From IMG/VR virus record IMGVR_UViG_3300036832_001188, positions 1 through 50,100 of that record: DNA of 50,100 nucleotides. One strand, given 5' to 3'. The notes below the pieces were generated by a model, which saw only the letters and a list, made by a program, of their open reading frames with translations, had not been told where the DNA came from and ran no database searches. Both the position numbers and the translations under genes were made by a program. Source of the DNA: a virus. This document shows, one piece after another, positions 1 to 50,100 of this stretch (its first letter is position 1; each line of letters starts with the position of its first letter).

Positions 1-127
1 CATATGTTTCATGGTGAGCCTCCGAGCTGCCGCTTCGGCAGCTAGTAACCTTCCACTACGACTGTCGCGATGCGACGGCCGCTGCTGTCGAGCAGGCGAA
101 ATTCGGCCCAATCGCTGCCGCCGTCGG
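1..127. repeat. Terminal direct repeat, left copy
   Basis: These 127 bases are identical to 49974-50100. An exact 127-base overlap at both contig ends is what a short-read assembler using k=127 leaves when it closes a circular or circularly permuted molecule. A real short terminal repeat is possible but less likely, because the repeat cuts through a gene array without interrupting it. Confidence 0.95.
25..43 (-). terminator. Hairpin overlapping a stop codon
   Basis: Perfect 8-bp stem (AGCTGCCG at 25-32, CGGCAGCT at 36-43) with loop CTT. It overlaps the stop codon (42-44) of the gene at 42-263 and runs straight into the CGGAGGCTC ribosome site of the next leftward gene. No T-run follows, so it may be an RNA-processing or translation-insulating element rather than a strong terminator. 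Confidence 0.6.
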
Positions 128-263
128 TGGCGGACGAGCACCAGATTTCCATGGACTCGGCGCAACTGATTTCAGCTTCGTTAAAGCCGGGGCCAAAGGG
201 CCGCTTGGCGGCGGCTTCTGACGCAAGCTTGTCTTTCGGTACTTTTCGAGCTAGATAACTCAT
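42..263 (-). CDS. Small hypothetical protein (73 aa)
   Basis: I do not recognise the family. The start is the ATG at 261-263, preceded by an AAGGA ribosome site about 8 bases upstream; a longer in-frame extension to 362 has no such site. The N-terminus is basic (SYLARKVPKDK), the middle has two cysteines (about residues 42 and 50) and the C-terminus looks like a short beta sheet (RLLDSSGRRIATVVVEGY). The stop codon lies in a perfect hairpin, and the next leftward gene begins about 30 bases on, across the contig junction at 49985. A partial second copy of this gene is present at the right end of the window because of the terminal repeat. Confidence 0.6.
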   Translation of the reverse strand: MSYLARKVPKDKLASEAAAKRPFGPGFNEAEISCAESMEIWCSSATDGGSDWAEFRLLDSSGRRIATVVVEGY

Positions 264-373
264 GGTTAGTGTCCTTGGTGGTTGGTGGGTGCTTCCTCGA
301 GCGCAACCTCCGGTGCGCTCTGGGAAACACTCAACTAGTTTCCAGTTACTCGGTCGGCTCAATTCCTTTCGAG

Positions 374-393
374 ATAGCGCGTCTTCGCGCTAT
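374..393 (-). terminator. Hairpin overlapping the AAA+ stop codon
   Basis: Perfect 8-bp inverted repeat ATAGCGCG/CGCGCTAT (374-381 and 386-393) with a 4-base loop. It contains the TAG stop (390-392) of the AAA+ ATPase gene. No T-run follows on the minus strand. Same stop-overlapping design as at 25-43, 44347-44362 and 49111-49125. Confidence 0.6.
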
Positions 394-1847
394 TGGTTCT
401 CGACCCACTCCTGCACGTCGCGGACGCGACGATCGATCTGATGCAAAATGCCGTCCGCGGCACCGTTCTGCATCGCGCGGTGCACCACGTCAGCGAGACT
501 CTTCTCCAGCGGCGGAGCCTCGGCCTTGGGGCCGCGGTTGAGCAGGCTGATCTGGTGGGTCATGGACTTGGCGGCCTCCGACAGCGCCTCGGTTCCCAGC
601 TCAGTGACTTGCGTGCCCTGTAACTGGTGCGAGAGTTGGTGGAGCTTAGCGCGCTTGACAACCTCGGCGATGACCGCCGGGATATTGCCAGCGAGCTGCC
701 TGCCTACGGCCGAGAGATCGGTGTCCTTATCGATCGCGCGACCGCCGTAGAGTCGCAGCAGCTTCTCGACGGCTGCCGCGTCCGGCGGCGTGACGTTGAT
801 AACCGCATCCAAGCGGCCCGGCCGCAGCATCGCGTCGTTGATGGCCTCCATATTGTTGGTCGTGAGAACCACGATGATGTTGTTCCGCTTGGACTCGATT
901 CCGTCGACGATGTTGAGGATCTCGTCCATTTCGACTGAGCGATTGCCGCTCATCGATCTGTCGATGTCTTCGCAAAACACTACAGCCGCTGGAGACTGGT
1001 ACTGCTTGGCGAACTCAACGGCCTGACCTAGCTCGTTTGCCCGTTCGGCGTAGATGAATGTGATGCCGTTGTCCACTGCGATCTTGCTGGCGACCACCGC
1101 CGCTAGCGTCTTGCCACAGCCGTACGTTCCACCTAAGAGGATGCCCCGCTTGAGCTGAATGCCGTTGGCGATGCAATCCGTGGCCCTGCGGATAGGAGTG
1201 AAGAGGTTAGTCGTCACGTTGGTCATCAAATCAGCGCTGTAGACGAGCGAGGACTCGCTAATGCCGCTGGTGTCCATGAAGCTGACCTGCGGCATATCGA
1301 GCGGATCGCCGTCGTCGTCAAGGAATCGCAACTTAACGGCCTGTCCCTTGTAGATAGAGTGGTTGAGGATCTCCTGCCTAACCTCATCGTAGAGGCCGCG
1401 GACGTAATCCTCGGACTTGCGTTTGACGTTAGCGCCGAGCGAGAAGACCAGCCGGCCTTTGTTGTTACGCTGGCTGCCAGTTTGGATGAATCCCTCGATG
1501 ACTGGGAGAGTGAAGCGACCCCATGGGACTTGCTGGACGTGACCGGGGCCAGTTTCGACGCTGATCAGCTGGGGCGGAGTTTTGCCGAACATCCCGGGGA
1601 TGCCGACGGCATCGGCCCAGCCGAACCGCTTCTTCAAGACCCGTTGCAGAGCAACGGCACCATCCCACGGGAAAGTGTCGAAAGTGTCGTGGACAATAAC
1701 GTCCTCTTCTTCGAATGCCATCCGGCGGGTTAGCAGCTCGATTGCCTGCTTAATGGACATGGCGGATGGGACCGTGAGGGATTCGCCCGTCCGCAGGACG
1801 TCGGCTACTGCTACCCTCTTAACTGCTTTGTCGAGTGTGTTAGACAT
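390..1847 (-). CDS. AAA+ ATPase
   Basis: 485-residue AAA+ ATPase of the Cdc48/FtsH-like classic clade. Motifs in order: Walker A GTYGCGKT (about residues 240-247), Walker B VVFCEDID (about 289-296), sensor-1 TTNN (about 329-332) and the arginine-finger segment RPGR (about 342-345), followed by a helical lid. The 200-residue N-terminal part has no domain I recognise and may bind substrate. The start is the ATG at 1845-1847, 10 bases after CGGAGGCTC; the upstream in-frame extension overlaps hairpins. There is no protease domain, so it may unfold or remodel a phage or host protein. It is the largest gene of the leftward small-gene block, and its partner is unknown. Confidence 0.9.
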   Translation of the reverse strand: MSNTLDKAVKRVAVADVLRTGESLTVPSAMSIKQAIELLTRRMAFEEEDVIVHDTFDTFPWDGAVALQRVLKKRFGWADAVGIPGMFGKTPPQLISVETGPGHVQQVPWGRFTLPVIEGFIQTGSQRNNKGRLVFSLGANVKRKSEDYVRGLYDEVRQEILNHSIYKGQAVKLRFLDDDGDPLDMPQVSFMDTSGISESSLVYSADLMTNVTTNLFTPIRRATDCIANGIQLKRGILLGGTYGCGKTLAAVVASKIAVDNGITFIYAERANELGQAVEFAKQYQSPAAVVFCEDIDRSMSGNRSVEMDEILNIVDGIESKRNNIIVVLTTNNMEAINDAMLRPGRLDAVINVTPPDAAAVEKLLRLYGGRAIDKDTDLSAVGRQLAGNIPAVIAEVVKRAKLHQLSHQLQGTQVTELGTEALSEAAKSMTHQISLLNRGPKAEAPPLEKSLADVVHRAMQNGAADGILHQIDRRVRDVQEWVENQ

Positions 1848-1871
1848 TTGACTTAGAGCCTCCGATTGTGT

Positions 1872-1890
1872 CAGCGGCGCACCGCCGCTG
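1872..1890 (-). other. Leader hairpin upstream of AAA+ gene
   Basis: Perfect 8-bp stem CAGCGGCG/CGCCGCTG with loop CAC, just upstream of the CGGAGGCTC ribosome site of the AAA+ gene. It sits downstream, in transcript order, of the larger hairpin at 1900-1946. Confidence 0.5.
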
Positions 1891-1899
1891 GATGTGTGA

Positions 1900-1946
1900 G
1901 AGCACATCAAAAGTGCCACTGGAGACAGTGGCACTGAGTTGTGCTC
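1900..1946 (-). terminator. Rho-independent terminator candidate
   Basis: Inner perfect 9-bp stem (AGTGCCACT at 1912-1920, AGTGGCACT at 1927-1935) followed on the minus strand by TTTTG. It is wrapped by an outer 7-bp stem (GAGCACA 1900-1906, TGTGCTC 1940-1946). It starts 3 bases after the stop of the 138-aa gene, so it could attenuate transcription into the AAA+ gene. Confidence 0.65.
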
Positions 1947-1948
1947 TG

Positions 1949-2365
1949 TTAGTTGAGCATTCCTCGGCGTTGGGACATGGCGGCGTCGGTCGCTGCTTTA
2001 ACGGCCTCGTCCATTCCGCGGAGACTTTCCGCGCCGTGGTCTTTCTCGAAGAGACCAGATACCATGGTATCGATCTTGTTCCAATCGCCCCTGAGCTTGA
2101 AGTAGAGGTCGAGGAACATCGCGGCCACGATCGCCGGCGGCGGCGTACCTTTCATGGCTTCTTCGTCGCGGGTGAGATGCTCGGAGATCTGAATCCAGGT
2201 GAGCAGTAGCATCCGCTCGACTGCTTTATGGTCGCCCCGCCGGTGGAGTTCGTGGGCCATTTTGGCCACGGCCACTGCGCCGTAGTGCGGGCAGTGTTTG
2301 CCTACCAGTTCTTTTAGATACTCTGCCATCTGTTCGAGATCGTTGTCTTTTGAATCGTTGTCCAT
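1949..2365 (-). CDS. Hypothetical helical protein (138 aa)
   Basis: No family recognised. The start is the ATG at 2363-2365, with the CGGAGGCTC ribosome site directly upstream. The protein is mostly alpha-helical and acidic at the N-terminus (MDNDSKDNDLEQ). It has a central segment ERMLLLTWIQISEHLTRDEE and a hydrophobic helix IVAAMFLDLYFKL, and it lacks a signal peptide or membrane segment. A strong hairpin follows the stop. It is probably cytoplasmic; its position beside the AAA+ ATPase suggests, but does not show, a shared role. Confidence 0.7.
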   Translation of the reverse strand: MDNDSKDNDLEQMAEYLKELVGKHCPHYGAVAVAKMAHELHRRGDHKAVERMLLLTWIQISEHLTRDEEAMKGTPPPAIVAAMFLDLYFKLRGDWNKIDTMVSGLFEKDHGAESLRGMDEAVKAATDAAMSQRRGMLN

Positions 2366-2390
2366 TTGAGCCTCCGATTGTTCAATCTGA

Positions 2391-2501
2391 CTATTCGAAG
2401 AATCCGAGTAACATCAGGATACACATATAGACGACCAGAAGGCCGCCGGTGAACCTACTTGGCAGCAGAGCTGCTAGTAGGAATGGTATTAGCCAGTGCA
2501 C
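2391..2501 (-). CDS. Tiny membrane protein (36 aa)
   Basis: GTG start at 2499-2501 with AGAGGAG about 10 bases upstream. The peptide begins HWLIPFLLAALLPS and continues GLLVVYMCILMLLGFF, giving two short hydrophobic stretches around a central SRFTGG turn; it is probably an inner-membrane peptide. It follows the 50-aa gene by 23 bases. A longer in-frame reading to 2639 exists but is proline/arginine-rich and antisense-like, so the short form is preferred. Function unknown. Confidence 0.5.
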   Translation of the reverse strand: MHWLIPFLLAALLPSRFTGGLLVVYMCILMLLGFFE

Positions 2502-2524
2502 ATCTTTGTTGCTCCTCTGTTTGG

Positions 2525-2677
2525 TTAGTCGTAGGGGTTGTGGCGGCGGATTCGCGCGAACGGTTGTCCGCTGAGGACAGGCCAGCAGTAGTAGCCTCGG
2601 CGGCACCAATCGCAGCCGCACAGCAGGGCCGCTATCCATCTGCGGATGCGGTAGCAGAAAACACTAATAGGCGACAT
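2525..2677 (-). CDS. Small Cys/Trp/Arg-rich protein (50 aa)
   Basis: ATG at 2675-2677 follows AGGAGGCTC by 5 bases, the signature leader of this block. The product is basic and rich in Cys, Trp, Arg and Tyr (CGCDWCRRGYYCW near residues 20-32), which could bind metal or nucleic acid. No family recognised. Its start overlaps the end of the upstream gene (2632-2841). Confidence 0.55.
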   Translation of the reverse strand: MSPISVFCYRIRRWIAALLCGCDWCRRGYYCWPVLSGQPFARIRRHNPYD

Positions 2678-2841
2678 CGTAGAGCCTCCTGATTGTGGAA
2701 CCTAGCGGTTCGCACGAGGGCCACTACCCGTCCGTGGTTGTGGCCCAGATCGTAGTGAAGCCGGGCCTCCGCGATGGCTGCGTCCCGCAACCGCTCTGCG
2801 GTGAGCATCTCTGCGAATCGCCTATGCCGCGCTACTGACAT
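2632..2841 (-). CDS. Small hypothetical protein (69 aa)
   Basis: The start ATG at 2839-2841 overlaps the end of the upstream gene (stop at 2822), consistent with translational coupling; no strong ribosome site is seen. The product is basic and helical (RFAEMLTAERLRDAAIAEAR), then His/Arg-rich. Its last 15 codons overlap the next gene and carry that gene's ribosome site, so the C-terminus may be unconstrained. No family recognised. Confidence 0.45.
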   Translation of the reverse strand: MSVARHRRFAEMLTAERLRDAAIAEARLHYDLGHNHGRVVALVRTARFHNQEALRCRLLVFSATASADG

Positions 2842-3043
2842 TCGTTGGTGCGTCCCCGGCACGGAGTGCCGGCGGCTTGTCCTCACAGATAACGATATGG
2901 CCGCTGATTGACAATTGGCGCGAAGCACGCTTAGCGGCATTTATCGATTTGAACTGCTGCTGCAGAGCGCCGTTAGCGTGGTAGATGGACTGCTTGACTC
3001 GTACATGCGTTGCATGTGCGCGGTTGTGCTGGTTAGCTTTCAT
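2822..3043 (-). CDS. Small basic protein (73 aa)
   Basis: ATG at 3041-3043 overlaps the stop of the upstream 43-aa gene (ATGA) and has GGAG 10 bases upstream. The product is basic with a helix ALQQQFKSINAAKRASRQ and then a beta-like segment SISGHIVICEDKPPAL. The charge suggests nucleic-acid binding, but there is no recognisable domain. Confidence 0.5.
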   Translation of the reverse strand: MKANQHNRAHATHVRVKQSIYHANGALQQQFKSINAAKRASRQLSISGHIVICEDKPPALRAGDAPTNVSSAA

Positions 3044-3171
3044 GGTAAGACGCTCCGCGTCCACCAGCCCCGGGCGAGGTAGTGGAGTATGCGAACATGA
3101 TGGCAGAGACCCGCTAACTGGAGCAGGTAGCGGGAATCATATTTCGACGACGATACTAATGGGATCGTCAT
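3040..3171 (-). CDS. Microprotein (43 aa)
   Basis: ATG at 3169-3171 preceded by CCGGAGGCTCCC, the signature leader, and ending in an ATGA overlap with the next gene. Those two signals are the main support. The peptide has a Leu/His-rich core (RYLLQLAGLCHHVRILHYL) that could form an amphipathic helix, then GWW. No family recognised. Confidence 0.5.
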   Translation of the reverse strand: MTIPLVSSSKYDSRYLLQLAGLCHHVRILHYLARGWWTRSVLP

Positions 3172-3355
3172 TTGTGGGAGCCTCCGGTTGAGTTGGAATG
3201 TAAGGGCGGCAGGACCAGTAGACTTTGGTCCTGTCGTCGTCGGCCGCTTCCTGGCGGCCGAGCGCGTCTGCGCGACACTCTTGCTGGCTATCGAACATAT
3301 CTTCTATGTAGGTCGTGCCAGCTAGAGTGTAGGTGAGAATCCAGGCGCTTAGCAT
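3137..3355 (-). CDS. Small, possibly exported protein (72 aa)
   Basis: The ATG at 3353-3355 overlaps the stop of the upstream 62-aa gene, so it is probably translationally coupled. The first 15 residues (LSAWILTYTLAGTTY) are hydrophobic but lack basic residues, a weak signal-like segment. The rest is polar with two cysteines. No family recognised. The start of the 43-aa gene lies inside its 3' end. Confidence 0.45.
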   Translation of the reverse strand: MLSAWILTYTLAGTTYIEDMFDSQQECRADALGRQEAADDDRTKVYWSCRPYIPTQPEAPTNDDPISIVVEI

Positions 3356-3537
3356 AAGCCGACGGCGGCGTAGCAATCTTCGAGCCAATTGCCACGATCG
3401 CTGTCCTCAATGCGATGGGATGGGGTAACGGGCGATTCGACTAGATGGCCTGTGTATAACTCTAGGGAATAGCCGCTATTTGGTTGGATCTTCCGCGCTT
3501 TTCGCTTCCGCGTCTTCGCGGTCTGTTGCGTTGTCAT
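3349..3537 (-). CDS. Small basic protein (62 aa)
   Basis: ATG at 3535-3537, 6 bases after ATCGGAGG. The N-terminus is strongly basic (TTQQTAKTRKRKARK) and the C-terminal half acidic-aromatic (RIEDSDRGNWLEDCY). The start lies within the end of the upstream HTH gene. A 7-bp hairpin (AGCGGCC/GGCCGCT, 3553-3571) precedes the ribosome site. The basic tail suggests nucleic-acid binding; no family recognised. Confidence 0.55.
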   Translation of the reverse strand: MTTQQTAKTRKRKARKIQPNSGYSLELYTGHLVESPVTPSHRIEDSDRGNWLEDCYAAVGLC

Positions 3538-4096
3538 GATGAGCCTCCGATGAAGCGGCCGGGATGGCCGCTGATTTGAATTCTGCGGGACGTGCAGTGA
3601 GATAATCCGCTACTGCATCTTTGCTTTCTGTAGATGATAGTGCTAGAAACTTTTCTAGCTCTTTTTGCTGTATTTCAAGGTCGCGTGCGCGATTCATTGC
3701 TTCTAGAACTTCCAGCGACGGCGCGTCCTCTGGTGAAGGAGTCCAGCCGGGCTGCATAAAATCTGGCGGCTTGCCATCTGGCATCTGATTGGGGTGCAGC
3801 GGGCCTGCGAATTGTGTCCAATTTTCGCGGCGGACTATGCGGCCAATTTGGCCGACGCTCATTCCGTATTCGCGGGCGAGCTGGCCTTGGGTAGCGCCGT
3901 TAGCGTAACTCTCACGGATTGCGGCAACTTGCGAGGCGGACAGCTTAGCTGACTTTAGATGGCCCTTGTGGAATTTGCTACTAACGTACTTGCCGCGCCG
4001 TGAAATGGTCATGGGGTCTGTTACTCCATTAAGCAATTGTTCTGTTGGCGTCATTTCCGCGGGCCTGAGCTTGGGCCTGAGTGGGAAGCGTATCAT
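3476..4096 (-). CDS. Helix-turn-helix DNA-binding protein
   Basis: About 206 residues if translated from 4096. The ATG at 4010-4012 has a GGAG site about 11 bases upstream and is an equally good start (178 aa). A segment reading LSASQVAAIRESYANG...QGQLAREYGMSVGQIGRIV is a helix-turn-helix of the type found in homing endonucleases and resolvase-like proteins. No HNH or GIY-YIG nuclease motif is present. The C-terminal third is an acidic coiled-coil-like helix (EIQQKELEKFLAL) followed by an Ala/Glu-rich tail that overlaps the next gene. It may regulate the leftward block or act at the repeat region just upstream. Confidence 0.7.
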   Translation of the reverse strand: MIRFPLRPKLRPAEMTPTEQLLNGVTDPMTISRRGKYVSSKFHKGHLKSAKLSASQVAAIRESYANGATQGQLAREYGMSVGQIGRIVRRENWTQFAGPLHPNQMPDGKPPDFMQPGWTPSPEDAPSLEVLEAMNRARDLEIQQKELEKFLALSSTESKDAVADYLTARPAEFKSAAIPAASSEAHHDNATDREDAEAKSAEDPTK

Positions 4097-4183
4097 GCTT
4101 CATGACATTTGGCAAGCCTAGTGGGTGATTGCTATAAATTGCTGTAGGATTAGGTAGTTGCGTGTAAAAGTCATCTTCCTGCT
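4097..4183. other. Leader upstream of HTH gene
   Basis: Start of a 550-base gene-poor stretch. I see no coding potential and no strong promoter match here. It leads into the inverted repeat at 4184-4331. Confidence 0.4.
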
Positions 4184-4331
4184 CTTCCTGCTTAATGGCA
4201 CAAGGTATCCGTAAATCTGTGGCGCTAGGTTCTTATGTATTATTTTAAAAAAAAATATTAATAAAAACATAAACTTAAAGAAACCCACGAATCCGCGCGT
4301 TCGCGGATGCCTTGTGCCATTAGGCAGGAGG
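4184..4331. repeat. 28-bp inverted repeat around AT-rich core (origin candidate)
   Basis: The left arm 4184-4211 and right arm 4304-4331 are inverted copies matching at 25 of 28 positions; all three differences are A/G. The 92-base spacer contains a run of about 45 bases of nearly pure A/T (4231-4275), striking in a GC-rich genome. Beside the right arm is a perfect small hairpin (ATCCGCG/CGCGGAT). The layout resembles a replication origin or a large operator; no gene lies inside it. Confidence 0.6.
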
Positions 4332-4370
4332 ATGATTTAGCTATTTCCATTGTAATTCAACAACTTACGT

Positions 4371-4470
4371 GAATTTCCCCATTAGGTGAGAAGAGGATTA
4401 GATATCGAATTTCCACTATTAGCATCCTCGCTAATTGCGAATTTCCGCTAATAGCAACCTAGCTAATAGC
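4371..4470. repeat. Iteron-like direct repeats
   Basis: Three same-orientation copies of GAATTTCCnnTAWTAGC-like units at about 4371-4386, 4407-4423 and 4439-4455, followed by a partial unit (GCTAATAGC, 4462-4470). Related units occur at 49605-49700. Together with the AT-rich inverted repeat just to the left, they look like protein-binding sites of an origin or regulatory region. Confidence 0.5.
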
Positions 4471-4529
4471 CCCTGGACGCTAATCTCGAGCGCGCAAAGG
4501 AACGCGGGGATTATTCATCCCCGCTAACC

Positions 4530-4586
4530 TTATCTGAGCCAAAGAATAGCGCAAACAACGAGCATGATCGCGAATACCAGTCCCAT
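4530..4586 (-). CDS. Putative 18-aa transmembrane microprotein
   Basis: The ATG at 4584-4586 directly follows ATCGGAGGCTCAC, the best form of the block's signature ribosome site. The peptide is one hydrophobic helix (LVFAIMLVVCAILWL) ending in Arg and a TAA stop. It is too short for gene finders, and the strong leader is the reason to list it. It could instead be a leader peptide or vestige. It lies between a terminator-like hairpin and the repeat region. Confidence 0.4.
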   Translation of the reverse strand: MGLVFAIMLVVCAILWLR

Positions 4587-4608
4587 GTGAGCCTCCGATT
4601 AAAAGATC

Positions 4609-4629
4609 GGAGGGCCGCGAGCGCCCTCC
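4609..4629 (-). terminator. Terminator-like hairpin
   Basis: Perfect 7-bp stem GGAGGGC/GCCCTCC with loop CGCGAGC, followed on the minus strand by GATCTTTT. It lies 23 bases past the stop of the 188-aa gene. The loop is identical to that of the hairpin at 5255-5277. Confidence 0.65.
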
Positions 4630-4651
4630 TAGTTAACTAGCCGTCTGTCAG

Positions 4652-5218
4652 TTAGGCGGACTTGAGAGTAGGAACATCAGCGGGCATCAGGCCAGCTAAT
4701 TCCTTGTCCAGCGCGCCGAGATCCACGTCCTTGGTTTTCTCTTTCTGCATCTGCTTAACTATCTGGGCGATATCGGGCTTCTGCAAATAGGCAATCCGCG
4801 CCTCCGGGGTCCACTTCTCAACAATCGCGCGGAGCTTATCGATGTCAGCCTTGGGTGACTTGACGTGCAGCGCCGCGACTAGCAGCGCCACATTGGAGCC
4901 GCTGCGACCCTTGCTAGTGTCCCATGTACCCGTTCGCAGAGCAGCGAACCATTCAAGCATGGCCGCCCACTTCTTCTCCATTGAGACATCAGCGCCGAGA
5001 TTAGTCTGCTGCTTCGCCTTTGCCTTGATACCCTCAAGCATGGCCGGGAGCCGCATGCTAGCTGGCATGTCCTTATTAGCATCAAAGCGAATATCCTTAC
5101 CCGGTACAAATGTACCGTCATCGCCCTTTGTGTTGTCCCGCAGCCGTAGCCGCAGGCTGCCTGCTTCAACGTCGATGTCGTCCACTATCGTAAGAGCACG
5201 TTTCTTTTCAGTCGCCAT
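4652..5218 (-). CDS. Hypothetical phage protein (188 aa), paralogue of 44354-44965
   Basis: The ATG at 5216-5218 sits 5 bases after ATCGGAGG. The N-terminal part looks like beta strands (RALTIVDDIDVEAGSLRLRLRD); the C-terminal two thirds are helical, with a LEWFAALRTGTW motif, a LLVAALH segment and a segment reading KLRAIVEKWTPEARIAYLQK. The same order of features occurs in the protein at 44354-44965, so the two are probably distant paralogues. No enzyme motif, signal or membrane segment. Hairpins with the same loop sequence lie on both sides of the gene. Function unknown. Confidence 0.75.
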   Translation of the reverse strand: MATEKKRALTIVDDIDVEAGSLRLRLRDNTKGDDGTFVPGKDIRFDANKDMPASMRLPAMLEGIKAKAKQQTNLGADVSMEKKWAAMLEWFAALRTGTWDTSKGRSGSNVALLVAALHVKSPKADIDKLRAIVEKWTPEARIAYLQKPDIAQIVKQMQKEKTKDVDLGALDKELAGLMPADVPTLKSA

Positions 5219-5254
5219 ATAGCCTCCGATTGGTGTCATGATTGGCACCGCTAA

Positions 5255-5277
5255 AGCCTCTCCGCGAGCGAGAGGCT
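5255..5277 (-). terminator. Terminator-like hairpin
   Basis: Perfect 8-bp stem AGCCTCTC/GAGAGGCT with loop CGCGAGC, followed on the minus strand by TTTA. It lies about 10 bases past the stop of the 65-aa gene and before the 188-aa gene. Confidence 0.6.
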
Positions 5278-5286
5278 AGCGCGCTG

Positions 5287-5484
5287 TCAACCAGTTAAGA
5301 GGGTTGCGAGAGTCGCGTCGCCGTCATGCGTCGCGGGCAGGTCTGCGAGCTTCGCGTACGCTGCGCGAGTCTTGTCTGCGAAAATCGCCAGTCCGCAACG
5401 ATCAAGCTGCGCCGCGTAGGCGTTTAACGCGGTCATGATCGTAACTAGCTCGTCGGTCGTAAGAGCAGGGCGATAACTGTACAT
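5287..5484 (-). CDS. Small hypothetical protein (65 aa), first gene of the leftward arm
   Basis: ATG at 5482-5484 directly after CCGGAGGCTCAC. An in-frame extension to 5637 would run into the divergent control region and is not favoured. The product is helical, Ala-rich and probably soluble (TTDELVTIMTALNAYAAQLDRCG, then KTRAAYAKLADL). As the first gene leftward of the divergent region it is probably among the earliest expressed, a position where phages often place host-takeover proteins; that role is an inference only. Confidence 0.6.
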   Translation of the reverse strand: MYSYRPALTTDELVTIMTALNAYAAQLDRCGLAIFADKTRAAYAKLADLPATHDGDATLATLLTG

Positions 5485-5733
5485 GTGAGCCTCCGGTTCC
5501 TGAGGATGAATGTCTGCGCAGGTAATTCTACTCGCCTGCCCACGATTAGCAAGCGCCGTCAAGCAGAACCAGCAAATATATATATGTGAGCTAGTGGCTA
5601 GTAGTGGCACGCTTATTGACTGGCATGCTAGTTGCATGAGCGCCGCTCAAGCGGCGCTGCATACTAGCTGGCGCTTGTCAACTACTATAATGCTAATAGA
5701 ATCAATGACTTGCGAGAGGGGTGGAGGGGAAAA
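5485..5733. promoter_or_regulatory. Divergent control region
   Basis: About 250 bases without a supported gene, between the leftward and rightward blocks. It contains an AT run (TATATATATG near 5576-5586), a perfect 8-bp hairpin AGCGCCGC-TCAA-GCGGCGCT (5639-5658), and a consensus -10 TATAAT at 5686-5691 reading rightward. No good -35 lies 16-18 bases upstream of that -10, so an activator may be needed. The tetranucleotide CTAG occurs four times in 5581-5700. Confidence 0.5.
5686..5691 (+). promoter_or_regulatory. Candidate -10 box for the late operon
   Basis: Exact TATAAT. Transcription would start near 5698, about 35 bases before the first rightward gene. The sequence 17-18 bases upstream (TACTAG/ACTAGC) is a poor -35. 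Confidence 0.4.
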
Positions 5734-6525
5734 TTGCTGCGGTGCATCATCGCGCGCGGTGCAGTCTCGCATAGTCTGGCACCCGGAATAACCTGCGCAC
5801 ACAATTCGCCTAGCAATGCACCAGAAATACCCTCGGCTGGCTATTTACTAGCGCCCGCCGCGGGCGTAAGGTTAGCCCCCAATCACACCGCCGCTAGTAC
5901 AGCGGTAGATACAAGAACACAACCTGTTGCGGCTAAGACGCCGCAAGCTGCTGATTGGGCGGGCAAATCCCTGGACGCCGACGGCCATCCTGTTGATGAA
6001 TCCAAGCCGCTGGCGCGCGGCCTAAACTATTCCCACGAGGCGATGGTCACGATGATCATCTCCTCGCCCGGCATCTCCCAAAACGAGATAGCGGACCGAC
6101 TCGGCTACTCGGCGAGTTGGGTCTCTACTGTTATCGCGACCGATGCCTTTCAGGCGAAGCTAGCGGAGAAGCGCGAGGAGATCGTGGATCCGATCATGCG
6201 CGCCTCCGCCGAGGAGCAGGCCCGCGGCCTCTACTTCCGCTCGATGGAGATCCTCAGGGAGAAGCTTCGGGCTCAGCCCGAACAGATACCCGATCAATTG
6301 GCCCTCCAGACCTTTTCCCTCAGCGCGCGAGCGCTGGGCTACGGCGCTCGAGAGCAGCCGCCGGCGGCCGTCCAAGTCAACGTCGAACAACACCTCAATG
6401 TCCTCGGTGAAAACTTAACCCAGTTGCTTAGACGGAAGTCAGCGCAGCTGCAGGAGACTATAGATGGCGAGGTCGAAAGGATCGGGCCGAGCGACGATAC
6501 CCCACGCGAGCAAGCATCTGGCTAG
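5734..6525 (+). CDS. Terminase small subunit-like HTH protein
   Basis: 263 residues from a TTG start at 5734, chosen because GGAGGGG lies 6 bases upstream; an upstream in-frame TTG at 5710 lacks a site. The first 80 residues are low-complexity Ala/Pro/Thr. A helix-turn-helix follows, reading SPGISQNEIADRLGYSASWVSTV, then a helical region ending ARALGYGAREQPP. This arrangement is seen in small terminase subunits of phages, which bind the packaging site and recruit TerL. It is the first gene of the late block, although TerL itself is 9 kb downstream. A general regulator is the alternative. Confidence 0.6.
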   Translation: MLRCIIARGAVSHSLAPGITCAHNSPSNAPEIPSAGYLLAPAAGVRLAPNHTAASTAVDTRTQPVAAKTPQAADWAGKSLDADGHPVDESKPLARGLNYSHEAMVTMIISSPGISQNEIADRLGYSASWVSTVIATDAFQAKLAEKREEIVDPIMRASAEEQARGLYFRSMEILREKLRAQPEQIPDQLALQTFSLSARALGYGAREQPPAAVQVNVEQHLNVLGENLTQLLRRKSAQLQETIDGEVERIGPSDDTPREQASG

Positions 6526-6643
6526 CTTCCTCCGCGGCGGACCACGCTACCCCCAGTTCAGTCCCGGGTTCCAAGTGGAGGACCAGAAGGTCCCCACCGC
6601 TAGCGATCCCATCCGCCAACACAAGAAGTTCGCCGGTGGTTAA
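6464..6643 (+). CDS. Small hypothetical protein (59 aa)
   Basis: ATG at 6464 with GGAG 7 bases upstream, overlapping the end of the preceding gene by 62 bases in another frame. The product is basic (ARSKGSGRATIPHASKHL) with a Pro/Phe-rich centre (GGPRYPQFSPGFQ). No family recognised; similar small basic proteins often sit at the head of phage structural operons. A hairpin follows the stop. Confidence 0.5.
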   Translation: MARSKGSGRATIPHASKHLASFLRGGPRYPQFSPGFQVEDQKVPTASDPIRQHKKFAGG

Positions 6644-6648
6644 GCCGG

Positions 6649-6666
6649 CCGACCGTCTTCGGTCGG
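6649..6666 (+). terminator. Hairpin after 59-aa gene
   Basis: Perfect 7-bp stem CCGACCG/CGGTCGG with loop TCTT, 5 bases after the stop codon. A G-rich stretch, not a T-run, follows, so it may stabilise or process the mRNA rather than terminate it. Confidence 0.45.
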
Positions 6667-6693
6667 GGGCGCAGCTCGGTTAGGGAGATATAG

Positions 6694-7281
6694 ATGAGAA
6701 GCCCGGTCTACTCGAATGCGCTAGCGGCCGCGGGGACCGCGACATGGGGCACCTCCGGTGCCTTTATCCTGCCGGTCAGCTACATCCAACCGACCTTCGG
6801 CGTTGCGCTCGGCGGCATCCTCAGCGAGGACGCCAGCGGTATCACCTACACGTACACGGTCACCTACGATGACTGTAGCTCCGATTCCCTCGTTCCGATC
6901 ACCGCGTCGCAGACCACCACCGCTATCACGGTCACGGACCCCGCGCTACCCCTGAAGGGGGGCGTGGTAGCCGCCGACGTGGTGCGAATCATCGGCCTAA
7001 AGGCCAATGTGGATGGCTGGTACGTCGTAGCAACCACGCCGTCGACCACCACTTATACGGTCACATCGACGGTCTCCCAGACAGTCGCCTCGACGCCCTG
7101 CTACCACCAATATTTCAGGTTGTTCGCCACCCCGGCGGCTATCACCGGCGCTTCGACCCGTATCGCCGCTACCATCTACTATGGAAACGTCGGCCCGGTT
7201 ACAGGCGTTTGTTTGAAGGCGGGCGCGCGCGCCGCCGGCTCCCTCACTGGTGTCGTGGTGCAGGGCGTCGGCTCGGGCTAA
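6694..7281 (+). CDS. Putative virion protein (195 aa)
   Basis: Thr/Ser/Val-rich, beta-strand-rich protein with no catalytic motif, typical of phage capsid-decoration or fibre components. The ATG at 6694 follows AGGGAGATATAG. A repeated pattern of alternating Thr and hydrophobic residues (YTYTVTYDD, TYTVTSTVSQT) suggests a beta-sandwich. The C-terminal part is Gly/Ala-rich. No family recognised. Confidence 0.6.
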   Translation: MRSPVYSNALAAAGTATWGTSGAFILPVSYIQPTFGVALGGILSEDASGITYTYTVTYDDCSSDSLVPITASQTTTAITVTDPALPLKGGVVAADVVRIIGLKANVDGWYVVATTPSTTTYTVTSTVSQTVASTPCYHQYFRLFATPAAITGASTRIAATIYYGNVGPVTGVCLKAGARAAGSLTGVVVQGVGSG

Positions 7282-7299
7282 CTAACAGAGGATAAGCAA

Positions 7300-7473
7300 A
7301 TGACCGACTACACGATTCCCTGCGAAACGGGCGTGATGGCGCATCGCGGTATTGGTATAGGAGGCGCTAGAAATGAGCAGCCGAGTCCTCCGCAACCTCC
7401 AGCAGATGTTCCGCAACCTCCGCCAAGCGAGCCGCCAAGTCAGCCAACTGAGCCGGATACTGAGAAGGAGTAA
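7300..7473 (+). CDS. Small Pro-rich protein (57 aa)
   Basis: ATG at 7300 with AGAGGA about 7 bases upstream. Short N-terminal region, then a Pro/Glu/Gln-rich tail (PSPPQPPADVPQPPPSEPP), probably unstructured. Its 3' end carries the AAGGAG site for the next gene. No family recognised; it could be a linker-like or assembly protein. Confidence 0.5.
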   Translation: MTDYTIPCETGVMAHRGIGIGGARNEQPSPPQPPADVPQPPPSEPPSQPTEPDTEKE

Positions 7474-7480
7474 GAGAGTC

Positions 7481-7924
7481 GTGGCAACATTTTTCAAGTT
7501 CAACAATGTGGCGGCGCTCCCCTGGAATGGGGGATGTAACCTTCAAGTAGGGCAGGATGCCTTGAAGGTGATGCTCACCAATACAGCGCCAGCCGCTAGC
7601 AACGCGGCCTACGCGGACGTGTCGGGCGGTGAGCTGCCCACCGGAGGTGGCTATACCGTCGGCGGCGCTACCGTTACCACCACCGCGAGTGGCCAAACGG
7701 CGGGCCTTTGGGTCTTTAAAGGTACCGCTGCGTCGCCGACGTGGTCCGCTACCGCCTCGCTACCCGCCTTCCGCTACGTCATCCTCTACGACACCACTCC
7801 TACAACCCCCACCAACAAGCCCCTGTTAGGTTGGTGGGACTACGGGAGCGTGGTGAACATGAACAGCGGAGATACCTTCACTGTTCAGTTCGATAGCGTT
7901 AATGGCATATTGCAGATGAGCTAG
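7481..7924 (+). CDS. Putative virion protein (147 aa)
   Basis: GTG start at 7481, 10 bases after AAGGAG; an ATG upstream at 7373 in this frame would give an Arg/Gln-rich segment antisense-like in composition. The product begins ATFFKFNNVAALPWNGG and continues as a Thr/Gly-rich beta protein with a C-terminal SGDTFTVQFDSVNGILQM strand pair. This pattern occurs in small phage structural proteins beside tail spikes. No family name assigned. Confidence 0.65.
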   Translation: MATFFKFNNVAALPWNGGCNLQVGQDALKVMLTNTAPAASNAAYADVSGGELPTGGGYTVGGATVTTTASGQTAGLWVFKGTAASPTWSATASLPAFRYVILYDTTPTTPTNKPLLGWWDYGSVVNMNSGDTFTVQFDSVNGILQMS

Positions 7925-7928
7925 ACCC

Positions 7929-10900
7929 GTGCCGCTCGGGATTAGGATAGCGTTCCCGGGAACCAGCGGGACCGCCCGAACACTCTCGGCGCTGGGCGCG
8001 ACCTACCACACGGTGGGCGGCAGCACCACCCTCACAAAGACGGGGGCGGGCACTATCGCGTATCAGATGACTGCCGCCCGCGGCAGCTACGCACTGTCAG
8101 GCATAGGGACCACCTTTAACCACACTACCAGCACGCCGGCGAGCGCGCCGCAGGCGATGTGGCTCAGCACCGTCACCTCTAACTCTGTTGAGGTGGGCTG
8201 GTGGCCGCCGATCGACGGCAGTGTCCCTGACAGCTACAACGCCTACCGCGCCGATCTGGGGGATGGTAGCCCGATCGCCACCGGGATAGTCCCCCGGGCT
8301 TACGATACGACTGTCCCGAGTGTCGCCTTCCTGTTCAACAATGCCACTGGCCTTTCCTCTTCGACCTCTTACACCTTCTATGTGAGAGGGGTAGTGGGTG
8401 GCGTACCGGGAGCCGCCGGTCCCAATCTAACCGTCACGACATTGGCTGCGACCGGCACCACACCGCCCACCAAGGTGATCGATCCGGCTACCTACATCCC
8501 TATCTACAATCCCCCAACGGGGGGCACAACGTGGACCGCCACCCAGAATAGCGCCGCCGCTAACAGTGGCACCGCCGGTACTGGCACGGGGACCGGCGGC
8601 AGCGTTGGCTGTTCGTTTAAGTGGGCTCTTGATCATGCAGCGCCCGGCGACAAGATTACCTTGACCGCCGGCCTGACCTACACCAGCAACACCGCCAACG
8701 CTGCTTTCATCGTTAACACCGCTAACCTGTGGATTAATAGCAGCATCGAGCCGATCCCCTATTCGTACGTAATCGATGTCAGCTATGTAACGTACACGGC
8801 TACCGGCGCGAACATCGCCGCCGGCGCAACTGGCTGTACCTTGAACGCTCCGTTCCGAGGCCGTTCGGGCTGGTACATGGTCGTCTTTGCCTCGGGCAAT
8901 CCCTCGGGGATTGAATCCCGCTCAGCGCTCTTCGTCACTGATTCCGCCAACGTAGTGTGGAATGTTGGGCTGCAGGCGAACTGCACCACTAAGCTCCTCG
9001 CCAACACTACTTGCAACTGCCCGACACCCTACGATGCGGGGATTCCGATCGGCCCCAGCAACACCGTTATTTCTAGCCCGATCATGCCGACGGTCCAGTT
9101 TACCTCGGCGAACGGCCCGAACGGTGGCTACGGGATATCTATCAACGGCGCTAACACGCGATTAGTGGGGATTTGCGTTCAGCCCGCGCCGGGCTTGTTA
9201 GGGCCCAGCCCTACATTCGATCGCGCCAACACCTACACTTGCATCGTTATCAACGGCTCGGCTGATGGGTCGGTGGTGGACCGCTGCGTGGCGGGGAGAG
9301 ACCTGACTGCCAGCAACCGCTCGTGGTTCTACCGCGCGATAGCGTGCGGCGCTGATAATGCTGTTGTGAGCCAGTGTTACCTGTTCGGGATAGATAGCGG
9401 GCCCGCCGGCACCGACACTCAGGCGATGAATTTAACTGCTGGTGGTCCGCTCTGCATGCAGAACTGCTACATGGAGGCAACGGGCGAGCAACATATCAGC
9501 GGCGGCTTCTTTATTCCTCAGTCGAGCATGCCGCACGATGAAACCATCCGGTTCTGCTGGACCCACAAGCCCACAGTGTGGCAGCAGATCACCACCGTTG
9601 ACCAATACGGCGCTAACGCGAGCATCTCTCGGAAGGTAAAGAACCATCTCGAGCAGAAGTGCATCTATGGGTGGAGTTGGCACGATAACTTGATGCAGAA
9701 CGATGCGTTCCTGTATGCGTCTTTTGGGCAACAGGGCCGGGCGATGCCGATCACGCCGCGCGACCAGATCAGCTCGAGAGCGCCGCGGGTCATAACCACT
9801 CTGCCTTGGTCAAGCGTTAACGGCGGCACGGTCACGTGCACCCTCCAGTACAACCACAACGTCGCCGTCGGCGATAAGTTCTCAACAACCATCTTTGGCT
9901 GCGCTAATACTGTTTATAACGGCACGTTTGTCGTTACAACGATAGCGGCCAACCAGTTCACCTATCTACTGCCGCTGGGATCAGCGCCGGCTCCGCCGGG
10001 CGGCTCTCCGCAATACCTTCTGCCCCCACAGAGTTGTGGGATGTGGCAGAACATCTTCGACGGCGACATCTACAACAATCAGGCGTATGGGGTGCTTAGC
10101 CTCGGCTACATCTCCACCAACATCGACTACAACCAGATTCTGTGTACCGCGCGTGAGCGCTGGCACAACAATCTCTGCTGGTGTAACCCGGCTTTCACGG
10201 ACGATAGGAGTGGTTCAAGCGGGAATAATCGGGGCATTTGGATCACTGGCCGCAACCCAGATACCGAGTTCAGTAATAACACCATAATCATAGCGCCGCC
10301 GAGCTTCGGGTATTCGCTCGGTTTCCCGCGCGGCTTCGAGATCCTCCAGGGTAACGCTACCACCAATATCCTGAACGATCGTTGGATAGTGACTAACAAC
10401 ATAATGGATGCGAACCCGGGTATCATTATCGATACCCCGAGCGGCACGCTACCGCCGCACTTCGGGGCGACCGGCGGCGTAGCGGTCCAGTTCAGCTTCG
10501 AGTCGAATCTGGTCTGGGACAAGAACCTATTTATCAAGGATACGTCGTCGGGTGCGAACGCCTTCCCGGCGACGACCTACAATCCAGTTGACTATAACTT
10601 GGTGGGGTTCAAGAACTTCGTCAGCAACACAACGATGCCGGGCTCGCCGGAAGATTATAACGTCGTAACTGGGACGTATGCGACAGCGGGTACGGATGGC
10701 AGATCGCTCGGCTCCTTCTTCCAGATAATGCGGTATCCGCGGCTGGCAGCGAATCTGATCGGGCTGCTTGATATCGCTTCGCTCGGTTCAAAGTGGAATG
10801 GAATACACATTGGGGTAGTCGCCTTCTACCCCGGCTTTTCCGCTGGTGGCAAGACCGCTGCCCAGCAAATAGCCGCCGTGCGAGCACTTAACCTGAGGGT

Positions 10901-11945
10901 TGTGTTGACCGGCTACACGATAGCGGAAGAAATCACGAACGTTAACGCTAACCCTGGTAATGCTTACAATCCGCTGTGGAACACCATTACCGCTAACAAT
11001 TGGTTCGCTAGGACGACCTATCCCAGCGGCGCAGTGGTGCCCAGCAACTCGGGTGGAGCCGCTGGCACTGAGATCAACACCACGTTGTACTCGAATGTGG
11101 TGAGTGGGCAGAATTACCTTCAGTACCGCGCGAACTTCGATTTGACCTATAACCCACTGGACGTGGGGCAGCTGGACGGCATCTACACGGATGATGTGTT
11201 CTGGAAGCCGAGGGTGGATGCGGACTGGAACCAGAATGGCACCGTCGAGCTGCAGACGGATCCCGTCGTCCAGCAGCGGTATCGGGATGGCTACGTTTCG
11301 CTGATAAGTACGAAGCGGTCAGTGCAGCCGTATGGTCAGCTGCAGTGGGGCAACATCGCTGACTGGGGTGCCAACGGCACCACCACGGCGACGATGATAG
11401 CCGCCACCCAAGGCTATCAGGGCATGTTGGATGGCGGCTTCATGGAAGCCATCATCGGGCAGACTTTTTCGATAGAAACCTACGCTGGCTGGGCTCCGAT
11501 GATGGCGTATTATCAGTTCTGTCATCAGATGGTGCGCCGACCGGAGCAGCTCATATTCTCCCAGGACGGCACTATCACCGACTACCAATCGATGCGCTAC
11601 GGGCTGTGCTCGTGCCTGTTGGGCGACGCCGCGTATGTGCATTCGAACGGTAGTAACTATAACGACATAGTGCTCTACGATGAGTTTGGGTTCAGTCTAG
11701 GAAGGGCGAGAGTACCGGCGTTCCCCGCCAAGTACTACGCGCAAGGGCCGAGCGGCGTCTACCGACGAGACTTCGAGAACGGGATCATCCTGGTGAATCC
11801 GAAGGGCAATGGCTCCCAGACCGTCACCCTCGAGACCACCTACCATAAATTCACCGGTACTCAGGCTCCGGGTATCAACAACGGCGCAGCCGTTACGTCC
11901 GTGACATTGGCGGACCGGGACGGGCTGTTCCTGTCGAGGACATGA
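7929..11945 (+). CDS. Large tailspike: Fn3-like, beta-helix and glycosidase-like domains
   Basis: The product is 1,338 residues, from a GTG start without an obvious ribosome site, 4 bases after the previous stop. In order: an N-terminal beta region (1-75) with a sheet-like repeated pattern; a fibronectin-III-like module (about 77-175, containing VEVGWWPPIDGS and TSYTFYVRG); a long region of short strands rich in Asn, Cys and Gly typical of a right-handed beta-helix (about 200-900); and a C-terminal TIM-barrel-like part (about 975-1338). In that last part VRALNLRVVLTGYT is followed by LDGIYTDDVFW near 1081, matching the hypothetical glycoside hydrolase (GHL15-like) pattern. It probably attaches to the virion and degrades host surface polysaccharide. 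The glycosidase assignment is tentative. Confidence 0.75.
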   Translation: MPLGIRIAFPGTSGTARTLSALGATYHTVGGSTTLTKTGAGTIAYQMTAARGSYALSGIGTTFNHTTSTPASAPQAMWLSTVTSNSVEVGWWPPIDGSVPDSYNAYRADLGDGSPIATGIVPRAYDTTVPSVAFLFNNATGLSSSTSYTFYVRGVVGGVPGAAGPNLTVTTLAATGTTPPTKVIDPATYIPIYNPPTGGTTWTATQNSAAANSGTAGTGTGTGGSVGCSFKWALDHAAPGDKITLTAGLTYTSNTANAAFIVNTANLWINSSIEPIPYSYVIDVSYVTYTATGANIAAGATGCTLNAPFRGRSGWYMVVFASGNPSGIESRSALFVTDSANVVWNVGLQANCTTKLLANTTCNCPTPYDAGIPIGPSNTVISSPIMPTVQFTSANGPNGGYGISINGANTRLVGICVQPAPGLLGPSPTFDRANTYTCIVINGSADGSVVDRCVAGRDLTASNRSWFYRAIACGADNAVVSQCYLFGIDSGPAGTDTQAMNLTAGGPLCMQNCYMEATGEQHISGGFFIPQSSMPHDETIRFCWTHKPTVWQQITTVDQYGANASISRKVKNHLEQKCIYGWSWHDNLMQNDAFLYASFGQQGRAMPITPRDQISSRAPRVITTLPWSSVNGGTVTCTLQYNHNVAVGDKFSTTIFGCANTVYNGTFVVTTIAANQFTYLLPLGSAPAPPGGSPQYLLPPQSCGMWQNIFDGDIYNNQAYGVLSLGYISTNIDYNQILCTARERWHNNLCWCNPAFTDDRSGSSGNNRGIWITGRNPDTEFSNNTIIIAPPSFGYSLGFPRGFEILQGNATTNILNDRWIVTNNIMDANPGIIIDTPSGTLPPHFGATGGVAVQFSFESNLVWDKNLFIKDTSSGANAFPATTYNPVDYNLVGFKNFVSNTTMPGSPEDYNVVTGTYATAGTDGRSLGSFFQIMRYPRLAANLIGLLDIASLGSKWNGIHIGVVAFYPGFSAGGKTAAQQIAAVRALNLRVVLTGYTIAEEITNVNANPGNAYNPLWNTITANNWFARTTYPSGAVVPSNSGGAAGTEINTTLYSNVVSGQNYLQYRANFDLTYNPLDVGQLDGIYTDDVFWKPRVDADWNQNGTVELQTDPVVQQRYRDGYVSLISTKRSVQPYGQLQWGNIADWGANGTTTATMIAATQGYQGMLDGGFMEAIIGQTFSIETYAGWAPMMAYYQFCHQMVRRPEQLIFSQDGTITDYQSMRYGLCSCLLGDAAYVHSNGSNYNDIVLYDEFGFSLGRARVPAFPAKYYAQGPSGVYRRDFENGIILVNPKGNGSQTVTLETTYHKFTGTQAPGINNGAAVTSVTLADRDGLFLSRT

Positions 11946-11948
11946 TTA

Positions 11949-12785
11949 ATGGCTATCACTGACCTAAATGGTGTGTTGGCTGGGTTCCAGCCGATACAGA
12001 TGTTCGTTAAGAGTGCCACCCCTACGTTAGTTGTGGGGAGGCCGCAGAGCCTATGGGCACTAGGCGGTATACCCGGCGCAGGCAGCTACAACAACACTAC
12101 GCTTGCCGGCGCTAACTATAGCTCTTCGAGCGCGATGGTGCCGGGCCAGATCCCGCATACGGATCCTGCCGGCGGCGTTAATTCGTATCTGGCTCGGTTC
12201 CAGTGTCAGACGCAGGCCGCTGCGCTTAATCAGGGCGGCGTGATAATGCTCTGTGACCGTATCTGGGACAATCAGCTCACGATCAACAACACGACCTCTT
12301 TGACGATCAATACGTCCGCATGGCCCTCTCGAGACAACTCCGGTACAGCGAACGGCGATGGTATCTACGCGGGCATAGAGGTTAGCGTGGCGACCTCATC
12401 GACGGCGGCTGTCTTGACCAACTACACGTACACCAACTCAGCGGGTACGGGGTCGAGGACTGGGAATTTCGTGGACGCGCCCACGGCGGTCTCTGCGACC
12501 GCGGGCCAGTTCTACCGGCTGAGCCTTGCCGGCGGCGACACCGGCATAAAATCGATTCAATCGATTCAGTTCACCACCGCCTGGACTACCGGCACCGTGA
12601 ACATGGTCGCCTACCGGATACTCGCCGTGTTGGAAGACTCACTGTTTACCTCGCCCAATGCGGTGGATCCGGTGACGAGTGGATTCCCCCTGCTCTTCAA
12701 TGGTGTGGTGCCCTTCCTGATCTATATCCCGAACGCCACCGGCGCGCTGTCTACTATCGGCCACTACATGGAATCCCAAGGGTAA
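11949..12785 (+). CDS. Virion-associated paralogue A (278 aa)
   Basis: First of three tandem genes encoding related proteins. Shared features: an MAI(T) start, an SLWA/SLWG motif near residue 38, a PGQIPHTDP block, LCDRIWDNQ, then a variable beta region and a closing AYRILA...GFPLLFNGVVPFLIY. The fold looks all-beta. No catalytic motif. It lies between the tailspike and TerL; similar proteins in other phages are annotated only as structural or hypothetical. Likely a virion decoration or receptor-contact protein. Confidence 0.7.
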   Translation: MAITDLNGVLAGFQPIQMFVKSATPTLVVGRPQSLWALGGIPGAGSYNNTTLAGANYSSSSAMVPGQIPHTDPAGGVNSYLARFQCQTQAAALNQGGVIMLCDRIWDNQLTINNTTSLTINTSAWPSRDNSGTANGDGIYAGIEVSVATSSTAAVLTNYTYTNSAGTGSRTGNFVDAPTAVSATAGQFYRLSLAGGDTGIKSIQSIQFTTAWTTGTVNMVAYRILAVLEDSLFTSPNAVDPVTSGFPLLFNGVVPFLIYIPNATGALSTIGHYMESQG

Positions 12786-12789
12786 AGAT

Positions 12790-13599
12790 ATGGCGATCAC
12801 GACACTCAACAGCGCGATAGCGGGGCTACAGCAGCCGCAGATAATTTGTAAGGCGGCAACGACTGGAACGCATGTGAACGGTCGGCCCTGGAGTTTGTGG
12901 GGGATTGCGGGGCAGCCGGCGGCCGGCTCCTACAACACCGGCATCAACGGCGGCACCTACACCGCCCCCGTGACTGGACAGATTCCGCACTATGATCCAG
13001 CTAGCGGCAATTCCTATCTGGCTAGGTTTCAGATCGCCCTCTCGCAGAACGTCGGCACTTTTATGCTCTGCGACCGCATCTGGGACAACCAAGTTGCGGT
13101 CAACAACACGACCTCACAGTCGATCTCGACTTCTGTTTGGCCGGCCCGGGATGTAGCGGGCGGCACCAATGGGGATGGGATACTGATAGCGATCGAGACG
13201 AGCGCCGCGACCTCGGCGACGGCGGCGGTGCTCACCAACTATACGTATACGAATCAGTCGGGCACGGGATCGCGGACAGGTAATTTCATCGATGTGCCGA
13301 CGGCGGCGGCGACAACCATCGGGGCGTTCTTCCGGCTGAGCCTGCAGGGCACCGACACGGGCGTGCGGTCTATCCAGAGTATTCAGTTCACCACGGCCTG
13401 GACCACTGGGACCATCAACATGGTGGCTTATCGGGTGCTCGCGATGCTCGACTCGGCGGTGCAGACCTCCAACGCGATAGATGTGATCACTGCGGGGTTC
13501 CCGCAGATCTTCAACGGCACGGTTCCTTTCTTGGTATTCGTTCCCGCGGGCACCACGACCGTATCGGCTTATGGTCACTATATAGAGACGCAAGGGTAA
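12790..13599 (+). CDS. Virion-associated paralogue B (269 aa)
   Basis: Second tandem copy, closest to paralogue A: both carry LCDRIWDNQ, AAVLTNYTYTN, GTGSRTGNF and SIQSIQFTTAWTTGT. Start ATG at 12790, 4 bases after the previous stop. The differences concentrate in the first 80 residues and in the middle, as expected if surfaces diversify while the fold is kept. Function unknown; structural role inferred. Confidence 0.7.
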   Translation: MAITTLNSAIAGLQQPQIICKAATTGTHVNGRPWSLWGIAGQPAAGSYNTGINGGTYTAPVTGQIPHYDPASGNSYLARFQIALSQNVGTFMLCDRIWDNQVAVNNTTSQSISTSVWPARDVAGGTNGDGILIAIETSAATSATAAVLTNYTYTNQSGTGSRTGNFIDVPTAAATTIGAFFRLSLQGTDTGVRSIQSIQFTTAWTTGTINMVAYRVLAMLDSAVQTSNAIDVITAGFPQIFNGTVPFLVFVPAGTTTVSAYGHYIETQG

Positions 13600-13603
13600 C
13601 TAA

Positions 13604-14398
13604 ATGGCCATTACTACACTTGATGGGGTGCTGGCAGGGGCGATACCGCCGAGGTACTTCACGAAGGCGGCTACCGGTGCTGCTCGTTTGCAGTCGTCTT
13701 GGGCGCAGACGGGCCTGCCGGCGGCCGGCGTACCTAGCGGCTCCATAAATGGCGCTACCTACACCGCGCCGATTCAAGGGCAGCTGCCGCATACAGATCC
13801 TGGCAGTGGAAACTCTTACCTATCGCGGGCCACTTTCACCCACCTCTCAGGCACGACTGGCGGCTGGGCGATGCTGTGCGATCGGATCTGGGATAACGGC
13901 GGCATCGATGTCACGATAACGACAGCGCAAACCATCAGCACTTCGGTTTGGCCTGCGAGGGATGCCGTCGGCGGAACGACGGGTGTTGGGGTGCTGCTAG
14001 CGGTGGAGGTTTCAGTGGCGACCGGCGCGGGTACGCCAACGCTGACTGTTAGCTACACCAACTCGGCGGGAACCGCCGGGCGAACTGGATCTAACATAGG
14101 AGCCACCGCGGCTACCCTAGCACTAGGCAACACATTTTTGATTAGTTTGCAGGCCGGGGACTTGGGGGTGCGGTCGGTGCAGTCGATCACCCTCTCGGCG
14201 ACTTGGACGACCGGAACTATCAACCTTGTGGCGTTCCGGCCGCTCGCGGGTCTGCTCCTCGGGGTGAACTCTGGGTCGGTCGATTGCATCACGGGAGGGT
14301 TCGCTCGCCTCTACAACGGAGTGGTGCCGTATTGGCTGTATCAGCTGAATACGGCCTCAAGCTTTGCTACTGGAACATACGTTGAGTCTCAAGGATAA
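13604..14398 (+). CDS. Virion-associated paralogue C (264 aa)
   Basis: Third and most divergent copy. It keeps LCDRIWDN, a TSVWPARDA block, VSYTNSAGTAGRTG and the closing GGFARLYNGVVPYWLYQL. Start ATG at 13604; the stop TAA is followed immediately by the next ATG. The order A-B-C with short gaps implies successive tandem duplication. Structural role inferred. Confidence 0.7.
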   Translation: MAITTLDGVLAGAIPPRYFTKAATGAARLQSSWAQTGLPAAGVPSGSINGATYTAPIQGQLPHTDPGSGNSYLSRATFTHLSGTTGGWAMLCDRIWDNGGIDVTITTAQTISTSVWPARDAVGGTTGVGVLLAVEVSVATGAGTPTLTVSYTNSAGTAGRTGSNIGATAATLALGNTFLISLQAGDLGVRSVQSITLSATWTTGTINLVAFRPLAGLLLGVNSGSVDCITGGFARLYNGVVPYWLYQLNTASSFATGTYVESQG

Positions 14399-15334
14399 AT
14401 GGCCTCATTTGGACAAGGGCTGCTCGGTGGTAGTGCGTGGCTTTACCGCGCTCGCACCCAGACGGTCTATCCGAGGGTTGATAGTGGAGAGAGGTCTGCC
14501 GCCGGCTCCACAGTGTGGGTTAGTTGGTGGCTCACTCCATGGCAGACCCCCCAGCAGCAGGTCTTCGATCAAGGGCGGCTCATCCGCTCTACTTGGCTCA
14601 CCAATCCAACCGGCTACCCGAGAAGCTGGCCACTCGTCTCCCGCACGACCGCAAGTCGTGGCGCTGCTGTCTGGAACAAATGGTGGTTCAACACTCCATA
14701 TACAGCGCCGCCGCGCGCTACTGTCTACACGTTTATCGCGGGCGGGGCGATCTATGGCTATGCCGGCGGCGCGGCCCTGCTCGGCGGCCTTATCAACTAT
14801 CAACTGTTGGCGCAGCCCGGCAGCTATAACTTCGCCGGCGCTAGCTCGATGGTTGATGTACAACTGGATGCCGATGCCCTCACCTACACTTTCGCGGGCG
14901 TCGACACGATCAGCCTCAATCCGCTGCCACCGCTTATCGCCGAGGGTGGCTATTACAGCTATGCGGACGGCGGCGGTAGTCAGCTATTCTTTGGTCACTA
15001 TATTCCGGTGCCGCCGGACTGGCAGAGCCGGGTTGTCCTAAGTGCCAAGAAAGCGGGGGAAAGCTTAGTGATACCGATGGACTTTATGGGCCGCTTGGGG
15101 GCTGGTGAGATCATCAAGAATGTTGCGACATCCTGTTCGGTCTATTCGGGAACTGATCCTAATCCCGGGGCGATGTTGGTTGGGGTGCCGGCGATCGGCG
15201 GCTCTATCGTTGAGCAACTGGTCAGGGGCGGAGTTGAGGGAGTGATCTACAAGCTGATGTATACCGTTACGACAGACACGCCGCAGTCGGTGCAGCTGGC
15301 TGGCTACCTAGCTGTCGAGCCGGATCTGCCATGA
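14399..15334 (+). CDS. Putative virion protein with C-terminal Ig-like domain (311 aa)
   Basis: The start codon abuts the previous stop (TAAATG). The N-terminal 110 residues are Trp/Arg-rich, the centre is Gly/Ala/Tyr-rich (IYGYAGGAALLGG, GYYSYADGGG), and the last 100 residues form a beta-sandwich-like domain ending VIYKLMYTVTTDTPQSVQL. Such C-terminal modules are common in phage head or tail proteins. Its end overlaps the TerL start by ATGA, so the two are translationally coupled. No enzyme motif. Confidence 0.65.
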   Translation: MASFGQGLLGGSAWLYRARTQTVYPRVDSGERSAAGSTVWVSWWLTPWQTPQQQVFDQGRLIRSTWLTNPTGYPRSWPLVSRTTASRGAAVWNKWWFNTPYTAPPRATVYTFIAGGAIYGYAGGAALLGGLINYQLLAQPGSYNFAGASSMVDVQLDADALTYTFAGVDTISLNPLPPLIAEGGYYSYADGGGSQLFFGHYIPVPPDWQSRVVLSAKKAGESLVIPMDFMGRLGAGEIIKNVATSCSVYSGTDPNPGAMLVGVPAIGGSIVEQLVRGGVEGVIYKLMYTVTTDTPQSVQLAGYLAVEPDLP

Positions 15335-16788
15335 AGCTAACAGCGCAGCTGGTTGAGTCGCTGTCGGGGGTCTATTTGAGCCCCCGGTACGACCAACCGC
15401 GCCCGACGCCTGACTTCCACCGGGAGTGCTGGCGGCGCTACTGCTCGGATGCACTAGCGGCGGCGACCGCCGCTCCGCGAAATCACGCCAAATCTACTGC
15501 GCTGACGCACGATTTTTGCCTCGCAGAAGTGCTGTTCCGCGATGAAAACTACGTGATCATCGTGTCCTCGAGCGAGGAGATGGCGGCTGAGCATTTGGGC
15601 GACATTACCACCGAGTTAACCGAAAATGACGACCTGATCCGCGACTTTAAGATCAAGGAATTCCTCAAGCGGACCGGCACGGACGTGATTGTTGAGTGCA
15701 CCGATGGGTACCAATTCAGGATTCTGGCCCGTGGGGCTGAGCAGAAGATCCGCGGCCGCAAATGGCGCGGCAAACGGCCCGGCTTAATCATCGTGGACGA
15801 TCTCGAAGACGACGAGCAGGTCGAGAATCGCGATCGGCGCAAAAAACTGCGCAAATGGTTCTTTCGGGCCTGCAAGCAGGCGCTCCGCGACTCGGGAAAG
15901 ATCAGGGTGCACGGTACCATCCTCCACAAAGACGCTCTGCTGAATCATTTAATGCACAACGTCGCGTGGTCGTCCCGTTGCTACAAGGCTAGCCGCGGTT
16001 ACAGCGATTTTTCGGGTCTGTTATGGCCCGAGAAGTTCTCCGAGTCGCGTTTGCGCGCGATTAGACAGGAATTCATCGAAGAGGGCGACTCCGCGGGCTA
16101 TTCCCAAGAGTATTTGAACGATCCGCGCGACGATGAGAACGCCTATCTATTACTCGAGCAATTCCTCCCGCTCCGCGAGGAAGATCTCGACCAATATCGC
16201 CTCCTGGCGGTTGGTTGTGACTTCGCGGTGAGCAAAAAAGACGCGGCGAACCGCACCAGCTTCACCATCGGCGGGAAAACCATCGATAACTTCATCGATG
16301 TGATGGATCAGCGGGTTGGCCGCTGGGACTCCAAGGAATGGGTCGATGTCATCTTCGAAATAGAGGAGAGATGGCACCCGGCGCACTGGTTCGTTGAAGA
16401 CGGAGTGATCTGGAAGGCCGTTTATCCAATCATCCGCGATGAGATGCGCGAGCGCAATATATTCCTCGATTTCGTGCCGACTCTACCCGTCAAGGACAAG
16501 GCGACCCGAGGCCAGCCGTTTAGAAAGAGAATGAAGGCCGGCGGTTGCCGCTTTAATAAGCGAACATCGTGGTACGACGAGTATGAGGAAGAGCTGCTCG
16601 ATTTTTCCGCCACTGCGGAAGCGACACTGGATGACCAGTTCGATTCAACGGTTACTCTCGAGCGGGGGTTGGATGATGTCATCCTCGAGGATGGCGATGA
16701 GCGAACCGCCGAGGAGGAAGCCTTCGAGGCTGAGGCGATGATGTTGAAGTCGGGCGGCGACGGCCGCTGCCCAGTTACAGGATATTGA
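15331..16788 (+). CDS. terL: Terminase large subunit
   Basis: 485-residue packaging motor. P-loop APRNHAKST at residues 48-56, with Ala where most P-loops have Gly before Lys; Walker B LIIVDD at 152-157; coupling motif HGTILHKD near 194-201; and the RNase-H-like nuclease beginning VGCDFAV with Asp297. The length fits a complete two-domain TerL. It hydrolyses ATP to pump DNA into the prohead and cuts the concatemer. The start overlaps the previous gene (ATGA) and the portal gene follows directly, the usual packaging order. The acidic C-terminal tail (about 440-475) is typical of the portal-binding end. Confidence 0.95.
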   Translation: MKLTAQLVESLSGVYLSPRYDQPRPTPDFHRECWRRYCSDALAAATAAPRNHAKSTALTHDFCLAEVLFRDENYVIIVSSSEEMAAEHLGDITTELTENDDLIRDFKIKEFLKRTGTDVIVECTDGYQFRILARGAEQKIRGRKWRGKRPGLIIVDDLEDDEQVENRDRRKKLRKWFFRACKQALRDSGKIRVHGTILHKDALLNHLMHNVAWSSRCYKASRGYSDFSGLLWPEKFSESRLRAIRQEFIEEGDSAGYSQEYLNDPRDDENAYLLLEQFLPLREEDLDQYRLLAVGCDFAVSKKDAANRTSFTIGGKTIDNFIDVMDQRVGRWDSKEWVDVIFEIEERWHPAHWFVEDGVIWKAVYPIIRDEMRERNIFLDFVPTLPVKDKATRGQPFRKRMKAGGCRFNKRTSWYDEYEEELLDFSATAEATLDDQFDSTVTLERGLDDVILEDGDERTAEEEAFEAEAMMLKSGGDGRCPVTGY

Positions 16789-16790
16789 TA

Positions 16791-18920
16791 GTGTTAGAAC
16801 TCGAGAAAAATATAAAGTTTGACCGAGAGGTTATCTTTGAGCCGAACCTGTGCGATCGGTTCAGCGAGAGGGATCGCGGAGCGATAGCTAACGCGGTGTG
16901 GATGGGCTATGCCCGCGACAAAGCGTCGCGCAAACAGTGGGAGGATCGAAATGATGCGGCGATGAACCTCGCGATGCAGGTCTCCGAGCCCAAGAATTTC
17001 CCATGGCCCGGGTGCTCGAACGTGGTCTTTCCCCTTGTGACCATTGCTGCCCTACAGTTCAGCGCCCGGGCCTACGCCAACATGATCCAGGGCACCCAAG
17101 TGGTTAGGTACCGGGTGATTGGGAAAGAGAGCCCGGTGGTGCGCGAGCGAGCCATGCGGATCGGCAAACATATGAGCTGGCAGCTCCTCGAAGAGGATGA
17201 GTCCTGGGAAGAACAACATGATCGGCTACTGATTAACCTTTCCATCGTTGGTACCAACTTCGTCAAGTCATACTATAGCCCCTCGAAAGGCTATCCGATT
17301 AGCGAACTCGTGTTGGCGAAGGATTTGGTGATTCACTACTATGCGAAGTCGGTGGAGACCGCACAGCGCAAGACGCATCGGATTCCACTCGATCGGAATG
17401 AGATCTATGAGAGGGCGGCGAGCGGCGTCTTTTGCGATGTGCGGAAGGAAGAGTGGTTCGATCAGGCCCCTTCATCCCGCCCTGATCTGAACGACATCCG
17501 CACCGATAAGCGACTGGGAATGACGCCGCCGCCGCCCGACGACTACACGCCGCATTATTTCCTCGAACAGCACACGCTGTTGGATCTTGATGGCGACGGC
17601 TATGCCGAGCCCTACATTGCTACGATCGAGGAACAGAGTCATAAGTTGTGCCGGTTGGTGGCGCGCGTGGGTGATGAGAGCGCCGTCGAGCGGCGCGACA
17701 ACAAGATCCTGCGGATCAAACCCACGGAGTACTTCACCAAGTATTCGTTCATTCCCTCGCCGGACGGCGGCATCTACGACTTGGGGTTCGGTGTGTTCCT
17801 CGGTCCAATCAATGCTGCGGTCGACGCTGGCATTAACCAGCTGATCGACTTTGGGACGATGCAGAACAGCAACGGCGGATTCCTCGGTCGAGGAGCGAAG
17901 ATTCGCGGCGGCGTCTACACCTTTAAGCCGAATGAGTGGAAGCGTGTTGATTCGACCGGCGATGATCTCCGCAAGAACATCGTGCCCTACCCCGAGCGGC
18001 AATCGAACGACGTGATGTTCAAGCTGTTGGGGCTTTTAATTGAGTATTCGAATCGGATAGCGGGCACCGTGGATGCCACGGTGGGCGAGAACCCCGGCCA
18101 AAACACTCCCGCTTCCACGTATCAGGGAATGACCGAACAGGGCATGCAGATCTTCTCGATGACCTTCAAGCGGTTCTGGCGCTCTATGAAGGAAGAGCTT
18201 AAGCGCCGCTATGACCTCAATCGGGAGTATATGCCGGTCGGGCAGAAGAACTTCGGCCCGGGCGATGACTTTATTAGACGCGAGGACTACACGGGGAACC
18301 CGGACCAGATAGCGCCCGTGGCCAACCCCCGTATCACCTCGACGGTGATGCGGGTCAATCAGGCGATCATCGTTAAACAGGCGTCGGCGGCGACACCCGG
18401 CTACGATATCGCTGAGGTGGAGAAATCGTTCCTCGAGAGTATCGAGATCGAGGGCATTGAGAGGGTATATCCGGGACCGGGGAAAGTCCCCCCAGAGCAC
18501 ACCATGCCCAACCCCAAAGCTATGGTCGAGCAGATGAAGCTCCAAGCCAAACAGCTCGACATTAGATCCAAGCAGCTCGAGTGGGCTAATCGGCTAATGG
18601 AAGAGAGGAGAGTCAATGATGCGAAAATCCGCCTTATGGAAGCCCAGGCTCTCAAAGCAGCGAGTGAAGCGAATGCGGCCGATGCGGCCCAAAAAATTGA
18701 AGCCTTCAATCAGCTAATCGAGATGCACAAATCATACGGCGAACAGATGCAGGCAAACATCAAGGCACTGTTGGGAGGGGGAAGTGGAGAGGATTCTAAC
18801 GGAGGAGGAGTTCGCGACATGGAGGACTCATCCTCACAACGAGATGATTCGTCGGTATCTCTCAAAGTACCGGGCGGCTCAAATGTCAGCGTGGGCAACG
18901 GGAGCGTTCCAAAGCAATGA
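16791..18920 (+). CDS. Portal protein
   Basis: About 709 residues from the GTG at 16791, which has AGGA 8 bases upstream; a TTG at 16785 overlapping the TerL stop is possible. It forms the dodecameric head vertex through which DNA passes. The size and content match P22-type podovirus portals: NFPWPGCSNVVFPLVT near the N-terminus, a YYSPSKGYPISELV wing segment, the QNTPAST segment near 440, and a long C-terminal helical barrel (600-660) with heptad-like KQLDIRSKQLEWANRL. The last 45 residues are Ser/Gly-rich and overlap another gene. Confidence 0.9.
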   Translation: MLELEKNIKFDREVIFEPNLCDRFSERDRGAIANAVWMGYARDKASRKQWEDRNDAAMNLAMQVSEPKNFPWPGCSNVVFPLVTIAALQFSARAYANMIQGTQVVRYRVIGKESPVVRERAMRIGKHMSWQLLEEDESWEEQHDRLLINLSIVGTNFVKSYYSPSKGYPISELVLAKDLVIHYYAKSVETAQRKTHRIPLDRNEIYERAASGVFCDVRKEEWFDQAPSSRPDLNDIRTDKRLGMTPPPPDDYTPHYFLEQHTLLDLDGDGYAEPYIATIEEQSHKLCRLVARVGDESAVERRDNKILRIKPTEYFTKYSFIPSPDGGIYDLGFGVFLGPINAAVDAGINQLIDFGTMQNSNGGFLGRGAKIRGGVYTFKPNEWKRVDSTGDDLRKNIVPYPERQSNDVMFKLLGLLIEYSNRIAGTVDATVGENPGQNTPASTYQGMTEQGMQIFSMTFKRFWRSMKEELKRRYDLNREYMPVGQKNFGPGDDFIRREDYTGNPDQIAPVANPRITSTVMRVNQAIIVKQASAATPGYDIAEVEKSFLESIEIEGIERVYPGPGKVPPEHTMPNPKAMVEQMKLQAKQLDIRSKQLEWANRLMEERRVNDAKIRLMEAQALKAASEANAADAAQKIEAFNQLIEMHKSYGEQMQANIKALLGGGSGEDSNGGGVRDMEDSSSQRDDSSVSLKVPGGSNVSVGNGSVPKQ

Positions 18921-19038
18921 GCCGATTGAAACGCATTCCGCCAATTTACAAGCGCTGGGACAAATGAAGTTCATTAACGATTTCTTAGAACTAACCTACG
19001 AGGAATATGCAGAGGCGATGCAAGATGCCGACGGGTAA
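18784..19038 (+). CDS. Small acidic protein (84 aa)
   Basis: GTG start at 18784 with GGGAGGGGG directly upstream, out of frame inside the last 137 bases of the portal gene. The product is helical (LTEEEFATWRTHPHNEMIRRYL, then FINDFLELTYEEYAEAM). The coherent charge pattern supports it being real. Similar small proteins follow portal genes in other podoviruses. Function unknown. Confidence 0.65.
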   Translation: MERILTEEEFATWRTHPHNEMIRRYLSKYRAAQMSAWATGAFQSNEPIETHSANLQALGQMKFINDFLELTYEEYAEAMQDADG

Positions 19039-19381
19039 AGATACGTCTAGGTTGGTAGCTGAAGAAGTTTTGGGCAAGCCGTTGCCCTTGGGTGCTGTAG
19101 TGCATCATGTAGACGGTAATCCGCGCAATAACGACGCAGACAATTTGGTTATTTGCCCGAGTCAAGAATACCATTTGCTACTTCATCTCCGTGAAAGAGC
19201 TTTAGGTGCTTGCGGTAACGTTAGTTACAGATTTTGTCGTTACTGCAAGAAGTGGGATGACACAATTAACATGGTGGTGTATTACCAAAGGACAAGTAAG
19301 ACTGGAAGGCACCACCATAGAGAATGCTTTAATGAGTATCAGCGAAGGAAATATCGTGATGGAAAACAAGAGTGGACTTAA
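19025..19381 (+). CDS. HNH homing-type endonuclease
   Basis: 118 residues from the ATG at 19025, overlapping the previous gene by 14 bases; GAGG lies upstream. HNH motif: the core VVHHVDGNPRNNDADNL (His27-His28, Asp30, Asn40) and His50 downstream. A zinc-knuckle-like CRYCKKW and HHHREC follow. Free-standing HNH enzymes of this kind nick DNA and promote their own spread. It sits between the portal-linked gene and the co-chaperonin, with its 3' end overlapping the co-chaperonin start, so it looks like an insertion adapted to the operon. Confidence 0.9.
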   Translation: MPTGKDTSRLVAEEVLGKPLPLGAVVHHVDGNPRNNDADNLVICPSQEYHLLLHLRERALGACGNVSYRFCRYCKKWDDTINMVVYYQRTSKTGRHHHRECFNEYQRRKYRDGKQEWT

Positions 19382-19739
19382 AGCTGTTGGTCGAGCAGTG
19401 CTATGCAAGCCGTACAGCCCTGAGATTGATAAGTCGCCGATTGCTGTGCCCGATGCTGTGAAGGCCCGTGAGTTCATGGCGGAGATGAGAGCAGTGGTCG
19501 TACAAGTAGGTCAATTTTGCTGGCCCGATGAGCCCGCGCGGGCGAAGCCCGGGGATAAGGTGCTGATCAGTAAGTTCTGCGGTGCGATCGTCAAAGGCAC
19601 CGCGGACGGTGAACTCTACCGGCTGTGTAACGATAACGATATCTTTTGCCAGATCGAGACGGGTGAGATGGATGATGTGCTGGTGAAGGATCCGCTGGTA
19701 GCGCAGAAACAGGCGTCCAAGGTAACGATAGCGAGGTAA
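19359..19739 (+). CDS. GroES-like co-chaperonin
   Basis: 126 residues from the ATG at 19359, 9 bases after AAGGA and inside the end of the HNH gene. It follows the Cpn10 pattern: strand VGRAVLCKPY, a flexible segment (SPIAVPDAVKAREFMAEM) at the mobile-loop position, AVVVQVG, PGDKVLISKFCG and DNDIFCQIE at the C-terminus. It would cap host GroEL and help fold the capsid protein, like T4 gp31. Its position among head genes fits. The 20-residue C-terminal extension is unusual. Confidence 0.85.
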   Translation: MENKSGLKAVGRAVLCKPYSPEIDKSPIAVPDAVKAREFMAEMRAVVVQVGQFCWPDEPARAKPGDKVLISKFCGAIVKGTADGELYRLCNDNDIFCQIETGEMDDVLVKDPLVAQKQASKVTIAR

Positions 19740-19744
19740 CGAAT

Positions 19745-20671
19745 ATGGCTGATGAGGAACAAGTTGAGGCACCGGCGGAGCCGGTGAATGAGTTTGAGGA
19801 GCGGGCCCGCAAGACGGGATGGTCGCCGCTCGAGGACTTTCCGGGAAAGCCCGAGAAGTGGATGGATGCGAAAACGTGGGTCGAGCGAGGGGAGACGTTT
19901 ATTCCGTTTCTGCGGCAGTCGAACCAGACCCTGAAAGGGGAGGTGGCGACGCTGCAGCAACAGTTAATGGAGGAGCGGCGGCTGAACCAGATGCGCGATA
20001 AGGCGCTAGCGGAGCTTCAGGAGAACGCCGCCGAGCAGCGGGTGCAGGACACCACTGAGGCGCGAGAGGGGCTTGTGGAGCAGATCGTAGCGGCTCACGA
20101 GGCTAATGACCTGCGCCTCGAGTTGAAGCTACGGGACGACCTAGCTGAGTTGAACGAGCGGTTGCGCGAGGCGAAGCGGAAGCCAGCTGTACAGCCGACC
20201 CCCTCGGGGTCGGAGGCGCAGCTCCCGCCAGCGATCCAGACCGCCATGGAGAAGTTCACCGCCGATAACCCATGGTTTAAGGACGACCAGATGATGGCCG
20301 CCGCCGCCGTTGCGGCGATGGATGTGCTGAACAAATCGGGTAAGGCCGCAGCGATGACCCCCGAACAGAAATTCGACTACGTGGCTACCGAAGTGCGGAA
20401 GAGGTTTGGAATGAACGATAACCCCCGACGGAATGCTGCCCCGCGCGTTGAGGGTAGCCGGATGGATGGCAGCGGCGCTGGTAGCAATGGTCGAGCATTC
20501 GAGGATCTGCCGGCCGAGGCGAAGCGGCAGTGCGACCAACTCGCCAAGCGCTTCGTGGGCAAGACCGATGCCGGCGGCGCAGTCAAATACAAGACCATCG
20601 CCGATTATCGTGCCCGCTACGCCTCTGACTATTTCGATGAGTCGTGGGGCAAAAAGGTTCTAACACAGTAG
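19745..20671 (+). CDS. Scaffolding protein
   Basis: 308 residues, charged and helical with a long coiled coil (about 55-145, ATLQQQLMEERRLNQMRDKALAE). The N-terminal motif FEERARKTGWSPLEDFPGKP is recurrent in podovirus scaffold proteins. The C-terminus contains a basic amphipathic helix (AKRQCDQLAKRFVG), the usual coat-binding end. Acts inside the prohead and exits before packaging. Located between co-chaperonin and coat genes as expected. Confidence 0.8.
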   Translation: MADEEQVEAPAEPVNEFEERARKTGWSPLEDFPGKPEKWMDAKTWVERGETFIPFLRQSNQTLKGEVATLQQQLMEERRLNQMRDKALAELQENAAEQRVQDTTEAREGLVEQIVAAHEANDLRLELKLRDDLAELNERLREAKRKPAVQPTPSGSEAQLPPAIQTAMEKFTADNPWFKDDQMMAAAAVAAMDVLNKSGKAAAMTPEQKFDYVATEVRKRFGMNDNPRRNAAPRVEGSRMDGSGAGSNGRAFEDLPAEAKRQCDQLAKRFVGKTDAGGAVKYKTIADYRARYASDYFDESWGKKVLTQ

Positions 20672-20680
20672 GAAACAGTC

Positions 20681-21247
20681 ATGGCCGAAGCAAAATTGGA
20701 TGTTGGGAAGGGGGCGGTCCCTGCGATGGTGAGTAATCCTGCCCAGGATCAGAGCGCGTCGCAGACGCGCCGCCCACCTCGTGTACCCATGAGCGAGATC
20801 CGCCAGCGCCTACAGGTGCCCGAGATCCCCGGCTGGCGTCTCTACTGGTTCAAAGATGAGAACATTCCCGCGGCTGTGGACGCCTACTATGAACCCGTCA
20901 AACGCAACGAAATATCTACTAATCCTATCGGTATTGGCCAGAGCGCTTGCGATAGCGGCAACACTGATCTTGGGACTAATGTTAGCATTATCGCTGGACA
21001 AAACGCCGCTGGCCAGCCTGTTAGATTAAACTTGATGAAGCTGAAGATGGAGTACTTCCAAGAGGACCAGAAGGCGCTCGAGCGGCGCAATTCGATGATC
21101 CTCGAAGCCATCTTCGGTGAAGAGGCAAAGATGTTCGATAAGGAAGGGAACTTGCGCGATAAAGACAACTTGGCTTATCGCAAAACGGCCCTGTTCAACC
21201 GCCCGGTGCGGAAAGTAAAGCGACTAACCAGGAAAATCGGGGAATGA
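20681..21247 (+). CDS. Head-module hypothetical protein (188 aa)
   Basis: ATG after AGGAAACAGTC. The N-terminus is disordered, then MSEIRQRLQVPEIPGWRLYWFKDENI, and the C-terminal half is a basic helix (LEAIFGEEAKMFDKEGNLRDK). Proteins with this pattern occur regularly between scaffold and coat in related phages; the role is unknown. A short T-run (TTTTTT) follows the stop, without a convincing hairpin. Confidence 0.65.
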   Translation: MAEAKLDVGKGAVPAMVSNPAQDQSASQTRRPPRVPMSEIRQRLQVPEIPGWRLYWFKDENIPAAVDAYYEPVKRNEISTNPIGIGQSACDSGNTDLGTNVSIIAGQNAAGQPVRLNLMKLKMEYFQEDQKALERRNSMILEAIFGEEAKMFDKEGNLRDKDNLAYRKTALFNRPVRKVKRLTRKIGE

Positions 21248-21272
21248 TCCTTTTTTATTCTAGGAGATCTAA

Positions 21273-21947
21273 ATGGCTAATGTGAGCAAAATCGCTGGCC
21301 TATCTCCGGTCGGATACCTCGGCGGTGCAAAGTACGACGGGAAGGGCCGGATTTATGCTATTCCCTCAACAGATAGCACTAACAACTATTTTGTTGGGGA
21401 TTTGGTTTCGTTGGTGGGTGGTGGCTCGGCGGGTGGCTCGACGGTAACGGGTATTCCGTACGTGTCGCTGACCGCGGCGGGAGCCGCAGCTGTTGGGGTG
21501 ATTATGGCAGTGGGCACAAAACCCGGAGTGGTTGCTGTTGCCGGCGGCCCGTACATCAACCCGCAGGATCTATCGAAGGTGTACGCGCCGATCACCAAAG
21601 CGCAGGACTACTATTGTCTGGTTGCGGATGATCCGAACGTTATCTTCGAGATTCAGGAGGGCGGTGCGGGGACGAACCTGACTGCCAGTACAGCGTTGGG
21701 GCGGAATGCCAACATCCTGTTGGGGGCGTCTGCGACCGCGTCGACGGTAACAACGTTCGTGTCAGGCACCACGCTGACGGACACGGCAGCGCCGACGACC
21801 ACCGCAACGCTGAACCTGAAAATCATTGCGTTCGCGCAGCGGCCGGACAATCTGTTCTACACCACCCCCTCGACGGGCGGCGCAGGCCAAAAGTGGTGGG
21901 TGCTGATCAACAACCACAACTATCGCGCTGGCATCGCAGCCCTCTGA
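21273..21947 (+). CDS. Putative capsid decoration protein (224 aa)
   Basis: ATG after AGGAG. Small-residue-rich beta protein (Gly, Ala, Thr, Val) of the kind found directly upstream of coat genes and annotated as head decoration or structural in similar phages. Motifs: SPVGYLGGAKYDGKGRIY at the N-terminus and FAQRPDNLF...WWVLINNHNYR at the C-terminus. No enzyme motif. The role is inferred from position and composition. Confidence 0.6.
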   Translation: MANVSKIAGLSPVGYLGGAKYDGKGRIYAIPSTDSTNNYFVGDLVSLVGGGSAGGSTVTGIPYVSLTAAGAAAVGVIMAVGTKPGVVAVAGGPYINPQDLSKVYAPITKAQDYYCLVADDPNVIFEIQEGGAGTNLTASTALGRNANILLGASATASTVTTFVSGTTLTDTAAPTTTATLNLKIIAFAQRPDNLFYTTPSTGGAGQKWWVLINNHNYRAGIAAL

Positions 21948-21961
21948 TTAGGAGTACATAA

Positions 21962-22885
21962 ATGGCAATTGGCGGCACAATCACCACTGGTAGTCACCCG
22001 AAAGCACTATGGCCGGGTGTCCACGCATTTTGGGGGCAGGTATACGACGAGCATCCCATCGAATACACCGATCTCTACGAGGAGATGGATAGTGGGATGG
22101 CCTACGAGCAAGACGCCCAGGTTACTGGGTTCGGGCTAGCTAACATCAAACCCGAAGGTGGAGAGGTAACGTACGATAGTGAAATCCAGGGCTTCATCCA
22201 GACGTACACGCACATAGCCTATTCGCTGGGCTATATCGTTACGTTTGAGGAGCTGCGGGATAACCTCTATGAGAAGGTTGCGATGAATCGGGCCGAGGCG
22301 AATGCGTTCTCGATCACACAGACCCTCGAGAACCTCGCGGCCGCGGTCTATAACGATGCGTTCACTGGAAATGTGTTCCTGAACGCCAATGGGCAGTCGT
22401 TGTGCTCAACGGCGAACCCGAACGCTACCGGCGGCACCTACAGCAATGCGCTCTCGCCGGCGGCAGACCTGATGGAGGCTAGCCTCGAAGACATTTGTAT
22501 TCAGGCAATGGGCCTCCAGACCGACAGAGGGCTGTTTGTGTCGATCCTGCCGCAATCACTGCACATCGCTCGCCAGGAATGGTTCAACGCGAACCGCATC
22601 CTGAAGAGTGTGTTGCAGCCGGGGACGGCAATGAACGACATCAACGTTCTCAAGGCGACGAACGCTTTCCCGAAGGGCATCAAGTTAAATCACTATTTCA
22701 CGAATGCGCATGCGTGGTTCGTCCGAACCAATTGCAAGCATGGGATGCAGATGTTCTGGAGGGACCGGCCGATCTTCGACCAGGATAATGACTTCGGGAC
22801 GAAGAATGCGCTGGCTAGCACGTACTTCCGGGTATCGTTCGGCGATACGGATCCGCGTGGCATCTTGGGGTCGAATGGTCCGTAA
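21962..22885 (+). CDS. Major capsid protein
   Basis: 307 residues, directly after AGGAG. Sequence features fit a HK97-fold coat: an N-arm with FWGQVYDEHPIEYTDLYEEM, a spine-helix region (AEANAFSITQTLENLAAAVYND), a P-domain beta region and the conserved C-terminal NDFGTKNALASTYFRVSFG segment. Position after scaffold and decoration genes agrees. A strong hairpin (22916-22932) follows, consistent with a high-level transcript end. Confidence 0.85.
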   Translation: MAIGGTITTGSHPKALWPGVHAFWGQVYDEHPIEYTDLYEEMDSGMAYEQDAQVTGFGLANIKPEGGEVTYDSEIQGFIQTYTHIAYSLGYIVTFEELRDNLYEKVAMNRAEANAFSITQTLENLAAAVYNDAFTGNVFLNANGQSLCSTANPNATGGTYSNALSPAADLMEASLEDICIQAMGLQTDRGLFVSILPQSLHIARQEWFNANRILKSVLQPGTAMNDINVLKATNAFPKGIKLNHYFTNAHAWFVRTNCKHGMQMFWRDRPIFDQDNDFGTKNALASTYFRVSFGDTDPRGILGSNGP

Positions 22886-22915
22886 TGATTAGAGATCTCT
22901 ATCGCGCACGTTAGT

Positions 22916-22932
22916 GCGGCCCTTTGGGCCGC
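22916..22932 (+). terminator. Hairpin after the coat gene
   Basis: Perfect 7-bp stem GCGGCCC/GGGCCGC with loop TTT, about 30 bases after the coat stop codon. GAGGAG, not a T-run, follows and serves as the next ribosome site. It may reduce downstream transcription or protect the coat mRNA. Confidence 0.5.
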
Positions 22933-22944
22933 GAGGAGATTTGA

Positions 22945-23751
22945 ATGGCAGCACCTTCACCGCGGCCGGTTCGGTTCACGTCCGGCGTATCGACGGATCC
23001 GGTTTTCGGGCCCTTGGCCTCGTATGGGCAACCGAATCCGTTCATGTACCACGCGGCCTTCGATGACTTTGATTGGACCCAGTCGGTCACGAGCAGATAC
23101 ACAGTAACAGCTAACACGAATGGCGCGGCGGCACTCGCCGCCGCGGATGGCGGAACGGTCGTTCTGACGACCAACTCGTCAACGCCGCTGACCACCGACA
23201 TTGTGTCGATGCAGATGCCCATTGCTTCCTTTACATTCACGGCAGGCAAGAAGTCATTCTTTTTGGTGAGGTTGAAGACTAGCTCAGCGGCGAACGCGGC
23301 GTTCATCGTTGGGTTGATCCAGACCACCACCACGCCCTTTACAGTTACAGACGGATTGTATTTCTCGAAAGCTACGGGTGGGACCGCCCTCACTATCAAG
23401 TTGGCGGCGAGCAGCACCATCACCACGTTCACGATCCCAACCTCCGCGTACACGCTGGCCGACAACACCTATATTGATATGGGGTTCGAGGTTAATAGGA
23501 ATCAGGATATCGTGGCGTTCGTGGGGTCGCAGCTGGTGGGATGGTTGCCGCAGAGTGGTAGCGGCTCGGTAGATCCGGTGTCGGGAGTTAGCTTGCTGCC
23601 GGCGCTCGGACCGTGTTTGATTAACTCGCAGGGCAGCAACGCCCTGACGTGGCCGTCGGCAACCCTCAACCCCACGATCGCTGTTCAATCAGGCACCGCC
23701 TCTAGTAAGACAATGACCGTCGATTTCGCGATGGCGGCAAAGGAACGGTAA
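22945..23751 (+). CDS. Putative virion protein (268 aa)
   Basis: ATG 8 bases after GAGGAG. Beta-rich with alternating Thr/Val; segments SFTFTAGKKSFFLVRLK and ADNTYIDMGFEVNRNQDIVAFVGSQLVGWL resemble the concanavalin-like sandwich proteins found next to coat genes in podoviruses. Its stop overlaps the next ATG (TAATG). Structural role inferred. Confidence 0.6.
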   Translation: MAAPSPRPVRFTSGVSTDPVFGPLASYGQPNPFMYHAAFDDFDWTQSVTSRYTVTANTNGAAALAAADGGTVVLTTNSSTPLTTDIVSMQMPIASFTFTAGKKSFFLVRLKTSSAANAAFIVGLIQTTTTPFTVTDGLYFSKATGGTALTIKLAASSTITTFTIPTSAYTLADNTYIDMGFEVNRNQDIVAFVGSQLVGWLPQSGSGSVDPVSGVSLLPALGPCLINSQGSNALTWPSATLNPTIAVQSGTASSKTMTVDFAMAAKER

Positions 23752-24098
23752 TGACCCTGAAGGTATCCCGCGTCGCGGGGGGTATGCGGAACGTGACACT
23801 TCACTGTACTGGTTGCATTGAGCACGATTTACCGCTGACCCCCCTCGACACGGGTATCGTTGAGGGTATGAAACTCACATCCCTGATGTGGGTGATACAG
23901 GAAAAGATGGGGCTCTATTTGTGGTGGGACAAGGAGACATTGTTGATGCCGCTCGAGAGCCGCAACTCCGTGCGGTTCGACACGGGTATATCTGCGCCGT
24001 ACGGCTGGGACGGCAAGATGTATCTGTCTAGCTATCTGTGCAACACCCCACCCAGCCCGATGAAGGCATTCCTCCTGGTACTCGATTTTGACAGGTAG
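23751..24098 (+). CDS. Head-module hypothetical protein (115 aa)
   Basis: Start overlaps the previous stop (TAATG). Compact mixed alpha/beta protein with a CTGC motif near residue 19 and a MGLYLWWDKETLLMPLESRN segment. No family recognised. Position between the coat region and the connector genes suggests an assembly or minor virion role. Confidence 0.6.
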   Translation: MTLKVSRVAGGMRNVTLHCTGCIEHDLPLTPLDTGIVEGMKLTSLMWVIQEKMGLYLWWDKETLLMPLESRNSVRFDTGISAPYGWDGKMYLSSYLCNTPPSPMKAFLLVLDFDR

Positions 24099-24104
24099 GT
24101 ATTT

Positions 24105-24311
24105 ATGAAGACACGCGAAAAGATCGAAGAGTTGGAGCGGCGGATTCGCGAGTTGGAAGCGCGACCACTAGCTGTTCATCACCATCACTATCATTCGCAG
24201 CCGTACTATTACCCGCAGCCGATAGTTCAGCCTTATCCGTACTATCAAGCACCGCTTTGGTACACGACATCCACGCCCACCAGCACTGCGATGACTGTTA
24301 CCTCTAACTAG
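24105..24311 (+). CDS. Small coiled-coil, His/Tyr/Pro-rich protein (68 aa)
   Basis: The N-terminal 20 residues are a charged coiled coil (KTREKIEELERRIRELEAR); the rest is a His/Tyr/Pro-rich tail (HHHHYHS, PYYYPQPIVQPYPYY), probably flexible. Such short proteins sit between head and neck genes in several podoviruses. Function unknown; it may oligomerise through the helix. Confidence 0.6.
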   Translation: MKTREKIEELERRIRELEARPLAVHHHHYHSQPYYYPQPIVQPYPYYQAPLWYTTSTPTSTAMTVTSN

Positions 24312-24320
24312 GGGACTAGG

Positions 24321-25070
24321 ATGGCCGTTGCGAGCGAGGTACCGGAGCCGCAAACCTGCTTGCAGATCATGCAGGATGCGTACTTTGATGCGGGGCTGAT
24401 CGGCGAGGGCGACTCGTTGAATAGTGAGCAGCAGGCGTCGGCGCGCCGGCGGCTCAACAAACTAGTCAACTATCTCCAGACCAAGGGGATGAAGCTGTTC
24501 GCGCAGACCGACTACGCCCTGTCCGCGCCTATTCTACAGGTGGGGGTCGGCGGACAGGGCAACCCATATACGTTCGGCCCCGGCGGCAAAATCAACATGG
24601 CAAAGCCCCGGCGGATCACTGAGGCTTACTATGTGGATGGTGTTAGTCAGACGCGCCGGCCGATCATCGAGATCTCGAGGAACGAGTGGAATTCGCTCTC
24701 TACGACCACCAATCAGGGGACGATCACTTCGTTCTATGTGGATAAGCAGCTGTTGACGCTCGATCTGTATCTGTGGTTGGTACCGGATGCACTCGCCGCG
24801 AGCGGCGTGTTACATGTGATTCTTGATCAGCAGATCGGCAACTTCGCCATGGTGACCGATACGATGGCGTTTCCGCCCGAGTGGTCATTGGCGCTCGAGT
24901 GGGGCTTAGCGAATCAGCTGGCAACGGGACAGCCGGACTCGGTTGTGCAGCGGTGCGCGGGGATGGCGGCGTTCTACCAATCGGAACTTGAGGATTGGGA
25001 TGTGGAGGATGCGGATACGTCGTTCCAGCCAGACCCGCTAGGGTTGTTTGCGGGGCGGAGGTTCTTGTAA
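24321..25070 (+). CDS. P22 gp4-like head-tail connector
   Basis: 249 residues. It begins with helices in the order seen in P22 gp4 (CLQIMQDAYFDAGLIGEGD, then ARRRLNKLVNYLQTKG), followed by a beta domain with PRRITEAYYVDG and a C-terminal helical part ending in FQPDPLGLFAG. It would bind under the portal as the first ring of the neck. The stop is followed at once by the gp10-like gene, the same order as P22 genes 4 and 10. Confidence 0.8.
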   Translation: MAVASEVPEPQTCLQIMQDAYFDAGLIGEGDSLNSEQQASARRRLNKLVNYLQTKGMKLFAQTDYALSAPILQVGVGGQGNPYTFGPGGKINMAKPRRITEAYYVDGVSQTRRPIIEISRNEWNSLSTTTNQGTITSFYVDKQLLTLDLYLWLVPDALAASGVLHVILDQQIGNFAMVTDTMAFPPEWSLALEWGLANQLATGQPDSVVQRCAGMAAFYQSELEDWDVEDADTSFQPDPLGLFAGRRFL

Positions 25071-26579
25071 ATGGCCGAAGGCCAAGGCCAGCGACATGGT
25101 TGGACGCCGGCGCAGGATACGCCGCGGCGCTGGCCACTCATTGCGCCTCTCCAGGCCCGCAGTCCCAGCCTCCCGCTAACTAAAGATGCCCGGCTAATCA
25201 ACGCCTACGCCGAGTTTGATGCGACGGATGGCGAGTACTGGATCTACAAGCGCTTGGGCTTGGGGCCGTCGCCGATAGCGGGCGTTTCGCCGGCGGCTGG
25301 CCTCAACCTCTACACCGAGCCCGGCACGGGCGTGTTGTTCGCGATATTCGGCCCCGAGGCTTATTGCAATGCGGGTCCGGGGACGCCGCTGGGTACGCTC
25401 GGCCCTGTGGATGGGACCGCCCCCTATTTCTTCGAGACCATCAACCCCGATCCGCTGGGGCATCGGGCGGTCGTGATGGGAAACGGCAAAGCGGCCTATG
25501 TGCTCTCGTATACGAGCGGGCCGTTCGGCCGGCAGTCGTTCTTACAGATAACCGATCCCGACTTCCCAACCTCGTTCGTGCCCGGCTTCGTCTATCTGGA
25601 CGGCACTCTCTACGTGATGGACCAAGATGGCAACATTTTTGGGTCTGATATTAATCAGCCCGCCTCGTGGGATGGGCTCAATAAGATTGAAGCGGACTCG
25701 AATGCCGACTTGGGCGTGGCGCTGATCAAACAGCTCAACTATGTTATTGCACTGAAGCAGTACAGCACCCAGGTTTTCTATGATGCGGAACAGCCGGTTG
25801 GATCGCCGCTCGGTCCTGTACAGGATGCACAGATCCCTTTGGGATGCCTAGCCGCTAATTCGGTCCAGTCGATCGACAACACCGTGCTGTGGCTCACCTC
25901 CAACGAGACGGCTAGCCCGCAGATAGTACAGCTGGATAATCTGACGCCCGCGATCGTGTCGTCGCCGGCAGTTGAGCGGATCCTCGATGATATCTCTTGG
26001 ACCGATCCTCTCAATGAGGTCCGCTCATGGGTGCTGAAGCACGGCGGTCATCGTTTCTACGGCTTGAATCTCATCAGCAATAACATCACCCTCGTCTACG
26101 ATATCGATCAGCGCCTCTGGTACATCTGGTCGGATTATCAGGGGAACTTCTGGCCGATTGTTAGTTTGGCGTTCCAGCCGCCCTTCATGGGGAGTCCCGG
26201 GCTACATATCGCCCAGCACAGCAGCAATGGCGCTCTCTACCTGTTGGATGGGGACTACGAGTTCCCCAACGATGACGGGAAGCTGTTTCCCGTTGATATC
26301 TATACGCCTAACTTCGATGCGGGGGTTGACAGACGGAAATTGCTGAATCAGATGCGGTTTAATGCGGACCAGAAGGTTGGGAGTGTGCTGCAGGTTAGGT
26401 ATTCGGATGATGATTTCCAGTCGTGGTCGAACTTTCGGTCGCTCAGTCTGGGGGTGAAGAGGCCGATTCTCTCGAGCTGCGGGACGTTCTATCGGCGAGC
26501 CTACCACTTTAGGCATCAGTGTAATACGGCGTATCGGATCAAAACGGTGGATCTGCAGATGGCACTAGGCAGTCTTTAA
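25071..26579 (+). CDS. P22 gp10-like packaged-DNA stabilisation protein
   Basis: 502 residues, start abutting the previous stop. Repeating beta blades with motifs such as DARLINAYAEFD, YFFETINPDPLG, GFVYLDGTLYVMDQDGNIFGSD, LKQYSTQVFYDAEQ and YDIDQRLWYIWSDYQG match the phage stabilisation protein family (P22 gp10). It closes the neck and docks the tail needle and spikes. It supports placing this phage with P22-like short-tailed phages. An HNH gene follows immediately. Confidence 0.85.
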   Translation: MAEGQGQRHGWTPAQDTPRRWPLIAPLQARSPSLPLTKDARLINAYAEFDATDGEYWIYKRLGLGPSPIAGVSPAAGLNLYTEPGTGVLFAIFGPEAYCNAGPGTPLGTLGPVDGTAPYFFETINPDPLGHRAVVMGNGKAAYVLSYTSGPFGRQSFLQITDPDFPTSFVPGFVYLDGTLYVMDQDGNIFGSDINQPASWDGLNKIEADSNADLGVALIKQLNYVIALKQYSTQVFYDAEQPVGSPLGPVQDAQIPLGCLAANSVQSIDNTVLWLTSNETASPQIVQLDNLTPAIVSSPAVERILDDISWTDPLNEVRSWVLKHGGHRFYGLNLISNNITLVYDIDQRLWYIWSDYQGNFWPIVSLAFQPPFMGSPGLHIAQHSSNGALYLLDGDYEFPNDDGKLFPVDIYTPNFDAGVDRRKLLNQMRFNADQKVGSVLQVRYSDDDFQSWSNFRSLSLGVKRPILSSCGTFYRRAYHFRHQCNTAYRIKTVDLQMALGSL

Positions 26580-27002
26580 ATGAGCACTATTAGCAAAGAT
26601 TTTATAGAGAGCAACAGTAAAAAGGTTGCTAACGGTTGTTGGCTTTGGCTAGGAACTTGCGATCCGTACGCTCGGTACGGTGGTAAACGGAATCGTCTCG
26701 CAATACATCGAGAGTCGTATATCTTGCACAAGGGTCCTGTACCTGAAGGGTCCTTTGTTTGTCACCATTGCGACACTCCGGCGTGTATCAACCCAGAGCA
26801 TCTATTTATTGGTACGAACTCCGATAACATACGAGACTGTGTTAGAAAAGGAAGACACAACACCACAAAACTTAATGCCAAGAAAGTGGAGGCGATCCGA
26901 AAATTGTTCGCGAAAGACTATTCTCGGGCTGCTATAGCTAGACTCTTTGATGTAACCCACCAGAATGTCTGTTCTATAGTCAACATGGAGACTTGGCTCT
27001 AG
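26580..27002 (+). CDS. HNH homing-type endonuclease with HTH
   Basis: 140 residues, start abutting the gp10-like stop. HNH motif: VCHHCDTPACINPEHL (Cys61, His62-His63, Cys64, Asn71, His74) followed by GTNSDNIRDCVRKGRHN, a typical DNA-contact segment. A C-terminal helix-turn-helix (KKVEAIRKLFAKDYSRAAIARL) follows. It is unlike the other HNH gene in this genome, so two separate acquisitions are likely. Its stop overlaps the start of the next gene. Confidence 0.9.
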   Translation: MSTISKDFIESNSKKVANGCWLWLGTCDPYARYGGKRNRLAIHRESYILHKGPVPEGSFVCHHCDTPACINPEHLFIGTNSDNIRDCVRKGRHNTTKLNAKKVEAIRKLFAKDYSRAAIARLFDVTHQNVCSIVNMETWL

Positions 27003-27217
27003 TGGCGACGCTAACGCCAGTACCTCCCGTTGGGGCCAATGTGCTGAACGGAAAAGTGTTCGAGCGAGTGTGGTCTGGCTGGTTCCGCAACCTCTACAAC
27101 GTGCTAGCGCCCGGCCTCACCACCACGATCTCGCTAGCGAAGCTAACCGGCGGCGGAGCCAATGGCTCTATCAGCATCGAGAACGGCATCGTGACTAGCT
27201 ACACAGCACCCACATGA
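27002..27217 (+). CDS. Small tail-module protein (71 aa)
   Basis: GTG at 27002 overlapping the HNH stop (TAGTG); a TTG at 26993 is an alternative. Pro-rich N-terminus, then KVFERVWSGWFRNLYNVL and a Gly-rich beta end (GSISIENGIVTSYT). Proteins of this form are seen near short-tailed phage fibre and needle genes. The stop overlaps the sulfotransferase-like gene (ATGA). Confidence 0.6.
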   Translation: MATLTPVPPVGANVLNGKVFERVWSGWFRNLYNVLAPGLTTTISLAKLTGGGANGSISIENGIVTSYTAPT

Positions 27218-27717
27218 CCAGCAAGCGGTTCTTCATCTATAGCTTGCCGCGCAGCGGTAGCTCGTGGCTGTCGGTGTTTTTCAGTCAGCCGGGAAGCTAC
27301 TGCTACCACGAACCATTGGCGGATGGGGGATGGCAATATCTATTTGATCGGATGGCCGCAAGGCCAGAGCCCTGTGTGGGTGCTATCGATACCTGTGCGT
27401 ATCAGGCCGGCTCGAACATCTTCGCGATTGAACCTTCGGTTCAGACGTTTGTGTTGATTCGGAACAAGTCCAATATCGGAGATTCGCTGCGCCGCCGCGG
27501 CTGGTTTTTCAATTTCGCCACCGAGAACGATAAGTTCGAGACTGTAACTAGGGGCCTCCCAGCCATCTTCTATGATCGCTTATTCGATGTTGACTACCTC
27601 GAGGAACTGTGGGGGAAGGTGGTTGGGACGCCGTTTGACAGGGAGCGGGCGCTCTATCTGACCGAGATGAATGTCCAGCGGATGTTCACCATCGTGAAGC
27701 AGAGAGCACTCGGGTGA
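27214..27717 (+). CDS. Sulfotransferase-like P-loop protein
   Basis: 167 residues, coupled to the previous gene by ATGA. The N-terminus reads FFIYSLPRSGSSWLSVFF: strand, then PRSGSSW (12-18), the 5'-phosphosulfate-binding loop of PAPS sulfotransferases. HEP at 32-34 and LIRNKSNIGDSLRRRG (81-95, Arg83 and Ser91) match the 3'-phosphate-binding motif. It is short for the family (usually 250 or more), so the acceptor part is reduced. If active it would transfer sulfate from PAPS to a hydroxyl of a sugar, protein or small molecule. It shares GTGA with the hydroxylase-like gene, suggesting the two act together. Activity is unproven. Confidence 0.75.
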   Translation: MTSKRFFIYSLPRSGSSWLSVFFSQPGSYCYHEPLADGGWQYLFDRMAARPEPCVGAIDTCAYQAGSNIFAIEPSVQTFVLIRNKSNIGDSLRRRGWFFNFATENDKFETVTRGLPAIFYDRLFDVDYLEELWGKVVGTPFDRERALYLTEMNVQRMFTIVKQRALG

Positions 27718-28274
27718 GCCACATTGGACGACTACCACTTCGCTTTAACACAGATGCGCTGTGTCGGGAGTTGGATTTCCATCCCGAGATCTGGAATGAG
27801 ATCCCCTATCGGACCCGTTTCCCGGAAAGTCCGCATCGCGAGGTGGATGATGTTTGGGTCCGCTACAATGCGCTGGAAAACTACACTGGCGATGGAGCTG
27901 CCTTCAACGCTCCGCATACTTCCGTGTGGTACCCGGTCGTGGACAAGCTGCCCAGTGCGCGGCTACTCGCGCTCGAGCTTTATCAGAGATTGGAGGGCGA
28001 GAGACTGGGCGGCGTTCTTATCACGCGGATCCCACCGTATAAACAAGTGTATCCGCATGTGGATCCGGGGTGGCACGCGCGGTTCTACGAGAAGTTTGTG
28101 ATCCAGCTGAGAGGGAATGGCTTACAGGCGTTTTGCTTCGAGGGCGAGGAACTATCTGTCCAGAGCGGCGAGTGCTATTGGTTTGATAACTCGGTGCCTC
28201 ACTGGGTGACGAATGAGAGCTATAGCGATCGGATTAGCTTGATTGTTTGTATAAGGAGACCGCAGTGCCACTAG
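27714..28274 (+). CDS. Asp/Asn beta-hydroxylase-like 2OG-Fe(II) dioxygenase
   Basis: 186 residues. The double-stranded beta-helix iron site is visible: His115-x-Asp117 in the segment VYPHVDPGW, distal His163 in SVPHWVTNE, and Arg173 for 2-oxoglutarate in YSDRISLIV, in the order of the aspartyl/asparaginyl hydroxylase family. It would hydroxylate an amino-acid side chain or small molecule using O2 and 2-oxoglutarate. It overlaps the sulfotransferase-like gene by GTGA; hydroxylation followed by sulfation is a plausible inference. The next gene starts inside its end. Confidence 0.8.
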   Translation: MSHIGRLPLRFNTDALCRELDFHPEIWNEIPYRTRFPESPHREVDDVWVRYNALENYTGDGAAFNAPHTSVWYPVVDKLPSARLLALELYQRLEGERLGGVLITRIPPYKQVYPHVDPGWHARFYEKFVIQLRGNGLQAFCFEGEELSVQSGECYWFDNSVPHWVTNESYSDRISLIVCIRRPQCH

Positions 28275-28900
28275 GTATTATTGGGGGCGTTATTGGTGGT
28301 ATAGCGACCGGGACGCTCGCGGGCGCGGCGAGCGGGGCGGTGATTGGGAGTGTTGCCGCCGGCGCAATCGGGGGTATTGGTGGGCATGGCGGCGGCGGCT
28401 CGGCTTCTGGTGAACAGCAAACGATATTCGCTGAGCAGCAAAACTATGAACAGCAGCTCGAGAAGTTGATCGCTGATCCGAGTTCGGTGACGAAGCTGCC
28501 CGGGTACGAGTTCCAGCTGGGGCAGGGTACGACGGCGGTCGCCCGGCAGATGGCGGGTAGCGGATATCTAGGATCGGGGAATGAGGCGGCGGCGCTCACC
28601 CAATACGGTCAGGGGTTGGCCCAAAATTTCTACACCACGCAAGCTAACTTGTTGGCGCAGCTCGCTGGGATCACAGCGCCGAGCAGCCCCGCGCAGCTGG
28701 GCGCGGTAGCCACACAACAGCAGTCGAACCAGTGGCAGCAGATGTTCGCGGCGATGGGAGGACTTGGGACACTGGCAGGCCATTTCGGGTCGGCTGGCGG
28801 GATGCCGCCCGGGTCGACGGCTCCACCAACGACACCTGCGCCTGCTCCGGGTGGTGGCGGCGGTGGGGGCGGCGGCGTCTTTGGCGGCGGCGCAGGGTAA
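28265..28900 (+). CDS. Ejection-type virion protein with membrane segments (211 aa)
   Basis: GTG at 28265, 6 bases after AAGGAG, within the dioxygenase 3' end. Glycine-zipper hydrophobic N-terminus (GIIGGVIGGIATGTLAGAAS then GAVIGSVAAGAIGG), a Gln/Ala-rich helical centre, and a Gly/Pro-rich tail. This composition is typical of podovirus internal proteins that enter the host envelope during DNA ejection (compare P22 gp7 or T7 gp14). Assignment is by composition and position. Confidence 0.65.
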   Translation: MPLGIIGGVIGGIATGTLAGAASGAVIGSVAAGAIGGIGGHGGGGSASGEQQTIFAEQQNYEQQLEKLIADPSSVTKLPGYEFQLGQGTTAVARQMAGSGYLGSGNEAAALTQYGQGLAQNFYTTQANLLAQLAGITAPSSPAQLGAVATQQQSNQWQQMFAAMGGLGTLAGHFGSAGGMPPGSTAPPTTPAPAPGGGGGGGGGVFGGGAG

Positions 28901-28914
28901 GTTAGGAGTTAGCT

Positions 28915-30438
28915 ATGGCATTCGGCGGCGGCGGCGGAATGGGAATGGCGGCGCTTGGCGGTCTCGCCAGCGGCTACGTAGAGGGTCAGCAGGAGGGAAT
29001 GCACGAGCAGATGCAAGCGCTCGCGATCGGCGAGGGCAAGCAGAAAATGGAAATGACCCGGATGGATATCGACCGCCGTAAGCAACTGCTGGAGGCCCAG
29101 AAGTCCATCGCCGGCAAGATGCAGAGCATGAACACCGCGCTGGCGACCGACCCCCAAGGGTTAGCGACCCAACTCGCCCAGCGGTCGATGGTAGCCGCCG
29201 ATACGTACATGGATAAGGGCTTCCCCGAGGAAGCTATGGTTCAGTACAAAGAGGGCGTGACGCTGCTGACCAACGCCGCGAAGATGCAGGAAGTGCTCAG
29301 CGCTGAGCAGGACCGCAACTCTACGATGGTCGCTAATGTAGCAGATGATGTTATCGGCGCGTATAGCAAAGGGGGTCAGCAGGCGGGACAACGCGCCCAG
29401 GATAAAGCGATGATGACCCTACGTGAGCTGCACCCGAACGCTAAATTCCAGATCCAACCGGGCGAACCGTTCGATCCGCAGAAATGGGCCATGATTAAAG
29501 ACCACGCCACCGATGCGAAAGAAAAGGCGACTATTGCTAGGGATAAAGCCACCGAGGTGAAAGACTATGCGGAGGCTCGAGAGCACAGCGCCAAGGCTAA
29601 GAAAGACGAATACGATTTGCAAGAGGAGAAGAAGCTGGAGACTAGCATTGATAAAGAGGGTGGGGATTCGGGGAGTGTTGTCGGCCGTGTGGAAAGCGGA
29701 ATGATACAGGCGGGTTCGCCGTTTGGTCAGGTGGTTCCAGGATGGGGAACCGCTGCGGTGAAGGAGCGTAGGCTCAGAGTCGCGCAAGCCGCTCAAGACA
29801 TGAAGAGGGAACATCCTGACTGGTCGCCGGAACGAATAGGAGCAGAGCTTTCCAAGCGGCAGAGTACGTACGCGGCCGAACGAAGCGGTGAGATGGCGAA
29901 ACAACGAACCGTGCAGACACGCGCCGGCGCTATTGAATCCTCCATCAACGCTATGTTGGTACCCGGCGTCGGTTCTATTCCATTGTATGAAGCAGCGGCA
30001 CAAGAGACCGACTTCTCGCGGCTCAAGCCGGCGAAGACCGGGGAGCAGTGGTACATGGACAATGTCTCCGACCCAAAGCTTACTAACTATATGCTGAAAG
30101 CGAACGCGCTGGCGATGGAGTACGCGGTAGTGATGGCACGCGGCGGTAAAGGTGGAACAACCGATCGTGAGCACGCGCTCGATATGATCGCTAAAACCAA
30201 GACGCCCGAACAGGCTATGACTGTGGGCAATTCGCTTATTCAAGAGGCGCGAGCGCAGCTACTCGGCACGAAAAAGACGCTCAAGGGGACCACGGAGGAA
30301 GAGTTGACAGGTGAGGGATCACGAAACAATCCGTTTACGGTTACAAGTGACGAAGATTTCACCGATATCCCGCCGGGGTCGTACTTTATTGATCCTGCCG
30401 GTCAAACAAGACGGAAGCCCGGCGGCGAGGGTAGGTAA
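28915..30438 (+). CDS. Internal virion/ejection protein (507 aa)
   Basis: ATG after AGGAG. After a Gly/Met-rich N-terminus, long charged helices dominate (RRKQLLEAQKSIAGKMQSMN; KATIARDKATEVKDYAEARE). A C-terminal domain ends PPGSYFIDPAGQTRRKPGG, a recurrent ending in phage ejection proteins (a beta hairpin specifying that parameters follow Gly-Ser-Tyr/Phe). No lytic transglycosylase motif seen. Likely a core or injected protein. Confidence 0.65.
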   Translation: MAFGGGGGMGMAALGGLASGYVEGQQEGMHEQMQALAIGEGKQKMEMTRMDIDRRKQLLEAQKSIAGKMQSMNTALATDPQGLATQLAQRSMVAADTYMDKGFPEEAMVQYKEGVTLLTNAAKMQEVLSAEQDRNSTMVANVADDVIGAYSKGGQQAGQRAQDKAMMTLRELHPNAKFQIQPGEPFDPQKWAMIKDHATDAKEKATIARDKATEVKDYAEAREHSAKAKKDEYDLQEEKKLETSIDKEGGDSGSVVGRVESGMIQAGSPFGQVVPGWGTAAVKERRLRVAQAAQDMKREHPDWSPERIGAELSKRQSTYAAERSGEMAKQRTVQTRAGAIESSINAMLVPGVGSIPLYEAAAQETDFSRLKPAKTGEQWYMDNVSDPKLTNYMLKANALAMEYAVVMARGGKGGTTDREHALDMIAKTKTPEQAMTVGNSLIQEARAQLLGTKKTLKGTTEEELTGEGSRNNPFTVTSDEDFTDIPPGSYFIDPAGQTRRKPGGEGR

Positions 30439-31869
30439 ATGGGATGGCAAGACGCACCACTAGTGGATTTGTCACAGCCGAGCGACGAGAAGAAACCAGC
30501 TGCAGGTGGAAAGCCGGCGGCGCGCAAGCCTAACTGGATGGCAGCACCTCTTATAGGGGCTGGTGGTGCGCCGAAGCCGCCCAGCTATGGAGAGAGGGTA
30601 GAGGCTGCTGGCAAAAAGATGGATCGGCAGATCGGCACCGGTGTTAGCGGCGTCCTGAAGGGAGCCGTTGCGACCGCCGAGGTGGCGGAAGAGATACTCA
30701 CTACTCCGCTCGCCGATATCGCCGGCGCTGCGACCAGTGTTGTCACCCAGGATCCCAAGAAGGGCACTACGGTTAAGGGGTGGATTCAAACACATCCAGC
30801 CACCTCGTATGGGCAGGCAACCTCCAACTACTTGGCGACGATCGCTGAGCCGCTATCCAAGATGCTAGGGGTACCTAAAGAGAAACTGGAGAAATCGGGG
30901 CACCCGATCCTGGCCCAAGTGTACGAGGCGGCGGTTGATCTCGCTAGTGTGGAGACGGTCGGTACGGCGGTGAAGGGTGCAAAGCGCATCGGCACAGCCG
31001 CCACTAAAGCCATGCCGGTCACGTCGGCGCAGAAGCTCAGCAAGTTAGCCGGAAAGGGCGAGCAGTTTCGGGATACCGTTAGGTCGATACAAGCTGACGC
31101 TCAACAGGCCGAAGCTGATATGCAGAAGTTCGCGCCGGTCAAAGACCCCAGGACGGGCAAGTTTACTAGGCAGGGACCGGCGTTCGTCGCCGCCCAAGCC
31201 AAGGCGGAAGCTACCAAGGTCGCCGCCGATGCGATCAGCGACAGGAATCTCTACGGCAAAATGTTCAGCGAGAATGTCGCCGACATCGATAGTGTTAAGG
31301 AATCGATGGGGCGATTGGGTTCGCACGCGCCTATTTTCGTGGACGAGACGATCCGCCAGATGGGCGAAACAACCATGGGCGACTTCAGCGCGGTACAGTT
31401 CGTGCGCAAGTACAAAAGCATGCCGATTGAAACCAAGCGGACGGTGTTCGCCGGCGTCAAGGGCGACCAGTACATGCGCGATATGAATGCGCTGGTGGCG
31501 GATATCGAGCACATCAACGGGATGGCTAAGAGGGGGAAGATAAACATGCCGCCGGGCCTTCACCACTTAGACTTTACTCGTACGGATATTATTGTTGCTT
31601 CGTTGGTTGCGGCGGGCGGAGTGAAGTTGGGCGTCCCGCACATGCTCGCCTTCGGTGTTGGTTTATATATGGGGAAGCCGATCGAGCGGCTGTTTAAGGA
31701 TCCGCGGACGATACATATCCTGCGGAACACCGCCGACACGACGCTCGCCACGGCGGGCGAGACCGGCCGCCTAGCGTTCGGGATGAGCATCATGGCGGAT
31801 GATCGTGGCGAGGACAAATCGGCAGTGCCCGAGCCCTACGATAAGCGCCATGGCATCGTGCAGAGATGA
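30439..31869 (+). CDS. Internal virion/ejection protein (476 aa)
   Basis: Start abuts the previous stop (TAAATG). Pro/Lys-rich N-terminus, a helical middle, and a hydrophobic segment near 385-415 (IIVASLVAAGGVKLGVPHML) that could insert in a membrane. The third of three consecutive ejection-type genes. The stop overlaps the ATP-grasp gene (ATGA), placing that enzyme in the same translational unit. Confidence 0.65.
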   Translation: MGWQDAPLVDLSQPSDEKKPAAGGKPAARKPNWMAAPLIGAGGAPKPPSYGERVEAAGKKMDRQIGTGVSGVLKGAVATAEVAEEILTTPLADIAGAATSVVTQDPKKGTTVKGWIQTHPATSYGQATSNYLATIAEPLSKMLGVPKEKLEKSGHPILAQVYEAAVDLASVETVGTAVKGAKRIGTAATKAMPVTSAQKLSKLAGKGEQFRDTVRSIQADAQQAEADMQKFAPVKDPRTGKFTRQGPAFVAAQAKAEATKVAADAISDRNLYGKMFSENVADIDSVKESMGRLGSHAPIFVDETIRQMGETTMGDFSAVQFVRKYKSMPIETKRTVFAGVKGDQYMRDMNALVADIEHINGMAKRGKINMPPGLHHLDFTRTDIIVASLVAAGGVKLGVPHMLAFGVGLYMGKPIERLFKDPRTIHILRNTADTTLATAGETGRLAFGMSIMADDRGEDKSAVPEPYDKRHGIVQR

Positions 31870-33173
31870 AACTGTTCGTGATGGACAACGACGGCGACGG
31901 CGTGGGGATAGATCTAGCACTTCGTGCTAAGTCCGCCGATCACTCCGTGAGGTATTGGACCCCGCCGAAGAGCGGCCCGTACGGCGAGGGTCTACTCGTC
32001 AAGGTCGAAGAGTGGGAGCCGCTGATGGACTGGGCCGACCTGATCGTCCTAACAGGGAATGCTAAGTATGGTGGACCACTCACAAAGTACTTCGGGGAAG
32101 GATACCCAATCTTTGGAACGAACGCTCGAGCCGCCGAACTCGAGTTGGACAGAGAAGTTGGTCAGCGCACTCTTGATGATTGCGGTGTGGATACTCTTGC
32201 TTACCACGGGGTGGATGATATCGATAGTGCTATTTCTCTCGTTACGCGAACTGGTGAGGCTTATGCGATAAAGCCTTGGGGGGGAGAGGCCGATAAGGCG
32301 ATGACTTGCGTCGCGCGCGATGCCGACGAGGCGATCTTCATGTTGGAGCGGTGGAAATCGATGGGCCTTAAGGGCAAGTTGATGCTCCAAGAAAAGGTCG
32401 AGGGGATAGAGGTTGGGATCAGCGGGTTCTTCGGCCCCGGCGGCTGGTCTGTAGCGCTCGAAGAGAGCTTCGAGCACAAGAAGTTCATGAACGATGAACT
32501 AGGCTGCAACACCGGCGAAATGGGCACGGTGATCCGGCATGTCAGCAAGAGCAAACTGTTTGATGAGATCCTCGAACCCCTCACTGAGTACCTGCACGAG
32601 ATCAACTATATCGGGGACTGCAATGTCAATTGTATCGTGGACGCCGCTGGCAAGCCCTGGCCGCTCGAGTTCACCATGCGCCTCGGCTGGCCAGACTTCT
32701 GCATTCGCCAATCTCTAATCGACGGAGATCCTGTCGAGTGGATGGCCGATTTAGTTCATGGTACCGATTCGTTGGAAGTGTTTCCTGATGTCGCCGTAGG
32801 CGTCCTCATCGCCCACGGCGACTTCCCTACAGGGCACGATCCAGAAGGAACATGGGCCGGTTTCCCCATTGATGGCGTAACGGCTGAGACTCGACCCCAC
32901 TTGCACTTCCAACAGGTAATGAAGGGGATTGTGCCCGTCCTGACGGACGGCCGCGTCCGTCAGGTTAGCCGGCTGCTGACAGCTGGAAGCTATGTGATGA
33001 TTGTTAGTGGGACGGGGGAGACGATTAGCGCCGCGCGGAAGGCTGCGTACGAGACAGCGTGGGAAATCAAGATGCCCTCGAATGTGATGTTCCGCACGGA
33101 TATTGGGGCGTGGCTCGAGGACGAGCTGCCGCAGCTGCAGAAGCACGGTTACTGTAAGGGACTGGAGTACTGA
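31866..33173 (+). CDS. PurD-like ATP-grasp ligase
   Basis: 435 residues resembling phosphoribosylamine-glycine ligase, the second step of purine synthesis. The N-terminal Rossmann-like part lacks a clear GxGG loop (DNDGDGVGIDLALRAK). ATP-grasp: AIKPWGGE (Lys136), MLQEKVEGIEVGIS (173-186) and PLEFTMRLGWPD (266-277, Glu269 and Arg272), like the PurD E-N-R-GDPE motif but with Thr for Asn. ATP-grasp ligases join a carboxylate to an amine through acyl-phosphate. A phage PurD inside a virion operon, coupled to an ejection protein by ATGA, suggests a different substrate, but a purine role cannot be excluded. Confidence 0.75.
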   Translation: MKLFVMDNDGDGVGIDLALRAKSADHSVRYWTPPKSGPYGEGLLVKVEEWEPLMDWADLIVLTGNAKYGGPLTKYFGEGYPIFGTNARAAELELDREVGQRTLDDCGVDTLAYHGVDDIDSAISLVTRTGEAYAIKPWGGEADKAMTCVARDADEAIFMLERWKSMGLKGKLMLQEKVEGIEVGISGFFGPGGWSVALEESFEHKKFMNDELGCNTGEMGTVIRHVSKSKLFDEILEPLTEYLHEINYIGDCNVNCIVDAAGKPWPLEFTMRLGWPDFCIRQSLIDGDPVEWMADLVHGTDSLEVFPDVAVGVLIAHGDFPTGHDPEGTWAGFPIDGVTAETRPHLHFQQVMKGIVPVLTDGRVRQVSRLLTAGSYVMIVSGTGETISAARKAAYETAWEIKMPSNVMFRTDIGAWLEDELPQLQKHGYCKGLEY

Positions 33174-33174
33174 G

Positions 33175-33501
33175 GTGGGCTGGCCGATCAGGGGGCGGGC
33201 GGACTACCTGAAGTTGGGGAGTTGGAATGCCGCCTGCTCGATGTGTGGGCGGAAGCGGAAAGCGGATGAGATGGTCCGCAACTGGCAGGGATTGTATCGG
33301 TGTCCTGAACACGACGAGCCGCGGCAGCCGCAAGACTTTGCGCGCGGCGTGAAAGAGGACATGGGCGTGCCGTGGTCCCAGAACCCTGCGCCCGCTTTCG
33401 TTTATCTCTGCTCAGTCAACACACAATCCGCCGTGGCGGGTGTTGGAGCGGCGGGCTGCATGGTAGTGGGTAACCCAATTTGGGACCCGTACGGAGTTTA
33501 A
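33175..33501 (+). CDS. Zinc-ribbon-like protein (108 aa)
   Basis: GTG at 33175 with GGAG 7 bases upstream, one base after the previous stop. CSMCGRKR (near residue 21) and YRCPEHDE form a likely zinc site of CxxC...CxxH type. The pattern ACSMCGRKRKADEMVRNWQGLYRCPEHDE recurs in small phage proteins beside tail spikes. Role unknown; it may be a structural or chaperone factor for the following spike. Confidence 0.65.
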   Translation: MGWPIRGRADYLKLGSWNAACSMCGRKRKADEMVRNWQGLYRCPEHDEPRQPQDFARGVKEDMGVPWSQNPAPAFVYLCSVNTQSAVAGVGAAGCMVVGNPIWDPYGV

Positions 33502-33502
33502 G

Positions 33503-35284
33503 ATGACTACGTTTGTCGAGAAGCAGAGTGTGGTGCACGCGGACTGGCTAAATGGGGTTGATGGCCTAGCTAATACACCCGTGTTCGAGGGAGCGCAGAC
33601 CAAGCCGGATGCGCGAACAGCGCTCTATTCGGATGCGCCGCTCGAGATCTTAAATGGGGGGACGGCGGCGCGGGATGCCGGCGCGGCGCTCTCGAATCTG
33701 GGAGGATTCCCCTCTGCTAACTTCACCCGAGTGAACATCGGCTCGACGCTGTTCCCCCAAACAGCGGATGAGTTCGCTGCTTCCATCACTCCAGTCAACT
33801 ACTACTATCCTCCAGGGCAGTTCGAACGGTATGGGGCGATAGGGAATAACACAGTGGATGACTCGGCGGCAGTGCTGACTGCGATCATGAGTGGAGCGCT
33901 AGTCACCGGTATTGCGGGGAATACCTATTATTGCGGAACGGGCACGATCAACGTGACGGTGTCCTTCACTGCTAGCCTATATGGTGTGGCGCTGCGTACC
34001 GCGGTCGCGGGAGCGACCTTTCTGAATATCACTGCTAGCAACGTTACGATCCGCGGTGTTGAGATCTATGGGCGCGGCAACTCGGCTTACACTTCCCTGG
34101 AGCGGCTGGTGGTCTGGAGCGGCACCGCGGACGCCATTAGTCCGCCGGTCTATGTGACCGATCTGCGGCTCACCGACTGCTACATCCACGACTCTGGCGA
34201 GCGGGCGATCTATAGCGAGTACGGCCAGCGGGCGACGATCACCAACTGTCGGTTCAAGAACCTCGGCTACGCCGGGATCACCACCCTTTCGGGTGTCGAC
34301 TGGGAGATTCTCGGCGGAATCATCGATACGATTTCTCCAGGTACGTCCGGCAATGCCTACGGGGTTTCCTTCACCCGCAACCCGACACTCAGCGACAACC
34401 TGACGCTCATCCCGCGCAGTAAGAACTGCAAGGTGATCGGGATGACCGTCCTGAACAACACCATCTGGACGGCACTCGATACGCACGGCGGTGAGGAATG
34501 TCACTTCATCAGTAACATCGTCCAGAACTGCAAGATGGGCGTGACGATCGGGTCGTGCCCGGGAGTCTCTACCAACCCACTGTTCGGTCCCAAGAACTGC
34601 AAATCGATTGGGAACAACGTCCTGAACACGACGCCGATCTCCGGTAACTTCGGTATAGGTATCAATGGCGCGATCGTCGTGACGGGTACGCTAGTCGATG
34701 CCGCTGATGGCTGCTGCTCGGTTGGCGACAAGGTGCTGGGGTGCGGGGTGACGGCCAATCCGAACAGTGCCGGATTCCAGTTCAGCGCGACGACTGGGCT
34801 CATCGTCTCGGGCTCGCACGCCATCGCCTGCTTCCCACATGGGTTCATCTTCTACCACGACAACTACGGGTTCACAGCGACGGGGCTCGTCGCGGTCGAC
34901 CCCTATGATAGTACGGTCACCAATTGCGCCGGCATCTACCTGCCGTCCGACTACAACACCGGCGCGATCAGCGGCTGTTCGTTCCGCCGGGTGAACGCGG
35001 GACTCGGCACGACCGTAGGCCGGTGGGCAATCGCTGGGGTAAACGTCGCCAACTCCGCGTTCGCGATCGGCGCGAACTACAGCACGATGACGGGGTATGT
35101 GTCGGGTATCCCGGGCTTCACCGTGACCCCGCTCACGGATAGCAGCGGCGGCACACCAAGCAACACCATCGCTGCGGTTCCGGGCAGCTACACACAGGCT
35201 ACCTTGGCGAATCAGCTGGCCTCGCTAGCTTCAGCGATCAACACGATCGAGACGACACTCAGAACGGCAGGACTCATGCAATAG
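33503..35284 (+). CDS. Tailspike with beta-helix (593 aa)
   Basis: The N-terminus TTFVEKQSVVHADWLNGVDGLANTP is the virion-attachment start common to podovirus spikes and fibres. The middle (about 110-500) is short beta-coils rich in Asn, Gly, Cys and Val (TNCRFKNLGYAGITTLSG, KVIGMTVLNNTIW), indicating a right-handed beta-helix of the pectate-lyase/P22-spike type. The C-terminus ends in a helix (LANQLASLASAINTIETTLR). Likely binds or degrades a surface polysaccharide. It is the second spike of this genome. Confidence 0.75.
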   Translation: MTTFVEKQSVVHADWLNGVDGLANTPVFEGAQTKPDARTALYSDAPLEILNGGTAARDAGAALSNLGGFPSANFTRVNIGSTLFPQTADEFAASITPVNYYYPPGQFERYGAIGNNTVDDSAAVLTAIMSGALVTGIAGNTYYCGTGTINVTVSFTASLYGVALRTAVAGATFLNITASNVTIRGVEIYGRGNSAYTSLERLVVWSGTADAISPPVYVTDLRLTDCYIHDSGERAIYSEYGQRATITNCRFKNLGYAGITTLSGVDWEILGGIIDTISPGTSGNAYGVSFTRNPTLSDNLTLIPRSKNCKVIGMTVLNNTIWTALDTHGGEECHFISNIVQNCKMGVTIGSCPGVSTNPLFGPKNCKSIGNNVLNTTPISGNFGIGINGAIVVTGTLVDAADGCCSVGDKVLGCGVTANPNSAGFQFSATTGLIVSGSHAIACFPHGFIFYHDNYGFTATGLVAVDPYDSTVTNCAGIYLPSDYNTGAISGCSFRRVNAGLGTTVGRWAIAGVNVANSAFAIGANYSTMTGYVSGIPGFTVTPLTDSSGGTPSNTIAAVPGSYTQATLANQLASLASAINTIETTLRTAGLMQ

Positions 35285-35307
35285 TGTAAGGGACTACGCG
35301 AGGTGAA

Positions 35308-35616
35308 ATGGCAGATGAAGCATCAAGTAGTGGGATCGTAGAATGGTTAGCGGTTATCGTCCCTACATTGTTGGGACTAGGAGCGGCTATGTGGCAGCTA
35401 GGAAAGCGGCTATTTGCCAGCGTCACGCGCGAGGAACTGCGCGATACGCTGGAAGAGTGGCAGAGTCAGAGGATCGATATGCACAACGAGAATAAAAAGA
35501 CCCTGACCGACCTGGGGGGAGAACTTCACGAGCTGAGCAGGAAGGTCGCTCGGCTCGAGGGGTCTTTATCGGGTCGCTACCAGCGGCCCGATCAACAGCG
35601 GGACCGGGATAGATGA
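35308..35616 (+). CDS. Membrane-anchored coiled-coil protein (102 aa)
   Basis: One N-terminal membrane segment (WLAVIVPTLLGLGAAMWQL), then a charged coiled coil (REELRDTLEEWQSQRIDM ... HELSRKVARLEGSL). This is the i-spanin-like or holin-like layout. It directly precedes the lysin gene (ATGA overlap), so a role in lysis is likely. A signal-arrest-type anchor is the alternative reading. Confidence 0.65.
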   Translation: MADEASSSGIVEWLAVIVPTLLGLGAAMWQLGKRLFASVTREELRDTLEEWQSQRIDMHNENKKTLTDLGGELHELSRKVARLEGSLSGRYQRPDQQRDRDR

Positions 35617-36017
35617 GCCGATCGCTCGATGACCTGCGCCCCGAGATCCGCCCGATGGTGGATAAATTCCTTGCGGCAGTGCAGGCGGCAGGGATCGATT
35701 TGCTCGTAACGTGCACGCTCCGGTCGTTCGCGGAGCAGACGGCGCTATACGCGCAGGGACGCACCGCCCCCGGCTACATCGTCACTAAGGCGAAAGCGGG
35801 GGAGTCGGCGCATAACTTCGGCCTAGCGGTCGATGTTGTGCCGATCGTCAACGGCAAACCGGAGTGGGTGGGATCGGACCCGATCTGGGAACAAGTGGGT
35901 GAAATGGGCGAGCAGGCTGGACTCGAGTGGTATGGCGCTGTTGGGCAGCCGTTCCCGGAACTGCCGCACTTCCAACACCGGGAGTGGCGGCTGATTGCAC
36001 AACAACTGGAAGCATGA
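35613..36017 (+). CDS. M15-type endolysin (L-Ala-D-Glu or D-Ala-D-Ala peptidase)
   Basis: 134 residues. Zinc ligands: His67 and Asp74 in SAHNFGLAVDVV (HxxxxxxD) and His119 in LPHFQH, the M15 (VanY-like) pattern, with the conserved R37-S-x-x-E-Q-x-x-L-Y block (LRSFAEQTALYAQGR). It cleaves peptidoglycan cross-link peptides from inside. No signal peptide, so export needs a holin. Coupled by ATGA to neighbours on both sides. Confidence 0.9.
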   Translation: MSRSLDDLRPEIRPMVDKFLAAVQAAGIDLLVTCTLRSFAEQTALYAQGRTAPGYIVTKAKAGESAHNFGLAVDVVPIVNGKPEWVGSDPIWEQVGEMGEQAGLEWYGAVGQPFPELPHFQHREWRLIAQQLEA

Positions 36018-36541
36018 CAGTGAATATCGGCAAACAAGCTCTTGCGATCCTCACGACAGTCGCTCCCACAATTGCCACGGCGCTTGGCGGGCCGGTGGCG
36101 GGCCTTGCTGTGCAGAAGCTGGAGCAGTTCTTTGGGGTGAAAGGTGACGCGGAACTCGACGCCGCGGTCGCCGGCGCTACGCCCGATCAGATGCTTGCGT
36201 TGAAGAAGCTCGATAACGATTTCAAAGTGCAGATGGCGCAGATCGGCTTTCAGGAGGATCAGCTGGTCTATGGTGATATCGCTTCTGCGCGGCAGCGGGA
36301 GGTAGCCGTAAAGGATTGGATTCCCGCCGCCCTAGCTATCGGCATCACCGTCGGGTTCTTCGGCATTCTCGCCTTTATGCTGGTCTATGGGGTCAGGAAG
36401 GAAGCCGGCGGGGATGCCCTACTAGTGCTGCTAGGCTCGCTCGGAACTGCCTGGACGGCAGTAGTGAGCTATTACTTTGGCAGCTCGCTCGGTGCCCGCA
36501 AGAGCGCGGAGGCGCTGGCGACGATCGCCAAGCAACCCTAA
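36014..36541 (+). CDS. Putative holin (3TM-type, 175 aa)
   Basis: ATG at 36014 overlapping the lysin stop (ATGA). N-terminal hydrophobic helix (ALAILTTVAPTIATALGGP), an acidic segment, SARQREVAVKDWIPAALAIGI, then two membrane helices (ALAIGITVGFFGILAFMLVY; LLVLLGSLGTAWTAVVSYYF) and FGSSLGARKSAE. This matches the three-TM holins seen in gene-transfer-agent and podovirus lysis modules. It would permit lysin release. Confidence 0.8.
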   Translation: MTVNIGKQALAILTTVAPTIATALGGPVAGLAVQKLEQFFGVKGDAELDAAVAGATPDQMLALKKLDNDFKVQMAQIGFQEDQLVYGDIASARQREVAVKDWIPAALAIGITVGFFGILAFMLVYGVRKEAGGDALLVLLGSLGTAWTAVVSYYFGSSLGARKSAEALATIAKQP

Positions 36542-36786
36542 TGCGGCTGGCGGCGTGCGCGCTGTTGGTGGGATGTTGCTCTGTAATACACGTTACACAA
36601 CCGGAGAGTAGAAAATATGGCTATCCTTCCATTCCTTCTTCAATTGATAGCTCTGGTCTGCTTAATCTTTGCTACTTTTGGGTTATTCCCGAACAGCAAG
36701 GTGGCGTGGGGCTGGGCGGGAATGTTCCTATGGCTGTTGTCGCTGATGGTATCGGTGATTCAACTGCACCCTGCACAGTAGAGTAA
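36541..36786 (+). CDS. Putative lipoprotein, o-spanin candidate (81 aa)
   Basis: ATG overlapping the holin stop (TAATG). A signal peptide with lipobox (ACALLVGCC; Cys at residue 11 or 12) is visible. The first 25 residues support export as an outer-membrane lipoprotein, as expected for an o-spanin paired with the coiled-coil protein at 35308. The rest overlaps the 54-aa membrane gene in another frame, so its C-terminal part may be only weakly constrained. Confidence 0.55.
   Translation: MRLAACALLVGCCSVIHVTQPESRKYGYPSIPSSIDSSGLLNLCYFWVIPEQQGGVGLGGNVPMAVVADGIGDSTAPCTVE
36617..36781 (+). CDS. Two-TM membrane protein (54 aa)
   Basis: ATG at 36617, about 11 bases after GGAG, nested entirely inside the lipoprotein frame. 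It has two hydrophobic helices (LPFLLQLIALVCLIFATFGL and WAGMFLWLLSLMVSVIQL). This looks like a genuine small phage membrane protein, possibly a second holin or antiholin. The nested arrangement recalls Rz/Rz1. Confidence 0.65.
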   Translation: MAILPFLLQLIALVCLIFATFGLFPNSKVAWGWAGMFLWLLSLMVSVIQLHPAQ

Positions 36787-36791
36787 GGTAG

Positions 36792-37232
36792 ATGAGCGAC
36801 TTTAAGATAAGCTTTCAGGTCGCAGGTACGATTGTCGTTGAGGAGATTAAGAGAGCGCCGCCGGCAGCGCCGGGAGTGCGCGTACAATTCATTAAGGAGG
36901 GTAACGTGTCTAGTAATCTTGTTACGATCACCCCGCCGACCACCCGCACGGATGGGTCGGCGCTGGCCCTGACGGACATCCAATCGATCCAGTTATCGAA
37001 GGCCGTTGATAGTGGGGCGGCATCGGTAGTCCAGACCTTTCCGGCCCCCATCACCGGCGATGTGACCTTTACGGACAGCACGCCGGATATGGGATCTACA
37101 GATAACTATAGTGCTATCGTCACCGATACTCACGGAAACGTGAGCCCGGCGGGGACAGCTTCGGTGGTAGTTCCGCCCAGTCAACTCGCTCCGCCTGCTG
37201 CTCCTACCCTTACCGCGGTATTCCAACCGTGA
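36792..37232 (+). CDS. Fn3/Ig-like protein with an internal start (146 aa)
   Basis: Last gene of the late block. Start ATG at 36792 after AAGGTAG. The product is an Ig/fibronectin-like sandwich (VTFTDSTPDMGSTDNYSAIVTD) with a Pro/Ala-rich tail. A near-perfect site AAGGAGGGTAAC precedes an in-frame GTG at 36906, which would yield a 109-aa form that omits the first 38 residues. Such domains often decorate phage capsids. Function inferred from fold only. Confidence 0.65.
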   Translation: MSDFKISFQVAGTIVVEEIKRAPPAAPGVRVQFIKEGNVSSNLVTITPPTTRTDGSALALTDIQSIQLSKAVDSGAASVVQTFPAPITGDVTFTDSTPDMGSTDNYSAIVTDTHGNVSPAGTASVVVPPSQLAPPAAPTLTAVFQP

Positions 37233-37295
37233 TCCCGGGTGGACCCAGAAAGTAGTGATGGCTAGCTATGTGCTATGTCCGATGCGCGGTAGATA
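37233..37295. other. Convergent intergenic region
   Basis: 63 bases between the convergent late and replication blocks. I see no strong terminator hairpin here; the region contains CTAG twice and little other structure. Confidence 0.5.
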
Positions 37296-38492
37296 CTAGT
37301 GGGTTGTGTGTCCGAGCTTCGCGCGAAGGCAGTTGCCGCCGACCGGCTCCATGAGGCCGGCGGCAATCGCCCCCTTCACAACCGCGTCGAATTGGCGGAA
37401 GTCCGGGAACGCTGAATGGACGTGCTGGTAGGCTTCCGAGTATGTTACGAGGCCGTGCCGGTGCACATACCTAACGAAGCGCTCCGTCTGGATGCTAACC
37501 TCTGTCCGGCCGATCCGCGCAAATACCTTTTGCATATCCCGCTCGAGGTCCGTTACCATATTAACTGCCGTTTTAAGGTCGTCTACCTCTATCACTAGGT
37601 CATCCTTGCGCGAAGCGCAGAGGATCATGGCTGTCTTGTGGACGTGGGTCTGTTTGCGAGCGAGATACCCAGCAAAACGATCGTCGTCGAGTTCATCGGG
37701 CTTGTTGCTCCAGTGGGCGGCGTACCATCGCTTTCCCCATTCGGTCGCGTCAGCCGATAACGTGTACGTACCCAATAGAGATTCGTGGATATATTGGAGA
37801 TCTGCCACCAGCCGGCGTCCGGTGTCAGCGAACCCTGGGGGTATGTCGAGAATTGGATATGCGACAAGCTTATCTTTAGTATCCGCGTATACGAACAGAC
37901 ATCGGGAAGTGAAGCCGCCGCCAATCACGTACTCGGGGAAGTTGCCCGCAATCCAAGCGGGCGTCGTGCAAGCAACAATATTAATCCACGGATTCTCCAC
38001 GACATCGGCGCCGTTCCCTTTGGTTAGTTTGTGAAAGATCCCCTGTTTGCCGTCCCAGAGGCTAACCAGGAGATCGACCATGTCCCGGTCGTTGGGATTG
38101 ATCAGGTTGCCGAATTCCCCAGACTCTAATGTCAATGCGGACTGAACAATCGGGTCCCCATTCAGCTCGAAGGACTCTCTCGATTTCGCGAAGTCGGTCA
38201 CTAATGCTTGCCATGTGACGGCGTCTGGGCCGAATTTCACTCCCTCGACCCTGCGCAGCAGGTTCATCGCGATGGAGGCTGTGGTGCTCTTGGATACGAC
38301 CCCCGGCGGGGCTACTAAAATTACATACATATTCGTGTGCCATCGATAATACCCTTGCTCGATCCAGACATGCCGTTGGAGAGCGCCGGCGAGCGCAGCT
38401 GCGCCGGACCAAAAATGCATGCGCCGCGGGGCCTCGCTATATGAGGCAAACTCCACGTACGCAGACAACCAGTCTGCGAATTCCCGGGCCAC
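37296..38492 (-). CDS. DUF3987-like ATPase, putative replicative helicase
   Basis: 398 residues from a GTG start 6 bases after the polymerase stop, without an obvious ribosome site. RecA-like fold: Walker A region VILVAPPGVVSKSTT (57-71) has Ser in place of the Gly before Lys. Then LTLESGEFGNLI, a WDGKQGIFHKLTKG loop and INIVACTTPAWI, in the order seen in DUF3987 phage and plasmid proteins linked to primases/helicases. The C-terminus has a winged-helix-like segment (RFVRYVHRHGLVTYSEAYQH). It would unwind DNA ahead of the polymerase. The last gene of the replication operon. Confidence 0.75.
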   Translation of the reverse strand: MAREFADWLSAYVEFASYSEAPRRMHFWSGAAALAGALQRHVWIEQGYYRWHTNMYVILVAPPGVVSKSTTASIAMNLLRRVEGVKFGPDAVTWQALVTDFAKSRESFELNGDPIVQSALTLESGEFGNLINPNDRDMVDLLVSLWDGKQGIFHKLTKGNGADVVENPWINIVACTTPAWIAGNFPEYVIGGGFTSRCLFVYADTKDKLVAYPILDIPPGFADTGRRLVADLQYIHESLLGTYTLSADATEWGKRWYAAHWSNKPDELDDDRFAGYLARKQTHVHKTAMILCASRKDDLVIEVDDLKTAVNMVTDLERDMQKVFARIGRTEVSIQTERFVRYVHRHGLVTYSEAYQHVHSAFPDFRQFDAVVKGAIAAGLMEPVGGNCLRAKLGHTTH

Positions 38493-38498
38493 TGATTA

Positions 38499-41015
38499 CT
38501 ATGCGCAATGGCCCCATGAACGCTCGCTTGTTTTGATAGAAACGGGTATCACGAGAGGGTCATCGTAGGGGATTGTCACTTTAGCTACTTCCTTTAACTG
38601 GTCGAGGGGGCCGCGGAACTGTCCACAGATGCTATCGTGCAACTGTAAGAGCACCTGGACATCGGGCAGCCGCTCATAAATATTCAGCCAGATCCGATTA
38701 ATCACTATCGAGACTGTGGACTGGGGGATCCAGGCGATAGCTTCGGGGAGGATACTGTCAGGTCGATCGAATATAATCCATCGGTAGCCAAATTTGTTCT
38801 CAATGAATCTGCGAGAGGTGATTTGAGCCGCAACTCTATTGTGCCATCTAAGGATTCCAGGGTGAGCACCAAACCACCTTTGCTGCGATAGATCGATTTC
38901 ATGAACAGTCCGGCCGCAGTGTGCCGCCATTGTGCGAGCCTTCCCCCCATAGTTGGTGCCGTGGACAAAGACCTTGGCGTATTGTCGGTCGTGTTTTCTA
39001 GACTCATAGTGTCCCTCGTAACGCGGGTGGTGTTTAACTAGTTCGTCGAGCGGCGGCGGCTCCTTTCCCACTAGCGCATAGGTGTTGAGTAGATGTATAT
39101 CCACTCCCATCCGCATAGCTGATTTAAGCAGCTCGTCTTCAGCTTCCCAACAAACGACGAAGAGATCGGCACGCTCGAGATCCAAATCAAACCAAGTGCT
39201 ATTAGCATCGGGAATGAAAATCTCCCTGATATTGGGAAACTGATAAGGATCCCCGAGACAGCTGAGCGTTCCGCGAGCAGCCGCTTTTCCGATTGATTTA
39301 GATTGCTCAGAAGGAATTGTCTGAAGGTTTGTACCTGATCCAAAGGCGTCCTGAGAGCTGGAGAGACGGTAAGTTTTTGGTGCAGATTTTCCACTCTCGG
39401 ATCCTCCGATGTTGTAGGAGCAGCGCATGCGGCTGTCGGCCGAGAGCGGGCGGCACAGAAAGTTAGAGAGGAACTTGTTGAGGGTGCGAATATCGCAGAC
39501 CGCGTTGACTAGGGGCCGGACCAGCGGCTGGATTTTGGCGAGCCGTTGGAGCGCCTCATCGTTGAGGGTCGGCTTCGCCGGTTGATTCTTGACCGCTCGA
39601 GTCATCTGCACTGGCAGTTTAAGATCCTCATAGAATAGGCAGTGCATCTGCTTCGGCGATTCGGGATTGATGGGATGTCCAAGGACATCAATTAGGAATT
39701 GTTCCCTCTGCGCAACTGCTTCCTGAACCTCCAGTATAAGTTCCGCACGACGCTTCGTATCGATCTTGACCCCCCGGAGCATGGCCTGTAGAACCGGCCA
39801 GAACATACGCTGTTGCGCTTGGTGAATAGCAGAGAGGCCAAGAATGTTGGCGGTCTTAGTGATTTCGCGCGACACTTCATACGTGTATACGCAGTCTTCG
39901 CAGTTATAGTGCCAAAGCTGATCCTCAGCGAGGGACGCTTCCCATGTCTTCGATTCCTCTTTCCAATATACATAGTAATCGCAATACATCGAGGCTATGA
40001 AGGCGAGACCCTTGGGGATATCGCTGAAGATGGAGTGCTGGCCGATCATCGTGTCGTGGACGACACGAGGCACGAAGTGCCAATGTTTCCAGGTGTATTG
40101 GGAATCGTAGAGGAGATTCTGTCCGATTACTCGGACTTGCGGGTGGGTGAGCAGTCCTTGTAATCGAAAAACAATGTCGGCCTCTTGGTCGACAGTCCAA
40201 TAACCTTCAGTCCGTTCGATGCACATGAACGGGATACAGATAGCATCGCGGAGCGACCAAGCGAGTCCAGCGCACGCGATATGTCCCGCTCGAGTTTCGA
40301 GATCGAAGCTGAGGTCGAGTCCTCCTCGATGCATAGCTCGAATGAATAGCTGATCCAGAGTTTGTATGGTTCGCTCATAGCTAGGTCTTATTTGAAAGTT
40401 CCATTGGGGGTCGGGGTACTGCGCCGCGCGGTATCGGGCCGCTCGTCGGAGATCTGCCACAACAATCGCTCTCTGTTTCCATTCACGTAGGACGCTAGCA
40501 GGATGGATGGTGGGCAGTACTTGCGTCCGCGGACTAAAGGTTCCATTAGTATGCAGTAGACTGCCGCGCCACTTGGTAATCCCCGATAGTCCGGCCAGTG
40601 CCCATAGGGGAGTATTTCCCAGCGCAATGATAATGTTGGGGCGGACTTGTGCAATCTCGGTTTGTAGAAGGTCAAGACCCTCCAGAACCTCGCGTGTGCA
40701 CCAGCGTCCCGCATGTTCCGTATGGGCCGCTGTGCGGTGCTTTTTGGACTTGGCGAAGAATGCGCTGATGTCATTGTTGGGTGGCCTAATCTTGCAGACG
40801 TTAGTGATATAACATTCTGTCCGCAGAATGCCCGCTTCCTTGAGCATCCTGTCTAATTCGTAGCCGGAAGGGCCGACGAAGGGGCGGCCGAGGCGTTCCT
40901 CGTCAGCGCCCGGCGCTTCCCCGCAGATCAATATCCGCGCGCTTAGCGGACCCTCACCTTTTACCACTACCCCACTCCAGCGCCGAAGGCGCTCCGTGGC
41001 GGGGGCCGCTTCCAT
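38499..41015 (-). CDS. UDG-family A DNA polymerase fusion
   Basis: 838 residues. Residues 30-190 are a family-4-type uracil-DNA glycosylase domain: GEAPGADEE (32-40), GRPFVGPSG and HPAS (171-174). Only two of four iron-sulfur cysteines are present (Cys74, Cys106). A 3'-5' exonuclease follows (DLE at 238-240). The pol domain has motif A with Asp612, motif B R677-x3-K681-x7-YG690, and motif C LQLHDS (Asp794), with Ser where Glu is usual. The layout resembles phage SPO1 DNA polymerase. It would replicate the genome; the UDG part may remove uracil or only read it. The start ATG follows AGGGG. Confidence 0.95.
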   Translation of the reverse strand: MEAAPATERLRRWSGVVVKGEGPLSARILICGEAPGADEERLGRPFVGPSGYELDRMLKEAGILRTECYITNVCKIRPPNNDISAFFAKSKKHRTAAHTEHAGRWCTREVLEGLDLLQTEIAQVRPNIIIALGNTPLWALAGLSGITKWRGSLLHTNGTFSPRTQVLPTIHPASVLREWKQRAIVVADLRRAARYRAAQYPDPQWNFQIRPSYERTIQTLDQLFIRAMHRGGLDLSFDLETRAGHIACAGLAWSLRDAICIPFMCIERTEGYWTVDQEADIVFRLQGLLTHPQVRVIGQNLLYDSQYTWKHWHFVPRVVHDTMIGQHSIFSDIPKGLAFIASMYCDYYVYWKEESKTWEASLAEDQLWHYNCEDCVYTYEVSREITKTANILGLSAIHQAQQRMFWPVLQAMLRGVKIDTKRRAELILEVQEAVAQREQFLIDVLGHPINPESPKQMHCLFYEDLKLPVQMTRAVKNQPAKPTLNDEALQRLAKIQPLVRPLVNAVCDIRTLNKFLSNFLCRPLSADSRMRCSYNIGGSESGKSAPKTYRLSSSQDAFGSGTNLQTIPSEQSKSIGKAAARGTLSCLGDPYQFPNIREIFIPDANSTWFDLDLERADLFVVCWEAEDELLKSAMRMGVDIHLLNTYALVGKEPPPLDELVKHHPRYEGHYESRKHDRQYAKVFVHGTNYGGKARTMAAHCGRTVHEIDLSQQRWFGAHPGILRWHNRVAAQITSRRFIENKFGYRWIIFDRPDSILPEAIAWIPQSTVSIVINRIWLNIYERLPDVQVLLQLHDSICGQFRGPLDQLKEVAKVTIPYDDPLVIPVSIKTSERSWGHCA

Positions 41016-41033
41016 GCAGCCCCTACCGCTTAA

Positions 41034-41189
41034 CTAGTCTGCTGGACTTGCTTCTTCGTCTTCCAGCCGGTCCAGTTCTATCTGAACCTCTTGGATCAGT
41101 TCTTCTAATAGCTCGTAGTCGAGTTCTTCGGGGAGTAGCTCGAGGCGATCGGCGTAGGCACGGAGCGCTACTACCAATTGCTCGCGCAC
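41034..41189 (-). CDS. Small acidic protein (51 aa)
   Basis: GTG at 41187-41189, 4 bases after the previous stop and with AGGA just upstream. Strongly acidic helical peptide (LELLPEELDYELLEELIQEV, then LDRLEDEEASP). No family recognised. Location between the SSB-like protein and the polymerase suggests a replication accessory or protein-interaction role. Confidence 0.55.
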   Translation of the reverse strand: MREQLVVALRAYADRLELLPEELDYELLEELIQEVQIELDRLEDEEASPAD

Positions 41190-41193
41190 AGTC

Positions 41194-41670
41194 CTAGACC
41201 TTGGCGACTGAGCGAATGCGATCCTGCAATATACCAGAGCCCTTGGGGTATTCTTCGTGTCTGATTTTAACGCGGATGGTGCGGCCGACCACGGACATGG
41301 GACTCCAGGCTTGGCCCTTGGCGTTGGTGCCGGTCGCCTCCCGGAGCGCGGTCATCTGGCTGTTCCGCCCCGCGGACCAGTCCATGGCTCCGCCATCGGT
41401 GAGATCGATGCCCATCGAATGGTTGATGGTCACCGTGTCCTGGCCGATCCGCTTGTGTTCAGCGGGATTGCTGGTCAGATCGATAGCGAGCGGATAATCG
41501 ATAAACGTATAGAGCTTGCTGGGATCTTCCTTGCCGGCGTGCTGGCGCGGGGGCCTCGGCTCGCCCACGATAGCGATGTAATCGTAGTCGGTGGAGAGGG
41601 GCGGGCGGCGCTGTCCCGCTTCGGTGGTCGTGGCATTCAGGAATTCATTGGGATCGAATATGCTGGTCAT
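41194..41670 (-). CDS. Putative single-strand DNA-binding protein (158 aa)
   Basis: ATG after GGAGTACTAGCA. All-beta protein with MGIDLTDGGAMDWSAGRNSQ, LREATGTNAKGQAWSPMSVVG and a C-terminal RTIRVKIRHEEYPKG, a pattern like OB-fold/DUF669-type phage SSBs. Placement between RecA-like ATPase and polymerase supports ssDNA binding in replication or recombination. There is no acidic tip. The assignment is by fold impression and context. Confidence 0.55.
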   Translation of the reverse strand: MTSIFDPNEFLNATTTEAGQRRPPLSTDYDYIAIVGEPRPPRQHAGKEDPSKLYTFIDYPLAIDLTSNPAEHKRIGQDTVTINHSMGIDLTDGGAMDWSAGRNSQMTALREATGTNAKGQAWSPMSVVGRTIRVKIRHEEYPKGSGILQDRIRSVAKV

Positions 41671-41683
41671 TGCTAGTACTCCA

Positions 41684-42559
41684 TCAGGATTTGACTGTGG
41701 GCGAGAAGCGGCCTCCGCGGGAGGTCCACTTATCTAGGATCTGGCTGAAGCTGGGAACTATTCCTTCGGCTAGAACTAGATTTCTGGTTTTGAGGTCTGC
41801 GAGCGCATTCGCCGTAGACCACGAGAATTTAGTCCCCTCCCGTACAGAGAGGATAACGTCGCTAAACATTGGAGGAATCTTAGGGGCGAGCGCTCGACCC
41901 AAGGTTGAGACGGTGATTTTAACGCCGCCGAAAACCTGATCGATCTCCCGCTCAACGTGCGCTGTAAGCACAAAGTGGCACTTGCAACCATCGGCTAGCT
42001 GTCTAATCAGGTTTTCGATTTGCGTCTGCGCAATCCCCCAGTCAGCTTGTGACCTAACAGGCTTGCCACCGACAACAAGCGAGAGAGCGATTGGATTAAT
42101 TCCTGTGAGGCTATCCACTGCCAGGAGGTGGTCCGGCCCCCATTTATCAATTGGACCAAAACGGCGTCCCGTTCGGTCGTCAGGGAAATCAGCCAGTGCT
42201 CGTAGAAGGCCGATGAATTGATTGTGACGAGATCGATTGGGATCTGAAGTCTTGTGGAGACTCTCCTGAGTTTGGCGATTAATAGCTTCTGCTGTCGCGG
42301 CGAGAGTTGTGAAATCAGTAGAACCGCGCTCAAGGGTATGCCAGTGGACGGTCTCGGGAATAGGTTCGCCTCGATCGCTCCAATATCCGAGGAAAGACTC
42401 GAGTCCACTCTCGGTAAAGAGGACGAAGGTTTCGAGGCCGGGACGGGGGATGGTGCCGAGGGCATGGGTTTTGCCAGAGCCGGTGGGTCCTTCAAGTAAT
42501 ACATTCACGCCGGCTAGGAGCGAGGGCTGTTCGAGTGGGATCGGCTGGCTGTTCATCAT
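41684..42559 (-). CDS. RecA/Sak4-like ATPase
   Basis: 291 residues. P-loop LLEGPTGSGKT (21-31), Walker B LLAVDS (145-150), and a FVLTAHVERE block typical of the AAA_24/Sak4 recombinase group. It probably loads on ssDNA or pairs strands in phage recombination. The start is ATGATG after CGAGGTAG, inside the end of the upstream nuclease gene (68-base overlap), so the two are coupled and likely work together. Confidence 0.8.
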   Translation of the reverse strand: MMNSQPIPLEQPSLLAGVNVLLEGPTGSGKTHALGTIPRPGLETFVLFTESGLESFLGYWSDRGEPIPETVHWHTLERGSTDFTTLAATAEAINRQTQESLHKTSDPNRSRHNQFIGLLRALADFPDDRTGRRFGPIDKWGPDHLLAVDSLTGINPIALSLVVGGKPVRSQADWGIAQTQIENLIRQLADGCKCHFVLTAHVEREIDQVFGGVKITVSTLGRALAPKIPPMFSDVILSVREGTKFSWSTANALADLKTRNLVLAEGIVPSFSQILDKWTSRGGRFSPTVKS

Positions 42560-43478
42560 CTACCTCGAGGATTGTTTCTGTTCGAGTGACTGGATCCCAA
42601 TGGCGGCGCTCGAAGTAGCTCTCGAGCCATGGCCGCTCATCTTGCGACTGGCAGACAGTCGCAAAGCCACACCCCCCATAGCTAGTACAGGATTCATCTA
42701 GGTTGTACTTGTATCGTCCGGTTCTCCACCAGCCGATCGCTTCTGCGATCCATTCGAGGAGTTCGCCGTACCAGCGATCCACCATCCAATCTGGTCGGTA
42801 GCTAATGGCTTCGATGGTCTCGTACTTGGTTTTGAGGATGGAAACTCCCCGAACCACCACGCCCGCAGCGCGGATACCATACTGTCGGCAGCCCCAGCAA
42901 TATCCTGTGAACTGGGATCGGAGATCCCATTTGCGTCCCCAAGTACTTCCAAGGTAGCTAGTTGTCTTCTCGTCAAACACAAAGGTATCTCCAGCGTATT
43001 GGAGAATCGCATCCAGTCGTCCGCAATATAGTATGGGATGACCTGTAACTGGATGGTCAATCGAAAGGGGATGCGCAAAGCTGAATTCGATCGCGCGTTT
43101 GCCGCCCGGAAGAGTGATTGGGTAAGCGGTGTTATGAGAGAGGGGATAGTTGGAAAAATAGAACTCGAGAGCACCGGCGGTTCTGATAGCGGACTTGCCG
43201 CTGTCGGGGGGACACTGGAAGTCACCGTAGTGGGTGAGGAGCGCCCGCGCGCCCATCGCGATCGAGTCCTCTGCAGAATGTCCGTCCACGTAAAAGGCAT
43301 TTCTGGTTACCTCGAGGCCGCGGGCGAACGCACCCCCAGCGATTAGATGCACGTTCAACTCTTTAGCTTTCCACTGGTCGACGTAGATTTTCTTGAAGAG
43401 CTGCGGACACTGCTTCAGGGTCGCAACCATCGAGCTATCGAATACCTCTGGGAAATAGTTGACTAGAGAACTTGGCAT
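42492..43478 (-). CDS. Cas4/RecB-like PD-(D/E)XK nuclease with Fe-S cysteines
   Basis: 328 residues. Active-site residues: Asp156 (CGRLDAIL), Asp169-Glu170-Lys171 (FVFDEKTTS) and the QxxxY motif near 189. Four cysteines fit an iron-sulfur cluster: Cys24 (LKQCPQLF) plus Cys264, Cys270 and Cys276 near the C-terminus (C-x5-C-x5-C). This is the PDDEXK_1/Cas4 arrangement, a 5'-3' exonuclease that generates ssDNA for the Sak4-like partner. No strong ribosome site, but its start overlaps the 34-aa gene. Confidence 0.85.
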   Translation of the reverse strand: MPSSLVNYFPEVFDSSMVATLKQCPQLFKKIYVDQWKAKELNVHLIAGGAFARGLEVTRNAFYVDGHSAEDSIAMGARALLTHYGDFQCPPDSGKSAIRTAGALEFYFSNYPLSHNTAYPITLPGGKRAIEFSFAHPLSIDHPVTGHPILYCGRLDAILQYAGDTFVFDEKTTSYLGSTWGRKWDLRSQFTGYCWGCRQYGIRAAGVVVRGVSILKTKYETIEAISYRPDWMVDRWYGELLEWIAEAIGWWRTGRYKYNLDESCTSYGGCGFATVCQSQDERPWLESYFERRHWDPVTRTETILEVDDEQPADPTRTALAPSRRECIT

Positions 43479-43567
43479 AACAGATAAACGAGAATAGAGG
43501 CGGTGAGGCCGATGAGGCCGGTTATAACTATCAAGGCTAGGATCTGCTCAACGCTTCTTAAGGCCAT
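43463..43567 (-). CDS. Single-TM microprotein (34 aa)
   Basis: ATG at 43565-43567 overlapping the end of the 66-aa gene, and its stop overlaps the nuclease start. One clear membrane helix (ILALIVITGLIGLTASILVYLL). No strong ribosome site is seen, so translation would depend on coupling. Function unknown; a membrane or host-interaction peptide is an inference. Confidence 0.45.
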   Translation of the reverse strand: MALRSVEQILALIVITGLIGLTASILVYLLCQVL

Positions 43568-43748
43568 CGAGCAGAGCGTCTACGTCAACGGGCTTTTTGG
43601 TTCGCTTCGCGGAGCGAATGCTGGCCTGCTGGCGCTCCTCGCGGAGGAGCCGCATCGATTCCTTTACGTCCTCTAGGGTTAGGGTTCCGTTTGCCTCCTT
43701 TAGTTGGAGCTGAGAGATTCGGTCTTGGGTCTCTGGGCTGTAAAGCAC
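43548..43748 (-). CDS. Small helical protein (66 aa)
   Basis: GTG start at 43746-43748. Charged, coiled-coil-like helices (DRISQLQLKEANGTLTLEDV; MRLLREERQQASIRSAKR) and a C-terminal VDVDALLDGLKKR motif that recurs in phage proteins before recombination genes. It overlaps the 110-aa gene in another frame. The composition of this frame is more protein-like than that of the overlapping one. Confidence 0.6.
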   Translation of the reverse strand: MLYSPETQDRISQLQLKEANGTLTLEDVKESMRLLREERQQASIRSAKRTKKPVDVDALLDGLKKR

Positions 43749-43917
43749 GGAAGTGATCCTCGATTAGTTGAATAAAAAACCGCTGATAGGCAGAGTGGGG
43801 TATACGGCCTTCGGCGGCGCTCCACAGATGCAAGCTAATCCTTGCCCAGACCTTGCGCGGCAGCGCAATGTTGAGCGCTACGCTGGGCTCAATATTGGGT
43901 TTACGGCCGCGGGTCAC
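43585..43917 (-). CDS. Putative DNA-binding protein (110 aa) overlapping the 66-aa gene
   Basis: GTG start at 43915-43917. The first 57 residues look real: a basic N-terminus (TRGRKPNIEP), then LNIALPRKVWARISLHLW and YQRFFIQLIEDHF, possibly a ribbon-helix-helix. The last 50 residues are Pro/Arg/Gly-rich and are translated from the DNA that encodes the 66-aa protein in another frame, so they may be unconstrained. First gene of the replication operon. Confidence 0.5.
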   Translation of the reverse strand: MTRGRKPNIEPSVALNIALPRKVWARISLHLWSAAEGRIPHSAYQRFFIQLIEDHFRALQPRDPRPNLSAPTKGGKRNPNPRGRKGIDAAPPRGAPAGQHSLREANQKAR

Positions 43918-44353
43918 TTGGGTAGCTCGAACATTCGGATTCGTCGTTCTCGTTTATGCAGACTTCGTCTACGATTGTATATTTCTGCGCCGCTCGGCGG
44001 GCGCGGCATTGGCACCACCACCAGTAGGGCCGTTTCCACCAGACTGGACGGGGATCGATTAGCTCGAAATTTATCAGGGGGGCCTTTGGCGGCGGCGGCG
44101 CGCCGGGAATTATGTGCGCAGATTGATCGATTTATGTGCGTAGAGTGTGCGCCTCGCCGAAGGCGAGGTCAAGACGTGCGTCACACTTCTAGCGAATTTC
44201 TATGCATAGGGCCGGCCCCGGAGGCCGGCGGTCCCCCGTAAACACAAACGGCCCCTCACGGGGCCGCTGTGCGCCCGCCGTCGGAGGCTCATTTCCTCGG
44301 CGGACTTCACCGCGCGCTAGGACACCAGCGCGGGTGCATTTGGATTGCGGCCG
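43918..44353. other. Structured gene-poor region upstream of replication genes
   Basis: About 435 bases. Three hairpins are visible: CCTCGCC/GGCGAGG (44152-44168), GCCGGC/GCCGGC (44211-44229) and CGGCCCC/GGGGCCG (44249-44266). A repeated TTATGTGCG (44110-44138) precedes them. On the minus strand an open frame (about 43903-44062; Trp-rich with a CQCR motif, ending DESECSSYPSDPRP) exists but I cannot find a convincing start. The region could hold a terminator-plus-promoter boundary. Confidence 0.5.
44249..44266 (-). terminator. Rho-independent terminator candidate
   Basis: 7-bp GC stem with loop TCAC (plus strand), followed on the minus strand by TTTGTGTTT. Lies about 88 bases past the stop of the 203-aa gene and would separate the leftward small-gene block from the replication operon. 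Confidence 0.65.
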
Positions 44354-44362
44354 TCAGGCCGC
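44347..44362 (-). terminator. Hairpin enclosing a stop codon
   Basis: 6-bp stem GCGGCC/GGCCGC whose 4-base loop holds the TGA stop (44354-44356) of the gene at 44354-44965. Same stop-overlapping design as at 25-43, 374-393 and 49111-49125. Confidence 0.55.
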
Positions 44363-44965
44363 GGGAGCCTCCTTGAACCGGGAGAGTAGGCTATCGGTAT
44401 CGACCGGCGTTGCACGCTCCTGTTCCAGCCGCTCGATGATTGGGCGGATGCGCTTGTCTTGGGCGAGAGCTTTGCGGTCGATGCCAGACATGGCCTTGAG
44501 GCCGGCGCGGATGTCCTCGAGCGAATTTCCAGTGAACTCCACGAGGGCCAGAGCGAGCACACCAGCGGTCTTGCTGGCAGCCTGACCGTTGCCCCGGGCC
44601 ACGGCCCATTGGCCGGCAGAGAGCCTCTCGTGCAGCTTGTCCGTGGCCTCGGGCCACTTCGCTACGGTGTCCGCCGATTCGTTGGCAAGTGCCGCGCCGT
44701 ACTTGGTTAGTGCGCCCTGCGATACGAACTGATTGGCTAGATCTGGGTTCAGCGGGTAGGTGCGGGTGGCACCGCTGCGGAAGTCTAATCGCACCGCAAT
44801 ATCGCTGATGGAAGCGGCCGCTAGGGTGGTGGCGTCGACCCCATCGAGCGGCTGTCCACCCACCAATATCTCCTTAACGAGGTTCGTCCTCGAACCCGCG
44901 AACTTGACCATTCGGCCATCGGCCATCCTGACTGTTTCTACGACTGGTTTCTTTGCCTTGGGCAC
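44354..44965 (-). CDS. Hypothetical protein (203 aa), paralogue of 4652-5218
   Basis: GTG start at 44963-44965, 7 bases after AAGGAG (TTAAGGAGACAGAC). N-terminal basic stretch, a beta-like part (VETVRMADGRMVKFAG), and a helical C-terminal part with SAGQWAVARGNG, LALALVEF and IRAGLKAMSGIDRKALAQ, ending SLLSRFKEAPAA. The order of an x-G-x-W motif, a Leu/Ala helix, and an (I/L)R-x-x-(L/V) helix parallels the 188-aa protein at 4652-5218. Distant paralogy is inferred by eye. No enzyme motif. Function unknown. Confidence 0.7.
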   Translation of the reverse strand: MPKAKKPVVETVRMADGRMVKFAGSRTNLVKEILVGGQPLDGVDATTLAAASISDIAVRLDFRSGATRTYPLNPDLANQFVSQGALTKYGAALANESADTVAKWPEATDKLHERLSAGQWAVARGNGQAASKTAGVLALALVEFTGNSLEDIRAGLKAMSGIDRKALAQDKRIRPIIERLEQERATPVDTDSLLSRFKEAPAA

Positions 44966-44975
44966 GTCTGTCTCC

Positions 44976-45464
44976 TTAACGGTAGTGTGCGAATTTTCGC
45001 TTAACGACAGCGAATAATAGCACCCCAAAAGCTAGTAGGGGGAAGGTGGAAGGTTCGGGGACAGAGAAACTAGCGGGGGTGATGTGGAGGGAGTGGAGAT
45101 CGGCGTAGCCGATCGCGGTCGAGGAGAGTTGCTCGCCGCCTATCCAGAAGCCGCCCCGTTGGTAGTGGCCGCCTTTCCAGAGGGAAACGTTGTAGCAGCC
45201 TGGACAATGGATCGATTCGAGGCCGCCGCGCATGCTATCGATCGCCCCTACGTGGCAGATGTTCTGCGGACCAGCCCCTTGGGGGACCGCGCCCATCGGC
45301 ATTATGCTAATGCAGGTGTTGTTAGAGGGATCGAGTTCGAGGGCCCACGCCGGGCCACTGAGGATCATATTGATCCCCTCTACCGTGTAGGTTCCGCCGG
45401 TGGAACCGCCGTCGTAGCTCACCAGCTGCATAGGACCGCCGGTGAGGATGATGGTGTCGATCAT
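44976..45464 (-). CDS. Protein with a PEP-CTERM-like sorting tail (162 aa)
   Basis: ATG after GAGAGGAGACAACC. The C-terminus has VPEPST (135-140), a 14-residue hydrophobic helix (FPLLAFGVLLFAVV, 141-154) and a basic KRK end: the tripartite PEP-CTERM signal recognised by exosortases (EpsH/XrtA) in Gram-negative bacteria. No N-terminal signal peptide is visible (IDTIILTGGPMQLVSYDGG), which is unusual. The body is a Gly-rich beta region with CPGC (87-90). The phage may exploit the host sorting pathway or display the protein on the cell surface. Confidence 0.7.
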   Translation of the reverse strand: MIDTIILTGGPMQLVSYDGGSTGGTYTVEGINMILSGPAWALELDPSNNTCISIMPMGAVPQGAGPQNICHVGAIDSMRGGLESIHCPGCYNVSLWKGGHYQRGGFWIGGEQLSSTAIGYADLHSLHITPASFSVPEPSTFPLLAFGVLLFAVVKRKFAHYR

Positions 45465-45679
45465 GGTTGTCTCCTCTCAGTTGTTCCGTTGTCACATATC
45501 GGGCAGTGGAGCCATATGTTTCCATCCTTGAGTATGGTGCTGATCAAGGTGTGTCCCGGCTTACCGCATGTTCTCTCGATTACTGATCTCACGGGATGTG
45601 GTAACGAGTCGCAGCCCGGGGCGCGACGCATATCCTGTGGCCCTTCGGCGGGCCGCAGGGCTTCGCGACGGGCAGTCAT
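45461..45679 (-). CDS. Zinc-ribbon-like protein (72 aa)
   Basis: ATG at 45677-45679, 9 bases after GGGAGG; a GTG 9 bases upstream is too close to the site. RTCGKPGHTLISTILKDG and HCPICDNG form a likely zinc site (Cys/His and CxxC). Basic Arg-rich N-terminus. Both ends overlap neighbours by ATGA. Role unknown; possibly nucleic-acid binding. Confidence 0.55.
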   Translation of the reverse strand: MTARREALRPAEGPQDMRRAPGCDSLPHPVRSVIERTCGKPGHTLISTILKDGNIWLHCPICDNGTTERRQP

Positions 45680-45858
45680 CGCACCCACCCTCCCTTTTCT
45701 GGCCGGTAGGTGTAGCTGTACCCCCTGCGCCGCGCATCACATTTGCATCCATGACCGTCCCAAGAATCCGTACCCGCCTTGCGCCATCCGCATACTTGGC
45801 AGAACGGGTGGAATGGCTGTGGCTTGTCCTTGGTCACAACGATTTTCACGGTGCTCAC
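45676..45858 (-). CDS. Small Cys-rich protein (60 aa)
   Basis: GTG at 45856-45858 with GAGGAG upstream, overlapping the previous stop by GTGA. A possible zinc-binding core: CQVCGW and GHGCKCD (CxxC plus CxC). The C-terminus is Arg/Tyr-rich (RRRGYSYTYRP). No family recognised. Confidence 0.55.
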   Translation of the reverse strand: MSTVKIVVTKDKPQPFHPFCQVCGWRKAGTDSWDGHGCKCDARRRGYSYTYRPEKGGWVR

Positions 45859-46322
45859 GTCTTCTTCTCCTCGGCGGGGCGCATGGCTTCGCGAGCGCGT
45901 AGCAACGCTGGTCCGATGGTTACGCTGACTTGAAGCGCTGCATCTTCAGTCGTTTGCGGCACACGCATGTGCTCAACAGCAGCGACCAGCCCCGCCAGCG
46001 CCGCCCGCAGCCGCTCGTTTTCACCTTGATACTCCCCAAGCCGTGCAGCTTGTTGCATCCAGCCTTGTAGCTCTAGCGTCAGCCGCTCGTTTTCTGTAGA
46101 CAGTTTAGAGCAGATCGTTACGTGCCGCCCAATGTCGTGGGTCAGCTGCTCGTTGTCCTTTTTCAATCCAGTAACAGCCGCCCGCATCAGTTCTGTGTCA
46201 ACGATATTCTGCTGTAGGCGGGTTAGCCGCTCGATCTCATCGGCGGCATCCATCAGCAATTGCTGCCCGGTAATATCGTCGCCGGTATCCCAGTCGCGCA
46301 GCCGATTGACTAGATCGCTCAC
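45855..46322 (-). CDS. Coiled-coil protein (155 aa)
   Basis: GTG start overlapping the previous stop (GTGA). Long coiled coil (about 25-115: LTRLQQNIVDTELMRAAVTG; STENERLTLELQGWMQQAAR; ENERLRAALAGLVAAVEHM). Proteins of the form DLVNRLRDWD...DAADEIERL...ENERLR are common in phages and annotated as hypothetical. Cytoplasmic; oligomerisation or scaffold role inferred. Confidence 0.7.
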   Translation of the reverse strand: MSDLVNRLRDWDTGDDITGQQLLMDAADEIERLTRLQQNIVDTELMRAAVTGLKKDNEQLTHDIGRHVTICSKLSTENERLTLELQGWMQQAARLGEYQGENERLRAALAGLVAAVEHMRVPQTTEDAALQVSVTIGPALLRAREAMRPAEEKKT

Positions 46323-47107
46323 AGCCCCCCCTGTCCGGTCTTGAGAGCGCCAAGGCTTTCATCGCCTAACTGCTCGCCACCGAAGTCAGCCTCGTTGAGT
46401 CCCGGCGAGCCGAGCAGGTCAATGGCGTTTATCTGCTGAATGAGCAAGTCGGTGTCGAACGTCGCGGTGAATGCAACGCCATCGATCACTGGGCCGATGG
46501 CATCGCCGATTGCCCGCTGGAGTGTCGGGTCGTAGGTCTGAATGAGATTACTCATTACGGTTCCAACTACATAGCCGCCACCGAACCAGATCACCCCCTC
46601 CGGAATCAACGTGCGGACCAGCAACCCGAGGCCCTGCGCGGCATCACCCGTTGCAGCAGTACATTCCGCCCAGGCCTGCATGAGAGTGGTCTGTGGAGGC
46701 CAGCCTCCAATGGTGGGTACGATCTTCTGGATGCGCTTGCGTCCGCCCGGGATCGAGGTCGCATAGATCGACTGGTTGTACATCAGGTTTACCGTTGTCA
46801 GCCGATTGATAGCGGCATGCGAGGCGACACCCAAGAGATTTCCAAACAGGATATAGCAGGAATACCCGCCGGGACTCTTCTGGAAGACCACACAGAATTC
46901 GTAAAACTGAAAACTGCTCATCGACCAGAAATATTTATATAGCTCTGCGGAGCCGCCATGGGTACGCTTAGCAACCAAGTAACGCATCATCGTGGGAACG
47001 AAGTTTTGATTGATCTGTGCCGCGGTTGCGCCGACGACCGGCGAGGCTTCTACACGCCCGATAACTGCCGCCAGAGCGACAAGACCAAAAGCCCAGTACC
47101 GAGCCAC
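46319..47107 (-). CDS. Putative exported protein (262 aa), start uncertain
   Basis: Preferred start GTG at 47105-47107 because it gives a signal-peptide-like N-terminus (ARYWAFGLVALAAVIGRVEA, then SPVVGA), nested in the 67-aa gene. A longer reading from ATG 47257, with GGAGAGGAAG upstream, would add about 50 residues. The body has FYEFCVVFQKSPGGYSCYIL and LIPEGVIWFGGGYVVGTV hydrophobic segments and a disordered Gly/Glu C-terminus. No family recognised. If exported it may act on the cell envelope, next to the PEP-CTERM-like protein. Confidence 0.5.
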   Translation of the reverse strand: MARYWAFGLVALAAVIGRVEASPVVGATAAQINQNFVPTMMRYLVAKRTHGGSAELYKYFWSMSSFQFYEFCVVFQKSPGGYSCYILFGNLLGVASHAAINRLTTVNLMYNQSIYATSIPGGRKRIQKIVPTIGGWPPQTTLMQAWAECTAATGDAAQGLGLLVRTLIPEGVIWFGGGYVVGTVMSNLIQTYDPTLQRAIGDAIGPVIDGVAFTATFDTDLLIQQINAIDLLGSPGLNEADFGGEQLGDESLGALKTGQGGL

Positions 47108-47253
47108 CAGCAGGCTTTTCGCCAGCCGCTTCGACTGTGGAGATGCTTCACCGCTTCGGTGATCGGCATCCGGTAATAGCGCCAGTTGTGCGGGTCGAAG
47201 CTTAGCGTTAACAAAACGCCGGATAGCATTGTGAGAACTTGGGTTGTGTTCAT
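47050..47253 (-). CDS. Small two-TM protein (67 aa)
   Basis: ATG at 47251-47253 forms an ATGA overlap with the 35-aa gene, supporting this start. Hydrophobic ends (LTMLSGVLLTLSF; ACWWLGTGLLVLSLW) flank a polar centre with DPHNWRYYRMPITEAV. Overlaps the start region of the exported-protein gene in another frame. Function unknown. Confidence 0.55.
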   Translation of the reverse strand: MNTTQVLTMLSGVLLTLSFDPHNWRYYRMPITEAVKHLHSRSGWRKACWWLGTGLLVLSLWRQLSGV

Positions 47254-47357
47254 TCATCTTCCTCTCCGTAGTTGTCTGATTCGAAGGTGTCGTTGAATCC
47301 GAACGACGATGTTTCATCGTCGTCGGCATCGGCGTCCTCGCCGATCCAGTCGATCAT
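47250..47357 (-). CDS. Acidic microprotein (35 aa)
   Basis: ATG at 47355-47357 and stop both in ATGA overlaps with neighbours, the main support. Extremely acidic (IGEDADADDDETSSF, ESDNYGEEDE), which could mimic DNA or bind a basic host protein. No family recognised; a longer in-frame reading to 47597 is Arg/Pro-rich and looks like antisense of the neighbouring gene. Confidence 0.5.
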   Translation of the reverse strand: MIDWIGEDADADDDETSSFGFNDTFESDNYGEEDE

Positions 47358-47668
47358 TCGCTCGACTGCAGCCAGTGAATGGCTTCTTCGTGCATTTCGA
47401 GGGCCTCGGCCCAAGTGCTGCAGCGGGTCTGGTAGTCGAGGGCGGTGCTGCCCGGCCCGAAAATCATTGTCTCGAATAGAATTGGGGGGCCATCGAACCA
47501 CTGATGGTCTATTCCTAGGAAGACGGTGGAGACTAGGTGGTCGCCAACTAGGGATTTGGCGACGTGACGATCGGCGGACTCGAACCACTGGCCCCACTCC
47601 ACAATATCGTCCGTTGGAATGGCGATATGGTCCTTGAGGATGTACCTGCCTGCCATATTCGATTTCAT
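47354..47668 (-). CDS. Conserved phage protein (104 aa)
   Basis: Start overlaps the previous stop (TAATG). Contains the motif set DDIVEWGQWFE, STVFLGIDHQWFDGPPILFETMIFG and STWAEALEMHEEAI, recurrent in many tailed-phage genomes as an uncharacterised family. Compact alpha/beta; no catalytic motif known. Recognised as a family, not as a function. Confidence 0.75.
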   Translation of the reverse strand: MKSNMAGRYILKDHIAIPTDDIVEWGQWFESADRHVAKSLVGDHLVSTVFLGIDHQWFDGPPILFETMIFGPGSTALDYQTRCSTWAEALEMHEEAIHWLQSSE

Positions 47669-47856
47669 TAGCGGCCCCGCAGGATAGTTTGGATGCTGGA
47701 CAGCAGGGTTGTGTGCTGGTGAAGCACCTGGACAGTTTCCTCGAGCGCCACGGCGATTTGATGGGTGTTCTTGATACCAGCTTCCATGGCGGTGGCGAGC
47801 CGGATTAGGTTGGATTCGAGATCCTCGAGCTTGGTGGCGAATGCGAGGTATTCCAT
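47668..47856 (-). CDS. Small coiled-coil protein (62 aa)
   Basis: ATG at 47854-47856 after GGAGGGCCGC. Helical throughout (FATKLEDLESNLIRLATAME; LEETVQVLHQHTTLLSSI), probably a dimeric or trimeric coiled coil. No family recognised. Overlaps neighbours by TAATG on both sides. Confidence 0.6.
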   Translation of the reverse strand: MEYLAFATKLEDLESNLIRLATAMEAGIKNTHQIAVALEETVQVLHQHTTLLSSIQTILRGR

Positions 47857-48056
47857 TAGCGGCCCTCCGTTAGTGCGGACCATTCTTCGTCGCTGGTGCC
47901 GCTGATGAGGAACTCTCTGTCGGCCGCCGACAGGTGTGGCATGACGTTCTGGATTAGCTCGCCCTGTTGCCAGCGGGCTAGCTGTTCGGGGGTGCAGTCG
48001 ATGTCGCGGGTGCGTGTGATGCCGGTGAGGGCGGATTTGCGGGTTACTCGAATCAT
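47856..48056 (-). CDS. Conserved small phage protein (66 aa)
   Basis: ATG directly after CGGAGGCTCAACC. Begins IRVTRKSALTG and continues CTPEQLARWQQGELIQNVMPHL, SAADREFLISGTSDEEW: a recurrent small phage and plasmid family (PEQLARWQ...REFIxTGxxxxEW) of unknown function. Cytoplasmic. Confidence 0.7.
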   Translation of the reverse strand: MIRVTRKSALTGITRTRDIDCTPEQLARWQQGELIQNVMPHLSAADREFLISGTSDEEWSALTEGR

Positions 48057-48265
48057 GGTTGAGCCTCCGAGTATTTGGCGATGGCGGCGCGTGCGCGCGC
48101 ATTGGCGAGGGAGCCATAGTCTTTGTACTCGGCGATCTCGCGCAGCGCGGTCAACAGTTCGGCGTTGGCGGACTCGAGACCCTCGATGTAGTCGAGGGCC
48201 TCGTTAGCGAGTCTGCGGAGCATGATAACGTCGAGGGCGGCGAGGCCCCTATCTTTAGAGGTCAT
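48053..48265 (-). CDS. Small helical protein (70 aa)
   Basis: ATG overlapping the 3' end of the zinc-finger gene; CGGAG lies about 10 bases upstream. Helical (VIMLRRLANEALDYIEGLES; LLTALREIAEY). Carries the CGGAGGCTC site of the next gene in its last codons. Unknown function. Confidence 0.55.
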   Translation of the reverse strand: MTSKDRGLAALDVIMLRRLANEALDYIEGLESANAELLTALREIAEYKDYGSLANARARAAIAKYSEAQP

Positions 48266-48449
48266 CGTTGGTGTGCTCCGCTACCTTTGTGACTAGTCCG
48301 TGAAGGGCGAGGCGCGCTGGCAGCACTACATTCCAGTTACAGTCGTTGCAGCAGCGGCCGTCATTGACGGGCTGCGCGTTATTGCCCCATTCGATGAAGG
48401 GTAGGAAACAGATCGAGCAGATTTTGGGTTGGTCTAGTTGGGTGGTCAT
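48255..48449 (-). CDS. Conserved phage zinc-finger protein (64 aa)
   Basis: ATG 6 bases after AAGGA, ATGA overlap with the HTH gene. CSICF, NNAQPVNDGRCCNDCN and VVLPARL match a small phage zinc-binding family seen in many genomes (CxxC...NNAxPxxxGRCCxxCN). The role is unknown; it may bind nucleic acid or a host protein. Confidence 0.75.
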   Translation of the reverse strand: MTTQLDQPKICSICFLPFIEWGNNAQPVNDGRCCNDCNWNVVLPARLALHGLVTKVAEHTNDDL

Positions 48450-48928
48450 TTGGTGTCCTTGGCCTCGGTGGGCGTGAGTTTGCCGGCTCGCCAGCGACGG
48501 ATCATTGAGCCGCTGATTCGGAATTTGTCGGCGGTGGCTCTGTGGCCGTGCTCTTTGTAGTAGGAGAGGATCTCCTGTTTCATGGCGGGGGTGAACTTGC
48601 GGCGCGTGGTTTTGCGGGTCTGGGAGCCGGTTTCGATTCGACGGGCGTATTCGGCGGCGTAGTTGCGCTTGCTGTTGTCGTAGACGCGCTTGCTGTCAGC
48701 GTAAGAGCGGCGGCGGGCCGCTTTAAACTTGCCGCGGTTGGCGCGGTACCACTCGCGCGCCCAGCGGCGCTTGCGCTCGAGAGCCGATTCGCCGCTAGCT
48801 GGCGCGGTGCCGTTGGCGCGGCCTTGCGCGCCGCTGGTGATTAGGCGGACTGCCTCCAGGTAGAGGGTCTGCTGCAGGCCCTCGCCTAGCTTGGGAATGA
48901 TTTCGTTCCAGTCGATCTGTGATTTCAT
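48446..48928 (-). CDS. HTH protein, transposase-like (160 aa)
   Basis: ATG 5 bases after AGGAGGCTC. Basic central helices (ERKRRWAREWYRANRGKFK) then a C-terminal helix-turn-helix (FTPAMKQEILSYYKEHGHRA; DKFRISGSMIRRW), like the DNA-binding part of IS3-family OrfA or Trp-repressor-like proteins. No integrase core. It may regulate the leftward block. Confidence 0.7.
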   Translation of the reverse strand: MKSQIDWNEIIPKLGEGLQQTLYLEAVRLITSGAQGRANGTAPASGESALERKRRWAREWYRANRGKFKAARRRSYADSKRVYDNSKRNYAAEYARRIETGSQTRKTTRRKFTPAMKQEILSYYKEHGHRATADKFRISGSMIRRWRAGKLTPTEAKDTK

Positions 48929-48937
48929 TTGAGCCTC

Positions 48938-49096
48938 CTAGACTCGCCATCCTTTTCGGCAGCGAAGATGCGATTTAAGATTATCTACAGTGTAATGGCG
49001 ACGTGTTGGATAGTAGCTGTAGTGGTAGCGGCCGGACCGCCAGCGGACATATTCTGCCCAAGCTGTGTTTAGGAAATCCCGCTTCCAATCCTGCAT
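48938..49096 (-). CDS. Small basic protein (52 aa)
   Basis: ATG directly after ACGGAGGCTCACACC, the signature leader. Aromatic, basic peptide (DFLNTAWAEYVRWRSGRYHY; PTRRHYTVDNLKSHLRCRKG). The AGGAGGCTC site of the next gene follows its stop within a few bases. Possibly RNA- or DNA-binding. No family recognised. Confidence 0.55.
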   Translation of the reverse strand: MQDWKRDFLNTAWAEYVRWRSGRYHYSYYPTRRHYTVDNLKSHLRCRKGWRV

Positions 49097-49110
49097 GGTG
49101 TGAGCCTCCG

Positions 49111-49125
49111 TAACGCTCCGCGTTA
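49111..49125 (-). other. Hairpin overlapping a stop codon
   Basis: Perfect 6-bp stem TAACGC/GCGTTA with loop TCC, overlapping the TAA stop (49123-49125) of the 151-aa gene and adjacent to the CGGAGGCTC leader of the 52-aa gene. Confidence 0.5.
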
Positions 49126-49578
49126 GCTAGCGTGCTTAGTGAGAGAGCGGACGCCCTCAGTGTAGTGTTTGCGATTCTTCTTATATTGGTTGGTTTTGCG
49201 GCCCGGCTTCTTGGGAATTCGGGTCGTGCGGCCGAGTAGATTACCCGCATGTACCTTGTCGAGTTGGTATTTGCCGGGAGAGAAGCTGTGGGAGCGGTCG
49301 AACACGATGAGTTCCTTTTCGACGTGATCGGGGACTTGGTAGCGGTAGGCGGTGCGGCCTCTAATCAAATAGGCTCGCGATAGCGAGACGATTGCGCCGT
49401 CCCAGCGGCGCTCGGCGGCTTTGGCGATCGCACAGAGGTTAGCGGCTTTGCCGACGCCTGAGTCGCAGTCACGCTGCGTGACTGTGATGATCGTGCCGCG
49501 CTTGGCGTCCTCGACTTTGTTGACATCGGGATAGTACCTGCGCACGAAGCGAAGTGCTCCCGTTCCTACGTTACTCAT
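49123..49578 (-). CDS. Hypothetical phage protein (151 aa)
   Basis: ATG at 49576-49578, with AGGAA about 10 bases upstream. Central block GTIITVTQRDCDSGVGKAANLCAIA then LSRAYLIRGRTAYRYQVPDHVEKELIVFDR; the C-terminus is strongly basic (RKTNQYKKNRKHY). The DCDxGxxxxxxxCAIAKA pattern recurs in phage genomes as an uncharacterised family. Basic tail suggests nucleic-acid binding. Unknown function. Confidence 0.65.
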   Translation of the reverse strand: MSNVGTGALRFVRRYYPDVNKVEDAKRGTIITVTQRDCDSGVGKAANLCAIAKAAERRWDGAIVSLSRAYLIRGRTAYRYQVPDHVEKELIVFDRSHSFSPGKYQLDKVHAGNLLGRTTRIPKKPGRKTNQYKKNRKHYTEGVRSLTKHAS

Positions 49579-49604
49579 ACGATTGGTTCCTGTGTGACTT
49601 GGGG

Positions 49605-49700
49605 GAATTTCGGATTAGTGGGAATTTCGGTATAGCGGAATTTCCAAATAGCGGGAATTTCGATATAGCGGAATTTTGGTATAGCGGACCTGGACAATAG
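49605..49700. repeat. Iteron-like tandem repeat inside coding sequence
   Basis: Five to six tandem units of about 16 bases (GGAATTTCGRTATAGC-like) spaced 15-17 bases. They encode the C-terminal peptide repeat (IPLYRNS, twice) of the zinc-ribbon gene. Related GAATTTCC units lie at 4371-4470. Confidence 0.7.
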
Positions 49701-49809
49701 CGGGCGCTGGCCGCAGCGCCGCGCAGCGCGGACAGAGGCCGCCGGTGCCGTAGACTAGCGGGATGCGGGCGCCGCAGCGGGCGCACTGATGGTAGCGTTG
49801 CTGGGTCAC
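49615..49809 (-). CDS. Zinc-ribbon protein with repeat tail (64 aa)
   Basis: GTG start overlapping the previous stop (GTGA). Two CxxC knuckles (Cys9/Cys12 and Cys26/Cys29; CARCG and CPRCA) form a zinc ribbon. The C-terminal third is a repeat-derived peptide (IPLYRNSRYLEIPLYRNS), translated from iteron-like DNA. The ribbon may bind nucleic acid; the tail may exist only because of the DNA repeats. Confidence 0.65.
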   Translation of the reverse strand: MTQQRYHQCARCGARIPLVYGTGGLCPRCAALRPAPAIVQVRYTKIPLYRNSRYLEIPLYRNSH

Positions 49810-49985
49810 TCAGCGGATCTGTCTGGGTAATGGTGAATGCAAACGAACTGGTTGTCGTTGGAATAACCTAGTAGGTGGCCACCGGTGGCGTAACAGTAAC
49901 CGTCCGGTGCCACGTAACGGTAGACGAGCGGCACGAGCGCCGCGAACGATAGACCGATTACTATTCCGATGAGCATATGTTTCAT
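49806..49985 (-). CDS. Small membrane protein (59 aa)
   Basis: ATG at 49983-49985, directly after CGGAGGCTCACC. An N-terminal membrane helix (LIGIVIGLSFAALVPLVYRY) is followed by a short Cys/His/Tyr-rich domain (CYATGGHLLGYSNDNQFVCIHH), probably outside the membrane. The leader lies in the terminal repeat, so this gene spans the genome junction. Function unknown. Confidence 0.65.
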   Translation of the reverse strand: MKHMLIGIVIGLSFAALVPLVYRYVAPDGYCYATGGHLLGYSNDNQFVCIHHYPDRSAE

Positions 49986-50100
49986 GGTGAGCCTCCGAGC
50001 TGCCGCTTCGGCAGCTAGTAACCTTCCACTACGACTGTCGCGATGCGACGGCCGCTGCTGTCGAGCAGGCGAAATTCGGCCCAATCGCTGCCGCCGTCGG
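49974..50100. repeat. Terminal direct repeat, right copy
   Basis: Identical to bases 1-127. It carries the start of the 59-aa membrane protein gene and a duplicate 3' part of the gene annotated at 42-263. Confidence 0.95.
50015..50100 (-). CDS. Partial duplicate of the 42-263 gene
   Basis: Exact copy of the 3' end of the 73-aa gene, created by the terminal repeat. It is the same gene cut by linearisation, not a second gene. Confidence 0.8.
   Translation of the reverse strand, partial: DGGSDWAEFRLLDSSGRRIATVVVEGY

Follow-up and report, generated by a model that had tools for sequence, protein, structure and literature searches.

A repeated Shine-Dalgarno leader in a tailed phage is the probable target of a co-varying, phage-encoded small RNA

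A short leader that carries the Shine-Dalgarno sequence of about a dozen leftward phage genes is, judged from comparative sequence analysis, very probably the target of a phage-encoded small RNA, which would act in trans, pair with the Shine-Dalgarno region of a set of early genes and most likely repress their translation. The leader was analysed in a stretch of viral DNA of 50,100 nucleotides (IMG/VR record IMGVR_UViG_3300036832_001188, here called the window) that belongs to a tailed phage (terminase, portal, DNA polymerase and primase genes). Among named phages no near match to the window was found at the DNA level; relatives from IMG/VR have terminases that are 50-66% identical. The first and last 127 bases of the record are identical, from which we conclude that it represents a circular genome of 49,973 bases.

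Within the window, CGGAGGCTC has 12 matches, both strands summed, versus 0.77 expected. Ten copies lie on the minus strand, each directly 5' of a leftward ATG, and two copies of AGGAGGCTC (2682 and 48931) as well as a single copy of CGGAGGCTA (5220) also precede starts. Neither of the two plus-strand CGGAGGCTC copies stands before a start (29570 lies within ORF 28915-30438, 44282 is intergenic), and no rightward gene of the window has the leader before its start. This bears out an earlier note on this DNA, according to which the leader precedes at least ten leftward starts and is confined to the leftward block. The leaders and hairpins counted there are real, but 16-43 and 49989-50016 are one site counted twice, since the 127-bp overlap of the ends makes the leaders at 16-24 and 49989-49997 a single copy. 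With this site merged, 11 distinct GGAGGCTC copies and one variant remain, which gives 12 leftward target genes:

16..24 (= 49989-49997), minus strand: leader before gene 49806-49985
49102..49110, minus strand: leader before gene 48938-49096
48931..48939, minus strand: leader variant AGGAGGCTC before gene 48446-48928
48061..48069, minus strand: leader before gene 47856-48056
5487..5495, minus strand: leader before gene 5287-5484
5220..5228, minus strand: leader CGGAGGCTA before gene B (4652-5218), a target kept in relatives
4589..4597, minus strand: leader before small ORF 4530-4586
3541..3549, minus strand: leader of gene 3349-3537, located within the upstream ORF
3178..3186, minus strand: leader of ORF 3040-3171, located within the upstream ORF
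2682..2690, minus strand: leader variant AGGAGGCTC before gene 2525-2677
2368..2376, minus strand: leader before gene 1949-2365
1856..1864, minus strand: leader before the AAA ATPase gene 390-1847

Relatives have the leader additionally before genes for UvrD-like helicases and for a ParB-methyltransferase. A scan of viral contigs for the exact leader gave just 26 scattered single matches, and a first wide leader scan, which used short flanks, had little power.

The leader contains GGAGG, 2-8 nt 5' of the start codons, as expected if it were merely a strong, host-favoured Shine-Dalgarno sequence copied among early genes and if the antisense hairpin described below were a coincidence. Against this, GGAGACTC replaces GGAGGCTC before starts in four relatives (G002, G004, G006 and G013), on the strand of the polymerase genes, and the flanking CTC stays constant whereas the fifth base of the Shine-Dalgarno sequence changes (GGAGG to GGAGA). 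CTC has no pairing partner in the usual 3' end of 16S rRNA. Its retention alongside a changing Shine-Dalgarno base means that a plain ribosome binding site is no explanation, and we rejected the ordinary Shine-Dalgarno class because conservation is not limited to the 16S-pairing bases. The absence of the leader before rightward genes argues in the same direction, as does an antisense copy that lies at the same place in 11/11 genomes and co-varies with the leader. A plain Shine-Dalgarno origin is thus largely refuted and highly improbable.

We then considered the hairpins near the leaders, which the earlier note had combined with stop codon and leader into one module. All hairpins listed there are present, the loop CGCGAGC is common to those at 4609-4629 and 5255-5277, and stems exceed their frequency in shuffled sequence (58 perfect stems of at least 7 bp versus 17.2; genome-wide, 154 of at least 6 bp versus 70, densest in the left arm). 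A stem of at least 6 bp lies at most 50 nt upstream of 7 of the 12 leaders (p ~4e-4 versus the same genome arm). The proposed order is not general: at the leaders 48938, 48068, 5494, 2689 and 2375 no such stem was found within 50 nt upstream, neither hairpin 374-393 nor hairpin 44347-44362 leads into a leader and start, and hairpin 3553-3571 sits inside the upstream ORF, as some others also lie in coding sequence. In relatives, stems of at least 6 bp were found upstream of 5/18 leaders and of at least 7 bp upstream of 1/18. Of the module, the enrichment of hairpins therefore stood, while its fixed order and its conservation did not, and we dropped the hairpins as a conserved module. Since their enrichment here is not matched by conservation alongside the leader, they probably do not define it; they may be an optional extra with a local effect on RNA stability. 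T-rich tails follow only some leader hairpins (e.g. 1912-1935 and 4609-4629); intrinsic terminators in general were rejected as an interpretation, a GC stem with a T run not being present at each. Separately, mutually exclusive pairing at 4592-4629 could hide one leader.

The most informative leader copy is the antisense one at 44282. It lies beyond the coordinates under which the earlier note lists its modules, and the comparison with the plus strand that the note proposed would have revealed it. Here (44282-44290) the minus strand reads GGAAATGAGCCTCCGA, the exact anti-leader, in the intergenic region 3' of gene A and 5' of a terminator. It is part of a hairpin-terminator element (44242-44305) with the anti-leader in the loop and the terminator directly after it. 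Gene A and the candidate RNA are laid out as follows:

44354..44965, minus strand: gene A, encoding an uncharacterised protein; adjacent to the RNA in relatives as well
44242..44353, minus strand: candidate small RNA in the gene A 3' region, made up of hairpin 44308-44336 on its 5' side, the seed hairpin and the terminator
44273..44305, minus strand: seed hairpin GUCCGCCG[AGGAAAUGAGCCUCCGA]CGGCGGGC with the anti-leader in its loop
44281..44292, minus strand: seed AUGAGCCUCCGA, complementary to leader UCGGAGGCUCAU
44247..44268, minus strand: intrinsic-terminator-like hairpin AGCGGCCCC-GTGA-GGGGCCGTT with a T-rich tail

The candidate RNA has a fold z-score of -4.4. Predicted duplexes between its seed and the leaders of the 12 leader genes range from -18.5 to -23.8 kcal/mol (median -21.8), compared with a median of -10.1 kcal/mol for other starts on the same strand. 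Rfam gave no match in the window and none in the element even at E up to 1, and no described RNA family (c4-type) was matched by sequence or structure in this search of window and element. No promoter-like site was found near the candidate RNA. The sequence shows a terminated, non-coding stem-loop whose exposed seed can pair with several unlinked targets, and co-variation maintains this match.

Gene A homologs in 8 relatives are 29-46% identical, and gene B is a paralog of gene A whose leader is present in most relatives. Neither gene had a Pfam match or a PDB fold match; a PHROG search gave one weak match, of gene A to an unannotated PHROG. With gene A homologs we retrieved 89 loci, and about 36 records were examined in full or nearly so. 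No gene A relative was found in a scan of bacterial genomes for the host.

Pairing between seed and leader is well supported by co-variation in these genome comparisons. Relatives carry the element after gene A too, and its loop matches the leader of the respective phage. Between phages the leader changes (GGAGGCTC, GGAGACTC, GGAGACCC, GGAGACTA, GAGGCTCA, GGGAGGCG, AAAGGACT, AAACGAGG), and the element loops match their own leaders GGAGGCTC, GGAGACTC, GGAGACCC, GGAGACTA, AAACGAGG, AAAGGACT and GGGAGGCG. When each of 11 phages was searched with its own leader, 55/58 same-strand copies stood before a start codon; in every one of the 11, an antisense copy lay 45-223 nt past the stop of gene A. We also ran an unbiased scan that used the leaders only, ignored the element and located the best antisense-to-leader 8-mer of each genome. 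The top position fell within this same 45-223 nt interval in nine genomes (binomial p ~1.5e-11, with genomes treated as independent though they are not fully so); in the window, 44290 tied with an antisense copy at 29578, inside a structural gene.

Further tests used seeds picked visually among the loops 3' of gene A. In 22/24 elements the seed falls in a stem with a score of at least 6, versus 14% of random positions, and in nearly all relatives a terminator stands directly 3' of the seed hairpin. The 24 seeds gave 73 matches to their own Shine-Dalgarno windows versus 24.6 when permuted among genomes (maximum 53 in 20,000 permutations), and the control counts were 21 for windows lying 41-60 nt upstream and 13 for the opposite strand. 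At the gene B start of 21 phages, complementarity to the own seed averaged 8.38 nt versus 5.22 nt permuted (0/100,000), with G003, G011 and G019 as weak members; for eight distinct seed classes the true pairing ranks best among 40,320 assignments. The gene A start, taken as control, gave a mean of 4.35 nt. Across 60 non-redundant loci, gene B leaders compared with the 500 nt after gene A yielded a significant but weak signal (p 8e-5). An obvious leader match is missing in about half of these loci, where the element is thus absent or different, and Microcystis phage Mel-JY34 has gene A and no recognisable leader or seed pair. What the genome sequences support is the RNA element itself, its conserved place, its fold and its co-variation with the leaders.

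These observations also bear on what binds the leader. In other phages, short start-proximal repeats have been interpreted as protein sites (PMC3203893), and the leader could likewise be a DNA operator or the site of a phage RNA-binding protein, with the copy near 44290 as one more site. A protein would need neither inverse orientation nor exposure in a loop, yet in 11/11 genomes the extra copy is antisense; it sits in a hairpin loop with a terminator behind it, and it changes along with the leader. We regard a protein site as very unlikely. The earlier note had suggested a phage RNA-binding protein, RNA processing or translational insulation. None of these is favoured, given that the leader is complementary to a conserved hairpin loop and co-varies with it; what holds of that proposal is a strand-specific post-transcriptional signal beyond a plain ribosome binding site.

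Action purely in cis, as an attenuator of the next downstream gene, would fit the many relatives in which that gene, 200-370 nt downstream, has a leader. In the window, however, the next gene (43585-43917) has none, the nearest leader gene lies about 3.6 kb upstream on the same strand, and the terminator stands between the element and the downstream sequence. The gene B leader, thousands of bases off, co-varies too. We therefore give a cis attenuator almost no weight.

For the trans-acting RNA we propose the following mechanism. The small RNA would be encoded in the 3' region of gene A, its seed hairpin (44273-44305) presenting the anti-leader in the loop and the terminator (44247-44268) ending the transcript. 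In trans, the seed would form a duplex of 8-12 nt with the Shine-Dalgarno sequence and the bases just 3' of it, at some 12 leftward, non-structural genes that include gene B (4652-5218) and the AAA ATPase gene (390-1847). Since this duplex would take in the Shine-Dalgarno core, which stands 2-8 nt in front of the start codon, ribosomes would most likely be kept from binding. All leader genes of this genome lie earlier than gene A in the same direction of transcription. As soon as gene A is reached by leftward transcription, terminated RNA from its 3' region would build up and the leader genes would be switched off together. We infer expression, repression and timing of the RNA; that leader and RNA changed together in related phages suggests one RNA switching the whole set of early genes.

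Pairing might instead have an outcome other than repression: the RNA could target mRNAs for cleavage, make them more stable or shield the ribosome binding site until release. Duplexes of twelve bases can be nuclease substrates, and hairpins stand upstream of some leaders. The Shine-Dalgarno core before the start codon is, on the other side, the classical position for repression, as in the phage c4 RNA (PMC12197685), and we consider a non-repressive outcome unlikely, though deserving of some weight.

If the repression model is true, one co-evolving RNA and a dozen purpose-built sites would form a compact master switch that needs no protein, in contrast to the repressors, sigma factors and polymerases of the usual accounts of phage regulation. 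The leader-seed code could then be read from genome sequence in many uncultured phages.

Among known systems, the nearest parallel to the leader is found in the SAS/ESAS repeats (Start Associated Sequences) of cluster K mycobacteriophages (Pope et al. 2011, PMC3203893), extended Shine-Dalgarno sequences that occur in one orientation before 11-19 non-structural genes. About half of these have an upstream inverted repeat, and K1 phages possess a single reverse-oriented copy (PMC3203893). Both are conserved extended Shine-Dalgarno sequences before non-structural genes in one orientation, but the sequences differ, the phages are unrelated and our leader has no conserved inverted repeat. The leader CGGAGGCTCA departs from the 13-bp SAS consensus GGGATAGGAGCCC; it works like an SAS without being a member. 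The role of SAS-type repeats was stated as unknown up to 2024-2025 (PMC11373665, PMC12699233), and ESAS repeats are now interpreted as promoters or protein sites (PMC11373665). The SAS papers examined propose no RNA partner, apart from a comment that an RNA or protein of phage or host could bind.

The one SAS copy that Adephagia has in reverse orientation (58682-58694) forms the loop of a long and almost perfect hairpin between genes 92 and 93, in the gap where late transcription is reported to start (PMC11373665). This anti-SAS hairpin is kept in other K1 phages; it is absent at that site in Pixie, Keshu, ShedlockHolmes and SirPhilip, and was not seen in K3 phages or AnnaSerena. Microbacterium cluster EF phages have SAS-like repeats (PMC7302621), with the sole antisense AAAGGAC inside dnaE and no hairpin element. 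Since K3 phages, SirPhilip and AnnaSerena are without the hairpin, we treat the extension to SAS as a lead only. It offers a directly testable partner, an anti-SAS hairpin RNA, for repeats unexplained since 2011. More generally, start-associated leaders in several unrelated phage groups, including K1 SAS, might be targets of phage hairpin RNAs that end early translation at the early-to-late switch; we hold such a general RNA-run regulon to be conceivable but somewhat doubtful.

In a search of mainly open-access literature, no account turned up of a phage RNA that has its own co-evolving family of repeated target leaders. The trans-acting small RNA VpdS of phage VP882 is comparable in being phage-encoded and having several targets, including phage mRNAs (PMC12197685), but no dedicated repeated target leader is reported for it. 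The c4 antisense RNA of P1/P7 is also a phage RNA that uses complementary loop sequences to block a ribosome binding site (PMC12197685). Whereas c4 controls one phage mRNA, the seed described here matches about 4-12 dispersed genes through a shared, co-evolving leader.

Gene A (window 44354-44965, minus strand) and gene B (window 4652-5218, minus strand) are paralogs of unknown function, present in most of these phages. A Pfam search returned no matches for either gene, and no match was obtained when the predicted structural model of gene A was compared with the PDB. Located after gene B is a pair of mutually exclusive hairpins (window 4592-4629):

window 4592-4613, hairpin CCTCCGAT/ATCGGAGG, excludes the hairpin at 4609-4629
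window 4609-4629, hairpin GGAGGGC/GCCCTCC, excludes the hairpin at 4592-4613

Formation of the hairpin at 4592-4613 would mask the leader, the repeated Shine-Dalgarno sequence, of ORF 4530-4586.

The coding region of gene A carries, close to its 3' end, a sense-orientation copy of GGAGGCTC (window 44365-44372). In unprocessed mRNA, a cis duplex could form between this copy and the seed (44282-44290), the anti-leader in the hairpin loop of the candidate small RNA 3' of gene A; alternatively, its presence may be due to chance. In four loci from other lineages (L152, L168, L113 and L173), (A)TGTCTCC was found past the gene A stop within the terminator loop itself, possibly as an anti-Shine-Dalgarno seed inside the terminator.

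The record is a circular assembly: window 1-127 and 49974-50100 are identical (127 bp), and features at the window start and finish are therefore single features. Iteron-like repeats (GGAATTTCGGTATAGCG) spaced by 16-17 bp, together with a related 32-bp direct repeat, were observed at window 49604-49704 and 4406-4469. Additionally, a 29-bp inverted repeat (90%; 4183-4211/4304-4332) bounds an A/T-rich stretch; this region (window 4183-4332) is possibly an origin or regulatory region.

Among cluster K1 mycobacteriophages, a long hairpin is conserved whose apical loop consists of the sole reverse-oriented Start Associated Sequence (SAS), as in Adephagia:

JF704105, record 58659-58711 (L255:28660-28712), reverse-SAS hairpin

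This K1 hairpin sits in the unannotated gap between genes 92 and 93, the reported start of late transcription (PMC11373665).

Follow-up and report, generated by a model that had tools for sequence, protein, structure and literature searches.

An apparently undescribed family of PurD-like ATP-grasp ligases in uncultured podovirus-like phages

The window, i.e. the whole stretch of DNA that has been analysed here, covers 50,100 nucleotides of viral sequence (positions 1 to 50,100 of the IMG/VR record IMGVR_UViG_3300036832_001188), and a PurD-like ATP-grasp ligase of 435 amino acids is encoded at positions 31866-33173, as judged by the open reading frame, the sequence, the profile matches and the fold. 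The reading frame starts with ATG, is free of internal stops and is intact, and lies on the plus strand, as do all of the neighbouring genes that are listed here. At its 5' end, it shares an ATGA start/stop overlap (31866-31869) with the preceding gene (30439-31869), which encodes a variable protein of 476 amino acids at the last internal-protein position of the operon; in the relatives of the window, this slot is occupied by a large ORF of about 300 to 1,800 amino acids. The 476-residue protein has no direct match, and we infer from its position that it is of the ejection type, because a gene upstream of it, the DNA-ejection gene at 28247-28900, matches phrog_598 (“DNA ejection”, E 3.6e-5), and because a protein of the same operon in one relative has a weak, sub-cutoff match to Phage_lysozyme2. 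Between these two genes lies another ejection-type gene (28915-30438; 507 amino acids, cluster of 44 members), and further upstream is a head-closure protein of the Hc3 type (25071-26579; phrog_578, E 1.3e-32), which has served as our lineage marker. On the other side, the stop codon of the PurD-like gene is followed one base later, at position 33175, by the start of a gene for a small zinc-finger protein (33175-33501; 108 amino acids, with a CxxC...CxxH pattern and a conserved EPRQPQDF motif in an alignment of 11 rows), and then by a right-handed beta-helix tailspike (33503-35284; Pfam Beta_helix PF13229, 30.6 bits). The overlap with an ejection-type gene, the closely spaced zinc-ribbon gene and the tailspike behind it had all been reported in the first-pass annotation of this DNA, and they are found as reported. 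The EPRQPQDF motif is very conserved in the zinc-finger family, whose genes are located just 5' of tailspike genes and persist whether or not a phage has the ligase.

The region between the head-closure gene and the ejection genes (26580-28274), together with the same slot in relatives, is a hot spot of small enzymes: Asp hydroxylase, possible sulfotransferase, cupin and GNAT. In the window, it holds an Asp/Asn beta-hydroxylase-like protein (27714-28274; PF05118, 35.8 bits) before the ejection genes, and a possible sulfotransferase of 167 amino acids (27214-27717), the latter recognised solely by a PRSGSSWL motif near the N-terminus and without a Pfam match at E<=0.01; the sulfotransferase/hydroxylase pair proposed earlier is thus sound in its hydroxylase half and motif-like in its other half. 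Nor is the pair a fixed partner of the ligase: in most relatives, a cupin or a GNAT protein occupies the slot, whereas the hydroxylase cluster comprises 13 proteins and members of the sulfotransferase cluster are found in 3 loci. Elsewhere in the window, an AAA ATPase (390-1934) matches phrog_10440 very strongly (672 bits), in contrast to the remainder of the genome, where PHROG matches are mostly weak or absent, and a protein of 1338 amino acids (7929-11945), encoded far from the tailspike, has a C-terminal match to GHL15-type glycosyl hydrolases and an fn3 match.

The profile searches place the window protein close to PurD, and well outside the limits that are set for it. In Pfam, it matches GARS_A (42.1 bits, cutoff 27) and GARS_C (35.4 bits, cutoff 34.8) and has no match to GARS_N; with the NCBIfam model purD (TIGR00877), it reaches 93.7 bits, where the cutoff is 288, over profile positions 87-421 of 425, and in PHROGs it has no match at E<=0.1. 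The best purD E-value among all 80 family members that we have collected is 4.5e-33, and all 80 fall below the PurD cutoff. The peptide-ligase families RimK and MvdD, which had been suggested for comparison, gain no support: only purD matched the window protein, and the five families matched by the 80 members include none of the RimK type. The solved structures that are nearest to the window protein in sequence are all PurD, and the AlphaFold model, built from an alignment of 78 rows (mean pLDDT 95.1, pTM 0.92), leads to the same place: in a Foldseek search of the PDB, ranks 1-15 are all PurD chains (TM 0.70-0.76, rmsd about 4.5-6), followed by PurK, PurT, biotin carboxylases and amino-acid ligases, while in the viral structure library no full-length match to the fold was found (TMq at most 0.44). 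The model consists of an ATP-grasp fold with a pre-domain and a C-terminal domain similar to GARS_C, which is the architecture of PurD. The first-pass annotation as a PurD-like ATP-grasp ligase with an atypical N-terminal substrate domain is therefore upheld by profiles and fold alike, the second part by the unmatched GARS_N. The window protein has the full PurD fold, but very probably it is not a GAR synthetase.

The comparison of the active-site residues has revealed a conserved ATP-grasp core, surrounded by replacements that are shared throughout the family. All of the following residues of E. coli PurD are kept in the window protein: K145 (K136), E194 (E182), K216 (K205), E286 (E268), R290 (R272), G292 (G274) and P294 (P276); these seven residues of the window protein, together with R410/D412/G414 of the C-terminal RxDIG motif, which is also kept, are invariant in the family. 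The signature of the family is the segment E268-F-T-M-R-L-G-W-P276 (32667-32693), where PurD has E-F-N-x-R-x-G-D-P: the invariant IEFNxRxGDPE of PurD has become LEFTxRxGWP, with E268-F-T270-M-R272 aligned with E286-F-N288-C-R290 of the E. coli enzyme. The deviation of the Glu-Phe-Thr-Met-Arg motif, noticed earlier, is real, except that the form from which it deviates in PurD is E-F-N-x-R and not Glu-Asn-Arg. Residues E268, T270, R272, G274 and P276 are found in 80/80 members, while position 275, which corresponds to D293 of the GDPE motif in E. coli PurD (PS00184, R[LF]GDPE), is W or Y in 59/59 phage members. In addition to N288, which is Thr in every one of the 80 sequences, D214 is replaced by Glu, G229 by Glu and A232 by Thr; the changes of GDPE to G-aromatic-P, of N288 to T and of G229 to E run throughout the family. 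The loop of the GGREHA type is also replaced, and D7 is present in 59/59 phage members.

These replacements reach the metal site. The metal ligands of PurD are E286 and N288; the glutamate of this pair is kept as E268, and the asparagine is T270 in all 80 sequences. We have considered N255 as a relocated ligand in the place of N288, since it was perfectly conserved in 33 sequences and is paired by hhalign, in the canonical first metal column of the ATP-grasp fold, with D257 of DdlB and with a Glu of PurK, but it is Ala or Ser in 11/59 phage members, and the candidate has been dropped. The metal binding of the family could be altered accordingly. The catalytic lysine K136 and the metal-binding glutamate E268 are nevertheless invariant in the 80 sequences, as is expected of an ATP-grasp enzyme, and dN/dS values of 0.04-0.19 over eight close pairs indicate purifying selection; invariant core residues under such selection are unlike those of a dead enzyme.

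We therefore favour, with a probability of roughly 0.7, the reading that the product of the gene is an active ATP-grasp carboxylate-amine ligase, which belongs to a PurD-like family distinct from GAR synthetase and acts on non-purine substrates. The catalytic activity, the type of reaction and the late expression are those that we infer for the ligase from this evidence and from its setting. By the chemistry of the superfamily, ATP would activate a carboxylate as an acyl-phosphate, which would then form an amide with an amine; the substrates would differ from glycine and phosphoribosylamine, because the residues for these two and the domain signature are changed. The ligase would be produced late, along with the head/ejection operon, in an accessory role, and its target would most likely be an amine or a carboxylate on a protein, of the virion or of the host, or else a small molecule of the host.

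The gene order across the phages is the main evidence on which a more specific form of this reading can be weighed, according to which the ligase covalently modifies the ejection proteins that are encoded upstream, perhaps together with the hydroxylase, cupin or GNAT enzymes. In the lineage of the window, the head-closure gene is followed by the slot enzyme(s), ejection A, ejection B, the large variable ejection-type protein, the PurD-like ligase, the zinc finger and the tailspike; this resembles the order 12-13-14-15-16-17 of T7, where gene 13 corresponds to the slot. A large ORF (>250 amino acids) of the ejection type is located directly upstream of the PurD-like gene in about 51 of the 59 non-redundant phage loci, across the variation in head-closure and downstream genes, and a 4-bp overlap with the upstream ORF occurs in 34 of the 56 loci in which such an ORF was found. 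A second lineage, which has another head-closure family, retains the same upstream side with different downstream genes, and thus the ligase is tied to the ejection end rather than the tailspike; the suggested placement of homologues beside ejection and tailspike genes holds across lineages for the former, and fails for the zinc-finger and tailspike genes in the other main lineage. As dozens of contigs share the arrangement, chance is excluded.

The modification of ejection proteins is further favoured by the slot enzymes, which in the marker lineage occur in 25/35 carriers of the PurD-like gene versus 1/12 non-carriers (Fisher p 1.8e-4), with at least two carriers (L034 and L081) counted as lacking a slot enzyme, although both have a GNAT-looking ORF there that was missed by the profile; when duplicate contigs are included, slot enzymes are found at 51/63 PurD-like-positive loci. 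On the marker tree, however, the presence of the PurD-like gene changes state only twice, so that the association is not independent of descent; an independent-pairs test lends it no weight, and we have set it aside as a functional link. Two further observations stand against this form of the reading: the upstream ejection-type protein is extremely variable, with no shared C-terminal motif seen by eye, and five loci (L044, L046, L063, L082, L086) carry the gene outside any ejection operon, away from virion genes. This last group comes from larger phages, with PhoH-like and TROVE/vWA-like genes nearby, L044 being located on a record of 91 kb. On balance, the covalent modification of ejection proteins is a tentative proposal, which we would not expect to be the correct one. 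Narrower still, and more doubtful, is the arrangement in which the ligase behind the last ejection gene and the hydroxylase, cupin or acetyltransferase before the first would jointly place an amide-linked group on the internal virion proteins before injection. As a hypothesis, the modification of virion proteins is possible, and it is the most attractive of the specific ideas.

A scan with the head-closure protein has also identified a sister clade that has the same gene order without the PurD-like gene. In three of its loci (L220, L243, L267), it is the zinc-finger gene with which the large ejection gene shares an overlap of 4 bp; the PurD-like gene has therefore been inserted or lost cleanly at this junction, and it is dispensable there. 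The same junction shows that an overlap of 4 bp is a habit of the operon, and by itself weak evidence of coupling, which leaves the earlier view of the ATGA overlap as the mark of a functional pair unsupported. The PurD-like gene is accessory cargo of the late operon, and the clade that has lost it, or has never had it, offers a ready natural control. We have also rejected the idea that the zinc-finger protein is an acyl carrier in the manner of LysW/LysX: it persists without the ligase in these same three loci, it is replaced in the other lineage, and it has no conserved acidic C-terminus.

With regard to its distribution, a scan of viral contigs with the single sequence returned 12 relatives, and a single profile (pattern) scan matched 541 viral contigs, of which 80 were kept. 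Several of the matches lie on IMG/VR records that resemble prophages of isolate genomes (e.g. L057, L065, L078). Among 50,697 named phage records, there is one close copy (MW202796.1, 38.6% identity over 98%), which lies in an unannotated stretch; the other matches are 21-26% identical, and those that are annotated are named phosphoribosylamine--glycine ligase, as would be expected of ordinary bacterial PurD. Scanning GTDB genomes has added matches that are mainly cellular, i.e. from haloarchaea, CPR groups, Desulfuromonadales, a Planctomycete and a Coxiella bin. On the tree, whose root is unsure as E. coli PurD forms a very long branch, the cellular sequences make up one clade (SH-aLRT 100) that is set apart from the phage sequences by a long branch. 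Of 9 cellular genomes, 6 have a genuine full-length PurD (375-570 bits) alongside the family member, which scores 87-107 bits and matches the profile only from about position 76, while the remaining three, which are small and of the CPR type, have a family member and no PurD above the cutoff.

The cellular relatives bear on a different specific form of the favoured reading, in which the ligase uses host metabolites to make a small-molecule amide, e.g. a conjugate of an amino acid or a polyamine. Genes for a SpeD-like AdoMet decarboxylase are located directly beside three cellular members (L158:240-662, L189:4342-4758, L116:9463-9852), with an EamA-type transporter-like gene at their other flank or close by; together, these neighbours possibly form an amine-conjugate cassette in CPR-type genomes. 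Since L158 and L189 are two copies in one genome, the SpeD link is present in two independent genomes only; in a third genome (L184), a metK-looking gene adjoins the cellular member. These neighbours weakly point to amines as one substrate class. Against the small-molecule amide, neither the surroundings of the phage copies nor the haloarchaeal loci contain a SpeD-like gene, the latter have yielded no informative conserved partner, and in a wider CPR sample (gene present in 11/287 genomes, 11 regions), SpeD was nearby only in an already known genome. We consider small-molecule synthesis about as tentative as the modification of ejection proteins. Separately, a Peribacteria genome has two tandem PurD-like copies (L157:9863-11248, L187:5202-7946), followed by a methyltransferase-like gene.

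There remains the reading that the protein is a genuine, divergent GAR synthetase, carried as an auxiliary metabolic gene that boosts the purine synthesis of the host. The earlier statement that no other purine gene is present holds for purM and purF, neither of which has a match in the window; across the phage records that carry the gene, purM or purF is found in 0/46, as opposed to 14/14 control genomes, and as several of the 46 records are fragments, this absence is supporting and not conclusive. Phages often carry single genes of host pathways, and thus the lack of purM and purF does not by itself exclude a purine role. Phage purD is, moreover, among the auxiliary genes reported in the literature (PMC11097641, PMC12043954), and those published genes may include members of the PurD-like family. 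Brown et al. did not accept two haloarchaeal “extra” PurD-like proteins as GARS, since they lack GARS_N, the Mg2+ site and the Asp of GDPE (PMC3261824); the haloarchaeal members that we have found share the E-x-T-x-R-x-G-aromatic-P motif with the phage protein and align with it over most of their length. Although PurD offers the closest structures and profiles, many residues of PurD, RxDIG among them, are retained and phage purD is on record, we regard a GAR synthetase as improbable, in agreement with the first-pass doubt about purine synthesis, in view of the score far under the cutoff, the loss of the GDPE Asp and of the GARS_N signature, the replaced GGREHA loop, the true PurD that coexists with cellular members and the absence of purM/purF.

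In the open-access literature, we have found no description of a PurD-like phage family, and what we describe is apparently a large, conserved and so far undescribed enzyme family of uncultured podovirus-like phages, which is also missing from PHROGs. Sequence pipelines will label it as purD and as a purine auxiliary gene; such purine calls in databases are probably wrong, and viromics claims of phage purD auxiliary genes need rechecking. With its haloarchaeal and CPR relatives, it forms an orphan ligase family, in which the substrate of one member would inform all.

Among known systems, PurK and PurT have a motif of the type E-x-[A/S]-x-R, in which the metal-binding Glu is followed by a residue other than Asn, comparable to the E-x-T-x-R of the family, and PurK aligned by hhalign does show this type of motif; their structural similarity to the window protein is lower than that of PurD (query-normalised TM 0.57-0.61). 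PurD itself, i.e. GAR synthetase (TIGR00877, EC 6.3.4.13), shares with the family the three-part fold, the Lys/Glu/Arg of the ATP-grasp site and the C-terminal RxDIG; the family differs in that it lacks GARS_N, has GWP for GDPE, EFT for EFN and GEMG for GGMG, scores 94 bits versus 288, and shows no sign of the purine pathway around the phage gene. The haloarchaeal “extra” PurD-like proteins Hlac_1553 and rrnAC0307 (PMC3261824) are described in terms that fit our haloarchaeal loci, which are cellular and about 30% identical to the phage protein. The phage genes for peptide modification by ATP-grasp and amidoligase enzymes, as described by papers that cite Iyer et al. 2009, are likewise of the ATP-grasp fold and are predicted to form amides on proteins or cell-wall parts, but they belong to other ATP-grasp families and have other partners (amidoligase, GATase).
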